A stretch of DNA of 47,485 bases, from positions 1-47,485 of the forward strand of contig NZ_WQNH01000037.1 in assembly GCF_009812055.1 (NCBI RefSeq), given 5' to 3'. This document shows, piece by piece, positions 1 through 47,485 of this stretch. Numbering within the stretch: the first letter of the stretch is position 1; each line of letters begins with the position of its first letter. The position numbers and the translations under genes are program-made. The notes beneath the pieces were generated by a model. The model saw only the letters and a program-made list of their open reading frames with translations. It did not search any database and was not told the DNA's origin. Origin of the DNA: Chelativorans xinjiangensis. Lineage in GTDB: Bacteria > Pseudomonadota > Alphaproteobacteria > Rhizobiales > Rhizobiaceae.

Positions 1-158
1 AATCGGTGCTGCGCCTCGCCTATGTCAACGCCGGCGCCGACCGCAAGCTCGCCGCCAACCGCATGAAGCATATCCGCCGCGCCATCGGTGGCATGTGGAA
101 GGAAAGGCCGCGCCGATACCGCCTCGAGATCGAGACCAGGATCGAGACGCGCCAGTAA
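1..158 (+). CDS. C-terminal end of an unrecognised protein (truncated by window edge)
   Basis: An open frame enters from the left edge (first complete codon at base 3) and stops at TAA 156-158, leaving 51 residues. The tail is basic, with the stretch KLAANRMKHIRRAI near its middle. Codons favour G or C at the third position, as in the genes to the right, so it is probably real coding sequence. No domain or motif allows a family assignment. A strong palindrome begins 15 bases after the stop. The 5' part lies outside the window. Confidence 0.55.
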   Translation, partial: SVLRLAYVNAGADRKLAANRMKHIRRAIGGMWKERPRRYRLEIETRIETRQ

Positions 159-172
159 GAAGCGCCAGAGCG

Positions 173-203
173 GTCCCGGCCATCGCCGTGCGATGGCCGG
201 GAC
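173..203. repeat. Perfect 13-bp inverted repeat, terminator-like
   Basis: GTCCCGGCCATCG (173-185) and its exact reverse complement (191-203) are separated by five bases, giving a very stable hairpin just after the preceding stop codon. There is no T-tract, so it is not a classical intrinsic terminator. It may stabilise the 3' end of the upstream transcript or be a copy of a dispersed palindrome. Confidence 0.6.
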
Positions 204-299
204 AAGGCCGGAAGTGTCGGAGGCGTCCGCGTCGCCTCCCTTGCGCGGGGGCGGGGCGTTCTCCACAATCGCCGCCGGGCGAAAAATGCGGAGACGTTC

Positions 300-458
300 A
301 TGAGCGGTTTGCGGGTACGCGCTGTGGCGGAGGTCGAGCGGATGGACGCGCTCGACCGCAGATCCCCGCGGGTGGCAGGGCTATCGCATATGGATGGACT
401 GTTTGTTCGGCTTCGCCGGACCCCCACCCTTCCGCGAATGGGGACGGCGGCCGCATGA
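300..458 (+). CDS. Possible small protein (52 aa) translationally coupled to hen1
   Basis: An ATG at 300 preceded by GGAG (290-293, six-base spacing) opens a 52-codon frame. It ends at TGA 456-458, overlapping the hen1 ATG (455-457) in an ATGA arrangement typical of coupled genes. The product is arginine- and alanine-rich with no recognisable domain. The Shine-Dalgarno and overlap argue for translation, while the short length and lack of any family argue against. It could serve mainly as a leader that brings ribosomes to hen1. Confidence 0.25.
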   Translation: MSGLRVRAVAEVERMDALDRRSPRVAGLSHMDGLFVRLRRTPTLPRMGTAAA

Positions 459-1051
459 CGGGCGCGCTTCATCGCCGCCGCATCAACGCCGTCGTCGCCG
501 AGCTCGACAGGGCCGAGGTGAAGAGCGTGCTCGACCTCGGCTGCGGCGATGGCGATCTGATCTTGGCGCTGGCGGCCCTGCCGGGAATCCGCCGCATCAC
601 GGGCGTCGATGTCTCGGGGGAAGGCGTTGCCGCGGCCCGGCGGCGCGTCGCCGAGGCCAGCACAGGGAAGGACATCGAGATCGTTCAGGCCTCGCTGATG
701 GAGCCTGCCGAGTATCTTACGGGTTTCGATGCAGCCGTTCTCCTGGAGGTAATCGAGCATATCGACCCGCATCGCCTCCCCGGTGTGGAGCAGGCCGTGT
801 TCAAAACACTGGCTCCCGCAATCGTGATCGTGACGACGCCGAATAGCGCGTATAATCCTTTTCTCGGCGTCCCGCCGCGAAGGTTCCGCCATCCCGACCA
901 TCGCTTCGAATGGGATCGCGAACGGTTTCGGACCTGGGCGGACGGTGTTGGCCGGCGGAACGGTTATGCCGTCCGATATACGGATGTGCCTCCGGGGCTT
1001 CCGCGTCTCGGCGGGCCTTCGCAGATGGCGATCTTCAAGCGAAAGTGCTGA
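455..1051 (+). CDS. Hen1-type small-RNA 3'-terminal ribose 2'-O-methyltransferase (methyltransferase domain only)
   Basis: The 198-residue protein is a class I SAM-dependent methyltransferase of the Hen1 family, whose members methylate the 2'-OH of a 3'-terminal ribose. Motif I (VLDLGCGDGDL) is near residues 25-35. Probable metal ligands are E98, E101 and H102 in the EVIEH block and a histidine of RHPDHRFEW (146-152), the pattern that marks Hen1 over other methyltransferases. Bacterial Hen1 of the Pnkp RNA-repair system carries a long N-terminal ligase-activating domain. That domain is absent here and no Pnkp gene is visible. The ATG at 455 is preferred because homology begins immediately after it; the open frame upstream does not look like protein. 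The RNA substrate is unknown. Confidence 0.8.
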   Translation: MTGALHRRRINAVVAELDRAEVKSVLDLGCGDGDLILALAALPGIRRITGVDVSGEGVAAARRRVAEASTGKDIEIVQASLMEPAEYLTGFDAAVLLEVIEHIDPHRLPGVEQAVFKTLAPAIVIVTTPNSAYNPFLGVPPRRFRHPDHRFEWDRERFRTWADGVGRRNGYAVRYTDVPPGLPRLGGPSQMAIFKRKC

Positions 1052-1068
1052 CGATCATTCGTCCGGCT

Positions 1069-1084
1069 TCCGCCGAAAGGCGGA
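1069..1084 (+). terminator. Short hairpin downstream of hen1
   Basis: TCCGCC-GAAA-GGCGGA forms a six-base-pair stem closed by a GAAA tetraloop, 17 bases after the hen1 stop. No T-run follows, so any terminator role is tentative. Confidence 0.3.
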
Positions 1085-1254
1085 TGTCATCCGGCAAGAA
1101 TTCACCGAACAATCGCCGCCGGACACCCTGCAAAAGGACGAAAGCGTGCTTAGATATAATAATAAAGGAGGGCGAGGGTGAAACGCACCTATCGCCATAA
1201 AACGGTCTGCGGTACGCTTCACTATTGGTTGTTGAGTCGAGTCAGTTCCTGCGA

Positions 1255-1280
1255 GGAACCTTTGAAGGCGGGAAACCGTT
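1255..1280 (+). promoter_or_regulatory. Candidate EcfG/RpoE2 (general stress sigma) promoter for prkA-yeaH-spoVR
   Basis: GGAAC at 1255-1259 and CGTT at 1277-1280 are separated by 17 bases. This matches the consensus (GGAAC-N16-18-cGTT) used by the alphaproteobacterial general stress sigma factor controlled by PhyR/NepR. Transcription would start near 1287-1290, leaving a leader of about 60 bases before the prkA ATG. The homologous enterobacterial yeaG-yeaH genes belong to the RpoS stress regulon, so control by the alphaproteobacterial equivalent makes sense. Confidence 0.65.
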
Positions 1281-1346
1281 CCGACCAATGCAGGAGCCGA
1301 CAGGCAGTGTCCCGGACCTCTAACCGCCCTGTCACGAGAGAGCACG

Positions 1347-3296
1347 ATGCAAAGGAGCGAATCTGAAGTCTTTGATCTCTTTTCCGAGATCTACACCAGC
1401 GCAACGCGCGAGGAGATGAGCCTACAGGAATACCTCCTTGCCTGTCGCGATGACCCGACCATGTACGCCACCGCGCCGGAGCGTATGGTGGAGGCCATCG
1501 GGGAGCCGACCCTCGTTGATACCAGTGCGGACGAGCGCCTTGGCCGCATCTTCGCCAACCGCACCATCAAGATCTACCCTTCCTTCACCGACTTCTATGG
1601 CATGGAAGACACGATCGAACGGATCGTCGGCTATTTCCGCTATGCCGCCCAAGGGCTCGAGGAGCGCAAGCAGATCCTCTATCTTCTGGGTCCGGTCGGC
1701 GGCGGCAAGTCGTCTCTGGCGGAGCGACTGAAGAAGCTCATGGAGCAGCGGCCGATCTATACGCTGATGGTGGGCGGGCAGGTCAGTCCCGTCTTCGAAT
1801 CGCCGCTCGGCCTCTTCCATCCCGAGCGCATGGCGGATCTTCTTGAGGACAAGTATGGCATTGCGCGGCGGCGGCTCACGGGCCTGATCTCGCCCTGGGC
1901 GACGAAGAGGCTCGACGAGATCGGCGGCGACATCTCCAAGTTTTCCGTCGTCAAGCTGGCGCCTTCCCGCCTACGCCAGCTCGGCATCGCCAAGACGGAG
2001 CCGGGCGACGAGAACAACCAGGACGTCTCGGCGCTGGTCGGCAAGGTGGATATCCGCCAGCTCGAGAATTACAGCCAGGCCGATCCCGACGCCTACTCCT
2101 ACAGCGGCGGCCTCAACCGCACCACGCAGGGGCTGCTTGAATTCGTCGAGATGTTCAAGGCGCCGATCAAGGTGCTGCACCCGCTTCTGACGGCCACCCA
2201 GGAGGGGAACTACAACGGCACCGAGAATTTCGGCGCCTTCCCCTATCAGGGCATCGTCGTGGCGCACTCCAACGAGTCGGAATGGCTGCAGTTCAAGAAC
2301 AACAAGAACAATGAGGCCTTCCTCGACCGCATCCTGGTGGTCAAGGTGCCGTACTGCCTGCGGGTGACCGAGGAGAAGCTGATTTACGAAAAGCTTCTGC
2401 GCGAGAGCGAACTGGTGGACAACCCCTGTGCGCCGGAGGTGCTCGATATCCTCAGCCGCTTCACCGTGTCGACGCGGCTTCATGAGCACGAAAACTCGCC
2501 GCTCTACACCAAGATGCGGGTCTATGACGGCGAGAACCTGAAGGACGTCGACCCCAAGGCGAAGTCCGTGCAGGAATACCGCGACGCCGCCGGCGTCGAC
2601 GAGGGCATGACCGGGGTGAGCACGCGGTTCGCCTTCAAGGTGCTGTCGGAGACGTTCAACTACGATACAAAGGAGGTTGCCGCCGACCCCGTGCACCTCA
2701 TGTACATCATGGAGCAGGCGATCCGGCGTGAGCAGTTCCCCAAGGAGGCGGAGACGGCGTATCTCGACTTCATCAAGTCGGAACTTGCCACGCGCTATGC
2801 GGAGTTTATCGGCCACGAGATCCAGAAGGCGTATCTGGAGTCCTACAGCGAGTACGGCCAGAACCTGTTCGACCGCTACATCGCGTATGCGGACGCGTGG
2901 CTGGAGGATCAGGACTTCAAGGACCCGGACACGGGGCAGATACTCAACCGCGAGATTCTCGACAGCGAACTGTCGCAGATCGAGAAGCCGGCGGGCATCG
3001 CCAATCCGAAGGACTTTCGCAACGAGGTGGTGAAGTTCACGCTGCGGGCGCGCGCCAAGAACCATGGGCGCAACCCCTCCTGGACCAGCTACGAGAAGCT
3101 GCGCGAGGTGATCGAGAAGCGCATGTTCGGCCAGGTGGAGGACCTCCTGCCGGTCATCAGCTTCGGCTCGAAGAAAGACAGCCAGACAGGGAAGCAGCAT
3201 GCGGACTTCGTCGCGCGCATGACCGAGCGCGGCTACACCGAACGTCAGGTGCGGCGGCTGGTCGACTGGTACATGCGCGTGAACAAGGCCGGCTGA
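1347..3296 (+). CDS. prkA: PrkA/YeaG family serine protein kinase
   Basis: The 649-residue product is close in length to E. coli YeaG (644 aa). It has the family's SLQEYL segment near residue 25, an AAA-type nucleotide-binding domain with Walker A GPVGGGKS at 115-122, and the distantly kinase-like C-terminal PrkA domain. PrkA proteins have been described as serine kinases or AAA proteases acting in nitrogen starvation, stationary phase or sporulation; the substrate here is unknown. The ATG at 1347 follows a GAGAG ribosome site and matches the family N-terminus. It heads the conserved prkA-yeaH-spoVR trio (25-base gap to yeaH), downstream of a candidate general-stress promoter. Confidence 0.95.
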   Translation: MQRSESEVFDLFSEIYTSATREEMSLQEYLLACRDDPTMYATAPERMVEAIGEPTLVDTSADERLGRIFANRTIKIYPSFTDFYGMEDTIERIVGYFRYAAQGLEERKQILYLLGPVGGGKSSLAERLKKLMEQRPIYTLMVGGQVSPVFESPLGLFHPERMADLLEDKYGIARRRLTGLISPWATKRLDEIGGDISKFSVVKLAPSRLRQLGIAKTEPGDENNQDVSALVGKVDIRQLENYSQADPDAYSYSGGLNRTTQGLLEFVEMFKAPIKVLHPLLTATQEGNYNGTENFGAFPYQGIVVAHSNESEWLQFKNNKNNEAFLDRILVVKVPYCLRVTEEKLIYEKLLRESELVDNPCAPEVLDILSRFTVSTRLHEHENSPLYTKMRVYDGENLKDVDPKAKSVQEYRDAAGVDEGMTGVSTRFAFKVLSETFNYDTKEVAADPVHLMYIMEQAIRREQFPKEAETAYLDFIKSELATRYAEFIGHEIQKAYLESYSEYGQNLFDRYIAYADAWLEDQDFKDPDTGQILNREILDSELSQIEKPAGIANPKDFRNEVVKFTLRARAKNHGRNPSWTSYEKLREVIEKRMFGQVEDLLPVISFGSKKDSQTGKQHADFVARMTERGYTERQVRRLVDWYMRVNKAG

Positions 3297-3321
3297 GCAA
3301 GCGGGACCCGCGGGGCCACCC

Positions 3322-4635
3322 ATGCCGAATTTCATCGATCGCCGCCTCAACCCGAAGGACAAGAGCCTCGGCAACCGGCGACGCTTTCTGAAGCGTGCGC
3401 GGGAGGAATTGAAGCGGACGATCAAGGAGCAGGTCAAGGCCGGCAAGATCGCCGACGTCGACGCGAAGCATTCCGTGCCGATGCCGGAGGGCGGCACCAG
3501 AGAGCCGTCCTTCCAGAACGCGAAGGGCAGCGGGCAGCGGGAATACGTGCTGCCGGGCAACAGGGAGTTCACACCGGGCGATCGCATCCCGAAGCCGTCT
3601 TCGGGCGGCGGTCAGGGCGGCTCCCGCGCGGGCACGGGCGATGCCGAAGACGACTTCCGGTTCGTGCTGTCCCGCGAGGAGGTGCTGGACCTGTTCTTCG
3701 AAGACCTGGAGCTCCCCGATATGGTGAAGCTCAGCCTCAAGGAAGCCATCGCCTACAAGCCGCGCCGCGCAGGCTTCGCCACCACCGGCACGCCCACCAA
3801 CATCAATGTCGGGCGCACCATGCGCAACAGCTACGGCCGCCGTCTGGCACTGCACCGCCCCAAACGCAAGGAGGTGGAGGCGCTGGCCGAGGAGATCGCC
3901 GCGCTGGAGGCGAAGCCGGCCACCGCCGAGAGACGCCGGCGCCTGGAGGCGCTGCGCCAGGAAGTGGAGAAGCTGGAGCGCCGGCGGCGGGTCATTGCCT
4001 ATGTCGATCCTGTCGACATCCGCTTCAACCGCTTCGAGCCACAGCCCTTGCCCAATGCCAACGCGGTGATGTTCTGCCTCATGGACGTCTCGAGCTCCAT
4101 GGGCGAGCGGGAGAAGGATCTGGCAAAACGCTTCTTCGTGCTTCTGCACCTTTTCCTCAAGCGGCGCTACGAGCGCATCGACATCGTCTTCATCCGCCAC
4201 ACGCACGAGGCGCGCGAGGTGGACGAGGAGACCTTCTTCTATTCGACGCAGAGCGGCGGCACGGTGGTTTCCACCGCGCTCGAGGAGATGCTTGGCATCA
4301 TCCGCAAGCGCTATCCGTCGAAGGAGTGGAACATCTATGCCGCCCAGGCCTCCGACGGCGACAACATCGCCGGGGATTCGGAGCGCTGCGCCTCACTTCT
4401 TCACGAGGCGGTGATGCGGCTTTGCCAGTACTATGCCTATATCGAGATCATCGACGAGCGCGAGACGGAGATCTTCGGGGCAACCGACAATGGAACGTCG
4501 CTGTGGCGCGCCTACCGGACCGTCGGCGCGAACTGGCCGAACTTCCAGATGACCCGGATCGCCCGGCCGGCGGACATCTATCCAGTCTTCCGCAAGCTTT
4601 TCGCCAGACAGCCCCTCGGGCAGGCTCGTAGCTGA
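3322..4635 (+). CDS. yeaH: YeaH/YhbH family protein (UPF0229, DUF444)
   Basis: This 437-residue protein belongs to the UPF0229/DUF444 family encoded beside prkA across proteobacteria. The N-terminus is highly basic (FIDRRLNPKDKSLGNRRRF) and is followed by a glycine-rich linker near residues 90-110. A charged helical segment spans about 175-225. A von Willebrand A-like domain follows with the MIDAS-type motif DVSSSMG near residue 255. The family is thought to act with PrkA, perhaps as an adaptor or target, but no enzymatic activity is established. Its position between prkA and spoVR, with short gaps on both sides, supports co-transcription. Confidence 0.93.
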   Translation: MPNFIDRRLNPKDKSLGNRRRFLKRAREELKRTIKEQVKAGKIADVDAKHSVPMPEGGTREPSFQNAKGSGQREYVLPGNREFTPGDRIPKPSSGGGQGGSRAGTGDAEDDFRFVLSREEVLDLFFEDLELPDMVKLSLKEAIAYKPRRAGFATTGTPTNINVGRTMRNSYGRRLALHRPKRKEVEALAEEIAALEAKPATAERRRRLEALRQEVEKLERRRRVIAYVDPVDIRFNRFEPQPLPNANAVMFCLMDVSSSMGEREKDLAKRFFVLLHLFLKRRYERIDIVFIRHTHEAREVDEETFFYSTQSGGTVVSTALEEMLGIIRKRYPSKEWNIYAAQASDGDNIAGDSERCASLLHEAVMRLCQYYAYIEIIDERETEIFGATDNGTSLWRAYRTVGANWPNFQMTRIARPADIYPVFRKLFARQPLGQARS

Positions 4636-4646
4636 CGGCGGCCGCG

Positions 4647-6197
4647 ATGAAGAAGAGTGAATCCGCGCCAGATCTGCTATTCCGGAGTTCGGACTGGAAC
4701 TTCGGGAAGCTTTCTCGCGTCTACGACGCGATCAGTGAGATCGCTATCGACGACCTGAAGCTCGACATCTACCCGAACCAGTTGGAGATCATCTCCTGGG
4801 AGCAGATGCTGGACGCCTATTCCTCCATCGGCATGCCGCTGATGTATCAGCACTGGTCCTTCGGCAAGCGTTTCGTTTTCGAAGAGCACCTTTACCGCAA
4901 GGGGCACCGCGGGCTCGCCTATGAGCTGGTCATCAACTCCAACCCCTGCATCTCCTACCTGATGGAGGAAAACACCATGGCCATGCAGGCCCTGGTGATC
5001 GCGCACGCCGCCTTCGGCCACAATCACTTCTTCAAGAACAACTACATGTTCCAGCGCTGGACCGAGGCGGCCACCATCCTCAGCTATATGGATTTCGCCA
5101 AGAAATACATCGCGCGGTGCGAGGAGCGGCACGGGACGGCGGCAGTGGAGAACATTCTCGATTCCGCCCATGCGCTCATGGACCAAGGCGTTTTCCGCTA
5201 CCGTCGCGCACCGCGCCTTTCCTCGGAGAAGGAGCGGGAACGGGCGCGCGAGCGGCTGGAATACGAGGAGCAGACCTACAGCGACCTGTGGCGCACGCTG
5301 CCCAAAAAGGAAGCTGACGGCACCGAGGACGAGCGTGAACGGGAGGTGCGGGACCGCAAGCGGGCGCTTCACCTGCCGGAAGAGAACCTGCTTTATTTCC
5401 TGGAGAAGAACAGCCTGATCCTGGAGCCCTGGCAGCGCGAGCTCCTGCGCATCGTGCGGGTGGTCGCGCAATATTTCTATCCGCAGCGGCAGACCAAGGT
5501 GATGAACGAGGGCTGCGCCACCTTCGTCCACCATACCATCATGAACCGGCTCTACGACGATGGCAAAATCAGCGAGGGCGCGATGCTGGAGATCCTGCAG
5601 AGCCACTCGAACGTGATCTTCCAGCCCGCATTCGACGATCCGCGCTTCTCCGGTATCAATCCCTACGCGCTGGGCTTTGCCATGATGAAGGACATCGAGC
5701 GCATCTGCACCGAGCCGACGTCGGAGGACCGCGACTGGTTTCCCGACATCGCCGGTAGCGGCGACTGGCGAGGCGTCCTGCTGGATGCCTGGGCGAACCA
5801 TCGCGACGAGTCCTTCGTTCTGCAGTATCTGAGCCCGGCGCTGATACGCCACTTCCGGCTGTTCCAGCTTACCGACGATGCGGACGACCCCTATTGCGAA
5901 GTCGCCTCGATCCACAATGAGCGCGGCTATGAGGCGATCCGCGCGGCGCTCGCCCGCAGCTACGACATCGGCGTCATTCAGCCGGACGTTCAGGTCATCG
6001 ATGTCGATCTTCTGGGCGACCGCCACCTCCGGCTTCAGCACGGGGTAAAGCACGGCGTCGTGCTGGAGGAAGCCACCCGCAACGCCACGCTGCGCCATGT
6101 GCGCCGCCTGTGGGGCTATGACGTGAGCCTTGAGGGCGTGGACGCGGAAAGTGGCGAAAGGCTCTACGAGTGCTCGACGAAGCAGATTGGGGAGTAG
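4647..6197 (+). CDS. SpoVR family protein (YcgB-like)
   Basis: The 516-residue product matches the SpoVR/YcgB family (E. coli YcgB is about 510 aa). It has the N-terminal WNFGKLSRVYDAI-like region and the conserved blocks PLMYQHWSFGKRF and MNEGCATFVHH. Bacillus SpoVR is needed for spore cortex formation; in non-sporulating proteobacteria the protein is co-regulated with PrkA and YeaH and its biochemical role is unknown. The ATG at 4647 lies 11 bases after the yeaH stop. The gene ends 13 bases from the convergent araC-type gene. Confidence 0.93.
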   Translation: MKKSESAPDLLFRSSDWNFGKLSRVYDAISEIAIDDLKLDIYPNQLEIISWEQMLDAYSSIGMPLMYQHWSFGKRFVFEEHLYRKGHRGLAYELVINSNPCISYLMEENTMAMQALVIAHAAFGHNHFFKNNYMFQRWTEAATILSYMDFAKKYIARCEERHGTAAVENILDSAHALMDQGVFRYRRAPRLSSEKERERARERLEYEEQTYSDLWRTLPKKEADGTEDEREREVRDRKRALHLPEENLLYFLEKNSLILEPWQRELLRIVRVVAQYFYPQRQTKVMNEGCATFVHHTIMNRLYDDGKISEGAMLEILQSHSNVIFQPAFDDPRFSGINPYALGFAMMKDIERICTEPTSEDRDWFPDIAGSGDWRGVLLDAWANHRDESFVLQYLSPALIRHFRLFQLTDDADDPYCEVASIHNERGYEAIRAALARSYDIGVIQPDVQVIDVDLLGDRHLRLQHGVKHGVVLEEATRNATLRHVRRLWGYDVSLEGVDAESGERLYECSTKQIGE

Positions 6198-6210
6198 GGG
6201 GCAGCAAGGC

Positions 6211-7251
6211 TTAGATCCTGGCTTCCCCTGCCATGCCGATGTAACGGTAGCGCTGGCGGTAGCGGGCGGGAGTGACGCCGGTGATGCGCTTGAACAGACG
6301 GCGGAAGAAAGCCGGGTCGTCATAGCCCGCGAGGTGGGCGATCATGTCCGTCGGCTCAGCCGTGGTCTCGAGGAGTTGCTTCGCTTCCTCGATGCGCAAG
6401 GCCTGCACGTAGTCGATCGGCGCATAGCCGGTCGCTGCCTTGAAACGCCGCTTGAAGGTGCGTTCTGGCAGGCCCGAGAGAGCCGCCATGCGGGCCACCG
6501 GATTGGCTTCGGTATAGTGGTCGGCAAGCCACTCCTGGCATCGGCCGATCGCGGCGCCGGAGTGGGCGGGCACCTTACCCATGGCGGCGAAGGGCAATTG
6601 TCCTTCGCTGCGGTCGCCGAGCACGAAGACCTTGGCGATGCGCACGGCCTCCGCCGCGCCGCAGAAGCGGGCGATGAGGTAGAGCGCGAGGTCCGTCCAG
6701 GTGCTTGCGCCGCCACCCGTGACGATGCGGTGCTCTGGCCCCGCCGGGCACAGGATGCGCTCCGGGTGCAGCTTCACCTGCGGATAATGCGCAGCGAAAA
6801 TACTCGTGACGCCCCAATGGCTGGTGGCCTCGACACCGTCGAGCAAGCCGGCTTCGGCCAGGAAGACCGAGCCGGTGCACACCGAGCATATGGTCGCTCC
6901 CTGCCGGAACTGGTCGCGCGCCCAGGCCGCTTCCGCGTTCCATTTCCCGCGCGGGTTCTCCTCTGCCGCGAGCGTCAGGTCGGTGACGATGACCACATCG
7001 GCGCGACCGGTATCCTCGAGCCGCTCATGCGGTGCGATCGGCACGCCGAGCGATGAGGGAAACGGGGCGGCCTGTCTTGCCACGATACGCGTTTTCAGGC
7101 GGCGGACATCGACCTCTTCACCCGTCATCTCCTGCCAGGCCACGCCCACGGAGGAAAAGATCTCGTGCAGGCCGTAGACCGATGTCGGCGTCGTCTCCGG
7201 CAGGGCGAGCAGGCAGATGCGCGCCGGCGCTGTGTCGCGTGAGGCGTTCAT
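6211..7251 (-). CDS. GlxA-type AraC family transcriptional regulator with DJ-1/PfpI domain
   Basis: The 346-residue protein has an N-terminal DJ-1/PfpI-like domain (about 11-190) with the nucleophile-elbow-like segment CSVCTGSVFLAEAGLLDG near 122. A C-terminal AraC double helix-turn-helix follows (about 230-336), with LPERTFKRRFKAATGYAP and GYDDPAFFRRLFKRITG typical of the two DNA-contacting helices. GlxA regulators sense small metabolites and activate neighbouring genes. It is divergent from the methyltransferase at 7362 across 110 bases, so that gene is its likeliest target. The start MNASRD is chosen because domain homology begins shortly after; the open frame extends 46 codons upstream but looks non-coding. 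No good Shine-Dalgarno precedes the chosen ATG. Confidence 0.85.
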   Translation of the reverse strand: MNASRDTAPARICLLALPETTPTSVYGLHEIFSSVGVAWQEMTGEEVDVRRLKTRIVARQAAPFPSSLGVPIAPHERLEDTGRADVVIVTDLTLAAEENPRGKWNAEAAWARDQFRQGATICSVCTGSVFLAEAGLLDGVEATSHWGVTSIFAAHYPQVKLHPERILCPAGPEHRIVTGGGASTWTDLALYLIARFCGAAEAVRIAKVFVLGDRSEGQLPFAAMGKVPAHSGAAIGRCQEWLADHYTEANPVARMAALSGLPERTFKRRFKAATGYAPIDYVQALRIEEAKQLLETTAEPTDMIAHLAGYDDPAFFRRLFKRITGVTPARYRQRYRYIGMAGEARI

Positions 7252-7361
7252 GGTGCATGAATGGCACAAAAGCCTTGTTCTTGCCCATTTCGGCACTTCT
7301 GTAGACCTCCTCCACCGGCTACTCCACCGTCCGGTTTTCAATCGTTGAAGGAGAGGAACAA

Positions 7362-8444
7362 ATGTCCTTGGCTGCAGAAACCCCGACACTGGATATGGCG
7401 ACGGCGGAAGCCTTTGCTGAAAATGTAGGCGGTATCCTCAATTCGGGCGCGCTGGCGGTGATGATGTCTGTCGGCCACCGGTTGGGGTTGTTCGACGTGC
7501 TGGCGGCATTGCCGCCGTCGACAAGCGCGGCGATCGCCGAGCGCGCGGAGCTTTCCGAGCGCTATGTGCGCGAATGGCTGGCTGTGATGGTGACGGGCGG
7601 CATCGTCGCCTACGATCCGGCGCGAAAGGCCTACCGTCTGCCGCCTGAGCATGCCGCTTGCCTGACGCGCGGAGCGCCGCTCGGCAACCTTGCGGTCTAT
7701 GCCCAGGCCATTGCCCTGATAGGGCAAATGCAGGAACGGCTCCTCGCCTGTTTCGAGACCGGCGAGGGGTTGGCCTATGGCGACTATCCCTGCTTCCATC
7801 AGTTCATGGCGGAGGACAGCGGACAGACCGTCGTCCCCCAGATCTTCGACGTTATCCTGCCTCTGGCCGAGGGGATCGCGGAGCGAATGGAAACCGGCAT
7901 CGACGTGCTCGACGCCGGCTGCGGGCGCGGCCTGGCGCTCATCGAGATGGCGAAGCGTTTCCTGAAGAGCCGCTTCACGGGCTACGATCTGTGCGCGGAT
8001 GCCATCGAGTTCGCCAATGAGTCAGCACGGAAGGCGGGTCTTGCAAACATCCGTTTTGAGCAGCGGGACCTCACCGGCTACGACGAAAAGGCGCGCTTCG
8101 ACTTCATCACCTCGTTCGATGCGGTACACGACCAGAAGGACCCGCGGGCGCTGATCCGCAGCTTTCATGGAGCGCTGAAGCCGGGCGGCGTCTATCTGAT
8201 GCAGGATATCGGCGGCTCGGCGAAGCTCGAGAACAACCTCGATTTCCCGATGGCGGGTTTTCTCTACGCCGTCTCCTGCGCACACTGCACGCCGGTTTCG
8301 CTGGGCCAGGGCGGCCAGGGGCTCGGCACGATGTGGGGCTGGGAGACGGCAAAGGGGATGCTGGAGAGCGCGGGTTTCCGTTCGGTGGACCGCCACGTCC
8401 TGCCGCACGACCCGATGAACGTCTGGTTTGTGGCGCGGGTTTAA
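7362..8444 (+). CDS. Class I SAM-dependent methyltransferase with N-terminal winged helix (Rv2258c-like)
   Basis: The 360-residue protein starts with a winged-helix-like region (about 20-100; LGLFDVLAAL, ERYVREWLAVMVTGG) of the kind found in O-methyltransferases and Rv2258c-like proteins. A Rossmann methyltransferase domain follows, with motif I VLDAGCGRG at 182-190 and the acidic strand-2 segment TGYDLCADA. The late segment KPGGVYLMQDIGGSA is also typical. The substrate cannot be read from sequence. The ATG at 7362 has a strong GGAGAGG site upstream. It is divergent from the GlxA-type regulator, and its stop codon overlaps that of the convergent cupin gene inside a perfect palindrome. Confidence 0.82.
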   Translation: MSLAAETPTLDMATAEAFAENVGGILNSGALAVMMSVGHRLGLFDVLAALPPSTSAAIAERAELSERYVREWLAVMVTGGIVAYDPARKAYRLPPEHAACLTRGAPLGNLAVYAQAIALIGQMQERLLACFETGEGLAYGDYPCFHQFMAEDSGQTVVPQIFDVILPLAEGIAERMETGIDVLDAGCGRGLALIEMAKRFLKSRFTGYDLCADAIEFANESARKAGLANIRFEQRDLTGYDEKARFDFITSFDAVHDQKDPRALIRSFHGALKPGGVYLMQDIGGSAKLENNLDFPMAGFLYAVSCAHCTPVSLGQGGQGLGTMWGWETAKGMLESAGFRSVDRHVLPHDPMNVWFVARV

Positions 8445-8452
8445 CCCGCGCC
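8432..8452. terminator. Bidirectional palindrome spanning two overlapping convergent stop codons
   Basis: GGCGCGGGTT (8432-8441) and AACCCGCGCC (8443-8452) are exact reverse complements around one central base. Both stop codons, TAA 8442-8444 for the methyltransferase and TAA read from 8443-8441 for the cupin, lie at its centre. In RNA from either strand this would fold into a GC-rich hairpin at the gene end. There is no T-tract. Confidence 0.5.
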
Positions 8453-8824
8453 TCCGCTCTCCTCCAGGTTCACGTAGATATCAGGCCGGAATCTGGGTGT
8501 GCAGAGGCAGTAGAACTCCAGATCGCCGTCGCCGGTGTTGGTGATGCGTTGCGCGGCGTCCGCCGGGACCACCGCCTGGTCGCCGACCGTGAGCGGCTGG
8601 CGGGCGCCGTCAATCTCGACAATGCCCTGGCCCTTGCGGATAATATAGCGTTCCGAGGTGCCGGCAAGCTTGTGTAGTTGCGTCGTGACGCCTGGCTCTA
8701 CCCGGGCGACGGCGAGCGAAGCATCGGGCGAGGCCGGCGCGTTCAGAAGCTCGGTGATGAAGCATCGCTCCTCGGTCCAGAACTCCTTCCGGCCCGCGTC
8801 GGGCACAAACCAATCGGACTGCAT
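8441..8824 (-). CDS. Small cupin-domain protein
   Basis: The 127-residue product is a single-domain cupin. The first motif is degenerate (PGVTTQLHKLAGTSERYIIRKGQG, about residues 45-68) and the second lies around VPADAAQRITNTGDGDLEFYCLC. Such proteins bind a metal and act as isomerases, dioxygenases or sensors; nothing here identifies the substrate. Metal ligands appear incomplete: a histidine and glutamate are present in motif 1, and motif 2 lacks the usual histidine. The ATG at 8824 is chosen because a GAGGAAG ribosome site sits just before it; an upstream in-frame ATG at 8872 has no such site and falls inside the dyad at 8866-8901. It is divergent from the nucleoside operon and convergent with the methyltransferase gene. 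Confidence 0.78.
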   Translation of the reverse strand: MQSDWFVPDAGRKEFWTEERCFITELLNAPASPDASLAVARVEPGVTTQLHKLAGTSERYIIRKGQGIVEIDGARQPLTVGDQAVVPADAAQRITNTGDGDLEFYCLCTPRFRPDIYVNLEESGGAG

Positions 8825-8865
8825 CGCTTCCTCGCTGTGAACAATTTCAGCAAATATTAGATCGC

Positions 8866-8901
8866 TTGACAATTGTTAGAAATGGCATCCTAAATTGTCA
8901 A
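8866..8901. promoter_or_regulatory. Inverted repeat whose arms are perfect -35 boxes for face-to-face divergent promoters
   Basis: TTGACAATT (8866-8874) and AATTGTCAA (8893-8901) are exact reverse complements with 18 bases between. Each arm contains the hexamer TTGACA pointing inward. The plus-strand promoter would have a weak -10 near 8889-8894 and serve the nucleoside operon. The minus-strand promoter would have its -10 near 8878-8873 and serve the cupin. The dyad could equally be a regulator's operator. The 190 bases from 8902 to the BMP gene start show nothing else recognisable. Confidence 0.5.
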
Positions 8902-9091
8902 AAGCAGTGGTCGGGCTTGCGAAGCAGCGCCGTTTCCCGTTGCATGGGGTGCGGCTTCGGGGCGACTTCACCCTTGACTTCATGCTGTGGCAGCTGCGTC
9001 CGCAAGCGATTGTTGTGTCGCCATTCTTGGGCCGATCTGCGATCGCTTCAGGCGAAAGCCGGCGCGAGGGGATGAACAGGGAGATTACCGG

Positions 9092-10093
9092 ATGAAATTC
9101 TTGAAAGCACTGCTCGCCGCCGGGTTGTTGAGCACGGCAGGAACGGCAGCCGCCCAGGAGGACAAGCTCTTCGTCTACGTCTCGCCGGACCCGATCGGCG
9201 TCAACGCGTTTCTGCAGATGGGCCGGGACGGCATCGAGGCGGCGGGCGAGGAGTATGGGGCCGATGTGAGGACCTACGAGAGCAGGACCGCCGCCGACCG
9301 CCTGGAGAACGTGAATGCGGCGGTGAACGAAGGGGCCGACATCGTCGTGCTTCTCGGCTTCGAATTCAACGACATCGTCCGCGAAGTGGCGCCGACGGCG
9401 CCCGACACGCAGTTCCTCATCGTCGATCAGTGCATAGAGGACCGGCCGGAGAACGTTCACTGCGCCGTGTTCCGGGAATACGAGGCAAGCTACCTGATGG
9501 GCGTTGCCGCCGGAATGTTGTCCGAGAGCGGCAAGGTGGGTGTGGTCGGGGCGCTCGATATCCCCTTCCTGCACCGCTACACGGACGGCTATGCGCAGGG
9601 CGTCAAATCGGTGGCGCCGGAGGCGAGCGTCGACGTGCGCTGGGTGGGCGGGGAGAACCCGTTCTCCGATCCGGTGCGCGCCAAGGAGCAGGCGGTGGCC
9701 ATGCGCTCGGCCGGCTCCGACCTCATCTTCACGGCCACGTCGGGCGGCGATTTCGGCGTCTTCGAAGCCGCCGAGCAGGGCGATTTCCTGGTTTTCTCCG
9801 TCGACATCAACCAGTGCCCGCAAGCGCCAGGCCACGTTGTCGACGTCACGCTGAAACGGGTCGACAACGCCATGCTGCAGGCTATCGGCGCCATTCTCGA
9901 GGGCGAGCATGTGATGATGTCGCTCGGCCTTGCGGAAGGCGGTGTGTCGGCCATGGCTCTCGAAGAGGACCAGCTTGCCGACAGTCAGTGCGTGGTCGCC
10001 GAGCATCCGGAGGTGGTGGAGAAGATGCGCAGCGTCGCTGCCAGCATCAGCGACGGCTCGCTGAGGCTCGAAGATCCGATGTTCGCCCAGTGA
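9092..10093 (+). CDS. BMP family ABC transporter substrate-binding protein (nucleoside-type)
   Basis: The 333-residue periplasmic protein has a signal peptide (MKFLKALLAAGLLSTAGTAAA, cleavage about 21/22) and the basic membrane protein (BMP/Med/PnrA, PF02608) fold. Typical segments are the ADIVVLLGFEFND region, the YEASYLMGVAAGML block and the GFxGG-like segment replaced here by VGVVGALDIPFLHRYTDGY. Family members bind purine nucleosides. The ATG at 9092 follows GGGAG with a suitable spacing and begins the signal peptide; the upstream frame is not protein-like. It is the first gene of a transporter and salvage operon, so nucleosides are the best guess for ligand, which is context inference. 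Confidence 0.9.
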   Translation: MKFLKALLAAGLLSTAGTAAAQEDKLFVYVSPDPIGVNAFLQMGRDGIEAAGEEYGADVRTYESRTAADRLENVNAAVNEGADIVVLLGFEFNDIVREVAPTAPDTQFLIVDQCIEDRPENVHCAVFREYEASYLMGVAAGMLSESGKVGVVGALDIPFLHRYTDGYAQGVKSVAPEASVDVRWVGGENPFSDPVRAKEQAVAMRSAGSDLIFTATSGGDFGVFEAAEQGDFLVFSVDINQCPQAPGHVVDVTLKRVDNAMLQAIGAILEGEHVMMSLGLAEGGVSAMALEEDQLADSQCVVAEHPEVVEKMRSVAASISDGSLRLEDPMFAQ

Positions 10094-10099
10094 GGGCCT

Positions 10100-10117
10100 T
10101 CGCCGCAAGAACGGCGA
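10100..10117 (+). repeat. Small intercistronic hairpin after the binding-protein gene
   Basis: TCGCCG and CGGCGA flank a six-base loop between the binding-protein stop and the ATPase start. Hairpins at this position often protect the upstream message and keep binding protein in excess over membrane components. The stem is short, so this is tentative. Confidence 0.35.
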
Positions 10118-10144
10118 GCGGGCGCGTGGCCGAAGGGTAGGCAG

Positions 10145-11665
10145 ATGCGTGTGGCGCTTTCCGGCATCACGGTCCGCTTCGGCGCGCTGACCGCCGTCGA
10201 CAATGCCTCGCTCGCCATCGAGCCGGGCGAGATCCACGCTGTCGTCGGCGAGAACGGGGCGGGCAAGACGACGCTCATGAATGTGCTCTTCGGCCTCGTC
10301 GAGCCGGAGGCGGGCACGATCAGCCTCGACGGCGAGGAGATGCACTGGGCCTCGCCCCAGGAGGCGATCCGCCACGGCCTCGGCATGGTGCACCAGCACT
10401 TCATGCTGCAGGAATCGATGACGGTCCTGGAGAACGTGGTGCTGTGCGCCGAGCCTGTCGGCCGTTTCGGCTTCATCGATTTCGCAGCCGCGCGGCGGCG
10501 GCTGGCCGAGGTTGCGGACGAACATGGCATCGCCATGGAACTCGACCGCCCGGTCGGCCGGCTTTCGGTGGGGGAGCGGCAGGTCGTCGAGGTGCTGAAG
10601 ATGCTCTACCGGGAGGCGGAGGTGCTGATCCTCGACGAGCCCACCTCGGTGCTCACGCCGCTGGAGAAAGATCGGCTCTTTGCCACCCTGCGCAGCTTCC
10701 GGTCGGCCGGGAAAGCCATCGTCCTCATCACCCATAAGCTGGACGAGGTGATGGAGTTGGCCGACCGTGTCAGCGTCATGCGGGCAGGACGGCTGGTCCG
10801 GTCGGGGCCGCTGTCTGCGACCAGCAAGGAGGAGATCGCGCGCGGGATCATCGGCGGCGAACTGCCGCCGGCGCGGCAGCGCACGGCGCGCGCGCCGGGC
10901 AAGGAGGTGCTTGCGGTGCGCGACCTTAAGGTCGCAGGCCGAGGCGGCACTGTGGGGCCTTTGTCGCTTTCCGTGTGTGCCGGCGAGATCGTCGGCATCG
11001 CCGGTGTCAGCGGCAACGGGCAGGCGGAGCTGATCCAGGCGATCACCGGGCTTGCGTCGTTGCTGTCGGGGGAGATCGTGCTCTGCGGCAGGCCGATCGG
11101 GCATCTGGACGTCGAGGACAGGCGGCTGATCGGCATGAGCTACATTCCGGAGGACCGCCAACGCATGGGGCTGGCGCTGGGCGCGACGGTCAGCGAGAAC
11201 GCCAATGCCGGCCGCGACGAGCGCGCGGCCTACACGCGCGGCCCGTTCCTCAACCGCGCGGCGATGGCTGGTTTCGCCCGCCAGTTGATCGAGCGCTACC
11301 GCATCCGCGTCGGCGGACCCGCGGCACTTGCCTCCACCATGTCGGGCGGCAACAAGCAGAAGCTCGTCGTCGGGCGCGAGTTGGCGCGGGATACACCGCT
11401 GGTCATCGCCGAGAACCCCACCTGGGGCGTCGACATCGGCGCCATCGACTTCATCCACGGCGAATTGATGAGGATGCGTGACGAGGGCCATGCCGTGCTG
11501 CTCGTCTCCACCGAGCTCGACGAGGTGCTGGCGCTCTCCGACCGCATCCTGGTCATGTATTCCGGCGCCTTCGCCGGCGAAGTGGCGGGTGCGGAGGCCG
11601 ACCGGGAGCGGATCGGCGGCATGATGACGTCGCGCGCGGCGGCTGCCCTGCCGGAGGTGGCATGA
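10145..11665 (+). CDS. Nucleoside ABC transporter ATP-binding protein (two fused ABC domains)
   Basis: The 506-residue cytoplasmic ATPase contains two ABC domains, as in the sugar/nucleoside (CUT2/YufO-like) class. The first has Walker A GENGAGKT at 35-42, signature LSVGERQ and Walker B VLILDEPTS. In the second, the Walker A is degenerate (GVSGNGQAE lacks the lysine) and the Walker B region reads LVIAENPTWGVD, both usual for the second half in this family. It pairs with the two permeases that follow, and its stop overlaps the next start as ATGA. A CDD search returning a YufO/NupA-type hit would confirm the class. Confidence 0.92.
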   Translation: MRVALSGITVRFGALTAVDNASLAIEPGEIHAVVGENGAGKTTLMNVLFGLVEPEAGTISLDGEEMHWASPQEAIRHGLGMVHQHFMLQESMTVLENVVLCAEPVGRFGFIDFAAARRRLAEVADEHGIAMELDRPVGRLSVGERQVVEVLKMLYREAEVLILDEPTSVLTPLEKDRLFATLRSFRSAGKAIVLITHKLDEVMELADRVSVMRAGRLVRSGPLSATSKEEIARGIIGGELPPARQRTARAPGKEVLAVRDLKVAGRGGTVGPLSLSVCAGEIVGIAGVSGNGQAELIQAITGLASLLSGEIVLCGRPIGHLDVEDRRLIGMSYIPEDRQRMGLALGATVSENANAGRDERAAYTRGPFLNRAAMAGFARQLIERYRIRVGGPAALASTMSGGNKQKLVVGRELARDTPLVIAENPTWGVDIGAIDFIHGELMRMRDEGHAVLLVSTELDEVLALSDRILVMYSGAFAGEVAGAEADRERIGGMMTSRAAAALPEVA

Positions 11666-12732
11666 ACGGCATGCGGGAAGGGACGATGGCACGCGAGGCG
11701 ATATCGTGGGCGGTGGCGCTCGCCTGGATCGCGGCCGTGCTCTTCATCCTCATGGCGCTCGTCGGAGCGCCTTTCGGCGATGCGCTTGCGGCCTTCCTGC
11801 AAAACGCCTTCGGTGGTCGGCGCTTCTCCTATCTCATGGCGACCCTCAGCCGGACCGCGCTCATCGCCGGCATGGCGGTCTCCGTCATGCTGAGTTTCCG
11901 CGCCGGGCTGTTCAACATCGGCGGCGAGGGGCAGTTGGTGGCGGGTGGGCTCGTCGCCGCCCTGGCGGCACTTCTCCTGCCCGGGCCGCCGCTCTTCGTG
12001 CTTACTGCCTCGATCCTCGCTGCCATGCTGGCGGGGGCGGGCTGGGCACTTCTGGCGGGCGTGATGCAGCTTTATGTGGGCGTGCCGTTGCTGGTGGGCT
12101 CGCTGCTTCTCAACTATCCCATCCGCTACATCGCCTCCTACATCGTCGCGCATCCCTTCCGCGACGTGCAATCGGGCATGGTGCAGTCGCATCTGGTTCC
12201 TCAAGCGACCTGGCTTCCCTACTTTCCCGGCACGCGGCTCGACATCGGCCTCCTGTTCATCGTTGCCGCGAGCGTCTTCGCCGTCGTCTACAGCCGCACC
12301 ACCGTGCATGGCTATCACGCCCGCATGAACGGGCTGTCGCCGGCCTTCGCGCGTACGGTCGGGCTGCCCGTCAGGAAGCTCACGCTGCAGACGCTGGCGA
12401 TGAGCGGGGCGATTGCCGGGCTGGTCGGCGCCATCGCCGTCTTCGGGATCCATCACCGCTATATCGACGGCATGTTGGTGCAGCCGCTCTATGCCTGGAC
12501 GGGCATCATCGCGGTTCTCCTCGTGGGCATGATCCCCTGGGCGGTGCCGCTTTCGGGCCTGTTTTTCGCGGCGATCCAGACGGGGGCGGCGGGCATGGAG
12601 CGCTCGGCCGGCGTGCCGAAGGAGATCGCGCTGGTCATGCAGGCGGTCATCATCCTGTTCGTGGCAAGCCGCGTCTCCGGCGCGCTCGTCGCTTCTTCCG
12701 AACGCAAGGCAGGTGCGGCCGACGATGCTTGA
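11662..12732 (+). CDS. Nucleoside ABC transporter permease 1
   Basis: The 356-residue integral membrane protein is a BPD_transp_2-type permease of the YufP/NupP class. It has about eight to ten hydrophobic helices and the characteristic segment FRAGLFNIGGEGQL near residue 75. A cytoplasmic loop LTLQTLAMSGAIAGLVGA contacts the ATPase. The ATG at 11662 overlaps the ATPase stop (ATGA), implying translational coupling. With the following gene it forms the heterodimeric membrane channel of the importer. Confidence 0.92.
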   Translation: MNGMREGTMAREAISWAVALAWIAAVLFILMALVGAPFGDALAAFLQNAFGGRRFSYLMATLSRTALIAGMAVSVMLSFRAGLFNIGGEGQLVAGGLVAALAALLLPGPPLFVLTASILAAMLAGAGWALLAGVMQLYVGVPLLVGSLLLNYPIRYIASYIVAHPFRDVQSGMVQSHLVPQATWLPYFPGTRLDIGLLFIVAASVFAVVYSRTTVHGYHARMNGLSPAFARTVGLPVRKLTLQTLAMSGAIAGLVGAIAVFGIHHRYIDGMLVQPLYAWTGIIAVLLVGMIPWAVPLSGLFFAAIQTGAAGMERSAGVPKEIALVMQAVIILFVASRVSGALVASSERKAGAADDA

Positions 12733-13642
12733 CCTGCTCTTCGATGCCTCGTTTGCCGCTTCGGTGCCGCGCTTCGTCACGCCGATCCTGCTTGCCGCCC
12801 TCGGCGGCGCGCTGTGCGAGCGGGCAGGGGTCTTCAACATCGCGCTCGAAGGCTTCCTGCTGGTCGGCGCCTTCGCCGCCGTCGTCGGCTCCTATTTCTC
12901 CGGCTCGCCTTGGTTCGGCGCGCTTGCCGCTATGCTGGCCGGCGCTGCCATGGGCCTCGTCTTCGCCGAGTTCAACCTGCGGCGGGGCGGGGATGCCATC
13001 GTCGTTTCCATCGCCATCAACATTCTGGCCGCCGGGCTCACCACCTATCTCCTGCGCGCCATCTTCGATGCCATGGGTGCCTTCAGCGATCCGGCGATTG
13101 CCGGCTTCGCCCGGGTCTCCATCCCGGGGCTCGCTTCCCTGCCGCTGATCGGCCCCTTCCTCGACGGGCAGTCGCCGCTGTTCTATCTGGCGCTTCTCAT
13201 GGTGCCGGCGCTCAGCTTCTTCTTCGCCCGCCACCGGCTCGGCTTGCGGATCCGCGCGGCCGGCGAAAACCCGGCAGCGCTTGAGGCAGGAGGTGTCGGG
13301 CGGCGGCGCGTGCAGCTTTATGCGCTGACGGGCTGCGGGGCTTTGTGCGGGCTCGGCGGCGCGCAGCTTTCCATCGCCAACGTCAATCTTTTCGTGGAGG
13401 GTATGAGCGCCGGGCGCGGCTGGATCGCGGTGGTCGCCGTGCTTCTGACACGCGGACGGCCGTGGCCGCTCTTCGCCATCGCCGTCATCTTCGGTGCCGT
13501 TGACAGCATGTCGTTCCGCGTGCAGGGGCTGGGCATGCCGCAGCAGTTCACGGATATGATGCCGTATCTCGCCACGCTCGTGGTTCTGGTGGCGCTCTCC
13601 TGGTGGCGCCGCGCGCGCACAGCGAACGGAGGAACGCTATGA
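12725..13642 (+). CDS. Nucleoside ABC transporter permease 2
   Basis: The 305-residue permease is the YufQ/NupQ-type partner, with the family segments ALCERAGVFNIALEGFLL (about 25-42) and AAGENPAALEAGGV (about 178-191). The ATG at 12725 is preferred; it overlaps the end of permease 1 by eight bases and follows an AAGGCAGG-like site. A GTG at 12713 is an alternative that would add four residues. The stop overlaps the amidohydrolase start as ATGA, so transporter and catabolic enzyme are made together. Confidence 0.9.
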   Translation: MLDLLFDASFAASVPRFVTPILLAALGGALCERAGVFNIALEGFLLVGAFAAVVGSYFSGSPWFGALAAMLAGAAMGLVFAEFNLRRGGDAIVVSIAINILAAGLTTYLLRAIFDAMGAFSDPAIAGFARVSIPGLASLPLIGPFLDGQSPLFYLALLMVPALSFFFARHRLGLRIRAAGENPAALEAGGVGRRRVQLYALTGCGALCGLGGAQLSIANVNLFVEGMSAGRGWIAVVAVLLTRGRPWPLFAIAVIFGAVDSMSFRVQGLGMPQQFTDMMPYLATLVVLVALSWWRRARTANGGTL

Positions 13643-14955
13643 CGGATCTCGTGGTCACCAACGCGACCGTTGTCACTTGCGATGCCACAGGCACGGTGAT
13701 CACCAAGGGCGGTGTCGCGGTCGAGGGCGGCCGCATTGAGCGTGTCGCCTCCAGTGCGGAGCTCGAAGCCGCCGCGGCCAGTGCCCGTCAGGTCGTCGAC
13801 GGCACGGGCCACATCCTAATGCCGGGCCTCATCAACACCCACTGCCATGCCGGCGACAGCCTGTTCCGAGGGCTCGTGGAGGACCTGCCGCTGGAGCCGT
13901 GGCTGCAGACGGTGTGGAAGGCGGAGGGGGTGATCCTCAACCCGGAGACCTGCCATCTCGGCAGTGTGCTGGGTTTTGCCGAGCTCCTGCTTTCGGGGGT
14001 CACGACGGTGATGGACATGTTCTGGTATCCGGCCGAGACGGTGAAGGCGGCGCGCAAGGTTGGCATGCGTGTTTCGACCGGGGGTATCTTTTTCGACCCA
14101 CCGGGAGTCACGGGCCATGATTTCAAGGGCCGCATCGCAGTCGCGGAGCGTTTCTTCGAGGAGTTCGGAGGGGCGGAGGATGTCTTTCCGGCCATCCTGC
14201 CGCACGGCGCCTATACCGTGGCGCCGGAGAACCTGAGGGCGGCCAAGGAGATCGCCGACCGCCACGGCGCGCTCTTCAGCACCCATGCCGCCGAGACCAG
14301 GGCCGAGCAGGCCGACGTCACCAGCCGCTATGGCCGCTCCGTTATCCGCCACCTCGATCATCTGGGCCTGCTCGACGAGCGCACGGTGCTTGCCCACTGC
14401 GTGCATCTCGACGATGAGGAGATCGATATCCTTGCCCGCATGGGTGCTACCGCCGTGCACAATCCGATGTCGAACCTGAAACTCGCCTCGGGCTTTGCCC
14501 GCGTGCCCGAGATGCTCGGCGCCGGCGTGCGGGTGACACTGGGCACCGACGGCGCCATCAGCGGCAACGACCTCGACATGTGGATGGCGCTCAGGCTGGC
14601 GGCGACGCTGCACAAGGCCGTCTCGGCCAAGGCCGACGCCGTCTCCACGGGCGAAGCGCTGGCCATGATGACCTCGGCGGGGGCGGCGGCGCTGAACGCG
14701 ACCGACCGCATCGGCAGCCTGGAGCCGGGCAAGCTTGCCGACATGATCCTTGTCGACGTGAAGCGGCCGCACGCCGTGCCGATGTTCGATCCCGTCACGC
14801 ATCTCGTCTATTCGACAGCCAAATCCGACGTGCGCCACGTCTTCCTGGGAGGCGAGCAGGTGGTGCGGGACGGGGCGCTGACCCGCCATGCCATCGAGGA
14901 AACGATCGAGGCCGTCGAACTGCTGGCGCCGAAGATCGCCGCGAGCATCGCCTAA
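13639..14955 (+). CDS. Amidohydrolase of the TRZ/ATZ/SsnA/MTA-SAH deaminase group
   Basis: The 438-residue enzyme has the amidohydrolase metal site: H68 and H70 in INTHCH, H216 in STHAAE, H253 in LAHCVHLD and D304 in LGTDGA. The segment RGLVEDLPLEPWL (77-89) is characteristic of the cytosine/guanine/methylthioadenosine deaminase branch. These enzymes deaminate purines, nucleosides or related rings. Translational coupling to a nucleoside importer and proximity to a purine nucleoside phosphorylase suggest a nucleoside or purine-base deaminase, with the exact substrate open. Its start overlaps the permease stop. Confidence 0.85.
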   Translation: MTDLVVTNATVVTCDATGTVITKGGVAVEGGRIERVASSAELEAAAASARQVVDGTGHILMPGLINTHCHAGDSLFRGLVEDLPLEPWLQTVWKAEGVILNPETCHLGSVLGFAELLLSGVTTVMDMFWYPAETVKAARKVGMRVSTGGIFFDPPGVTGHDFKGRIAVAERFFEEFGGAEDVFPAILPHGAYTVAPENLRAAKEIADRHGALFSTHAAETRAEQADVTSRYGRSVIRHLDHLGLLDERTVLAHCVHLDDEEIDILARMGATAVHNPMSNLKLASGFARVPEMLGAGVRVTLGTDGAISGNDLDMWMALRLAATLHKAVSAKADAVSTGEALAMMTSAGAAALNATDRIGSLEPGKLADMILVDVKRPHAVPMFDPVTHLVYSTAKSDVRHVFLGGEQVVRDGALTRHAIEETIEAVELLAPKIAASIA

Positions 14956-14979
14956 ACCATCACCATACGAGGGATAGTC

Positions 14980-15825
14980 ATGACCGAGAGCCAACTTCCA
15001 CGCCTTGAGAGGGCCTATGCATCGATCGCCGCGCGCGCCGGCGCGCCGTGCGAGATCGCCCTCATGCTTGGCTCCGGCCTCGGTCATCTCGCCGATGCCG
15101 TGGCGGATGCCACGGTCATCCCGTATCAGGAGATCGAGGATTTCCCCGTCTCCACGGCCCCTGGCCACAAGGGTCAACTCGTCATCGGCACGCTTTATGG
15201 CCGACGTGTCGTCGTGATGCAGGGGCGGTTGCATCTCTTCGAGGGCTGGTCGCCGCGCGACATCGCGCTCGCCGTCTATCTGTTGAAGCGGCTTGGCGCG
15301 GCGACACTGGTGGTGACCAATGCCGCCGGCGGCCTTAACCCCGACTATCAGGCGGGCGAGGTGATGCTGATCGAGGATCATCTGAACTTCACCGGCCACA
15401 ATCCGCTGCGGGGCACGAACGACGAGGCGATCGGCCTGCGCTTCCCCGACATGTCGCGGGCCTACGACCCGTCGCTGCTCGACCTTGCCACGCAGGCTGC
15501 CGGGCGCGCGGAGGTGACGGTCCGCCACGGCATCTATGCGGGCGTGCTCGGTCCCTCACTCGAGACCTCCGCCGAGCGCCGCTTCCTGCGCGCCGCCGGG
15601 GCGGACGCGGTCGGCATGTCCACGGTGACCGAGGTGATCGCGGCCAACCATGCGAGCCTGCCCGTCGTCGGCTTTTCGGCGATCACCAACAAGGCCACCG
15701 GCGGGCCGGACCAGCAGCCCGACACCGTCGAGGACATCTTCGCCCATGCCGCCATATGCGGCGAGAAGATCGCGGCGATCCTCACCGAGCTTCTGCCTGC
15801 CCTGCCGGGTGGGAAGGAGGGATGA
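14980..15825 (+). CDS. Purine nucleoside phosphorylase (trimeric type)
   Basis: The 281-residue protein is a type II purine nucleoside phosphorylase, which converts a purine nucleoside and phosphate to free base and (deoxy)ribose-1-phosphate. Visible landmarks are the phosphate loop GSGLG (31-35), GRLHLFEGW with R83 and H85, TNAAGGLN (113-120), VGMSTVTEV and the purine-contacting asparagine in ITNKATG. That asparagine is typical of enzymes preferring 6-oxopurines (inosine, guanosine). This fits with an upstream deaminase converting amino-purines first. The ATG at 14980 lies 24 bases after the amidohydrolase stop. Confidence 0.92.
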   Translation: MTESQLPRLERAYASIAARAGAPCEIALMLGSGLGHLADAVADATVIPYQEIEDFPVSTAPGHKGQLVIGTLYGRRVVVMQGRLHLFEGWSPRDIALAVYLLKRLGAATLVVTNAAGGLNPDYQAGEVMLIEDHLNFTGHNPLRGTNDEAIGLRFPDMSRAYDPSLLDLATQAAGRAEVTVRHGIYAGVLGPSLETSAERRFLRAAGADAVGMSTVTEVIAANHASLPVVGFSAITNKATGGPDQQPDTVEDIFAHAAICGEKIAAILTELLPALPGGKEG

Positions 15826-15828
15826 GCA

Positions 15829-16623
15829 ATGGCGGTGGACACCTCTCCGGTCGCTGAGCTTCTCGACCTCTCCGGTCGGACGGTGGTCGTCACCGGGGCG
15901 AGCGGGGGGATCGGCGCTGGCGTCGCCCGGCGTCTGGCCGAGGCGGGCGCCAATGTCGTCTGCCACTATCGCGGCAACCGCGCGGCGGCGGAAGGTCTCG
16001 TTTCGCAAATCGCGCAGGCGGGCGGGAAGGCCGTCGCCTGCCGGGCAGACCTTGCCGAAGAGGCCGGTGCCGAAGCGCTCGTCCGTGAAGCTGTGGAGCA
16101 GTTCGGCGGCCTTTACGGCGTCGTCAATAACGCAGGGCACCAGCCGGTGGAGCCGCTCACGGATATCTCGCAGGCGAGCTGGGCGCGGATGATGGCGGTC
16201 AATGCCGGCGGGCCGTTCCTGCTCACACGCACCTTCGCCGAGCATGTGCGCGCGTCGGGTTCCGGCGCAGGCGCGGTGGTCAATATTGCCTCGATCGAAG
16301 GGCGCCAGCCGGCGGAGGGCCACGCCCATTACGCAGCGTCGAAGGCGGCGCTCCTCATGTTCACCAGAGCGGCGGCGCTGGAGTTGGGCGCGCTCGGCAT
16401 TCGCGTCAACGCCGTCTCGCCGGGGCTGGTTCACCGCGAGGGCATCGAGGAAGTCTGGCCGGAAGGTGTTGCCCGATGGAAGAAGGCCGCACCGCTCGGC
16501 CGGCTCGGCCGGTCCGAGGATGTCGCCAATGCCGTGCTCTTCCTCCTCTCCGACGCCGCGCGCTGGATCACCGGTGCCGATCTGGTAGTCGATGGCGGCG
16601 TCAGCACGCGGCCGACGTGGTAG
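15829..16623 (+). CDS. Short-chain dehydrogenase/reductase in the nucleoside operon
   Basis: The 264-residue protein is a classical SDR with the NAD(P)-binding TGASGGIG (22-29), NNAG, a catalytic serine in the NIASIEG region and the YAASK catalytic pair. The Rossmann-fold C-terminus ends in ITGADLVVDGG, usual for the family. The substrate is not determinable. Linkage to nucleoside import and phosphorolysis suggests oxidation of a sugar or sugar derivative released from nucleosides, which is inference only. It starts three bases after the PNP stop and ends one base from the convergent ureG stop. Confidence 0.85.
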   Translation: MAVDTSPVAELLDLSGRTVVVTGASGGIGAGVARRLAEAGANVVCHYRGNRAAAEGLVSQIAQAGGKAVACRADLAEEAGAEALVREAVEQFGGLYGVVNNAGHQPVEPLTDISQASWARMMAVNAGGPFLLTRTFAEHVRASGSGAGAVVNIASIEGRQPAEGHAHYAASKAALLMFTRAAALELGALGIRVNAVSPGLVHREGIEEVWPEGVARWKKAAPLGRLGRSEDVANAVLFLLSDAARWITGADLVVDGGVSTRPTW

Positions 16624-16624
16624 A

Positions 16625-17244
<620 letters not shown>

Positions 17245-17248
<4 letters not shown>

Positions 17249-17907
17249 GAGCGGAAAATCCTCGTGGAAAGTGTTTCGTGTTTCATGGCGGCGATGTCGG
17301 CGGCATAGGCGGCCGAGCCAAGGTCGTTGAGGTTTGCCTCGGAGAGCGCGTTAGCAGTTGCGGCGATCAGCGGTTCCAGCGCCGCCAGGATGGCAAGCCC
17401 ATCGGTCTGGCCGAGCGGTACCAGCCGGATGGAGACTGAAATCTGCGCCTGGGTGTAGGCGGTCAGAAAGGCGATCAGCGTCTCGGCCGCTGCGATGCCG
17501 CCTGCGCCGGCAATCGCGCCGAAGGCGACCGGGTAGGGGCAGGGATCGGGAAGCCGGCCCAGCACCGGGTTCGGCCAGGCGCTTGCCGCCTCCATGAACG
17601 CCTTCCCCGTCACCAGCATCTCCTCATGACGCTGACGTGCCGGTGTGAGCGCCAGGCAGAGCTCGGCCAGATCCGTCAGTTTCGCCGTGTCCCGATGCGC
17701 GCGGCAGGCTTCGGCCGCCAGGATCGCGTCGTTGCGCGCCGCGCCGCTTTTCAGGCTGCCCTCGATCCAGTTTCGCGTTGTGGCGGAGCCGGTTACGCGC
17801 CTTTCCTCGATTGCCGATTCAAGCCCGGCCGAATAGGCGAAGGCGCCCACCGGAAAGGCCGGTGAGGCCCAGGCGAGCAATCTCTGGAGGGCCTGCGTGT
17901 CAGCCAT
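17245..17907 (-). CDS. ureF: Urease accessory protein UreF
   Basis: The product is 220 residues from the ATG at 17907 ([19 protein letters not shown]), the usual UreF N-terminus. Conserved segments include [12 protein letters not shown] and the [12 protein letters not shown] region. UreF bridges UreD-urease and UreG and acts as a GTPase checkpoint during nickel insertion. A longer frame begins 16 codons upstream but reads through the antisense-like His-codon repeat of ureE and is not preferred. The start overlaps the last codons of ureE. Confidence 0.95.
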
Positions 17908-18391
17908 GATGATGGTGGTGGTGCTCGGCGTCATGATCGTGGTGATGGTGGCCATTCGAATGGCTGTGATAGGCGCCGCGTTCCGGCGAGAAGGGCGCGG
18001 TGATCTCCCGCACCGTCGCGCCGAGGCCGAGGAGCATGTCTCGAATGACGTGGTCGCGGCCGATGAGGATGCGGTCCTCGTCGATCTCGGCGGGCAGATG
18101 GCGGTTGCCGAGGTGCCAGCACAGCTTTGCCAGATGGTTCCCGTCGCGCGCCGTCACCTCGTAAAGCGCTTCCTCGGCGGCTGTGATTTCCACCAGGCCT
18201 CCGTCTTCCAACACCAGCGCATCGCCGTTACCTAGCGCCACTGCCTCGGGCAGGTCGACGATCACCTCGCCACCCTCCTGGAGCCTGAGAAGCTTGCGGC
18301 GCAGGTGGCGCTCGTCATGGGCGAGCACGACATGGCCGATGGGGGTGCCGTCGAATTCTCCGGCGTGGACGTGCGAAATGGCGCGGGGCAT
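17900..18391 (-). CDS. ureE: Urease nickel metallochaperone UreE with His-rich tail
   Basis: The 163-residue protein has the two UreE domains and the conserved [14 protein letters not shown] metal-site segment. Its C-terminal tail of about 22 residues is more than half histidine, broken only by S, N, G, D, A and E. Such tails store and deliver Ni2+ to UreG/UreF. The stop overlaps the ureF start. The gene lies 30 bases after the unassigned membrane-protein gene, suggesting they are transcribed together. Confidence 0.96.
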
Positions 18392-18421
18392 GGGTATTCC
18401 TTTTTCGGGCTTGCCGCCGGT

Positions 18422-19012
18422 TCAATTGGGTGTGTCGAACAGCGTTGCGATCCAGACGGCTTCGTAGGCCATATTAATCGCCACCATGGCGAGATGGAAC
18501 TTGCGATTGGCTGTCCGCATCGCCACCAGGCACAGGATGAAGAAGACCGGCGTGCTGACCAACAGCTCCATGCGGTACTCGTCGAAATGCGTCTCGCCTT
18601 TGATGTAGGTGTCGACGGCGTCGAGAATGAGCGTGGAGGCGAGCAGGCCGAAGAACCACTTTCGGCGATTGAGAAAGAAATCCTCGTAGTTCGCGTATTC
18701 GCGGATGTCGTCGGGAAACAACAACACGCTCATCAGGAACAGCACGACGGTGTAGATAATCAGGAAGAAGAAGACGCCGAAGGACCAGTGCCGGACGTCG
18801 TAGAGCGCTACCTCCCACCACCAGAAATGCACCAGCATCAGGAGCATGGTTGCGACCCAGGCCAGATGGATGGTGGAGATGCTCTCCCGGGCCGGGTGCT
18901 GGACGAAACGGGCGATGCCGGCGAGCAGGCGAGTGATGCCCATGCCGATGATGATGCCCATGACGATGCGGATATGCGGGAAGATCTCCACGCCGGTCAG
19001 TTCAGTTTCCAT
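18422..19012 (-). CDS. Six-helix membrane protein of unknown function, upstream of ureE
   Basis: The 196-residue protein has about six predicted transmembrane segments. They begin with IRIVMGIIIGMGITRLLAGI and include the aromatic stretch LLMLVHFWWWEVAL and a final helix MVAINMAYEAVWI. No transporter signature, metal motif or signal peptide was recognised, and it is not a HupE/UreJ homologue (that gene is at 23184). Spacing of only 30 bases to ureE makes it part of the ureEFG transcript, so a role linked to urease, nickel or urea is possible but unsupported. Confidence 0.7.
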   Translation of the reverse strand: METELTGVEIFPHIRIVMGIIIGMGITRLLAGIARFVQHPARESISTIHLAWVATMLLMLVHFWWWEVALYDVRHWSFGVFFFLIIYTVVLFLMSVLLFPDDIREYANYEDFFLNRRKWFFGLLASTLILDAVDTYIKGETHFDEYRMELLVSTPVFFILCLVAMRTANRKFHLAMVAINMAYEAVWIATLFDTPN

Positions 19013-19100
19013 CGCATCCCGCTGATATTGCCGTCATGGAATCTCCCCTCGCGCAGGCGCAGGCGCGCCAAGTGTGCGTCAGCGGCGGCCATGGCGCAAG

Positions 19101-19134
19101 AAAAAGCCCCGGCCGCGTCAGCGCCGCCGGGGCT
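19101..19134 (-). terminator. Intrinsic terminator of the peroxiredoxin gene
   Basis: Read on the minus strand, AGCCCCGGC (19134-19126) pairs perfectly with GCCGGGGCT (19113-19105), and the downstream sequence continues the T-run to five Ts (19105-19101). It lies about 20 bases after the peroxiredoxin stop. This would separate the peroxiredoxin message from the membrane-protein/ureEFG genes, implying that those have their own promoter in 19013-19100 or depend on readthrough. Confidence 0.8.
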
Positions 19135-19154
19135 CGGATTTGCCGGCAATGCGG

Positions 19155-19697
19155 TCAGGCGGCGACCGCTTCGCCCGCCCGCAGATTGTCCAGAATGTTC
19201 TGCGGCGAGGAGACGCCGTAAGGATCGGTCTCGCAGTTGTCGGCGAAACCCTCCTCCTCGAACCATTGCTCGATGACGCCGTCGTTGACGACCGCCGCGT
19301 AGTGCCAGGAGCGCATGCCGAAGCCGAGATTATCCTTGGCCACCAGCATGCCCATCTTGCGGGTAAACTCGCCCGAGCCGTCGGGGATGAGCTTGATGTT
19401 CTCGATGCCTTGCGCCTTGCCCCAGGCATTCATGACGAAGGCGTCGTTGACGGAGATGCAGTAGATCTCGTCGATACCCTCTGCATTGAACTCGTCATAG
19501 AGCTTCTCGAAGTCAGGAAGCTGATAGGTGGAACAGGTGGGGGTGAAGGCGCCCGGTAGCGAGAAGAGGACGACCCGCTTACCGGCGAAATAGTCGGCTG
19601 TGGTCTTCTCTTCCCACCGATAGGGGTTCGGGCCTTCGATGCGTTCGTCGCGCACGCGCGTGCGGAAGGTCACGTCGGGGACTTTTCTCAACCTCAT
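19155..19697 (-). CDS. Peroxiredoxin (Prx5/AhpC-TSA-like)
   Basis: The 180-residue protein has the peroxidatic motif PGAFTPTCS with C55, in the thioredoxin fold of the Prx5-like subgroup. It also has the FGMRSWHYAAVVNDG segment. It would reduce peroxides using thioredoxin, glutathione or glutaredoxin; the reductant is not visible. The ATG at 19697 (MRLRKVPD) is preferred because the preceding 19 codons do not match the family. It lies between the urease structural and accessory genes and has its own terminator. The upstream region 19698-19894 (197 bases) shows no clear operator. Confidence 0.9.
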   Translation of the reverse strand: MRLRKVPDVTFRTRVRDERIEGPNPYRWEEKTTADYFAGKRVVLFSLPGAFTPTCSTYQLPDFEKLYDEFNAEGIDEIYCISVNDAFVMNAWGKAQGIENIKLIPDGSGEFTRKMGMLVAKDNLGFGMRSWHYAAVVNDGVIEQWFEEEGFADNCETDPYGVSSPQNILDNLRAGEAVAA

Positions 19698-19894
19698 GAA
19701 TACAATCCTTCGACAACAGATGAACCAACCCTGGAAAAATCGGGGAGGCTGCAAACTCGGTTCTGGTCATGATCCGGCGCGGGGGAGGATCGCGCCGAGT
19801 ACGGCGCTGCAATAAATCATGTTGCAGGTGCGAAGCCAAGTGCGGCAAAGCGCCGATTCTGTTGAGAGAGCGGAGAAAGCCGAGGCTCTTGCGG

Positions 19895-20503
19895 TCAATG
19901 CCGCGAAAGCGCCATGGAGGCGCCCGAGGCGATCAGGACGCCGCCGACCAGGCGGTTCAGATGCACGAACACGCGGCCCGATTTCAGCAGCTTACCGAGA
20001 AGCACGCCGGCCACGACGTAGAGGAGGACAGCGACCACCTCGAGGAGGAGAAAGACGGCGCCCATCGCCGCGAGCTGGCTCCAGGCCGGGGCCGAGGCCG
20101 TGATGAATTGCGGAAAGAAGGCGGTGAAGACGGCGATCGCCTTGGGATTGCTGATGGCGATGAGGAAGTCCCGCCGCATCAAGAGCCTTATGGCCGTCTC
20201 CTCGGACTGCGCCGCGGCCAGCACCCGCGCCTTGCGCCAGAACTGGATGCCGACATAGACGAGGTAGGCAGCGCCGATGAATTTGATGATCGTGAAGGCT
20301 GTGGCGGAGGCGGCGAGTACGGCGCCGAGGCCAAACACGGTGATCAGGATGAGCAGGGCGAAGGCCGGCATGCGGCCGAGACCGCCCGCCATGGCGCGGA
20401 GGAGGCCCAGCCGCGCGCCGTTCGAGAATGCCAGCATGTTGTTCGGCCCAGGCGCGCAGTTGAGCGCGAAGCAGGCGGGGATGAAGATGGACCAGGCGAT
20501 CAT
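19895..20503 (-). CDS. LysE/RhtB family amino-acid exporter
   Basis: The 202-residue inner-membrane protein has the family N-terminus with ALNCAPGPNNMLAFSNGARLG (residues 13-33) and six hydrophobic segments. It also has the conserved ISNPKAIAVFTAFFPQF region in the second half. LysE/RhtB proteins export amino acids or related metabolites; the substrate is not predictable. It sits between the broken toxin and the peroxiredoxin in the segment that interrupts the urease operon. Confidence 0.9.
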   Translation of the reverse strand: MIAWSIFIPACFALNCAPGPNNMLAFSNGARLGLLRAMAGGLGRMPAFALLILITVFGLGAVLAASATAFTIIKFIGAAYLVYVGIQFWRKARVLAAAQSEETAIRLLMRRDFLIAISNPKAIAVFTAFFPQFITASAPAWSQLAAMGAVFLLLEVVAVLLYVVAGVLLGKLLKSGRVFVHLNRLVGGVLIASGASMALSRH

Positions 20504-20523
20504 GTGGGCTCTTGTTGTGTGGA

Positions 20524-20820
20524 TCAGAGGTCGTCGAGCAGCTTTTCAATATCCATAGCGCCGTTGACGATTCTCACGATCATGATTTTTGCAGGTTCTA
20601 TCCTGTAAAAGATAAGATAGTTCCCATATGGTCGGCGTCTGACTTCGGTGTTCCCGGATATTTCCAGCTAAGGATATCTTTTCGGAAGCTCGCCTAGGCT
20701 GAGGCAGGCTGCTTCGATTTCTGCAGCGAATGTGAGGGCGCGGTCCGGGTTGTCGCGAGCGATGAAGCGGCCGATCTGCAGAAGATCGTTTTCGGCTGGC
20801 CCGGATATCTCAACCCGCAT
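20524..20820 (-). pseudogene. ParE/RelE-type toxin gene with an in-frame amber stop
   Basis: From an ATG at 20820 that overlaps the antitoxin gene by 11 bases, the frame encodes a ParE-like start (MRVEISGPAENDLLQIGRFIARDN). It meets TAG at 20670-20668 after 50 codons. The same frame then continues for 47 codons with a clear toxin C-terminus (EVRRRPYGNYLIFYRI, then IVRIVNGAMDIEKLL) to TGA at 20526-20524. Total length (98 codons with the stop) is normal for the family. No frameshift is needed; TGG to TAG would be a one-base change. The toxin is therefore probably inactive, unless the stop is suppressed or is a sequencing error. Confidence 0.82.
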
Positions 20821-21079
20821 TCCGGGCCTTTTCTTTCATAGCCAGGATCTCCGCGCGCAGTTCTGCGAAGACTTCCTCTGCCGGGCGGCTGTCGCCGCGG
20901 TCGGCTGCGGCAATCCCCTCATCGATTTTCCTGCGAAGCTCGGCGAGCTTCGCCTCCCGCTCCTGCACGAGCCGCACGCCTTCGCGCAGCACTTCCGACC
21001 GCGAGCGGTAGCGGCCGGTTTTCACCAACTCTCCGACGTAGTCCTCGAGCGGCTTTCCGAGGTCGGCACTGACAGGCAT
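20810..21079 (-). CDS. ParD/CC2985-type antitoxin
   Basis: The 89-residue protein has the ribbon-helix-helix N-terminus of ParD antitoxins (YVGELVKTGRYRSRSEVLREGVRLVQ) and a charged C-terminal helix that would wrap the toxin. A strong AAAGGAG site precedes the ATG at 21079. It overlaps the toxin remnant by 11 bases, the usual antitoxin-first arrangement. It is intact although its toxin partner is interrupted, and probably autoregulates through the dyad at 21099-21123. Confidence 0.88.
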   Translation of the reverse strand: MPVSADLGKPLEDYVGELVKTGRYRSRSEVLREGVRLVQEREAKLAELRRKIDEGIAAADRGDSRPAEEVFAELRAEILAMKEKARNAG

Positions 21080-21098
21080 CGTGGAACTCCTTTAAATG

Positions 21099-21123
21099 GG
21101 ATTTAATAATAGTTATCAAATCC
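21099..21123 (-). promoter_or_regulatory. AT-rich dyad upstream of the antitoxin gene
   Basis: GGATTT (21099-21104) and AAATCC (21118-21123) are exact reverse complements around a 13-base AT-rich centre, 20 bases upstream of the antitoxin start. ParD proteins bind such dyads to repress their own operon. It stands out from the GC-rich surroundings. Confidence 0.45.
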
Positions 21124-21142
21124 TGCTCGGGAAAGAGCCTTG

Positions 21143-22851
<1,709 letters not shown>

Positions 22852-22852
<1 letters not shown>

Positions 22853-23157
22853 CAGAGCTTTCCCATGATCTTCTGCTGGAAACCATACACCTTGCGTGCG
22901 CCGGAAAGCGGCACCAGCCGCACCTCGCGCGTCTGGCCCGGCTCGAAGCGGACCGCCGTTCCGGCGGCGATGTCGAGCCGCATCCCGCGCGCCTTGTCGC
23001 GGTCGAAGGAGAGCGCTTCGTTCACCTCGAAGAAGTGGTAGTGCGAGCCGACCTGCACCGGCCGGTCGCCGGTGTTGCTCACCTCCAACATTAACTGCTT
23101 CGCGCCGGTGTTGAACTCGATTTCGCCAGCTTTCGTAATGACTTCGCCCGGTATCAT
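22852..23157 (-). CDS. ureB: Urease beta subunit
   Basis: The 101-residue subunit matches the usual beta-chain length, with [16 protein letters not shown] at the start, [11 protein letters not shown] and [17 protein letters not shown]. It is structural, holding the catalytic alpha subunits together. The ATG at 23157 is set by homology. It is separated from ureA by ureJ, an arrangement seen in rhizobial urease loci. Confidence 0.97.
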
Positions 23158-23183
23158 GAGAGGTTGATTCCTTTTTCGAGTTG

Positions 23184-23774
23184 TCAGCCGGCGAAGGCCA
23201 GCCACAGACCCGCCAGCGCCGTGGCAAGGCCTGCGATGCGGGTCAGCGTGCCGCCCGTGACGTCCTTCTGCCGGTGGCCGAAGGCGAGGCCCGCCGCGAT
23301 ACCGGCGGCATGCAGGAGCGCGGTGGCGAGGGAGAAGCCGGCGGCGAACTGCAGCGCGCCTGCGGCGCCGAGCTCGCCGCCATGGGCGTGGCCGTGAAAG
23401 AAGGCGAAGAAGGCGACGACGCCTGCAACACCCGCTACGGGCAACGGAATGGCGAGCGCCACCATGAGGCCAATAAAGACCATGGAAGCGAGGATTACCG
23501 GTTCCACAAGCAGCAGCGGTGCGCCGAGAATGGCGGCGGCGAAGCCGAGGACCATCGTGCCGACGAAGGCGGCCGGCACCAGCATCAGCGCGCGCTGCCC
23601 AAGCGTTGCCGCCCACAGGCCGACCGCCACCATCACCAGAATATGATCGAGGCCGAAAAGCGGATGCGAGAAGCCGGCCATGAAGGAGCCGTGCTCGGCC
23701 GGGTTCAGGTGTGCAAAGGCGGGTGCGGTGGCGGTGAAGAGTGCCGCGGCGGCGAATGCGATACGTTTGAACAT
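23184..23774 (-). CDS. ureJ: HupE/UreJ family membrane protein
   Basis: The 196-residue protein begins with a cleavable signal ([21 protein letters not shown]). The HupE/UreJ signature [20 protein letters not shown] follows, with [10 protein letters not shown] as the proposed metal-binding motif, and then five or six helices. Family members are thought to move nickel across the inner membrane. Its location between ureA and ureB ties it to nickel supply for urease. Confidence 0.92.
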
Positions 23775-23797
23775 ACGGGTTCCCTTGGAGTTCCTGG

Positions 23798-24100
23798 TCA
23801 GCGGATGGGTTCGTGAACGGTGACGAGCTTGGTGCCGTCGGGAAAGGTGGCTTCGACCTGGACGTCGTGGATCATCTCGGCGACGCCCTCCATCACCTGG
23901 TCACGGGTGATCACATGGGCGCCGGCTTCCATGAGCTCGGCAACGGGGCGGCCGTCGCGCGCGCCCTCAACGACGAAATCGGTGATCAGGGCAATCGCCT
24001 CGGGATGGTTCAGCTTGACGCCGCGCTCCAGCCTGCGGCGGGCAACTTGTGCGGCCATAGCGATCAGCAGCTTGTCCTTTTCGCGGGGCGTCAGGTTCAT
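23798..24100 (-). CDS. ureA: Urease gamma subunit
   Basis: The 100-residue product begins [17 protein letters not shown] and ends near VTVHEPIR, as in typical gamma subunits, with the conserved [11 protein letters not shown] segment. It is a structural subunit of the (alpha-beta-gamma)3 enzyme. It follows ureD by 18 bases and precedes ureJ by 23. Confidence 0.97.
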
Positions 24101-24118
24101 GGCGGTCTCGTTTCCGTT

Positions 24119-24949
24119 TTAGATGGTCCACAGGCGGGGCAGGGCGCCGGCGCCTGACAATAATGCGATGGCCGGCGCGAGTGTGCGCCGCAACATAAGA
24201 CCCGAAGGGGCAAGAATGCGCAAGATGAGGCGTTCGCCGATGGCGCTTGCTGCCGCATGGGCGTGTGGCGCGATCATCGCCCGCAGCGCCTCCAGCTTCT
24301 CCTCGGCGTCAGGCGTGACGGCGAGGAGGGTGGCGAAGGCGTTGTGGCCGGACAGCAGCGAAAGCCCGTCACGCTCGAAATCGTCGCCGGTAAGCCGCGT
24401 CGCCTCGGCATGGATGAGCCGGCCTGCGCGAAAGATGCGCCAGCTGTCCTTGAGCCGCGCCGAGCGGGCTGCCTCGCCCATTGCCTCGCGGCCGAGAAGC
24501 ACCGCCTCGACCGCGGTGAAGGTAGCGCCCTCGTCCAGGTTGACCGTCAGTGTGCGGTCGAGACGGCTTGCCTCGAACAGGATCGTCTCCTGCGGCAGCC
24601 AATCGACATGCGCGCCGGCGCCGAGGCGCAGCGTCGTCGATACCCGGGCATCATCCCCGGTCGAGCGGTAGGCGCGCTCGCAGGCCTGGGTGGTCAGCAC
24701 CAGTTTCGTGCCCGCCGCCGCTTCGGCCTCCCATTCCACGCGGTCACCGCCGGTGAGGCCGCCGGAGGTGTTGATCAGCACTGCCTCCAGCGCCGACCCG
24801 TGGCCGCGCGGCAGGCGGATCTTGCAACAGCCTTCCTGATAAAAGGTGTCGAGGCAGGTTTTTTCGCCGCGCAGCTTGGCGCCAAGCCGGCCGGTGCCGC
24901 GCGAGCGCTGCATGGGTGCGGGCATGGAGATGCGGTTGGCCATCGTCAT
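24119..24949 (-). CDS. ureD: Urease accessory protein UreD
   Basis: The 276-residue product has the conserved INTSGGLTGGDR segment (about 58-69), the TQACERAYRS block and LIHAEATRLTGD. UreD is the scaffold that binds apo-urease and recruits UreF/UreG for nickel insertion. It is the first gene of the urease block and follows the urtE gene after a RIME-like element. An alternative start at the second ATG (two codons in) cannot be excluded. Confidence 0.95.
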   Translation of the reverse strand: MTMANRISMPAPMQRSRGTGRLGAKLRGEKTCLDTFYQEGCCKIRLPRGHGSALEAVLINTSGGLTGGDRVEWEAEAAAGTKLVLTTQACERAYRSTGDDARVSTTLRLGAGAHVDWLPQETILFEASRLDRTLTVNLDEGATFTAVEAVLLGREAMGEAARSARLKDSWRIFRAGRLIHAEATRLTGDDFERDGLSLLSGHNAFATLLAVTPDAEEKLEALRAMIAPHAHAAASAIGERLILRILAPSGLMLRRTLAPAIALLSGAGALPRLWTI

Positions 24950-24960
24950 CGGCGGATAGG

Positions 24961-25150
24961 CTGGCGCCCTTGCGCGCGCCCCTCTGCCCTGCCGGGCATC
25001 TCCCCCACACGGGGGGAGATTAGACTGTCCGCTTCGTCACGCCTATTCTGAAACCTTGCCGGAAAGCCGCCGGTATAGCCGCCGTCAATCTCCCCCTTCG
25101 TGGGGGAGATTGACGGCAGGGCAGAGGGGGGCGCGAAGGGGCGCCGGCGC
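24961..25150. repeat. RIME-like inverted-repeat element between urtE and ureD
   Basis: Arms of about 60 bases at 24961-25020 and about 25091-25150 are imperfect reverse complements sharing CCCCTCTGCCCTGCCG and the ATCTCCCCC...GGGGGAGAT core. Each arm contains its own small hairpin; 25084-25114 is a perfect 13-bp stem with a five-base loop. The consensus resembles the Rhizobium intergenic mosaic elements of rhizobia. It fills nearly the whole 234-base gap between ureD and urtE and has no coding potential of its own. Confidence 0.75.
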
Positions 25151-25183
25151 TTCCGTCTATCAACTCGCCCTAAACCCATACCG

Positions 25184-25888
25184 CTAAACCATCAAATGCC
25201 GCTTGACTTCCGGCTTGTCGAGATCGGATGCCGGCCCGGAATGGAGGATTTCGCCCCGGTCCATGACGTAGATACTGTCGGCCAGTTCGCGGCAGAAGTC
25301 GAGATACTGTTCCACCAGCAGGATCGTCATGCCCAACTCGTCGCGCAGGAATTGCAGTGCCCGGCCGATGTCCTTGATGATGGATGGCTGGATACCCTCC
25401 GTCGGCTCGTCGAGGATCAGCACCTTGGGCCGTGTCACCAGCGCCCTGCCGATGGCCAACTGTTGCTGCTGGCCACCGGACAGGTCGCCGCCCCGCCGGG
25501 AAAGCATCTCTTTCAGCACCGGAAAGAGGGTGAAGACCGTGTCGGGAACAAAGCGTTCGCCCGTTTTCAAGGGCGCGAAGCCTGTCTGCAGGTTCTCCCG
25601 CACCGTCAGAAGCGGGAAGATCTCGCGGCCCTGCGGCACGTAGCCGAGGCCGAGGCGGGCGCGCTTGTAGGGGGGGATCTTGCCGAATGCGGTGCCGTCG
25701 AAACGGACCTCGCCCCTCGAGATCGGGTGAACGCCGGCGATAGCCCTGAGCAGCGAGGATTTTCCCACGCCGTTGCGGCCGAGGACGGCGGTGATGGCGG
25801 CGGGGGCGGCTTCCACGCTCACTGATTTCAGCGCCCGCGCGGCGCCGTAGTAAAGGTCGATTCCGTCGACGGCGAGTGCCGTTACCAT
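25184..25888 (-). CDS. urtE: Urea ABC transporter ATP-binding protein UrtE
   Basis: The 234-residue ATPase of the LivF class has Walker A GRNGVGKS (37-44), a YVPQGREIFPLLTV Q-loop region, signature LSGGQQQQ and Walker B VLILDEPTEGIQPS, the last typical of UrtE. The ATG at 25888 is chosen because GGGGAGG lies just upstream; a GTG two codons earlier is possible. It is the last urt gene, five bases after the urtD stop, and is followed by the RIME-like element and ureD. Confidence 0.95.
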   Translation of the reverse strand: MVTALAVDGIDLYYGAARALKSVSVEAAPAAITAVLGRNGVGKSSLLRAIAGVHPISRGEVRFDGTAFGKIPPYKRARLGLGYVPQGREIFPLLTVRENLQTGFAPLKTGERFVPDTVFTLFPVLKEMLSRRGGDLSGGQQQQLAIGRALVTRPKVLILDEPTEGIQPSIIKDIGRALQFLRDELGMTILLVEQYLDFCRELADSIYVMDRGEILHSGPASDLDKPEVKRHLMV

Positions 25889-25890
25889 CC

Positions 25891-26640
25891 TCACCTCCCC
25901 AGATAGCTTTCGATGACGCGCGGGTCGGCGCTCACGTGGTCAAGGCTGCCCTGGGCCAGCACGGATCCCTCAGCCAGCACGGTGACGCGCGCGGCAAGGT
26001 CGCGGATGAAGCTCATGTCATGCTCGACCACGACGACGGAGCGGGACTTGGCGATCTCCCTCAGAAGCTTAGCCGTCTCCACCGTCTCGGCATCGGTCAT
26101 GCCGGCCACCGGCTCGTCGACGAGGAGCAGCTTCGGATCCTGGGCTAGCAGCATGCCGATCTCCAGCCATTGCTTCTGCCCGTGGCTCAGGTTCGCGGCG
26201 AGCTCCTCGCGGCGCTCCGTCAGGCGGATGGTGGCGAGGATGTCTTCCAGGCGCCCCACGTCTTCTTCGGAAGGGTGGTAGAACCAGGCGGAGAAGACGT
26301 CGCGTGGTTTCTTGAGCGCCAGTTCCAGATTGTCCCACACCGTGTGGCTTTCGAAGACGGTGGGTTTCTGGAATTTCCGGCCGATGCCAAGCTCGGCGAT
26401 GGCCGCTTCGTCGAGCCGCGTGAGGTCGACATCGCCGGCGAAGAAGACCTCGCCCTCATCGGGCCGTGTCTTGCCGGTTATGATGTCCATCATGGTCGTC
26501 TTGCCGGCGCCGTTGGGGCCGATGATGGCCTGGAGCTCGCCGTGCTGGACGATCAGCGACAGGTTGTTGATGGCCTTGAAACCGTCGAAGGAGACGGAGA
26601 CGCCGTCGAGATAGAGGAGAGGAGGATGGTTCTGATCCAT
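25891..26640 (-). CDS. urtD: Urea ABC transporter ATP-binding protein UrtD
   Basis: The 249-residue LivG-class ATPase has Walker A GPNGAGKTT (41-49), an IGRKFQKPTVFE Q-loop, the variant signature LSHGQKQWLEIG characteristic of UrtD, and Walker B LLLVDEPVAGMTD. It starts at ATG 26640, ten bases after urtC ends; upstream in-frame codons do not match the family. It forms the ATPase pair with UrtE. Confidence 0.95.
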   Translation of the reverse strand: MDQNHPPLLYLDGVSVSFDGFKAINNLSLIVQHGELQAIIGPNGAGKTTMMDIITGKTRPDEGEVFFAGDVDLTRLDEAAIAELGIGRKFQKPTVFESHTVWDNLELALKKPRDVFSAWFYHPSEEDVGRLEDILATIRLTERREELAANLSHGQKQWLEIGMLLAQDPKLLLVDEPVAGMTDAETVETAKLLREIAKSRSVVVVEHDMSFIRDLAARVTVLAEGSVLAQGSLDHVSADPRVIESYLGR

Positions 26641-26650
26641 GGGACGATAC

Positions 26651-27811
26651 CTACTCCGCCGGCGAGGGTTCGGGCGCGGCATCGCTGCCGTCCTCCGCCC
26701 GCGCCGAAACGCGCCGCGCCTTCAGAGCCGTCCATCCTTGCGCCAGCGCACCGACGATACCCTTGGGCAGAAACAGCGTGACGGCGACGAAGAGCCCGCC
26801 CAGAGCGAACAGCCAGAATTCGGGGAAGACCCCGGTGAACCAGGATTTGCCGGCGTTCACCAGCACCGCGCCGACGATCGGCCCGACGAGCGTGCCGCGC
26901 CCGCCGACGGCGGTCCAGATGACGATCTCGATGGAGTTGGCCGGCGCGAACTCGCCCGGATTGATGATGCCCACCTGCGGCACGTAGAGGGCACCGGCGA
27001 TGCCGGCGATGACGGCAGAGGCGGTGAAGGCGAAGAGCTTGTAGTTGTCGACGCGGTAGCCGAGGAAGCGCGTGCGGCTCTCCGCATCGCGCACGGCGAC
27101 CAGCACCTTGCCGAGCTTCGAGCGCACGATGGCCGAGCAGACGATGAAGGACAGCGCCAGCGCAATGGCCGAGGCGGCAAAGAGGGCGGCCCGCGTCGAG
27201 CCTGCCTGGAGGGGTGCGCCGAGGATGTCCTTGAAGTCTGTGAGGCCGTTGTTGCCGCCGAAACCCATGTCGTTGCGGAAGAAGGCCAGGAGCAGCGCGT
27301 AGGTCATCGCCTGGGTGATGATGGAGAGATAGACGCCCGTCACGCGGGAGCGGAAGGCGAACCAGCCGAAAACGAAGGCGAGCAGCCCCGGCACGAGCAC
27401 GACCATGATGGCAGCGAACCAGAACATGTCGAAGCCGTACCAGAACCACGGTAGTTCCTGGTAGTTCAGGAACACCATGAAATCGGGCAGGATGGGGTTG
27501 GCGTAGACGCCGCGGTCACCGATCTGGCGCATGAGGTACATGCCCATGGCGTAGCCGCCGAGGGCGAAGAAGGCGCCGTGGCCGAGTGAGAGGATGCCGC
27601 AGTAGCCCCAGACCAGGTCGAGCGCCAGCGCCAGCATCGCGTAAGTGAGGTATTTTCCCAGCAGCGGCACGAAGTGATTGGGCACGCGCAGCGGGTGGCC
27701 GACGGGCAGATAGAGGTTGGAGGCAGGCACGGCGATGGCGATCGTGATGAGGATCGCCACCACTAGAGAAGTCTTGCCGTCAAAGGCGCGCAGGAGCGTT
27801 CTCGTAATCAT
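26651..27811 (-). CDS. urtC: Urea ABC transporter permease UrtC
   Basis: The 386-residue LivM-type permease has about nine hydrophobic segments and the UrtC landmarks GYCGILSLGHGAFFALGGYA and NNGLTDFKDILG. The EAA-like loop with RDAESRTRFLGYRVDNYK contacts the ATPases. Its ATG at 27811 overlaps the urtB stop (ATGA), indicating coupled translation. Longer in-frame sequence upstream belongs to the reverse reading of urtB. Confidence 0.95.
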   Translation of the reverse strand: MITRTLLRAFDGKTSLVVAILITIAIAVPASNLYLPVGHPLRVPNHFVPLLGKYLTYAMLALALDLVWGYCGILSLGHGAFFALGGYAMGMYLMRQIGDRGVYANPILPDFMVFLNYQELPWFWYGFDMFWFAAIMVVLVPGLLAFVFGWFAFRSRVTGVYLSIITQAMTYALLLAFFRNDMGFGGNNGLTDFKDILGAPLQAGSTRAALFAASAIALALSFIVCSAIVRSKLGKVLVAVRDAESRTRFLGYRVDNYKLFAFTASAVIAGIAGALYVPQVGIINPGEFAPANSIEIVIWTAVGGRGTLVGPIVGAVLVNAGKSWFTGVFPEFWLFALGGLFVAVTLFLPKGIVGALAQGWTALKARRVSARAEDGSDAAPEPSPAE

Positions 27812-29421
27812 GCGTCCACCGCCCGGCCCTTGAGCGCGAACAACCCGCGCGGGCGCCGCTGGATGAAGAGAATGATGAAGACGAGGATGAAAATCTTGGC
27901 GAGTACGGCGCCGGCGTAGGGCTCCAGGAACTTGTTGGCGACGCCCAGCGTCAACGCCCCCACCAGCGTGCCCCACAGGTTGCCGACGCCGCCGAAGACG
28001 ACGACCATGAAACTGTCGATGATGTAGCTCTGGCCGAGATTGGGCGAGACGTTGTCAATCTGGGAGAGCGCCACGCCCGCCATGCCGGCGATGCCGGAGC
28101 CCAGCCCGAAGGTCATGGCGTCGACCCAGGGGGTGCGAATGCCCATGGAGGAGGCCATGCGGCGGTTCTGGGTCACGGCGCGCATCTGCAGGCCCAGCGG
28201 CGTGCGGTTGAGCACGGCAAGAAGGACGGCGAAGACGACGAGCGCGAAGACGATGATCCACAGCCGATTCCAGGTGATCGACAAGCCGGCGAGATCGAAG
28301 GCGCCGGACATCCAGGAAGGGTTCCCCACCTCACGGTTGTTGGGGCCGAAGATGGTGCGCACGGTCTGCTGCAGGAACAGGCTGAGGCCCCAGGTGGCGA
28401 GCAGTGTTTCGAGCGGCCGTCCGTAGAGCCAGCGGATGATGCCGCGCTCGATGGCGATGCCGACGAGCGCCGTCACCAGGAAGGCGAGGGGCAGGGCGAT
28501 GGCCAGCGAATAGTCGAAAAGGCCGGGGAAGGAGGTGCGGATCACCTGCTGCACGGCGAAGGTGGTGTAGGCGCCCAGCATGACGATTTCGCCATGAGCC
28601 ATGTTGATGACGCCCATCACGCCGAAGGTGATGGCAAGGCCGATGGCCGCCAGAAGGAGCACGGAGCCGAGCGACAGCCCGTACCAGACGTTCTGCAGCC
28701 CGTCCCACATGGCGAGCTTGCGCTCGATGCCGGCAATGCCGCGCTCGATGACCGGCTGAAGCTCGGGCGCGGCGGAAGAGTGCGCGCCCGTCAGCATCGC
28801 CAGCGCCTCGCGGTCCCCTCGCGCGGCGAGGAGGTCGATGGCGGCCGCCTTCTCCTCGATGCCGGCATCGGTCTTGATGATGATCGCGGCGCGCGCCGTC
28901 TCCATCATCTTCTTCACCTGCGGGTCTGTCTCGGCGGCGAGTGCCGTGCCCAATAGTTCCAGGGAATCGGGATCGGCGTTTCTCAAGAGGCTGCGCGCGG
29001 CCCTGAGGCGCACCGGCGGGCTGGGGCTCATCAGGGTCAGTTGCCCAATGGCGCTGCGGACAGCGCGGCGCAGCCGGTTGTTGACGCGGATCTTTTCCAG
29101 CGCAGAGGAAGGGGCGGTGCCCAGCTCTTCACCGGTGAGCGCGTCGGTCAGCGCATAGTCGCGCCCGGCGCGCTTGCCTGCGACCACGCGGCCATCCTCT
29201 TCACGCACGTAGAGATCGCCTTCGCCCAGTGCGTCGAGCAACCCCGCCACGCGCTCATCGCCGGTGGCGGCGAGATCGAAGATCACCTTCTCTCGGTCGG
29301 AATAGCCGCCCTCGGGCAGGGCGTTCACGAGGGCCTCGACGTCCTGCGCGAAGGCACTGCTCGTCGTAAACAGCAACGCGAGCGCGACGAGGAGTGTCCG
29401 GATGAGGCAGGTTGGGTGCAT
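27808..29421 (-). CDS. urtB: Urea ABC transporter permease UrtB
   Basis: The 537-residue protein has a signal peptide (MHPTCLIRTLLVALALLFT, cleavage near AFA/QD, 25/26). A long periplasmic N-terminal domain of about 200 residues typical of UrtB follows, then a LivH-type permease with INMAHGEIVMLGAY and the RAVTQNRRMASSMGI loop. The ATG at 29421 begins the signal peptide. The frame remains open for another 77 codons upstream through the RIME-like element, but that sequence is not protein-like. Confidence 0.93.
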   Translation of the reverse strand: MHPTCLIRTLLVALALLFTTSSAFAQDVEALVNALPEGGYSDREKVIFDLAATGDERVAGLLDALGEGDLYVREEDGRVVAGKRAGRDYALTDALTGEELGTAPSSALEKIRVNNRLRRAVRSAIGQLTLMSPSPPVRLRAARSLLRNADPDSLELLGTALAAETDPQVKKMMETARAAIIIKTDAGIEEKAAAIDLLAARGDREALAMLTGAHSSAAPELQPVIERGIAGIERKLAMWDGLQNVWYGLSLGSVLLLAAIGLAITFGVMGVINMAHGEIVMLGAYTTFAVQQVIRTSFPGLFDYSLAIALPLAFLVTALVGIAIERGIIRWLYGRPLETLLATWGLSLFLQQTVRTIFGPNNREVGNPSWMSGAFDLAGLSITWNRLWIIVFALVVFAVLLAVLNRTPLGLQMRAVTQNRRMASSMGIRTPWVDAMTFGLGSGIAGMAGVALSQIDNVSPNLGQSYIIDSFMVVVFGGVGNLWGTLVGALTLGVANKFLEPYAGAVLAKIFILVFIILFIQRRPRGLFALKGRAVDA

Positions 29422-29461
29422 CGTCTTGGTATCCACCGCTGAGGGGATGTTTTCGCTCTTT

Positions 29462-29621
29462 CGCGCGCCCTTCTGGCCTGCCGGCCATCTCCCCCGCATG
29501 AGGGAGATCAGCCTTCCGCTACGTATCGCCTGCTCTGGGGCATGTGATTTGGCGGAGGCCTTGATGAAAGCTGATCTCCCCCCTTTGCGGGGGAGATGGC
29601 CGGCAGGCCAGAGGGGGCGCG
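29462..29621. repeat. RIME-like inverted-repeat element between urtA and urtB
   Basis: Arms at 29462-29512 and 29570-29621 are near-perfect reverse complements sharing CTGGCCTGCCGGCCATCTCC and GGAGATCAGC, enclosing about 57 unrelated bases. The core motif matches the element at 24961-25150, so the two are copies of one family. It lies in the 234-base gap between urtB and urtA and could fold in mRNA, lowering urtB expression relative to urtA. Confidence 0.78.
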
Positions 29622-29655
29622 AAGGGGCGCGACGTTGGCCACGCCCCCTCAAACG

Positions 29656-30951
29656 TCAGCTCGCCCCACCGCAGCTCTTCGTCTCGGTGTTGTAGTTCCC
29701 GCAGCTGATCGGCGCGGTCCAATCCGCCTCGATCATCTTCGATTCCGGCAGGAAATCCGACCAGGCGTCGCCCGGCACCACCTCTTCCGTCTCCCACACC
29801 ACCTCGAACTGGCCGTCGTCCTGGATCTCGCCGATCAGCACGGGCTTGGTGATGTGGTGGTTGGGGAGCATCTTGGCGATGCCGCCGGTGAGGTTCGGCG
29901 TCTCCAGCCCGATGATGGCGTCGAGCACGGCGTCGGTGTCGGTCGTGCCGGCCTTCTCGACCGCCTGGACCCAGAGATTGAAGCCGACCACATGGGCTTC
30001 CATCGGATCGTTGGTCACGCGGTCCTCGTCGCCGATGAACTCGCGCCATTTGGCGATGAAGTCCTCGTTCTCGGGCGTGTCGACGGACTGGAAGTAGTTC
30101 CAGGCCGCGAGGTGCCCAACGAGCGGTTCGGTGTCGATGCCGGCAAGCTCTTCCTCGCCCACGGAGAAGGCGACGACGGGGATGTCTTCCGCCGCGATGC
30201 CCTGGTTGGCGAGTTCCTTGTAGAACGGCACGTTGGCGTCGCCATTGATGGTGGAAACCACCGCCGTCTTCTTGCCCGCCGAGCCGAACGCCTTGATGTC
30301 CGAGACGATCGTCTGCCAGTCGGAATGGCTGAACGGCGTGTAGTTGATCATGATGTCCTCGGCGGCGACACCCTTGTCCATCAGGTATTGCTCGAGGATC
30401 TTGTTGGTCGTGCGCGGATAGACGTAGTCGGTGCCGGCCAGCACCCAGCGCTCCACGCCTTCCTCGTTCATCAGGTAGTCGACGGCGGGTATGGCCTGCT
30501 GGTTGGGGGCCGCACCCGTGTAGAAGACATTGCGCTGGCTCTCCTCGCCCTCGTACTGCACGGGGTAGAAGAGGATAGAGTTCAGCTCCTCGAAGACCGG
30601 AAGGACGGACTTTCGGCTGACCGACGTCCAGCAGCCGAATACGGCCGCAACCTCGTCGACGGAAATCAACTCGCGCGCCTTCTCGGCGAAGAGCGGCCAA
30701 TCGGAGGCGGGGTCGACGACGACGGCCTCGAGCTTCTTGCCGAGAAGCCCGCCCTTCTTGTTCTGCTCGTCGATGAGGAAGAGCATCGTGTCCTTCAGCG
30801 TCGTCTCGGAGATCGCCATGGTGCCCGAGAGCGAATGCAGGACGCCGACCTTGATGGTCTCCTCCTGTGCATAAGAGATGCCTGCGGAGAGGCTCACGGA
30901 GCCAGCGAGAGCCGCTGCGAGAACCGCGCGGCGGGTGAATCTGGTGCTCAT
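29656..30951 (-). CDS. urtA: Urea ABC transporter substrate-binding protein UrtA
   Basis: The 431-residue periplasmic protein has a twin-arginine-like signal (TRRAVLAAALAG, cleavage near SYA/QEE at 28/29). Its mature part is a urea/short-chain-amide binding protein, starting IKVGVLHSLSGTMAISE and containing AVFGCWTSVSRKSVLPVFEE and ILFYPVQYEGEE, all characteristic of UrtA. It is the first urt gene. The 326-base gap upstream to the divergent kinase gene holds the palindromic element at 31071-31182; no clear -24/-12 or NtrC site was seen. Confidence 0.97.
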   Translation of the reverse strand: MSTRFTRRAVLAAALAGSVSLSAGISYAQEETIKVGVLHSLSGTMAISETTLKDTMLFLIDEQNKKGGLLGKKLEAVVVDPASDWPLFAEKARELISVDEVAAVFGCWTSVSRKSVLPVFEELNSILFYPVQYEGEESQRNVFYTGAAPNQQAIPAVDYLMNEEGVERWVLAGTDYVYPRTTNKILEQYLMDKGVAAEDIMINYTPFSHSDWQTIVSDIKAFGSAGKKTAVVSTINGDANVPFYKELANQGIAAEDIPVVAFSVGEEELAGIDTEPLVGHLAAWNYFQSVDTPENEDFIAKWREFIGDEDRVTNDPMEAHVVGFNLWVQAVEKAGTTDTDAVLDAIIGLETPNLTGGIAKMLPNHHITKPVLIGEIQDDGQFEVVWETEEVVPGDAWSDFLPESKMIEADWTAPISCGNYNTETKSCGGAS

Positions 30952-31070
30952 CTGTCTGTTCCCCTGAGAAAGATCGATTGGGCCGAGAGGTCGGGCCGGA
31001 GGGAAGTTTGCAGCGGAAGGCGGGAAGCGCCTATACGTCGAACAACGTAGGTGGATTTCGCCAGCGGAAG

Positions 31071-31182
31071 GTCGTCATCCCGGAAAGCCGAAGGCTTGTC
31101 CGGGATCCATTCCGGAATGTGGAGGAGTCACGGAATGGGTTCCGGACAGCCTCCGCTTCGCTTCGGCTTCCGGAATGACGTG
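31071..31182. repeat. Dispersed-type intergenic palindrome between urtA and the sensor kinase
   Basis: The arms GTCATCCCGGAAAGCCGAAGG (near 31074) and, in reverse, CTTCGGCTTCCGGAATGAC (31162-31180) are imperfect reverse complements. CCATTCC/GGAATGG lie nearer the centre. The sequence resembles the GTCATTCCGGAAGC-type extragenic palindromes common in alphaproteobacteria and differs from the RIME-like family. The rest of the 326-base gap (30952-31277) shows nothing recognisable. Confidence 0.6.
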
Positions 31183-31277
31183 GATTGCAAAGCGTCGCCC
31201 ATTTTTTCAGCATATTGCGAAACTGCCGAAAAAGTAGTCATCTAATCCGTGGCTCGGGGGACCAGCCACAGGGGGAC

Positions 31278-34200
31278 ATGAAAAAGGCAATGGCGCGGCA
31301 GCGGATTCTTCCTATCAGGCGCGAATATAACCGCTGGGTCGCCAACCAGACGCTGGAGGACTATGCGCTGCGCTTCACGGCGAAGAGCGCCCGCCGCTTC
31401 TCCAGCCAGCGCATCTCGCAGACGGCCATCGGCGCCATTTCCTTTCTGGCGCTGGAGGCGATCGGCGGGGCGATCACGCTCTCCTACGGCACCGCCAATG
31501 CTATCGCCGCCATCGTCGTCGCCAGTATCGCCATCCTGGCGGTCGGCGTGCCGATCTCGCGCTATGCCACGCGCCACGGCCTCGACATCGACCTTCTGAC
31601 GCGCGGCGCGGGTTTCGGCTATATCGGCTCGACCGTCACCTCGCTGGTCTATGCGAGCTTCACCTTCATCCTCTTTGCCATTGAGGCGTCGATCATGACG
31701 GGCGCACTAAGGCTCGCCTTCGGCATTCCGCCGTGGATCGGCTACATCATCAGCGCCGTGGTGGTGATCCCGCTGGTCACCCACGGGGTGAAGCTCATCA
31801 GCCGCTTCCAGCTTCTCACCCAGCCTGTCTGGATCGTGCTCAACATCCTGCCCTTCCTCTTCATCGCCTGGCTCGACTGGGAAAAGTTCGACCTGTGGCG
31901 CGCCTTCCCCGGTATCCACGAGGTACCGGGCAGCATCTCCGCGCTGGAGGTTGCGAAGTTCGGCGCGGCGTCGGCCGTCATCCTCGCTCTGATGACGCAG
32001 ATCGGCGAGCAGGTCGATTTCCTGCGCTTCCTGCCGGCCGACGGCGAGAAGCGCAAGCGCTACCGCCTCGGCGTCTTTCTCGCCGGCCCCGGCTGGGTAC
32101 TGGTCGGCGCGCCGAAGCTTCTGGCGGGCTCGTTTCTTGCCGTTCTGGTGCTTTCGACCGGCGTGGCGCCCGAGCACGCGTCGGAGCCGGCGGAGATGTA
32201 TGCCGCGGCATTCGGCTACATGATCCCCAACGAAACCCTGGCGCTGGTGTTGATGGCGATCTTCGTCGTCGTCTCGCAGCTCAAGATCAACGTGATGAAC
32301 GCCTATGCGGGCTCGCTCGCCTGGTCGAACTTCTTCTCGCGCCTCACCCACAGCCATCCCGGCCGCGTGGTCTGGCTGGTCTTCAACGTTGCCATCGCGC
32401 TTCTCCTGATGGAGCTCGGCATATACCGGCTTCTGGAAGCGACCCTTGCCATCTTCTCCATCGTCGCCATGGCGTGGCTGTGCACGGTCTCGGCAGATCT
32501 CTTCGTCAACAAGCCGCTGGGGCTTGCACCGCCCGGCATCGAGTTCAAGCGCGCGCATCTCTACGACATCAACCCCGTCGGTCTCGGCTCCATGTCACTT
32601 TCGGCGGGTATCGCGCTCGCGGCGCATTTCGGCGCCTTCGGCCAGATGGCCGCGGCGCTTGCTCCCTATATCGCTCTCGTGACGGCTTTCATCGCAGCCC
32701 CGGCCATCGCCTATGCTACCGGCGGCAAATACTATCTGGCGCGCAAGCCGCGCAGGGCCTGGGCCGGCAAGGGGGCGATCACCTGCTCCATCTGCGAGCA
32801 TCCGTTCGAGCCGGAGGACATGGCCTGGTGCCCGGCCTATGCCGCGCCGATATGTTCGCTGTGCTGCTCGCTCGATGCGCGCTGCCACGATCTGTGCAAG
32901 CCTAAAGCCAATGCCAGGGCGCAGGCCATGACCCTGGCCGAGAGCCTGCTGCCTGCCTTGGCGGTGGAAAAATTGCAGACGCGGCTCGGCAAGTTCGGCA
33001 TGGCGATGGTGTTCGCCGTGGCGCTCCTCGGCGCCATCCTGGCGCTGGTCTACTCCTTCGCCACGAAGGTCGCGCCGGAGACGGCGGATGTGGTGGGCGG
33101 AACCATCCTCGTGGTCTTTTTCGCCTTCTCGGTGGTTGCCGGCATCGTCGCCTGGTTCCTGGTGCTCGCGCACGACAGCCGCAGGATAGCCGAGGAAGAG
33201 AGTGCGCGGCAGAACACGCTGCTCCTGAGGGAAATCTCGGCGCACCGGAAGACCGATGCCGCATTGCAGATGGCCAAGGAGAAGGCGGAAGCGGCCAACC
33301 GGGCCAAGAGCCGCTATGTCGTTGGCCTCTCGCATGAGCTGCGCACGCCGCTCAACGCCGTCCTGGGTTACGCTCAGATATTGGAGCGGGAGGAGGCGGC
33401 GCCTGCTCCCTGGCGCTCCTCGATCAGCGTCATTCGGCGCAGCGCCGAGCATTTGTCGGGCCTGATCGACGGCCTGCTTGACATCTCAAAGATCGAGACG
33501 GGGCGGCTGCAGGTCTATTCCAACGAGATCAACCTATACGATTTCCTCGACCAGATCGTCGGCATGTTCCGCCTGCAGGCCGAGGCCAAGGGGTTGGCTT
33601 TCCGGCACAAGCGCGATCCGGGCCTGCCGCAATATGTGCGCACGGACGAGAAGCGGCTGAGGCAAATCCTCGTCAACCTGCTCTCCAACGCTATCAAGTT
33701 CACCGACAGCGGCCATGTCGACTTCACGGTCGGCTACCGTTCGGAGGTGGCTACCTTTCGGGTTGCCGACAGCGGCCCCGGCATCGGCGAGAGCGACCTG
33801 GAACATGTCTTCGAGCCCTTCGTGCGCGGTCCGGCCGAGCGCAACCGCCTGTCGCCGGGGCTGGGCCTCGGCCTCACCATCACCAGGCTCCTGACGGAGA
33901 CGCTGGGCGGCGAAATCACGGTCGAAAGCGCGCCGGGAGCGGGTTCGACCTTCCAGGTGCGCCTGATGCTCGCCAAGGTCGACCGGCCGGCGGCCTTCGC
34001 CGCGCAGGATTTCATCGTCAAGGGCTACAGAGGCGCGCGCCGTACGGTCATGGTGGTGGACGACAATGCCGAGCACCGCGAAATGATGCGGCAGATGCTG
34101 CAGCCGCTCGACTTCACGGTGCTTACCGCCGTCGACGGGCCTGACTGCCTGGCAATGATCGAAAGCGCGCGGCCGGACCTTGTCTTCGTCGACATCCTCA

Positions 34201-34649
34201 TGCCCGGCATGACGGGCTGGGAGCTGGTCGAGCGGCTGCGCGAGAAGGGCTTCTCCGCCCCCATCGTCATGCTGTCGGCCAATATCGGCGACGGCATCGC
34301 CAAGACCAACCGCGACGCCGGTCACAACGACGCCATGGCAAAGCCCTTCGGCCTGCGCCAACTGCTCGAAAAGATCGCCGCACAACTACGGCTCGAATGG
34401 ATCGAGGGGGTGGAAAAGCCGGTGCCTGCCGCCGAGGGCAACGGGCTCTGCTCACCCGGCGCGGACGATGTGCGTGAGCTTCTGAGCCTTGGCAAGATCG
34501 GCCATGTGCGTGGCATCGACCGCAAGCTGACGGAGCTTGCGGCCAGACCCGAGAACACGCCATTGGTCGAGCGTCTGAGGGCGCATATGGAAGTCTACGA
34601 CTTTGCCGGCTACACCAAGGTTCTGGAAAGCGTGAGCGAGCATGAGTGA
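31278..34649 (+). CDS. Transporter-linked hybrid histidine kinase with cysteine cluster
   Basis: The 1123-residue protein joins four parts. Residues about 40-490 form a 12-helix permease-like region of the NCS1 (cytosine/purine permease) type. Residues 503-540 hold a cluster of eight cysteines (C503, 506, 518, 526, 529, 530, 536, 540) resembling a zinc or iron-sulfur site. Two further helices follow (about 572-632) and a short coiled coil. The kinase has the H box SHELRTPLN with phosphoacceptor H686, the N box NLLSNAIKF (800-808), DSGPGIG and a glycine-rich GLGLGL. A C-terminal receiver has D928/D929 and phosphoacceptor D972. It is divergent from urtA and overlaps the next regulator gene by eight bases. 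ATG 31278 follows AGGGGGA at short spacing; 31290 is an alternative. The ligand is unknown. Confidence 0.85.
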   Translation: MKKAMARQRILPIRREYNRWVANQTLEDYALRFTAKSARRFSSQRISQTAIGAISFLALEAIGGAITLSYGTANAIAAIVVASIAILAVGVPISRYATRHGLDIDLLTRGAGFGYIGSTVTSLVYASFTFILFAIEASIMTGALRLAFGIPPWIGYIISAVVVIPLVTHGVKLISRFQLLTQPVWIVLNILPFLFIAWLDWEKFDLWRAFPGIHEVPGSISALEVAKFGAASAVILALMTQIGEQVDFLRFLPADGEKRKRYRLGVFLAGPGWVLVGAPKLLAGSFLAVLVLSTGVAPEHASEPAEMYAAAFGYMIPNETLALVLMAIFVVVSQLKINVMNAYAGSLAWSNFFSRLTHSHPGRVVWLVFNVAIALLLMELGIYRLLEATLAIFSIVAMAWLCTVSADLFVNKPLGLAPPGIEFKRAHLYDINPVGLGSMSLSAGIALAAHFGAFGQMAAALAPYIALVTAFIAAPAIAYATGGKYYLARKPRRAWAGKGAITCSICEHPFEPEDMAWCPAYAAPICSLCCSLDARCHDLCKPKANARAQAMTLAESLLPALAVEKLQTRLGKFGMAMVFAVALLGAILALVYSFATKVAPETADVVGGTILVVFFAFSVVAGIVAWFLVLAHDSRRIAEEESARQNTLLLREISAHRKTDAALQMAKEKAEAANRAKSRYVVGLSHELRTPLNAVLGYAQILEREEAAPAPWRSSISVIRRSAEHLSGLIDGLLDISKIETGRLQVYSNEINLYDFLDQIVGMFRLQAEAKGLAFRHKRDPGLPQYVRTDEKRLRQILVNLLSNAIKFTDSGHVDFTVGYRSEVATFRVADSGPGIGESDLEHVFEPFVRGPAERNRLSPGLGLGLTITRLLTETLGGEITVESAPGAGSTFQVRLMLAKVDRPAAFAAQDFIVKGYRGARRTVMVVDDNAEHREMMRQMLQPLDFTVLTAVDGPDCLAMIESARPDLVFVDILMPGMTGWELVERLREKGFSAPIVMLSANIGDGIAKTNRDAGHNDAMAKPFGLRQLLEKIAAQLRLEWIEGVEKPVPAAEGNGLCSPGADDVRELLSLGKIGHVRGIDRKLTELAARPENTPLVERLRAHMEVYDFAGYTKVLESVSEHE

Positions 34650-35556
34650 CGTAATCCCGGAAGGGGAGATCGTTCTGGTCGTCGATGATTCACCCGAGGC
34701 GCTGGGCTTCCTTACGCATGCGCTGGAGGAGGAAGGTGTCACCGTGCTGGTCTCTACCAGCGGCGAGGCGGCCTTGAGCATCGCCGGGAAGGTGACACCG
34801 GACGTCGTGCTCATGGACGCCATGATGCCCGGCCTCGACGGCTTCGAGACGTGCCGCCGGCTGAAGGCACTGCCGGGCACAGCACATGTGCCGGTTATCT
34901 TCATGACGGCGCTGACGGAGACGGAACACGTGGTGCACGCGCTGGAATCGGGCGGCGTCGACTACCTCACCAAACCCATCAACCTGGAGGAGATGCGTGC
35001 GCGCATGCGCGTGCATCTGGCCAATGCGCGGCGTGCGCAGAGCGCGCGCGTGGCACTGGATGCCGCGGGAAGGCACCTGATCGCACTGTCGGCGACGGGC
35101 GAGGTGCATTGGTCGACGCCGCAGGCGAACAGGCTCCTCAACGCGCCGGAGGCCGGCGAGGGGGTTCTTACGGCGCTTCGAGAGCGGATGCGGCAATGGT
35201 TCGGCGGGCGCGATCCGGCGGCACTCACCGGCGAAAGCCTGACGTTGAGGCTCGCCGATTCCAGCGATCTGCAACTTGTGTGCCTCGGCATGATCGCCTC
35301 TGACGAGCATCTCTTCCGCCTGGTCTCCCAGGGCGGCGCCAAGGAAGAGGAGACGCTGCGCCAGCATTTCGGCCTGACGCTCCGGGAAAGCGAAGTGCTG
35401 GTGTGGATCGCCCGCGGCAAAACCAACCGCGACATCGCCGACATCCTGAAGCTAAGCCCGCGCACGGTGAACAAGCATCTCGAGCAGATCTACGTGAAAC
35501 TGGGCGTCGAGAACCGCGCCTCGGCGGCCGTCAAGGCGATGCACGTGCTGACCTGA
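34642..35556 (+). CDS. Response regulator with LuxR-type HTH
   Basis: The 304-residue protein has an N-terminal receiver with acidic pair D15/D16, phosphoacceptor D59 (VVLMDAMMPG) and the KPIN lysine. A middle segment of about 100 residues shows no known domain, and a LuxR/FixJ HTH (about 240-300; LTLRESEVLVWIARGKTNRDIA) ends the protein. It would bind DNA when phosphorylated by the upstream kinase. ATG 34642 overlaps the kinase stop by eight bases, so the two are a coupled pair. It ends three bases from a convergent isomerase gene. Confidence 0.9.
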   Translation: MSDVIPEGEIVLVVDDSPEALGFLTHALEEEGVTVLVSTSGEAALSIAGKVTPDVVLMDAMMPGLDGFETCRRLKALPGTAHVPVIFMTALTETEHVVHALESGGVDYLTKPINLEEMRARMRVHLANARRAQSARVALDAAGRHLIALSATGEVHWSTPQANRLLNAPEAGEGVLTALRERMRQWFGGRDPAALTGESLTLRLADSSDLQLVCLGMIASDEHLFRLVSQGGAKEEETLRQHFGLTLRESEVLVWIARGKTNRDIADILKLSPRTVNKHLEQIYVKLGVENRASAAVKAMHVLT

Positions 35557-35559
35557 GCG

Positions 35560-36489
35560 CTATGCCGCCCGGGCCCGCTTGAATGTCCGGGCCGCGGCAG
35601 CAAGGGCTTTGGCGGCTTCGACCGTCTCCCGCGCCGCGTACCAGTAGCGCTCCTTCAGTTCGATGTTGAACAGCACCCCTTGCGGGAACCGGCATTCGGT
35701 GACGATCGCCTCCCACGGAATGTCGCCCCAACCCACCGGCAGATGCAGATCGCCGTGCCCATAGGCGAGGCGCTCGCCGTCGGTGAACATCCATATGTCG
35801 TCCTGGCGGCCGAAGCTGTCGTGGATGTGCAGATGCCGCGCCCAGGGAGCGAGCGCCTTGATCTCGTCGAGGAAGTCGTCCCGGCGGCCGTCGAAATCGA
35901 GTTTCAGATAAGCGTGGCTGAAGTCGAGCGTGGCGAGCACGTTGGGATGGTCGATAGCTGCCAATTCGGCCGCCAGCCGGGCCGGGGAGGAGGCATGAAC
36001 CTGCCCCTCATAGCCCCCGAAGAGCGTTTCGACGCACAGGATCACTCCGTAGCCGGCGGCGATGTCGCCGGCCCGCGACAGCCATTCGCGCTGCCGCCCG
36101 TATGCCGCCTCGATGCTCGCGGCCTGTTGCGTGCGGATCAGGCCCGAATGGACGACATAGTGCTCGGCCCCAAGCGCCGCACTCGCCTCGACGGAGGCCT
36201 CAAGCACTTCCAGATGGCGCGGCAGGCGCCAGGCTTCGTCCATGAAGTTGATGGAAAGAGGCCCGTGTACCGAGTAGACGAGATCGCGCCCGGCGCAGGC
36301 ATGCTTGAGGGCGTCGAGCTGCGCTTTGCGGATGTGGCCACCGACCACGACGTCCATGTCGAAGAGCGGGAGTTCGACCGCCTCGACGCCCAGCTCCTCG
36401 ATCGCGTCGAGTTCATCGGCAAAGTCGCTCAGGTCGTTGGCGCGCTTGCGCGCGGAAATGCCGGTTCCCGTGATCCCGTTCGACAGCAC
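35560..36489 (-). CDS. Sugar phosphate isomerase/epimerase-like TIM-barrel protein
   Basis: The 309-residue product is an AP_endonuc_2/xylose isomerase-like TIM barrel. Candidate metal ligands occur in CVETLFGG (glutamate), TLDFSHAYLK (aspartate and histidine), HIHDSFGR and NIELKERYW. Such proteins are isomerases, epimerases or dehydratases of sugars and inositols; the substrate is undefined. The start is GTG at 36489 with AAGGAG seven bases upstream. It lies beside, and divergent from, the XylX-like gene, which suggests a role in the same pathway. Confidence 0.82.
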   Translation of the reverse strand: MLSNGITGTGISARKRANDLSDFADELDAIEELGVEAVELPLFDMDVVVGGHIRKAQLDALKHACAGRDLVYSVHGPLSINFMDEAWRLPRHLEVLEASVEASAALGAEHYVVHSGLIRTQQAASIEAAYGRQREWLSRAGDIAAGYGVILCVETLFGGYEGQVHASSPARLAAELAAIDHPNVLATLDFSHAYLKLDFDGRRDDFLDEIKALAPWARHLHIHDSFGRQDDIWMFTDGERLAYGHGDLHLPVGWGDIPWEAIVTECRFPQGVLFNIELKERYWYAARETVEAAKALAAAARTFKRARAA

Positions 36490-36545
36490 TTTCTCACTCC
36501 TTCTCTTCACGCAGCCACATTGTTGCGGAGATTGATCGGCGTATG

Positions 36546-36561
36546 TGTCAGTGGTCTGACA
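36546..36561. promoter_or_regulatory. Perfect TGTCAG/CTGACA operator-like palindrome
   Basis: TGTCAG (36546-36551) and CTGACA (36556-36561) flank four bases in the 204-base divergent gap between the TIM-barrel gene and the FAH-family gene. The contained GTCTGAC resembles GntR-type operators. A single regulator could control both divergent genes from here. Confidence 0.4.
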
Positions 36562-36610
36562 ATGGAAGACTTTTCGCGGAAATCCGTGCGGTCGGGCGTT
36601 CATGCTCCTT

Positions 36611-36638
36611 CCGATTCCATCCGGCCGATTCCATCCGG
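36611..36638 (+). repeat. Tandem duplication of a 14-bp unit
   Basis: CCGATTCCATCCGG is present twice head to tail (36611-36624, 36625-36638) with no gap, about 55 bases before the FAH-family start. It could be a recent slippage duplication or a repeated binding site. Confidence 0.6.
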
Positions 36639-36693
36639 GCACGTCCTGCTCTAAGGTCCCGCGAAGAGCGATTCCTTGAGAAGAGGCGAGGCG

Positions 36694-37851
36694 ATGATTG
36701 TCGAGCGGGACGAGATGAAGCGGGGCCGGTTTGTCGGGCGGGTGTGGCGGCCGGATGTGCAAGGGCCGGCGCTGGTGATGCTGCGCGAGGGGCGGCTGGT
36801 CGACATCACGTCGCGCGCGGCCCCGACGATGCGTGACCTGATGGAGCACGACGACCCGGCCTCCCTCGTGGACGGTGCCGAAGGCGAGGATCTCGGCTCG
36901 ATGGAGGAGATCGCCCAGATGTCGGCCGAAGGAAAAGGCGCGGCCGACCGCCTTCACCTTCTCGCCCCGTGCGACTTGCAGGCCGTGAAGGCGTGCGGCG
37001 TCACCTTCGCGCGCTCGATGATCGAGCGCGTCATCGAGGAGAAGGCCGCCGGCGATCCCGCCAAGGCAGCGGCGATCCGGGAGCGGGCGGGTGCCATCAT
37101 CGGCACAAGCCTGCAGAGCCTCGTGCCGGGCTCGCCCGAGGCCGAGCGCGTGAAGCAGGCCCTCATGGAGGAGGGTGTGTGGTCGCAATATCTCGAGGTC
37201 GGTATCGGACCTGATGCCGAGGTCTTCACGAAAGGCCAACCCATGTCGGCGGTCGGCTGGGGCGCGGCCGTCGGTCTGCACCCGGTCTCGCAGTGGAACA
37301 ACCCCGAGCCGGAGGTGGTGCTGGCCGTCGACAGCCGAGGCGCTGTGAAAGGGGCCACGCTCGGCAACGATGTGAACCTGCGCGACGTGGAAGGCCGCTC
37401 CGCCCTGCTTCTCGGCAAGGCAAAGGACAACAACGCCTCCTGCGCCATCGGTCCTTTCATCCGTCTCTTCGACCGCAGCTATGGCATCAAAGACGTGCGC
37501 GCCGCGGAGCTGGAACTCCGTGTCGAGGGTGAGGACGGCTTCGTGCTCAAGGGCCAAAGCTCCATGAGCGAGATCAGCCGCGACCCGCTCGACCTGGTCT
37601 CCCAGACCATCGGCCGGCATCACCAGTATCCCGACGGCTTCGTCCTGTTCCTGGGGACGCTCTTCGCCCCGGTCGATGACCGCGATGCGCCGGGGCAGGG
37701 GTTTACGCACAAGAATGGCGATGTGGTCACCATCTCCGAGCGGCATCTGGGCCGGCTTGTCAATACGGTGCGCCTGTCCACCGAATGCCCTGAATGGACC
37801 TTCGGCACCGCCGCCCTCATGCGCAATCTCGCCGGACGCGGCCTTTTGTAA
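36694..37851 (+). CDS. FAH-family enzyme, XylX-like 2-keto-3-deoxy sugar acid dehydratase
   Basis: The 385-residue protein is a fumarylacetoacetate hydrolase-superfamily enzyme. The N-terminal half contains PVDLQ-like CDLQAVKACGVTFA, and the C-terminal half has the metal/active-site region (WNNPEPEVVLAVDS, LGNDVNLRD) and KDNNASCAIGPF. Its length and these blocks closely resemble the XylX/KdaD group, which dehydrates 2-keto-3-deoxy-pentonates to a 2-oxoglutarate semialdehyde. The identification of substrate is inference. The start is ATG 36694 after GAGGCGAGG; a TTG six codons earlier is less likely. It is upstream of lacI and the lyase gene in the same direction. Confidence 0.85.
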   Translation: MIVERDEMKRGRFVGRVWRPDVQGPALVMLREGRLVDITSRAAPTMRDLMEHDDPASLVDGAEGEDLGSMEEIAQMSAEGKGAADRLHLLAPCDLQAVKACGVTFARSMIERVIEEKAAGDPAKAAAIRERAGAIIGTSLQSLVPGSPEAERVKQALMEEGVWSQYLEVGIGPDAEVFTKGQPMSAVGWGAAVGLHPVSQWNNPEPEVVLAVDSRGAVKGATLGNDVNLRDVEGRSALLLGKAKDNNASCAIGPFIRLFDRSYGIKDVRAAELELRVEGEDGFVLKGQSSMSEISRDPLDLVSQTIGRHHQYPDGFVLFLGTLFAPVDDRDAPGQGFTHKNGDVVTISERHLGRLVNTVRLSTECPEWTFGTAALMRNLAGRGLL

Positions 37852-37899
37852 GGGGCAAAACTACCCGCACTTCGCCAACTGGATTCCCGCTTTCAAAAA

Positions 37900-37914
37900 A
37901 CGCAAAACTTGCGT
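37900..37914 (+). promoter_or_regulatory. LacI-type operator candidate upstream of the lacI gene
   Basis: ACGCAA-AAC-TTGCGT is a perfect 6-bp-arm palindrome 38 bases before the lacI start. Related GCAA/TTGC palindromes occur at 39013-39044 and 40937-41000, the other two intergenic regions of this locus. Autoregulation by the downstream LacI protein is the simplest reading. Confidence 0.6.
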
Positions 37915-37952
37915 AAGAGGGGAAAACCTCCTTTGCACGAGGCGGAGCACCC

Positions 37953-38963
37953 ATGACCATAACCCCCCGGCGCCCCAACCAGGCCGATATCGCGGCCCGT
38001 CTGGGCGTGTCGGTGAGCACCGTGTCGCGGGCGCTCACCAACGAGGCGGGGGTCAGCGAGACGGTGCGGCGCGACGTGCACAAGGTCGCCCGCGCGCTCG
38101 GCTACAAGAGCAAGCACACCGGCGTCGTCAATCTCGACCGGCGAGCCGTCGCGTTGGTGCCGCTGGGCGGCGCCACCAGCGGCATGTCCGGTTTCTATGT
38201 GGGCATCGCCGAGGGCATGCGCGCGGCGGCCGAGGAGGCGGGGTTGGCGCTCGACGTACGGTTGGTGAACGAAGCCCAGGTGCCCCTCGAACTCATCGAA
38301 CGTCATCTCACGCAGTCGGAAGCCAATGGTGTGCTTTTGGCGGGCATCGATGCCTGGGAAGGGCTGGTCTCCTGGTGCGTCGAGAAAGCCGTTCCCACCG
38401 TGCTGGTCAACGGCACCGATCCCTTGATGCGATTGAGCTCTGTCGCGCCCGCCAATTTCTACGGCGCCCATCTCGCCACGCAGCGCCTGCTGGACGCCGG
38501 CCACCGCCGCATCCTGCACTATACGCACGGCCTGCGGCCGACCATTCTCGAGCGCCGCCGAGGCTTCGAGACCGCCATGGCCGCAACCGCCGATGCGGAG
38601 GCCGTGGTGCTGAGCACCGGCGAGCGCAGCCCTGGCGAGCTGGCCCAGGGCATCCTTGCCGATCGCTACGGCGTGACGGCGCTTTTCTCCTGGAACGATC
38701 TCGCCGCCGTCGAGATCATCGAGGGGCTGCATGGCGGTAGCGGCGTGCTTCCGAAGACCTTCTCCATCGTCGGCTTCGACGACCTGCCGCTCGCCGCCAT
38801 GACGAGCCCTCGGCTATCGACGATGCGCGTCGACCGCGAGGCCATCGGCCGCGGCGCCATCCGCCTGCTCATCCGGCAGATGGAAGGCGAGACCGCCGTG
38901 CAGCAGCTGGAGATCGGCGTCACGCCGGTGGAGGGGCAGACGATCCGGCACGTGGGCTCGTAG
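37953..38963 (+). CDS. LacI family transcriptional regulator
   Basis: The 336-residue protein has the LacI HTH at about residues 8-28 (NQADIAARLGVSVSTVSRAL), the hinge LGYKSK and a periplasmic-binding-protein-like ligand domain. This includes EGMRAAAEEAGLALDVRL, FYGAHLATQRLLDAGHRRI and SIVGFDDLPLAAMTSP. It should repress the adjacent carbohydrate genes in the absence of a sugar inducer. Repeated GCAA/TTGC palindromes before it and before the two following units are its likely sites. Confidence 0.93.
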   Translation: MTITPRRPNQADIAARLGVSVSTVSRALTNEAGVSETVRRDVHKVARALGYKSKHTGVVNLDRRAVALVPLGGATSGMSGFYVGIAEGMRAAAEEAGLALDVRLVNEAQVPLELIERHLTQSEANGVLLAGIDAWEGLVSWCVEKAVPTVLVNGTDPLMRLSSVAPANFYGAHLATQRLLDAGHRRILHYTHGLRPTILERRRGFETAMAATADAEAVVLSTGERSPGELAQGILADRYGVTALFSWNDLAAVEIIEGLHGGSGVLPKTFSIVGFDDLPLAAMTSPRLSTMRVDREAIGRGAIRLLIRQMEGETAVQQLEIGVTPVEGQTIRHVGS

Positions 38964-39012
38964 GGAGCTTGCTTTCAAGCCGGCTCGATATCTCCAGCTA
39001 CGCAGTCGTTGA

Positions 39013-39044
39013 TTGCAAAATTTGCGTTATTGCAAATTGTGCTT
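39013..39044 (+). promoter_or_regulatory. Two LacI-type half-palindromic sites upstream of the heparinase gene
   Basis: TTGCAAAATTTGCGT (39013-39027) has the GCAA-N3-TTGC core of the site at 37900-37914. A second, weaker copy, GCAAATTGTGC, is at 39032-39042. They overlap a plausible -35 (TTGCAA at 39030) with a TAATCT-like -10 at 39052, so repressor binding would block transcription. Confidence 0.5.
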
Positions 39045-39081
39045 GGTCTCATAATCTCGCGCCCGAACGGAAGGAGACAAG

Positions 39082-40914
39082 ATGTCCTCGCTTCGGCTTT
39101 GGAACGTGCGCCGCGTCGATGCCGCCCTGGCGCAGACAGGCGTGTTCACGCCCTTCGCACCGGGTGCCGACCGCAAGGGCTGGGCAGCCATCGCTGCGCG
39201 GGTGGGAGAGGAAAACGTCGCCTTGCTCCGGGTGCGGGCAAGCGAGGACGCGACTGCGCCGATTCCCGCGCTGCCGGCGAGCCTCTATCTCGATTTCCAG
39301 CGCACCGGCCGGCGCGAACCCTATGAGGACGCCCAGCGGCGGCGGCGCAGCATGCTCTACCGCCTCGTTCTCGCCGAGTGCCTGACATGGGAGGGAACCT
39401 TCCTCGACGCGATCTGCGATATCCTCTGGGCGCGGCTGGAGGAGACCAACTGGGCCTGGCCTGCCCACGCCCGCACCCTCGATGCGCCCGACCGCCCGAC
39501 CCTCGATCTCGCCGCCGCGATGACGGCGCTGGATCTGGCCGAGGTCGACTATCTCATCGGCAACCGGCTGGACGAGAACCTGCGCGCGCGCATCCGCAGC
39601 GAGGTCGACCGGCGTGCCGTGTCGCCATTCCTCCACCGGCACGACCATTGGTGGCTGCATTCGACGCCGGACAGGCCGGTGAACAACTGGACCGCTGTGT
39701 GTGTGGCCGGCGCAGCGGGGGCGGCCTGCTATCTGGAGCCGGACCGGGCGCGTCTGGCCGAGATCATCGCCCGCGCCATGGCCTCGCTCGCCGACTATCT
39801 CGATACTTTCGATGCGCGCGGCGGCTCCACGGAAGGGCCCGATTACTGGAGCTACGGCTTCGGCAATTTCGTCGTCCTCGCCCATCTCGTGGAGGTGCGC
39901 ACCGGTGGCGCCGTGCGCCTCCTGGAGGACCCTTTTGTGCGCGAGATCGCCCAGTTTCCGTTGCGTACGATACTTGCACCCGGGCAATGGGCGAGCTTCT
40001 CCGATTCCGACCTTCAGGCCACCTTTCATCCCGGCCTGCTTGCCTATCTGGCGGAGCGCCTCGCGCTGCCCGATCTGGCGCAGATGGGCGTTGCCAATGA
40101 TTTCACCGTTGATCACTTCAACCAGTTCGCCTGGCCGCTTCGGCAATATCTCTGGCCGCTGCCGGATGGTGCAACGCATTTCGGCGGCGGTGCGCACGAC
40201 TGGTTTCCCGATATGGCGTGGATGATCTCGCGCCTCGATCCCGCCGACCCGGCTTCCCTCAAGGTGGCCGTCAAGGGCGGCCACAACGCGGAGATGCACA
40301 ACCAGAACGACGTCGGCTCGCTGATCGTCATGACACGCGGCCGTGCCGTGGTCACCGATCCGGGGCGCGGGCGCTATTCGAAGGCGTATTTCGGGGCCGA
40401 GCGCTACGAGAACCTGATGACCTCATCGCGCGGGCATTCCGTGCCGGTGGTCGACGGGCATCTCCAGCAGCCCGGCATGGCCTTCGCGGCGCGCGTGGTC
40501 GAGCACCGCCACGATGCCACCGGTGACCGCCTGCTCCTCGACATGACCGCCGCTTATCCCGTCGAGGCGGGGCTCGCCTCGCTGCACAGGACGCTGGAGG
40601 TCGACCGCCGCATGCCAGGCGGGGCGGTCACGCTCACCGACGATTTCGTCCTCGAGGACGGGGGCCGATCTTTCGAGAGCGTGCTGGTGACCACCGGCGA
40701 CGCAGAGATCCGCGGCGGCACCGTCGTCATGCGCGCGGGGGAAGGGGGTCTGGAGGTGTCCTTCGACCCGGAAAGCGTGTCGGTACGGCTGGAGCGGCAT
40801 CGCGATGTGGAAAAGCAATATGCGCCCTCCGTCGACCTGACCCGTGTCATCTTTGCGCTTACGAAACCGCAGAAAGCCGGACGGATTTCTCTCCTCATGC
40901 GACCGCTCGGCTGA
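39082..40914 (+). CDS. Heparinase II/III family polysaccharide lyase-like protein
   Basis: The 610-residue protein has an N-terminal alpha/alpha toroid and a C-terminal heparinase II/III beta-sandwich. Key segments are NNWTAV (201-206), EGPDYWSYG (251-259) and HNAEMHNQNDVGS (401-413), the usual active and metal-site regions. There is no signal peptide, so it acts in the cytoplasm on imported oligosaccharides, probably cleaving uronate linkages by beta-elimination. The exact glycan is unknown. The ATG at 39082 follows AAGGAGA. It is the first gene after lacI, ahead of the ABC transporter operon. Confidence 0.88.
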   Translation: MSSLRLWNVRRVDAALAQTGVFTPFAPGADRKGWAAIAARVGEENVALLRVRASEDATAPIPALPASLYLDFQRTGRREPYEDAQRRRRSMLYRLVLAECLTWEGTFLDAICDILWARLEETNWAWPAHARTLDAPDRPTLDLAAAMTALDLAEVDYLIGNRLDENLRARIRSEVDRRAVSPFLHRHDHWWLHSTPDRPVNNWTAVCVAGAAGAACYLEPDRARLAEIIARAMASLADYLDTFDARGGSTEGPDYWSYGFGNFVVLAHLVEVRTGGAVRLLEDPFVREIAQFPLRTILAPGQWASFSDSDLQATFHPGLLAYLAERLALPDLAQMGVANDFTVDHFNQFAWPLRQYLWPLPDGATHFGGGAHDWFPDMAWMISRLDPADPASLKVAVKGGHNAEMHNQNDVGSLIVMTRGRAVVTDPGRGRYSKAYFGAERYENLMTSSRGHSVPVVDGHLQQPGMAFAARVVEHRHDATGDRLLLDMTAAYPVEAGLASLHRTLEVDRRMPGGAVTLTDDFVLEDGGRSFESVLVTTGDAEIRGGTVVMRAGEGGLEVSFDPESVSVRLERHRDVEKQYAPSVDLTRVIFALTKPQKAGRISLLMRPLG

Positions 40915-40936
40915 AAAGCCGAATGAGATAAAGCGC

Positions 40937-41000
40937 TTGCGCATAATTGCGCAAAAAACGCAAATTACCGGAAAATTGTTGCCTGAGCGCAAATTTGTGC
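40937..41000 (+). promoter_or_regulatory. Cluster of LacI-type operator candidates upstream of the family-5 binding protein
   Basis: TTGCGC occurs repeatedly: GCGCATAATTGCGC at 40939-40952 is a perfect 5-bp-arm palindrome. GCGCAAATTTGTGC at 40987-41000 is palindromic with one mismatch. A further ACGCAA half site is at 40958-40963. These share the GCAA/TTGC core of the sites upstream of lacI and the heparinase gene. Confidence 0.5.
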
Positions 41001-41063
41001 TAGCCTTGGGAGCGTTACCGAGGAGAGGCCGCCTGCAAGCGGCCGGATGGGAGGAGAAGTCTA

Positions 41064-43004
41064 ATGGTCAAGCGCATTCCGCACCCAGATGCCCATGTCC
41101 GGGCAGCCCGTTCAAGCAAGGTCTTGGCGGCGCTGCTATCGGGCCTCATGCTTTCCGCCGTACCCGCTCTCGCCTTCGAGCAGGCGCCCATGCTCGACGA
41201 GCGCGTCGAAAGCGGCGACCTTCCGCCGGTGGACGAGCGCCTGCCGAAGAACCCGCTGGTGGTCGAGCCGGTCGAGGGCATCGGCAAATATGGCGGCGTC
41301 TGGCGCATGGGCATGCGCGGCGGCGACGACAACGGCCTAGTCGCCAAGACCGCGGCTTATGAAGGGCTCGTGCGTTATGATCACAAATGGGAGAAGGTCG
41401 TCCCCAATCTCGCCGAGTCCTGGGAGATCAGCGACGACGCCACGGAATACACCTTCAAGCTGCGCGAAGGGCTGAAATGGTCCGATGGTCAACCGATGAC
41501 CTCGGAGGACATCGCCTTCGCCGTTGAGATGTTCCAGAACCCGGAATATCCCGCCAACAGCAACTGGATCGACATCAAGGACAACCCGGTCAAGGTGGAG
41601 GTGGTCGACGACCTCACCTTCAAGTTCATCTTCGACAAGCCCAACGGCATGCTGATGGACACGCTTGCCACCATCAATGGCACCCAGGTGCTTACCATTC
41701 CCAAGCACTATTGCAGCCAGTTCAGCCCTGACCACAATCCCGACGCCGACAAGATGGCGAAGGAGGAGGGGCATCAGAACTGGACGTTCCTGATGCAGCA
41801 GAAGTGCGCCTGGGGCTGGGAATCCCAGCGCTGGGCCAATCCGGAACTACCCGTCATGTATGCCTGGCGTATCACGGAGCCGCTTACCGGCGACGCCGCG
41901 CGCGTCGTCTGGGAGCGCAATCCCTATTATTTCAAGGTCGACGCGGAGGGTAACCAGCTCCCGTATATCGACGGGCTGGACATGCGGGTCAGTCGGAGCC
42001 TGGAGGAGCTGACGCTGCTCGCGCTCAACGGCGAGATCGATTTCCAGGACCGCCACATCGCCACCAACGCCAATCAGGCGGTGTTCTATGACGGGCAGGA
42101 GAAGGGCGATTATCACCTGGGCAAGGTCATCCAGTCGGTCTCCTCGTCGCTCGTGCTGCAGCTCAACTTCAACCATGACGACCCGGTGAAGCGGGCGCTG
42201 TTCCAGGACAAGGACTTCCGCATCGGCCTGTCGCATGCCATCGACCGGCAAGAGATCATCGACGTGGTCTTCATCGGCCAAGGCGAGCCCTTCCAGGTCG
42301 CGCCGCGCCCCGAATCCCCCTTCTATGATGAGGAGATGGCCAAGCAGTACACGGAGTTTGATCCGGAGAAGGCCGTCGAGCGCCTGGAGGCCGCCGGCCT
42401 GACCGAGATGAACGGCGACGGCATCCGCCTGATGAGCGACGGGCGCCCCGCGCGCATCGTGGTCGACGTGATCGCCGCCTTGAGGCCCGAGTGGATCGAC
42501 ATGCTGGAACTGATGCAACTCCAGCTTGCCGAGGTCGGCGTTGACATCGAAATCAACAACATCGACCGCACGCTCTTCTACGACAAGCGCCCTAGCAACG
42601 ACTACGACGCCCAGGTATGGGCCGGTGACGGTGGCCTCGATGTCATGCAGGAGCCGCGCTACTATTTCCCGTCGGGCGAGGAATCGGTGTGGGCCTACAA
42701 GTGGCAGGCCTGGTACACCGGTGCCAACCAGCAAATCGCCGAGGAGCCCGCCGACTGGGCCAAGGAGCAGATGGCGCTCTATGACGAGCTCAAGGGGGAG
42801 GGCGATGCCGACCGACGGGCCGAGCTGATGCGCGAGATTCTCGCCATCGCCAAGGAGAATTTCCCGGTGATCGGCGTCAGCCTCATGCCGGACGGCTACT
42901 ACATCGCCAAGAACAATCTGAAGAATGTCGCTCCGTCCATGATCAACGCATGGCTCTTCCCCGAGCCCGCCGGCTACGATGCCACGCAGTGGTATTTCGA
43001 ATGA
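41064..43004 (+). CDS. Family-5 (oligopeptide/oligosaccharide-type) ABC transporter substrate-binding protein
   Basis: The 646-residue periplasmic protein has a signal peptide (cleavage near VPALA/FEQ, 37/38) and the SBP_bac_5 domain. The segment GIGKYGGVWRMGMRGGDDNG is typical of a subgroup linked to sugar or glycan loci, such as rhizobial AgpA-like proteins, rather than peptide uptake. FEQAPMLDERVESGDLPPV follows the signal. Strong GGAGGAG precedes the ATG at 41064. With the two permeases and two ATPases it forms a complete importer. Context points to oligosaccharides. Confidence 0.92.
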   Translation: MVKRIPHPDAHVRAARSSKVLAALLSGLMLSAVPALAFEQAPMLDERVESGDLPPVDERLPKNPLVVEPVEGIGKYGGVWRMGMRGGDDNGLVAKTAAYEGLVRYDHKWEKVVPNLAESWEISDDATEYTFKLREGLKWSDGQPMTSEDIAFAVEMFQNPEYPANSNWIDIKDNPVKVEVVDDLTFKFIFDKPNGMLMDTLATINGTQVLTIPKHYCSQFSPDHNPDADKMAKEEGHQNWTFLMQQKCAWGWESQRWANPELPVMYAWRITEPLTGDAARVVWERNPYYFKVDAEGNQLPYIDGLDMRVSRSLEELTLLALNGEIDFQDRHIATNANQAVFYDGQEKGDYHLGKVIQSVSSSLVLQLNFNHDDPVKRALFQDKDFRIGLSHAIDRQEIIDVVFIGQGEPFQVAPRPESPFYDEEMAKQYTEFDPEKAVERLEAAGLTEMNGDGIRLMSDGRPARIVVDVIAALRPEWIDMLELMQLQLAEVGVDIEINNIDRTLFYDKRPSNDYDAQVWAGDGGLDVMQEPRYYFPSGEESVWAYKWQAWYTGANQQIAEEPADWAKEQMALYDELKGEGDADRRAELMREILAIAKENFPVIGVSLMPDGYYIAKNNLKNVAPSMINAWLFPEPAGYDATQWYFE

Positions 43005-43015
43005 TCATGCGTTCC

Positions 43016-43044
43016 GCTCCGCGCCGGCTCTCCAGGCGCGGAGC
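43016..43044 (+). repeat. Stable intercistronic hairpin after the binding-protein gene
   Basis: GCTCCGCGCC (43016-43025) pairs perfectly with GGCGCGGAGC (43035-43044) around a nine-base loop, 12 bases after the binding-protein stop. Position and strength suit a 3'-end stabiliser that keeps binding protein in excess. It lies in a 141-base gap before the first permease. Confidence 0.6.
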
Positions 43045-43145
43045 ACCGGCTGCGGCCGGATCCTGAGTGGCGGCGGGGGCTTGGTCCTCCTCCCGGCTCC
43101 CGCCGCCCTCGGCACCCGCGATCTTAACAACCGGAGTCCGCTCCA

Positions 43146-44141
43146 ATGCTCCGCTTTCTCGTCGGCCGGCTGATCTCGATCGTGCTGACCGTCTGGGCCA
43201 TCTCCTTCGTGGCCTTCGCCATTATACAGCTGCCGCCGGGCGACTACCTGACCGCCTATATGGCCGAGCTCAGTGCCCAGGGCGAGCGCGTCTCCCCGGC
43301 CGAGCTCGAGGCGCTGCGCCGGCAATATTCCCTCGGCGATCCTTTCCTCGTCCAGTATTGGAAATGGATTTCGGGCATCCTCGCGCATGGCGATTTCGGT
43401 AGCAGCTTTGAATGGAAGCGGCCGGTGACGGAGCTGATCTGGGGCCGGCTTGGTAATTCCATCCTGCTCGAGGGCCTGGCCGTGCTCGTCATGTGGCTGG
43501 TCGCGCTGCCCATCGGCATCTATGCGGCCGTGCGCAAATATTCCCTCGGCGACTATCTGGCCACCGTGTTCGGCTTTCTCGGCCTTGCCGTGCCGAACTT
43601 CCTCTTCGCGCTGGTGCTGATGTATCTCACCTATGTCTGGTTTGGCACGACGCTCGGCGGCCTGTTCTCGCCAGCGTTCGAGCGCGCCCACTGGAGCCTG
43701 CCACGGCTTTGGGATTTCCTTACCTATGCCTGGGCGCCGATCATCGTGCTTGCCACCGCCGGCACGGCTCAGCTCATTCGCATCATGCGCGCCAATCTGC
43801 TCGACGAGCTGAAGAAACCCTACGTCACCACCGCACGCTCCAAGGGCTTGCCCGAGTGGAAGGTGATCGTCAAATACCCGGTGCGCGTCGCGCTCAACCC
43901 GCTGGTCTCGACCATCGGCTGGCTTCTGCCGACGCTGGTCTCCTCCTCGGTCATTGTCTCGGTGGTGATGAACCTGCCGACGGCCGGCCCGCTTCTCCTG
44001 CGCTCGCTCACCAGCCAGGATATGTATCTGGCCGGCACCATCATCATGCTCTTGGGCGTGCTCACCGTCATCGGCACGCTGATCTCCGATCTGATCCTGG
44101 CCTGGCTCGACCCACGCATCCGCCACGGAGGCGCCCGATGA
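43146..44141 (+). CDS. Family-5 ABC transporter permease (DppB-like)
   Basis: The 331-residue protein is a BPD_transp_1 permease of the DppB class. Its N-terminus has the family's MLRFLVGRLISIVLTVWAIS, and six helices follow. The EAA-type loop near KKPYVTTARSKGLPEWKVIVKY contacts the ATPases. Its stop overlaps the next permease start (ATGA). It forms half of the import channel. Confidence 0.92.
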   Translation: MLRFLVGRLISIVLTVWAISFVAFAIIQLPPGDYLTAYMAELSAQGERVSPAELEALRRQYSLGDPFLVQYWKWISGILAHGDFGSSFEWKRPVTELIWGRLGNSILLEGLAVLVMWLVALPIGIYAAVRKYSLGDYLATVFGFLGLAVPNFLFALVLMYLTYVWFGTTLGGLFSPAFERAHWSLPRLWDFLTYAWAPIIVLATAGTAQLIRIMRANLLDELKKPYVTTARSKGLPEWKVIVKYPVRVALNPLVSTIGWLLPTLVSSSVIVSVVMNLPTAGPLLLRSLTSQDMYLAGTIIMLLGVLTVIGTLISDLILAWLDPRIRHGGAR

Positions 44142-45274
44142 CCGCCGAAGCCTTGACAGAGGACACAGCGCCACCGGAGATCAAGCGTTCGCAGGAGTCC
44201 CAGGCGGCGCTCATGTGGCGGCGCTTCCGCCAGCACCGGCTTGCGGTGTGGAGCCTGTGGATCGTCGGCCTCTTCTATTTCATTGCGCTCTTCGCCGAGT
44301 TTCTGGCCCCCTTCGAGCCGTCCGCCTACAATCCGCGCTACACCTATGCCGCACCGCAAGGCATCCACTTCATCGATAGGGATGAGGAGGGGAACTGGAC
44401 CTTCCGGCCCTTCGTCTACGGTTACAAGTCGGAGATCGATCCGGCCGCGTTGCGTCGCACCTTCGTCGTCGACCGCGACGTCAAGCATCCAATCAATTTC
44501 TTCGTCGAGGCGGAGCCGTACCGGCTCCTCGGCATCATCCCCATGGACGTCAAGCTGTTCGGCACGACCGAGCGGCGGGCGCCTCTCTACATCCTCGGTG
44601 CCGACCGGCTGGGGCGCGACCTTCTGAGCCGCCTCATCCACGGCACGCGCATCTCGCTCTCCATCGGCCTCATCGGCGTGGTGCTGAGCCTCGTCTTCGG
44701 CGTCATCATCGGCGGCTTCTCCGGCTATTATGGCGGCTGGTTCGACAGTGTCGTCCAGCGCGTCATCGAGTTCATCCGCTCGCTTCCCACGATTCCGCTG
44801 TGGCTGGGGCTTGCCGCTGCATTGCCGCGCGACTGGTCGTCGCTGCAGACCTATTTCGCAATCACCGTCATCCTTTCGCTCGTCGGCTGGACGGAGCTCG
44901 CGCGTGTGGTTCGCGGGCGCTTCCTGGCGCTGCGCACGGAGGATTTCGTCACCGCCGCAAGGCTCGACGGAGCCAGCGACTGGCGCGTGATCACCCGTCA
45001 CATGGTGCCGAACTTCATGAGCCATATCATCGCGGCGGCCACCCTCGCGATTCCCGGCATGATCCTGGCGGAGACGGCGCTTTCCTTCCTCGGTCTCGGC
45101 CTGCAGGCGCCTATCGTCAGCTGGGGTACACTGCTTCAGGAGGCGCAGAACATCCGCACGCTCGCCAGTGCGCCGTGGCTGCTCCTGCCCGGTGTCGCCG
45201 TGGTGGTGGCCATCCTCGCCCTCAACTTCCTTGGAGACGGACTTCGCGATGCCGCAGACCCCTATGGCCGATAG
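44138..45274 (+). CDS. Family-5 ABC transporter permease (DppC-like)
   Basis: The 378-residue permease starts at ATG 44138, overlapping the DppB-like stop. It has the DppC N-terminal cytoplasmic region, one helix, then a periplasmic segment of about 120 residues (longer than in many DppC proteins) and the transporter core. The core has the segment PLYILGADRLGRDLLSRLIHG and the EAA loop DFVTAARLDGASDWRVITRH. The long extracytoplasmic insertion is common in this glycan-associated subgroup. Confidence 0.91.
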   Translation: MTAEALTEDTAPPEIKRSQESQAALMWRRFRQHRLAVWSLWIVGLFYFIALFAEFLAPFEPSAYNPRYTYAAPQGIHFIDRDEEGNWTFRPFVYGYKSEIDPAALRRTFVVDRDVKHPINFFVEAEPYRLLGIIPMDVKLFGTTERRAPLYILGADRLGRDLLSRLIHGTRISLSIGLIGVVLSLVFGVIIGGFSGYYGGWFDSVVQRVIEFIRSLPTIPLWLGLAAALPRDWSSLQTYFAITVILSLVGWTELARVVRGRFLALRTEDFVTAARLDGASDWRVITRHMVPNFMSHIIAAATLAIPGMILAETALSFLGLGLQAPIVSWGTLLQEAQNIRTLASAPWLLLPGVAVVVAILALNFLGDGLRDAADPYGR

Positions 45275-46289
45275 GCCGCTTCTCAAGATCGAGGACGTCG
45301 AGATCGCCTTCTCGTCCCCGGACGAGGCGGACATCGTCGCCGTGCGCCAGGTGGACCTCGCGCTCGGCCCCGGCAAGACGCTGTGCCTCGTCGGCGAAAG
45401 CGGCTGCGGAAAGTCCGTCACGGCGCGGGCCGTCCTGCACCTCAACGACCAGAACGCCGTCATCAGCCGCGGCCGCATCCTCTTTTCCCCGCCGGGAGAC
45501 GAGACCGTCGACATCGCCGCACTCAAATCCGACAGCCTGGCCATGCGCAAAATCCGGGGCAACCAGATCGCCATGATCTTTCAGGAGCCGATGAGCTCCC
45601 TGTCGCCGGTTCACACAGTCGGCGACCAGATCGATGAGATGATCACGCTGCACGAAGGACTGAAGCCGAGGGAAGCGCGCGAGCGCACGGTGAGCCTTCT
45701 CGACCAGGTGGGCGTTCCCGGCCCGCGCGAGCGTGCCGACTCCTATCCCTTCCAGCTCTCCGGCGGCTTGCGCCAGCGCGCCATGATCGCCATGGCGCTC
45801 GCCTGCAAGCCGGCGCTCCTGATCGCCGACGAACCGACCACCGCCCTCGACGTGACCACCCAGGCGCAGATCCTCGATCTCCTCAAGGAACTGCAGGAGG
45901 ACTATGGCATGGCCATGCTCTTCATCACCCACGACCTCGGGGTGGTGGCGGAGATCGCCGACGAGGTGGCGGTGATGTATCTGGGCGACGTGGTGGAACA
46001 GGGCAACGTCTTCGATGTCTTCCGCGCCCCGCGCCATCCCTATACGCAGGCGCTGATGCGGTCGATCCCGACCATCGCCCGCAAGAAGGAGCGCCAGCGT
46101 CTGTCGCCGATCAAGGGCACCGTGCCTTCGGCGAAGGATCGGCCCGAGGGCTGCGCCTTCACCAGCCGCTGCCCCTACGCCTTCGAGCCGTGCGCCGGCA
46201 CGAAGCCCGACCGCGCGCCCCTCGGCAACCACGTGGCGCGCTGCCATCTCCTCACCGAGAGCGCCCGGAAGAATGAGGTTCCGGCATGA
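45249..46289 (+). CDS. Family-5 ABC transporter ATP-binding protein (DppD-like)
   Basis: The 346-residue ATPase has Walker A GESGCGKS (49-56), Q-loop [12 protein letters not shown], signature [12 protein letters not shown] and Walker [15 protein letters not shown]. The oligopeptide-class C-terminal cysteine segment ([15 protein letters not shown]) is also present. The ATG at 45249 overlaps the upstream permease by 26 bases; an internal ATG at 45264 is a weaker alternative. Confidence 0.92.
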
Positions 46290-47329
46290 CAGCGCTTCTC
46301 TCGGTCGAGAACGTTTCCAAGACCTTCTCCTTCCGCAGCGGCTGGTTCGGCCCGCTCACCACGCTCGACGCGCTCTGCGACGTCACGCTCTCGGTCGCTC
46401 CCGGCGAAACGCTGGCCGTGGTCGGCGAGAGCGGCTGCGGCAAGACCACGCTCGGGCGCTCGATCGTACGGGCACAGCCGGTGACGGCGGGCAAGGTGAC
46501 CTACCGTCCCCCGGGCCACGACCCGGTGGAGCTGACGGCGCTCGACAAGCGGGCGATGAAGCCCTGGCGGCGCGACATCCGCATGATCTTCCAGGATCCG
46601 ATGAGCTCGCTCAATCCGCATATGCGGGTGTTCGATATCGTCGCCGAGCCGCTGCGTATCCACCGTCTCGCCAAGGGTCACGAGCTGGAGGAGCGCGTTG
46701 CCGGCGTGCTCGAAAAGGTCGGTATTCCGTCCGACGCCATGGGGCGCTACCCGCACGCCTTCTCCGGCGGCCAGCGCCAGCGCATCGGCATCGCCCGTGC
46801 CCTGGTGCTCGACCCCAAGCTTGTCATCGCCGACGAGGCCGTGTCGGCCCTCGACGTCTCCATCCAGGCGCAGGTGTTGAACCTGCTTGAAGACCTGAAG
46901 GACGAGTTCGGCCTCACCTACATCTTCATCAGCCACGATCTCGGCGTCGTGAACTACATCGCCGACCGTGTTGTGGTCATGTATCTCGGCCACGTGGTGG
47001 AGAACGCGCCCACCGAAGCGCTGTTCGAGCGCCCGCGCCATCCCTATACGGAAGTGCTGCTCGAGGCGCTGCCGATTGCCGACCCCACCCGCCGGGTGCG
47101 CCGCGCCAAGACCGTGCGCGGCGAGATCCCTTATCTCGGCAGCCGCCCTCCCGGCTGCCCCTTCCACACCCGTTGCCGTTTCGCCGAAGACCGCTGTCGC
47201 GCGGAGAGGCCGGCGCTGCGCAAGGTCGGCGAGACGGAGGTGGCCTGCCACTTTGCCGAGACGCTGGAACTGAAGGGGGCCTATGGGGACGCGCCTGCTG
47301 TTGGTGCCGGCTCGAGGGTGCCGGCATGA
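46286..47329 (+). CDS. Family-5 ABC transporter ATP-binding protein (DppF-like)
   Basis: The 347-residue ATPase has Walker A GESGCGKT (47-54), MIFQDPMSSLNPH, signature FSGGQRQRIGI and the Walker B/D-loop LVIADEAVSALDVS, where alanine replaces the usual proline. The C-terminal cysteine segment GCPFHTRCRFAEDRC is present. Its start overlaps the DppD-like stop. It is the last gene of the transporter operon. Confidence 0.92.
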   Translation: MTALLSVENVSKTFSFRSGWFGPLTTLDALCDVTLSVAPGETLAVVGESGCGKTTLGRSIVRAQPVTAGKVTYRPPGHDPVELTALDKRAMKPWRRDIRMIFQDPMSSLNPHMRVFDIVAEPLRIHRLAKGHELEERVAGVLEKVGIPSDAMGRYPHAFSGGQRQRIGIARALVLDPKLVIADEAVSALDVSIQAQVLNLLEDLKDEFGLTYIFISHDLGVVNYIADRVVVMYLGHVVENAPTEALFERPRHPYTEVLLEALPIADPTRRVRRAKTVRGEIPYLGSRPPGCPFHTRCRFAEDRCRAERPALRKVGETEVACHFAETLELKGAYGDAPAVGAGSRVPA

Positions 47330-47485
47330 TTTGGAGTGCTTGGACCATGCGCACCCCGCAAGATCATGCTGTATCGGAGAGGATCAGCGCCCTACGTCGC
47401 CCCCCTTGTAACTCAAGCTCCGCCGCATCTGATATACTCATAGTTGCGGTGGCTGGCGGGAGACCGATTCCCCCTGGGGACACTG
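47330..47485. other. Non-coding right edge of the window
   Basis: After the last ATPase gene there are 156 bases with no convincing open frame. A TATACT-like -10 (47433-47438) precedes a GC-rich segment that runs off the window; the -35 spacing is poor. It may hold the promoter of a gene or RNA beyond the edge, but nothing can be identified. Confidence 0.3.

Follow-up and report, generated by a model that had tools for sequence, protein, structure and literature searches.

A hybrid histidine kinase with an NCS1-type permease domain beside the urea genes of Chelativorans xinjiangensis: a candidate urea-responsive two-component system

The stretch of Chelativorans xinjiangensis DNA analyzed here (the window; 47,485 nucleotides) carries genes for urea uptake and urease on its minus strand and, divergent from them, a two-component gene pair on its plus strand. 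The minus-strand series begins with urtA (29656–30951) and continues with urtB (ORF 27808–29652), urtC (ORF 26651–27976), urtD (25891–26682), urtE (25184–25894), the urease accessory gene ureD (24119–24949), and ureC, encoding the urease alpha subunit (21143–23227); genes after urtA were assigned by Pfam family and gene order, and the starts of urtB, urtC, and ureC are unrefined. UrtA scored 565.7 bits against TIGR03407 (cut-off 492.75), which places it with UrtB–E in a Urt transporter; the model cannot separate the urea type from the formamide type, since the UrtA-like protein beside a second, formamide-type copy of the kinase in the same genome (locus L009) also passes (547.3).

The kinase gene (31278–34649) encodes 1123 residues, and the regulator gene (34642–35556) overlaps it by 8 bases, the kinase ORF ending at 34649. 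The regulator (304 residues) has a receiver (residues 11–122), a middle part, and a GerE/LuxR helix-turn-helix (245–299) with N277 in its recognition helix; by Pfam it is a response regulator with LuxR/GerE output (NarL/FixJ type). An earlier note, made from the sequence without database searches, had described the divergence from urtA, the overlap with a LuxR-type regulator, and a fusion of permease-like region, cysteine cluster, helices, HisKA/HATPase core, and receiver. All of this was borne out by the ORFs, Pfam, and an AlphaFold2 model, with the regulator now refined as a two-component response regulator with its own receiver. Across relatives, a regulator gene lay within 200 bp of the kinase in 134 of 145 loci.

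Pfam places HisKA at residues 677–742 (33306–33503), HATPase_c at 789–898 (33642–33971), and a receiver (Response_reg) at 924–1033 (34047–34376), all on the plus strand. This is a hybrid histidine kinase with conserved H686 (145/145 rows of the kinase alignment) and D972 (144/145); the Pfam scan matched neither an Hpt nor a PAS domain in it. In the AlphaFold2 model of residues 1–659 (mean pLDDT 79.5, pTM 0.81), a core of about 12 helices extends to residue 481; the cysteine region follows, and then helices at 569–598 and 600–658 that lead into the signaling helix (32982–33197). The fusion is not a chance architecture: matches spanning 80% or more of the query numbered 501 among the best 5000 plasmid records, and in the window's order 29 of 150 genomes had a match at E ≤ 1e-150. 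Near kin are over-represented in the locus set, since the 80 loci taken from genome contigs are the best 80 of 579 relatives. A phylum sample, in which 52 of 398 genomes had a kinase match, is fairer; from it we took all 33 places outside the order and two from the window's family, leaving aside other matches from the same order.

The permease-like domain (about residues 40–490; 31395–32747, plus strand) was assigned by fold. Its best match among solved structures was CodB (7qoa; Foldseek E 6.2e-9, TM 0.74–0.76 by target length), followed by Mhp1; the first four matches were all CodB and Mhp1 chains, with an SSS protein in fifth place. The permease region alone had no Pfam match in the window kinase or in 30 relatives, and PF02133 was matched neither by the window kinase nor among the Pfam families of those relatives. 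A phmmer search of residues 1–641 against solved structures gave nothing at E ≤ 1, and a profile of 30 relatives gave only CRIPT (E 4.1), over the cysteine region. PF02133 was matched by a single stand-alone relative, L189 (E 3.6e-9), which is 26–28% identical to the permease region of the kinase; its gene is followed by a carbon-nitrogen hydrolase gene, with a distant UrtA-like match nearby. The earlier note had left the choice between NCS1 and SSS open. On the modeled fold and the L189 match we consider it settled in favor of NCS1; membership in SSS/SLC5 is ruled out by the fold ranking and by the absence of an SSS family match in Pfam.

Between permease and kinase core lies a module of eight cysteines (residues 503–540; 32784–32897, plus strand): C503, C506, C518, C526, C529, C530, C536, and C540. 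All eight were kept in 145 of 145 kinase rows, which answers the question of their conservation across homologues. In the structure models the linker is an eight-cysteine module with strands (the module model was built from 72 of 91 chosen rows), and its best Foldseek matches were mostly zinc fingers of RING, PHD, or ZZ type, none below E 0.4. CxxC spacing, invariance, and the uniformity of these matches, non-significant as they are, favor structural zinc; the fold matches argue for it only mildly. The module may thus be a two-zinc finger linker, and zinc looks likelier than redox sensing. For the metal or redox input proposed in the earlier note we found nothing in support.

Urea genes (urt/ure) or formamide genes (a UrtA-like transporter and FmdA) adjoined the kinase in 138 of 140 informative relatives, and outside the window's order urt, ure, or fmd genes did so in 31 of 31 informative loci; the conserved linkage on which the earlier note had staked its proposal is therefore present. 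A UrtA-type match was found in the stretch beside the permease gene in 129 of 145 loci. In the 150-genome sample of the order, a UrtA-type protein was encoded in all 29 kinase-bearing genomes, as compared to 56 of the 121 others. The two loci with no urea or formamide genes found beside the kinase are L119 and L141, whose scanned 20-kb neighbors (TauE, DUF2793, DctM, and others) suggest no other partner. Where ORFs lay between urtA and the kinase (four, in three sampled loci), they encoded DUF488, Asp_Arg_Hydrox, PAP2, and ArsC; no common gene intrudes. Linkage type follows the permease tree (77 of 146 rows, including 12 of the 80 named loci; L192 left out), with four changes among rows labeled urea or formamide. 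On these comparisons, the urea link of the kinase is real.

A conserved palindrome precedes urtA where the kinase is present. In the window it spans 31031–31052, with core ATACGTCGAACAACGTA at 31033–31049, and its center is some 90 bp upstream of the start codon of urtA; we propose it as the operator of the response regulator. The consensus before urtA genes with a kinase is approximately ATACGTCrATTGACGTAT, which the site in the window fits less closely. None of 40 control urtA genes without the kinase had it (all from the order; L243, L244, L246, and L249 from genomes with the kinase elsewhere). Matrices trained on one class recognized the other: the formamide-trained matrix scored 47 of 47 urea loci above the best control (46 with scores of at least 21.4, one with 12.8; best control 12.1, n = 40), and the urea-trained matrix scored 38 of 44 formamide loci above its best control of 9.7 (23 at 17.1 or more, 15 barely, at 9.8–12.0). 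In urea loci outside the training set, with urtA 0.8–7.8 kb from the kinase, the palindrome lay 65–180 bp before the urtA match in 33 of 35. Control of the urt operon, which the earlier note had only surmised, thus gains backing from a predicted site specific to kinase-linked urtA.

A genome-wide count of the exact form TACGTCN4GACGTA covered 26 of the 29 kinase-bearing genomes in the order sample (G035, G112, and G143 left out) and, for comparison, 26 genomes out of the 40 controls, which lack the kinase. The first set had 20 occurrences, 18 at the linked operon; the second had 2. The exact form was absent from 7 of the 26 kinase-bearing genomes, including the window's, where a looser form had 4 matches and its backwards control likewise 4. 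Downstream of the palindrome, a -10-like element of urtA lies at 31005–31010 (minus strand); the spacing between the two is fixed over 46 urea loci, and the commonest form in relatives is GATAGT, the window's CAAACT being weak. A sigma-54 promoter was also considered. Among 47 urea loci its pattern appeared in one toward urtA and in none toward the kinase; among 44 formamide loci, in none toward urtA and in two toward the kinase (control, one single-base shuffle per sequence); with at most 2 loci per set, sigma-54 has no general role in the divergent region.

The half-sites vary with the regulator. Of 92 loci with N277, 74 have TACGT in both half-sites; of 16 with D277, 14 have TACGC. This covariation is confined to one lineage, and the relatives are not independent of one another; regulators with T277 (10 loci) mostly have TACGT too (7). 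The regulator is probably the protein that binds the palindrome.

The best explanation of the locus, and in our view a probable one, is a dedicated urea-responsive two-component system that switches the urt/ure genes. The NCS1-type permease domain would be a receptor that binds urea directly, or would report its passage; in sister clades the ligand may be formamide or other short amides. The signal would reach the HisKA/HATPase core by way of the eight-cysteine module, which is probably a rigid connector of RING/ZZ-like type with two zinc ions, and the following helices; the core would phosphorylate the regulator encoded by the overlapping gene, the kinase's own receiver acting as a branch or tuning step. 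A regulator dimer would bind the palindrome before urtA, which lies about 42 bp ahead of the point where transcription is predicted to start, and the dimer would presumably activate the urt(-ure) operon.

Other readings share parts of this scheme. The permease might be a working urea or formamide transporter whose flux the kinase monitors, a true transceptor as proposed for CbrA (PMC13022988); that precedent and the stand-alone L189, with its hydrolase gene and distant UrtA-like neighbor, make this possible, but a urea-type ABC importer adjoins the kinase in most loci (129/145), so that a second carrier seems not to be needed, and we are doubtful of it. It is unlikely that the system controls urt/ure (or fmd) while its permease, instead of binding urea, senses another cue for the use of small amides (ammonia, pH, membrane energy, a nucleobase, or a compound like allantoin). 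The NCS1 proteins of solved structure do carry cytosine and hydantoins, judging by entry titles, but 138 of 140 neighborhoods point to urea or formamide (purine and allantoin genes were no target of that search), and on the permease tree the linkage switches between these two amides. Candidate specificity positions in one helix (393–405) also differ between the classes, in an exploratory comparison where no alignment column separates all four urea clades and at most three agree. Of the ligands suggested in the earlier note for sensing or carriage, urea is the one that the neighborhoods support, joined by formamide in sister clades; purine and hydantoin have no such support.

Urease needs nickel, and a cysteine cluster kept in every one of 145 kinase rows could be a second sensory input, for metal or redox state, that gates the urea response; the features that suit structural zinc (CxxC spacing, invariance, uniform though non-significant RING/PHD/ZZ-type matches) make this improbable. 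That the linkage is mere neighborhood inertia and the palindrome the site of another regulator is very improbable indeed: many relatives are close kin and some loci lack the palindrome, but the linkage persists outside the window's class, operon type follows the kinase, no urtA gene of the 40 without a kinase has the site, and the site covaries with the recognition helix. For the broader proposition, that NCS1-based transceptor kinases with RING-like zinc coupling are widespread direct receptors of urea or formamide, with about four switches between them, mostly one operator type, and regulons of essentially one promoter, the chances seem evenly balanced.

Urease and amidase genes have known regulators that respond to urea (UreR, of AraC type) or amides (the sensor AmiC with AmiR), similar in what they control but of other families than the window pair. 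CodB and Mhp1 share the fold of the permease domain; they are stand-alone transporters without a kinase, 14–18% identical over the aligned part. CbrA of Pseudomonas, described in PMC13022988 as an SLC5-STAC histidine kinase and proposed transceptor that ties nutrient sensing to transport, likewise fuses a transporter domain to a histidine kinase, but with an SLC5/SSS transporter, STAC linker, and PAS domain. The window kinase differs in its NCS1 fold, C-terminal receiver, and urea/formamide neighborhood, and probably in its linker, an eight-cysteine module with strands; it has no Pfam PAS match. CrbS/CrbR and RpuS/RpuR also pair a transporter-fused kinase with a response regulator for one nutrient pathway; they are SLC5/STAC systems for acetate or pyruvate, and neither 'urea' nor 'NCS1' occurs in the main text of the RpuS paper. 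Gene orders similar to the window's, likened by gene listing and not by sequence identity, appear in Ectopseudomonas guguanensis G3 (a hybrid kinase and LuxR regulator beside urtABCDE-fmdA; PMC13296017) and Dechloromonas aromatica (a 1131-residue kinase and 308-residue receiver beside urtA; PMC2907700); the accessible parts of both papers list genes only, giving no transporter domain, cysteine module, binding site, or function. A full-text search, covering few subscription journals, found no functional description of an NCS1-type urea kinase system or its target site. Transporter-fused kinases (CbrA, CrbS, RpuS) are thus already known; the NCS1 and eight-cysteine variant with its urea/formamide link appears to be new.

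Urea is a main nitrogen fertilizer and a main form in which nitrogen is excreted; to our knowledge, little is known of its sensing at the membrane of soil bacteria. With a sensor of transporter fold, a target predicted to be narrow, and a single tree that holds two ligand classes, such a kinase lets one test cleanly how transporters turn into receptors. The kinase family could show what sets urea against formamide specificity, and the predicted operator could serve urea or formamide biosensors.

The palindrome is missing in some loci. Scores fell below 14 in 6 of 44 close formamide loci, including L009; that copy scores low although its regulator has RTVNKHLEQ. Among nine ureC-linked loci without divergent urtA, no site of 14 or more was present in L178, L180, L183, L193, L195, L202, or L206, and L182, L066, and L210 had no palindrome site either. 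Alternative operators for regulators with changed helices were sought in small sets; in the L178 group all 5 loci, which are close kin, had some word pairs in common (3 in a single shuffle), and there was no conspicuous palindrome. The two remaining ureC-linked loci do have sites, L203 only one (18.0), about 9.7 kb off, and L209 one of 16.4 before the kinase; in L200 and L204 the palindrome lies near the kinase and not near urtA.

Rechecking of the ORFs and domains confirmed the layout described in the earlier note: a kinase fusion with a cysteine cluster, an overlapping regulator gene and a divergent urtA. The hybrid kinase (1123 residues, with HisKA, HATPase_c and receiver domains) is encoded on the + strand at 31278-34649. 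The REC-GerE response regulator gene starts at 34642, 8 bases inside the kinase ORF, and ends at 35556; urtA (29656-30951) is divergent from the kinase gene and is followed by urtB-E, ureD and ureC. With the window counted in, H686 was kept in 145 of 145 kinase rows and D972 in 144 of 145. Because no Hpt domain was found in the kinase by Pfam scan, we read its own receiver as a probable side branch. The approximately 120 residues between the receiver and HTH of the regulator (34642-35556) matched no Pfam family above cut-off; this middle part could be a further sensory domain. At 1347-4635 the window also carries tandem genes for a PrkA serine kinase and a DUF444 protein.

Linkage was examined in 145 loci with a relative of the permease region. 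These comprised the second copy in the window's own genome, 80 loci in named genomes, chosen as the best among 579 relatives, and 29 and 35 loci taken from the order and phylum samples, respectively. Setting aside a stand-alone transporter and four contig-edge loci (L059, L109, L120, L192) left 140 informative loci, of which 138 adjoin urea or formamide genes, although locus counts overstate the independence of the relatives. A divergent urea-type UrtA was found in 81, and 17 of these had ureC as well in the sequence retrieved; a divergent UrtA closer to the formamide-type copy was found in 46, with the formamidase FmdA in 44 of these. The remaining linked loci had a co-oriented UrtA and ureC (two), ureC without UrtA or FmdA (seven), or FmdA alone (two). 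Among the 140, L119 and L141 were true exceptions, with no adjoining urea or formamide genes found by the search. All 31 informative loci outside the window's order were linked, and FmdA exceeded the NCBIfam cut-off in all four loci tested. Across 150 genomes of the order, a UrtA-type protein was present in 29 of 29 kinase-bearing genomes versus 56 of 121 others; thus, the transporter is frequently present where the kinase is not.

A regulator was found within 200 bp downstream of the kinase in 134 of the 145 loci. The eleven others include L054 and L120 (both at a contig edge), L189 (no kinase), and L066 and L210 (shortened kinases); in L179, L181, L190, L195, L201 and L208 the search within 200 bp downstream gave no match or a later one. 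The kinases of L066 (5356-11356) and L210 are only about 885-899 aa long and lack both the C-terminal receiver and a detected LuxR partner. A REC-HisKA-HATPase protein and FmdA come after the kinase in L066, which suggests a rewired relay there. The window's genome has a second kinase-regulator pair, L009 (7242-17999), which shares 51% identity and is transcribed away from a UrtA-like operon that includes FmdA.

In a search for shared word pairs, ATACG-N7-ACGTA lay between kinase and urtA in 40 of the 41 urea loci of the non-redundant set, compared with at most 3 in a shuffle. The derived matrix spans 22 bp and is nearly palindromic (about rcATACGTCRATTGACGTATgy); the core of the window's copy lies at 31033-31049. 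Each matrix was scored against 40 control urtA genes without an adjoining kinase, four of them from genomes whose kinase sits elsewhere. Trained on formamide loci alone, it gave each of the 47 urea loci a higher score than the best control (12.1); 46 reached 21.4 or more and the remaining one, at 12.8, was barely above. Trained on urea loci, it scored 38 of the 44 formamide loci higher than the best control (9.7), 23 clearly (at least 17.1) and 15 narrowly (9.8-12.0). In 35 urea loci outside training, where urtA is 0.8-7.8 kb from the kinase, the site fell 65-180 bp before the urtA match in 33 and near the kinase in L200 and L204; the site therefore goes with urtA.

Whole-genome scans covered 26 of the 29 kinase-bearing genomes of the order sample and 26 of the control genomes. 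Exact TACGTCN4GACGTA occurred at 20 places in 19 kinase-bearing genomes, and 18 of these places precede the UrtA-type gene linked to the kinase; the control genomes had 2 places. A backwards control pattern gave 5 and 7 places, respectively. The only exact palindromes off the linked operon in the kinase-bearing genomes scanned, G050:C1:479344 and G023:C1337:68650 (genome, contig and position), are possibly extra targets or chance. Seven of the 26 kinase-bearing genomes, the window's among them, lacked the exact form. With a looser pattern, the window's site was the sole match in the window (0.01 expected), and its whole genome gave 4 matches, the same as the backwards control.

Among loci having a site, the operator covaried with residue 277 of the regulator recognition helix: N277 accompanied TACGT in both half-sites in 74 of 92 loci, T277 accompanied TACGT in 7 of 10, and D277 accompanied TACGC in 14 of 16. 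Since the D277 regulators came from Bradyrhizobium, Afipia and their kin, the change probably reflects one event. Where the helix was strongly changed (e.g. L178, L206, L064, L065, L182), a good site was absent. Of 38 offsets tried from the palindrome toward urtA, only offset 42 exceeded 60% of cells with the -10-like A and T, reaching 83% over 46 urea loci. The commonest such element was GATAGT (17 of 46), and that of the window is CAAACT. The palindrome centre would then fall near -42 or -43, where activators touching the -35 region bind.

The permease region of the window protein gave no Pfam match. An AlphaFold2 model from an alignment of 30 sequences was usable (mean pLDDT 79.5, pTM 0.81), and its top four solved-structure matches were the NCS1 transporters CodB and Mhp1 (CodB: E 6.2e-9, TM 0.74-0.76 by target length); an SSS protein ranked fifth, with further LeuT-fold proteins below. 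A stand-alone relative from one genome (L189; 26-28% identity, E 3.2e-29) matched the NCS1 family PF02133 at 36.4 bits versus a cut-off of 23.5. From these fold matches and this one intermediate sequence, we consider the domain NCS1-like, the window protein itself being below the Pfam profile. At L189 (9449-12668) the transporter gene precedes a carbon-nitrogen hydrolase, and a distant (28%) UrtA-like match is close by.

On a quick tree of 77 permease domains, with some long rows, urea and formamide labels required 4 changes when only rows bearing either label were counted. The group table, which also counts unlinked rows, gave 5 changes for urea and 7 for formamide against a shuffled mean of 26. 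The window belongs to a starred set that takes in every urea row of its order in this tree; of the 26 rows in the set, 25 are urea and 1 is unlinked. Class-differing columns are frequent in one permease helix (393-405); no single column separates all four urea clades.

Every one of the 145 kinase rows, that of the window among them, has all eight cysteines (residues 503, 506, 518, 526, 529, 530, 536 and 540). Built from 72 sequences, a model of the region 490-566 had a mean pLDDT of 81.0, yet a pTM of 0.58, and its fold matches were mostly RING, PHD, ZZ and FYVE fingers, none significant (best E 0.4). The metal or redox input earlier proposed for the cluster found no support; the likeliest reading is a two-zinc structural connector, a sensory part being a lesser possibility. 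In the L209 and L178 kinases, both urease-linked, 76 and 43 residues precede the module versus 16 (488-503) in the window.

The core proposal, a permease-sensor kinase controlling urea genes, stands and is strengthened by linkage, palindrome and covariation, all read from sequence. The narrow margin over the control in 15 of the 38 formamide loci lowers confidence in it very slightly. Urea itself would be bound by the NCS1 pocket and act on the kinase via the cysteine module; the regulator of the overlapping gene would bind the palindrome and probably activate rather than repress. CbrA, CrbS and RpuS are known transporter-fused kinases of the SLC5/STAC family; the window kinase differs from them in transporter family and, within the tests made, in its linker, and is therefore not placed among them, although it may work in the same way. 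Similar gene order is listed in two genome papers: for Dechloromonas aromatica, a table puts a kinase of 1131 aa and a receiver of 308 aa ahead of urtA (PMC2907700), and in Ectopseudomonas guguanensis G3 urtABCDE and fmdA adjoin genes for a hybrid kinase and a LuxR regulator (PMC13296017). No functional description of such a system was found in the full-text literature searched.

The operator is present in most members examined, not all. It is absent from L009, the genome's own second copy, despite a regulator helix close to consensus, which may insulate the two systems. Intergenic stretches scored below 14 in 6 of 44 formamide loci, L009 among them, and no site of at least 14 was found in seven of nine ureC-linked loci without divergent urtA or in L182, L066 and L210. 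L088 has two copies, one before urtA and one before the kinase (-923 and -111, counted from the kinase match), which suggests autoregulation in that species. In L179, L181, L201 and L208 a second palindrome-like copy closely follows the operator (e.g. TTACGTCATGCTGCGTAT), possibly forming a tandem site.
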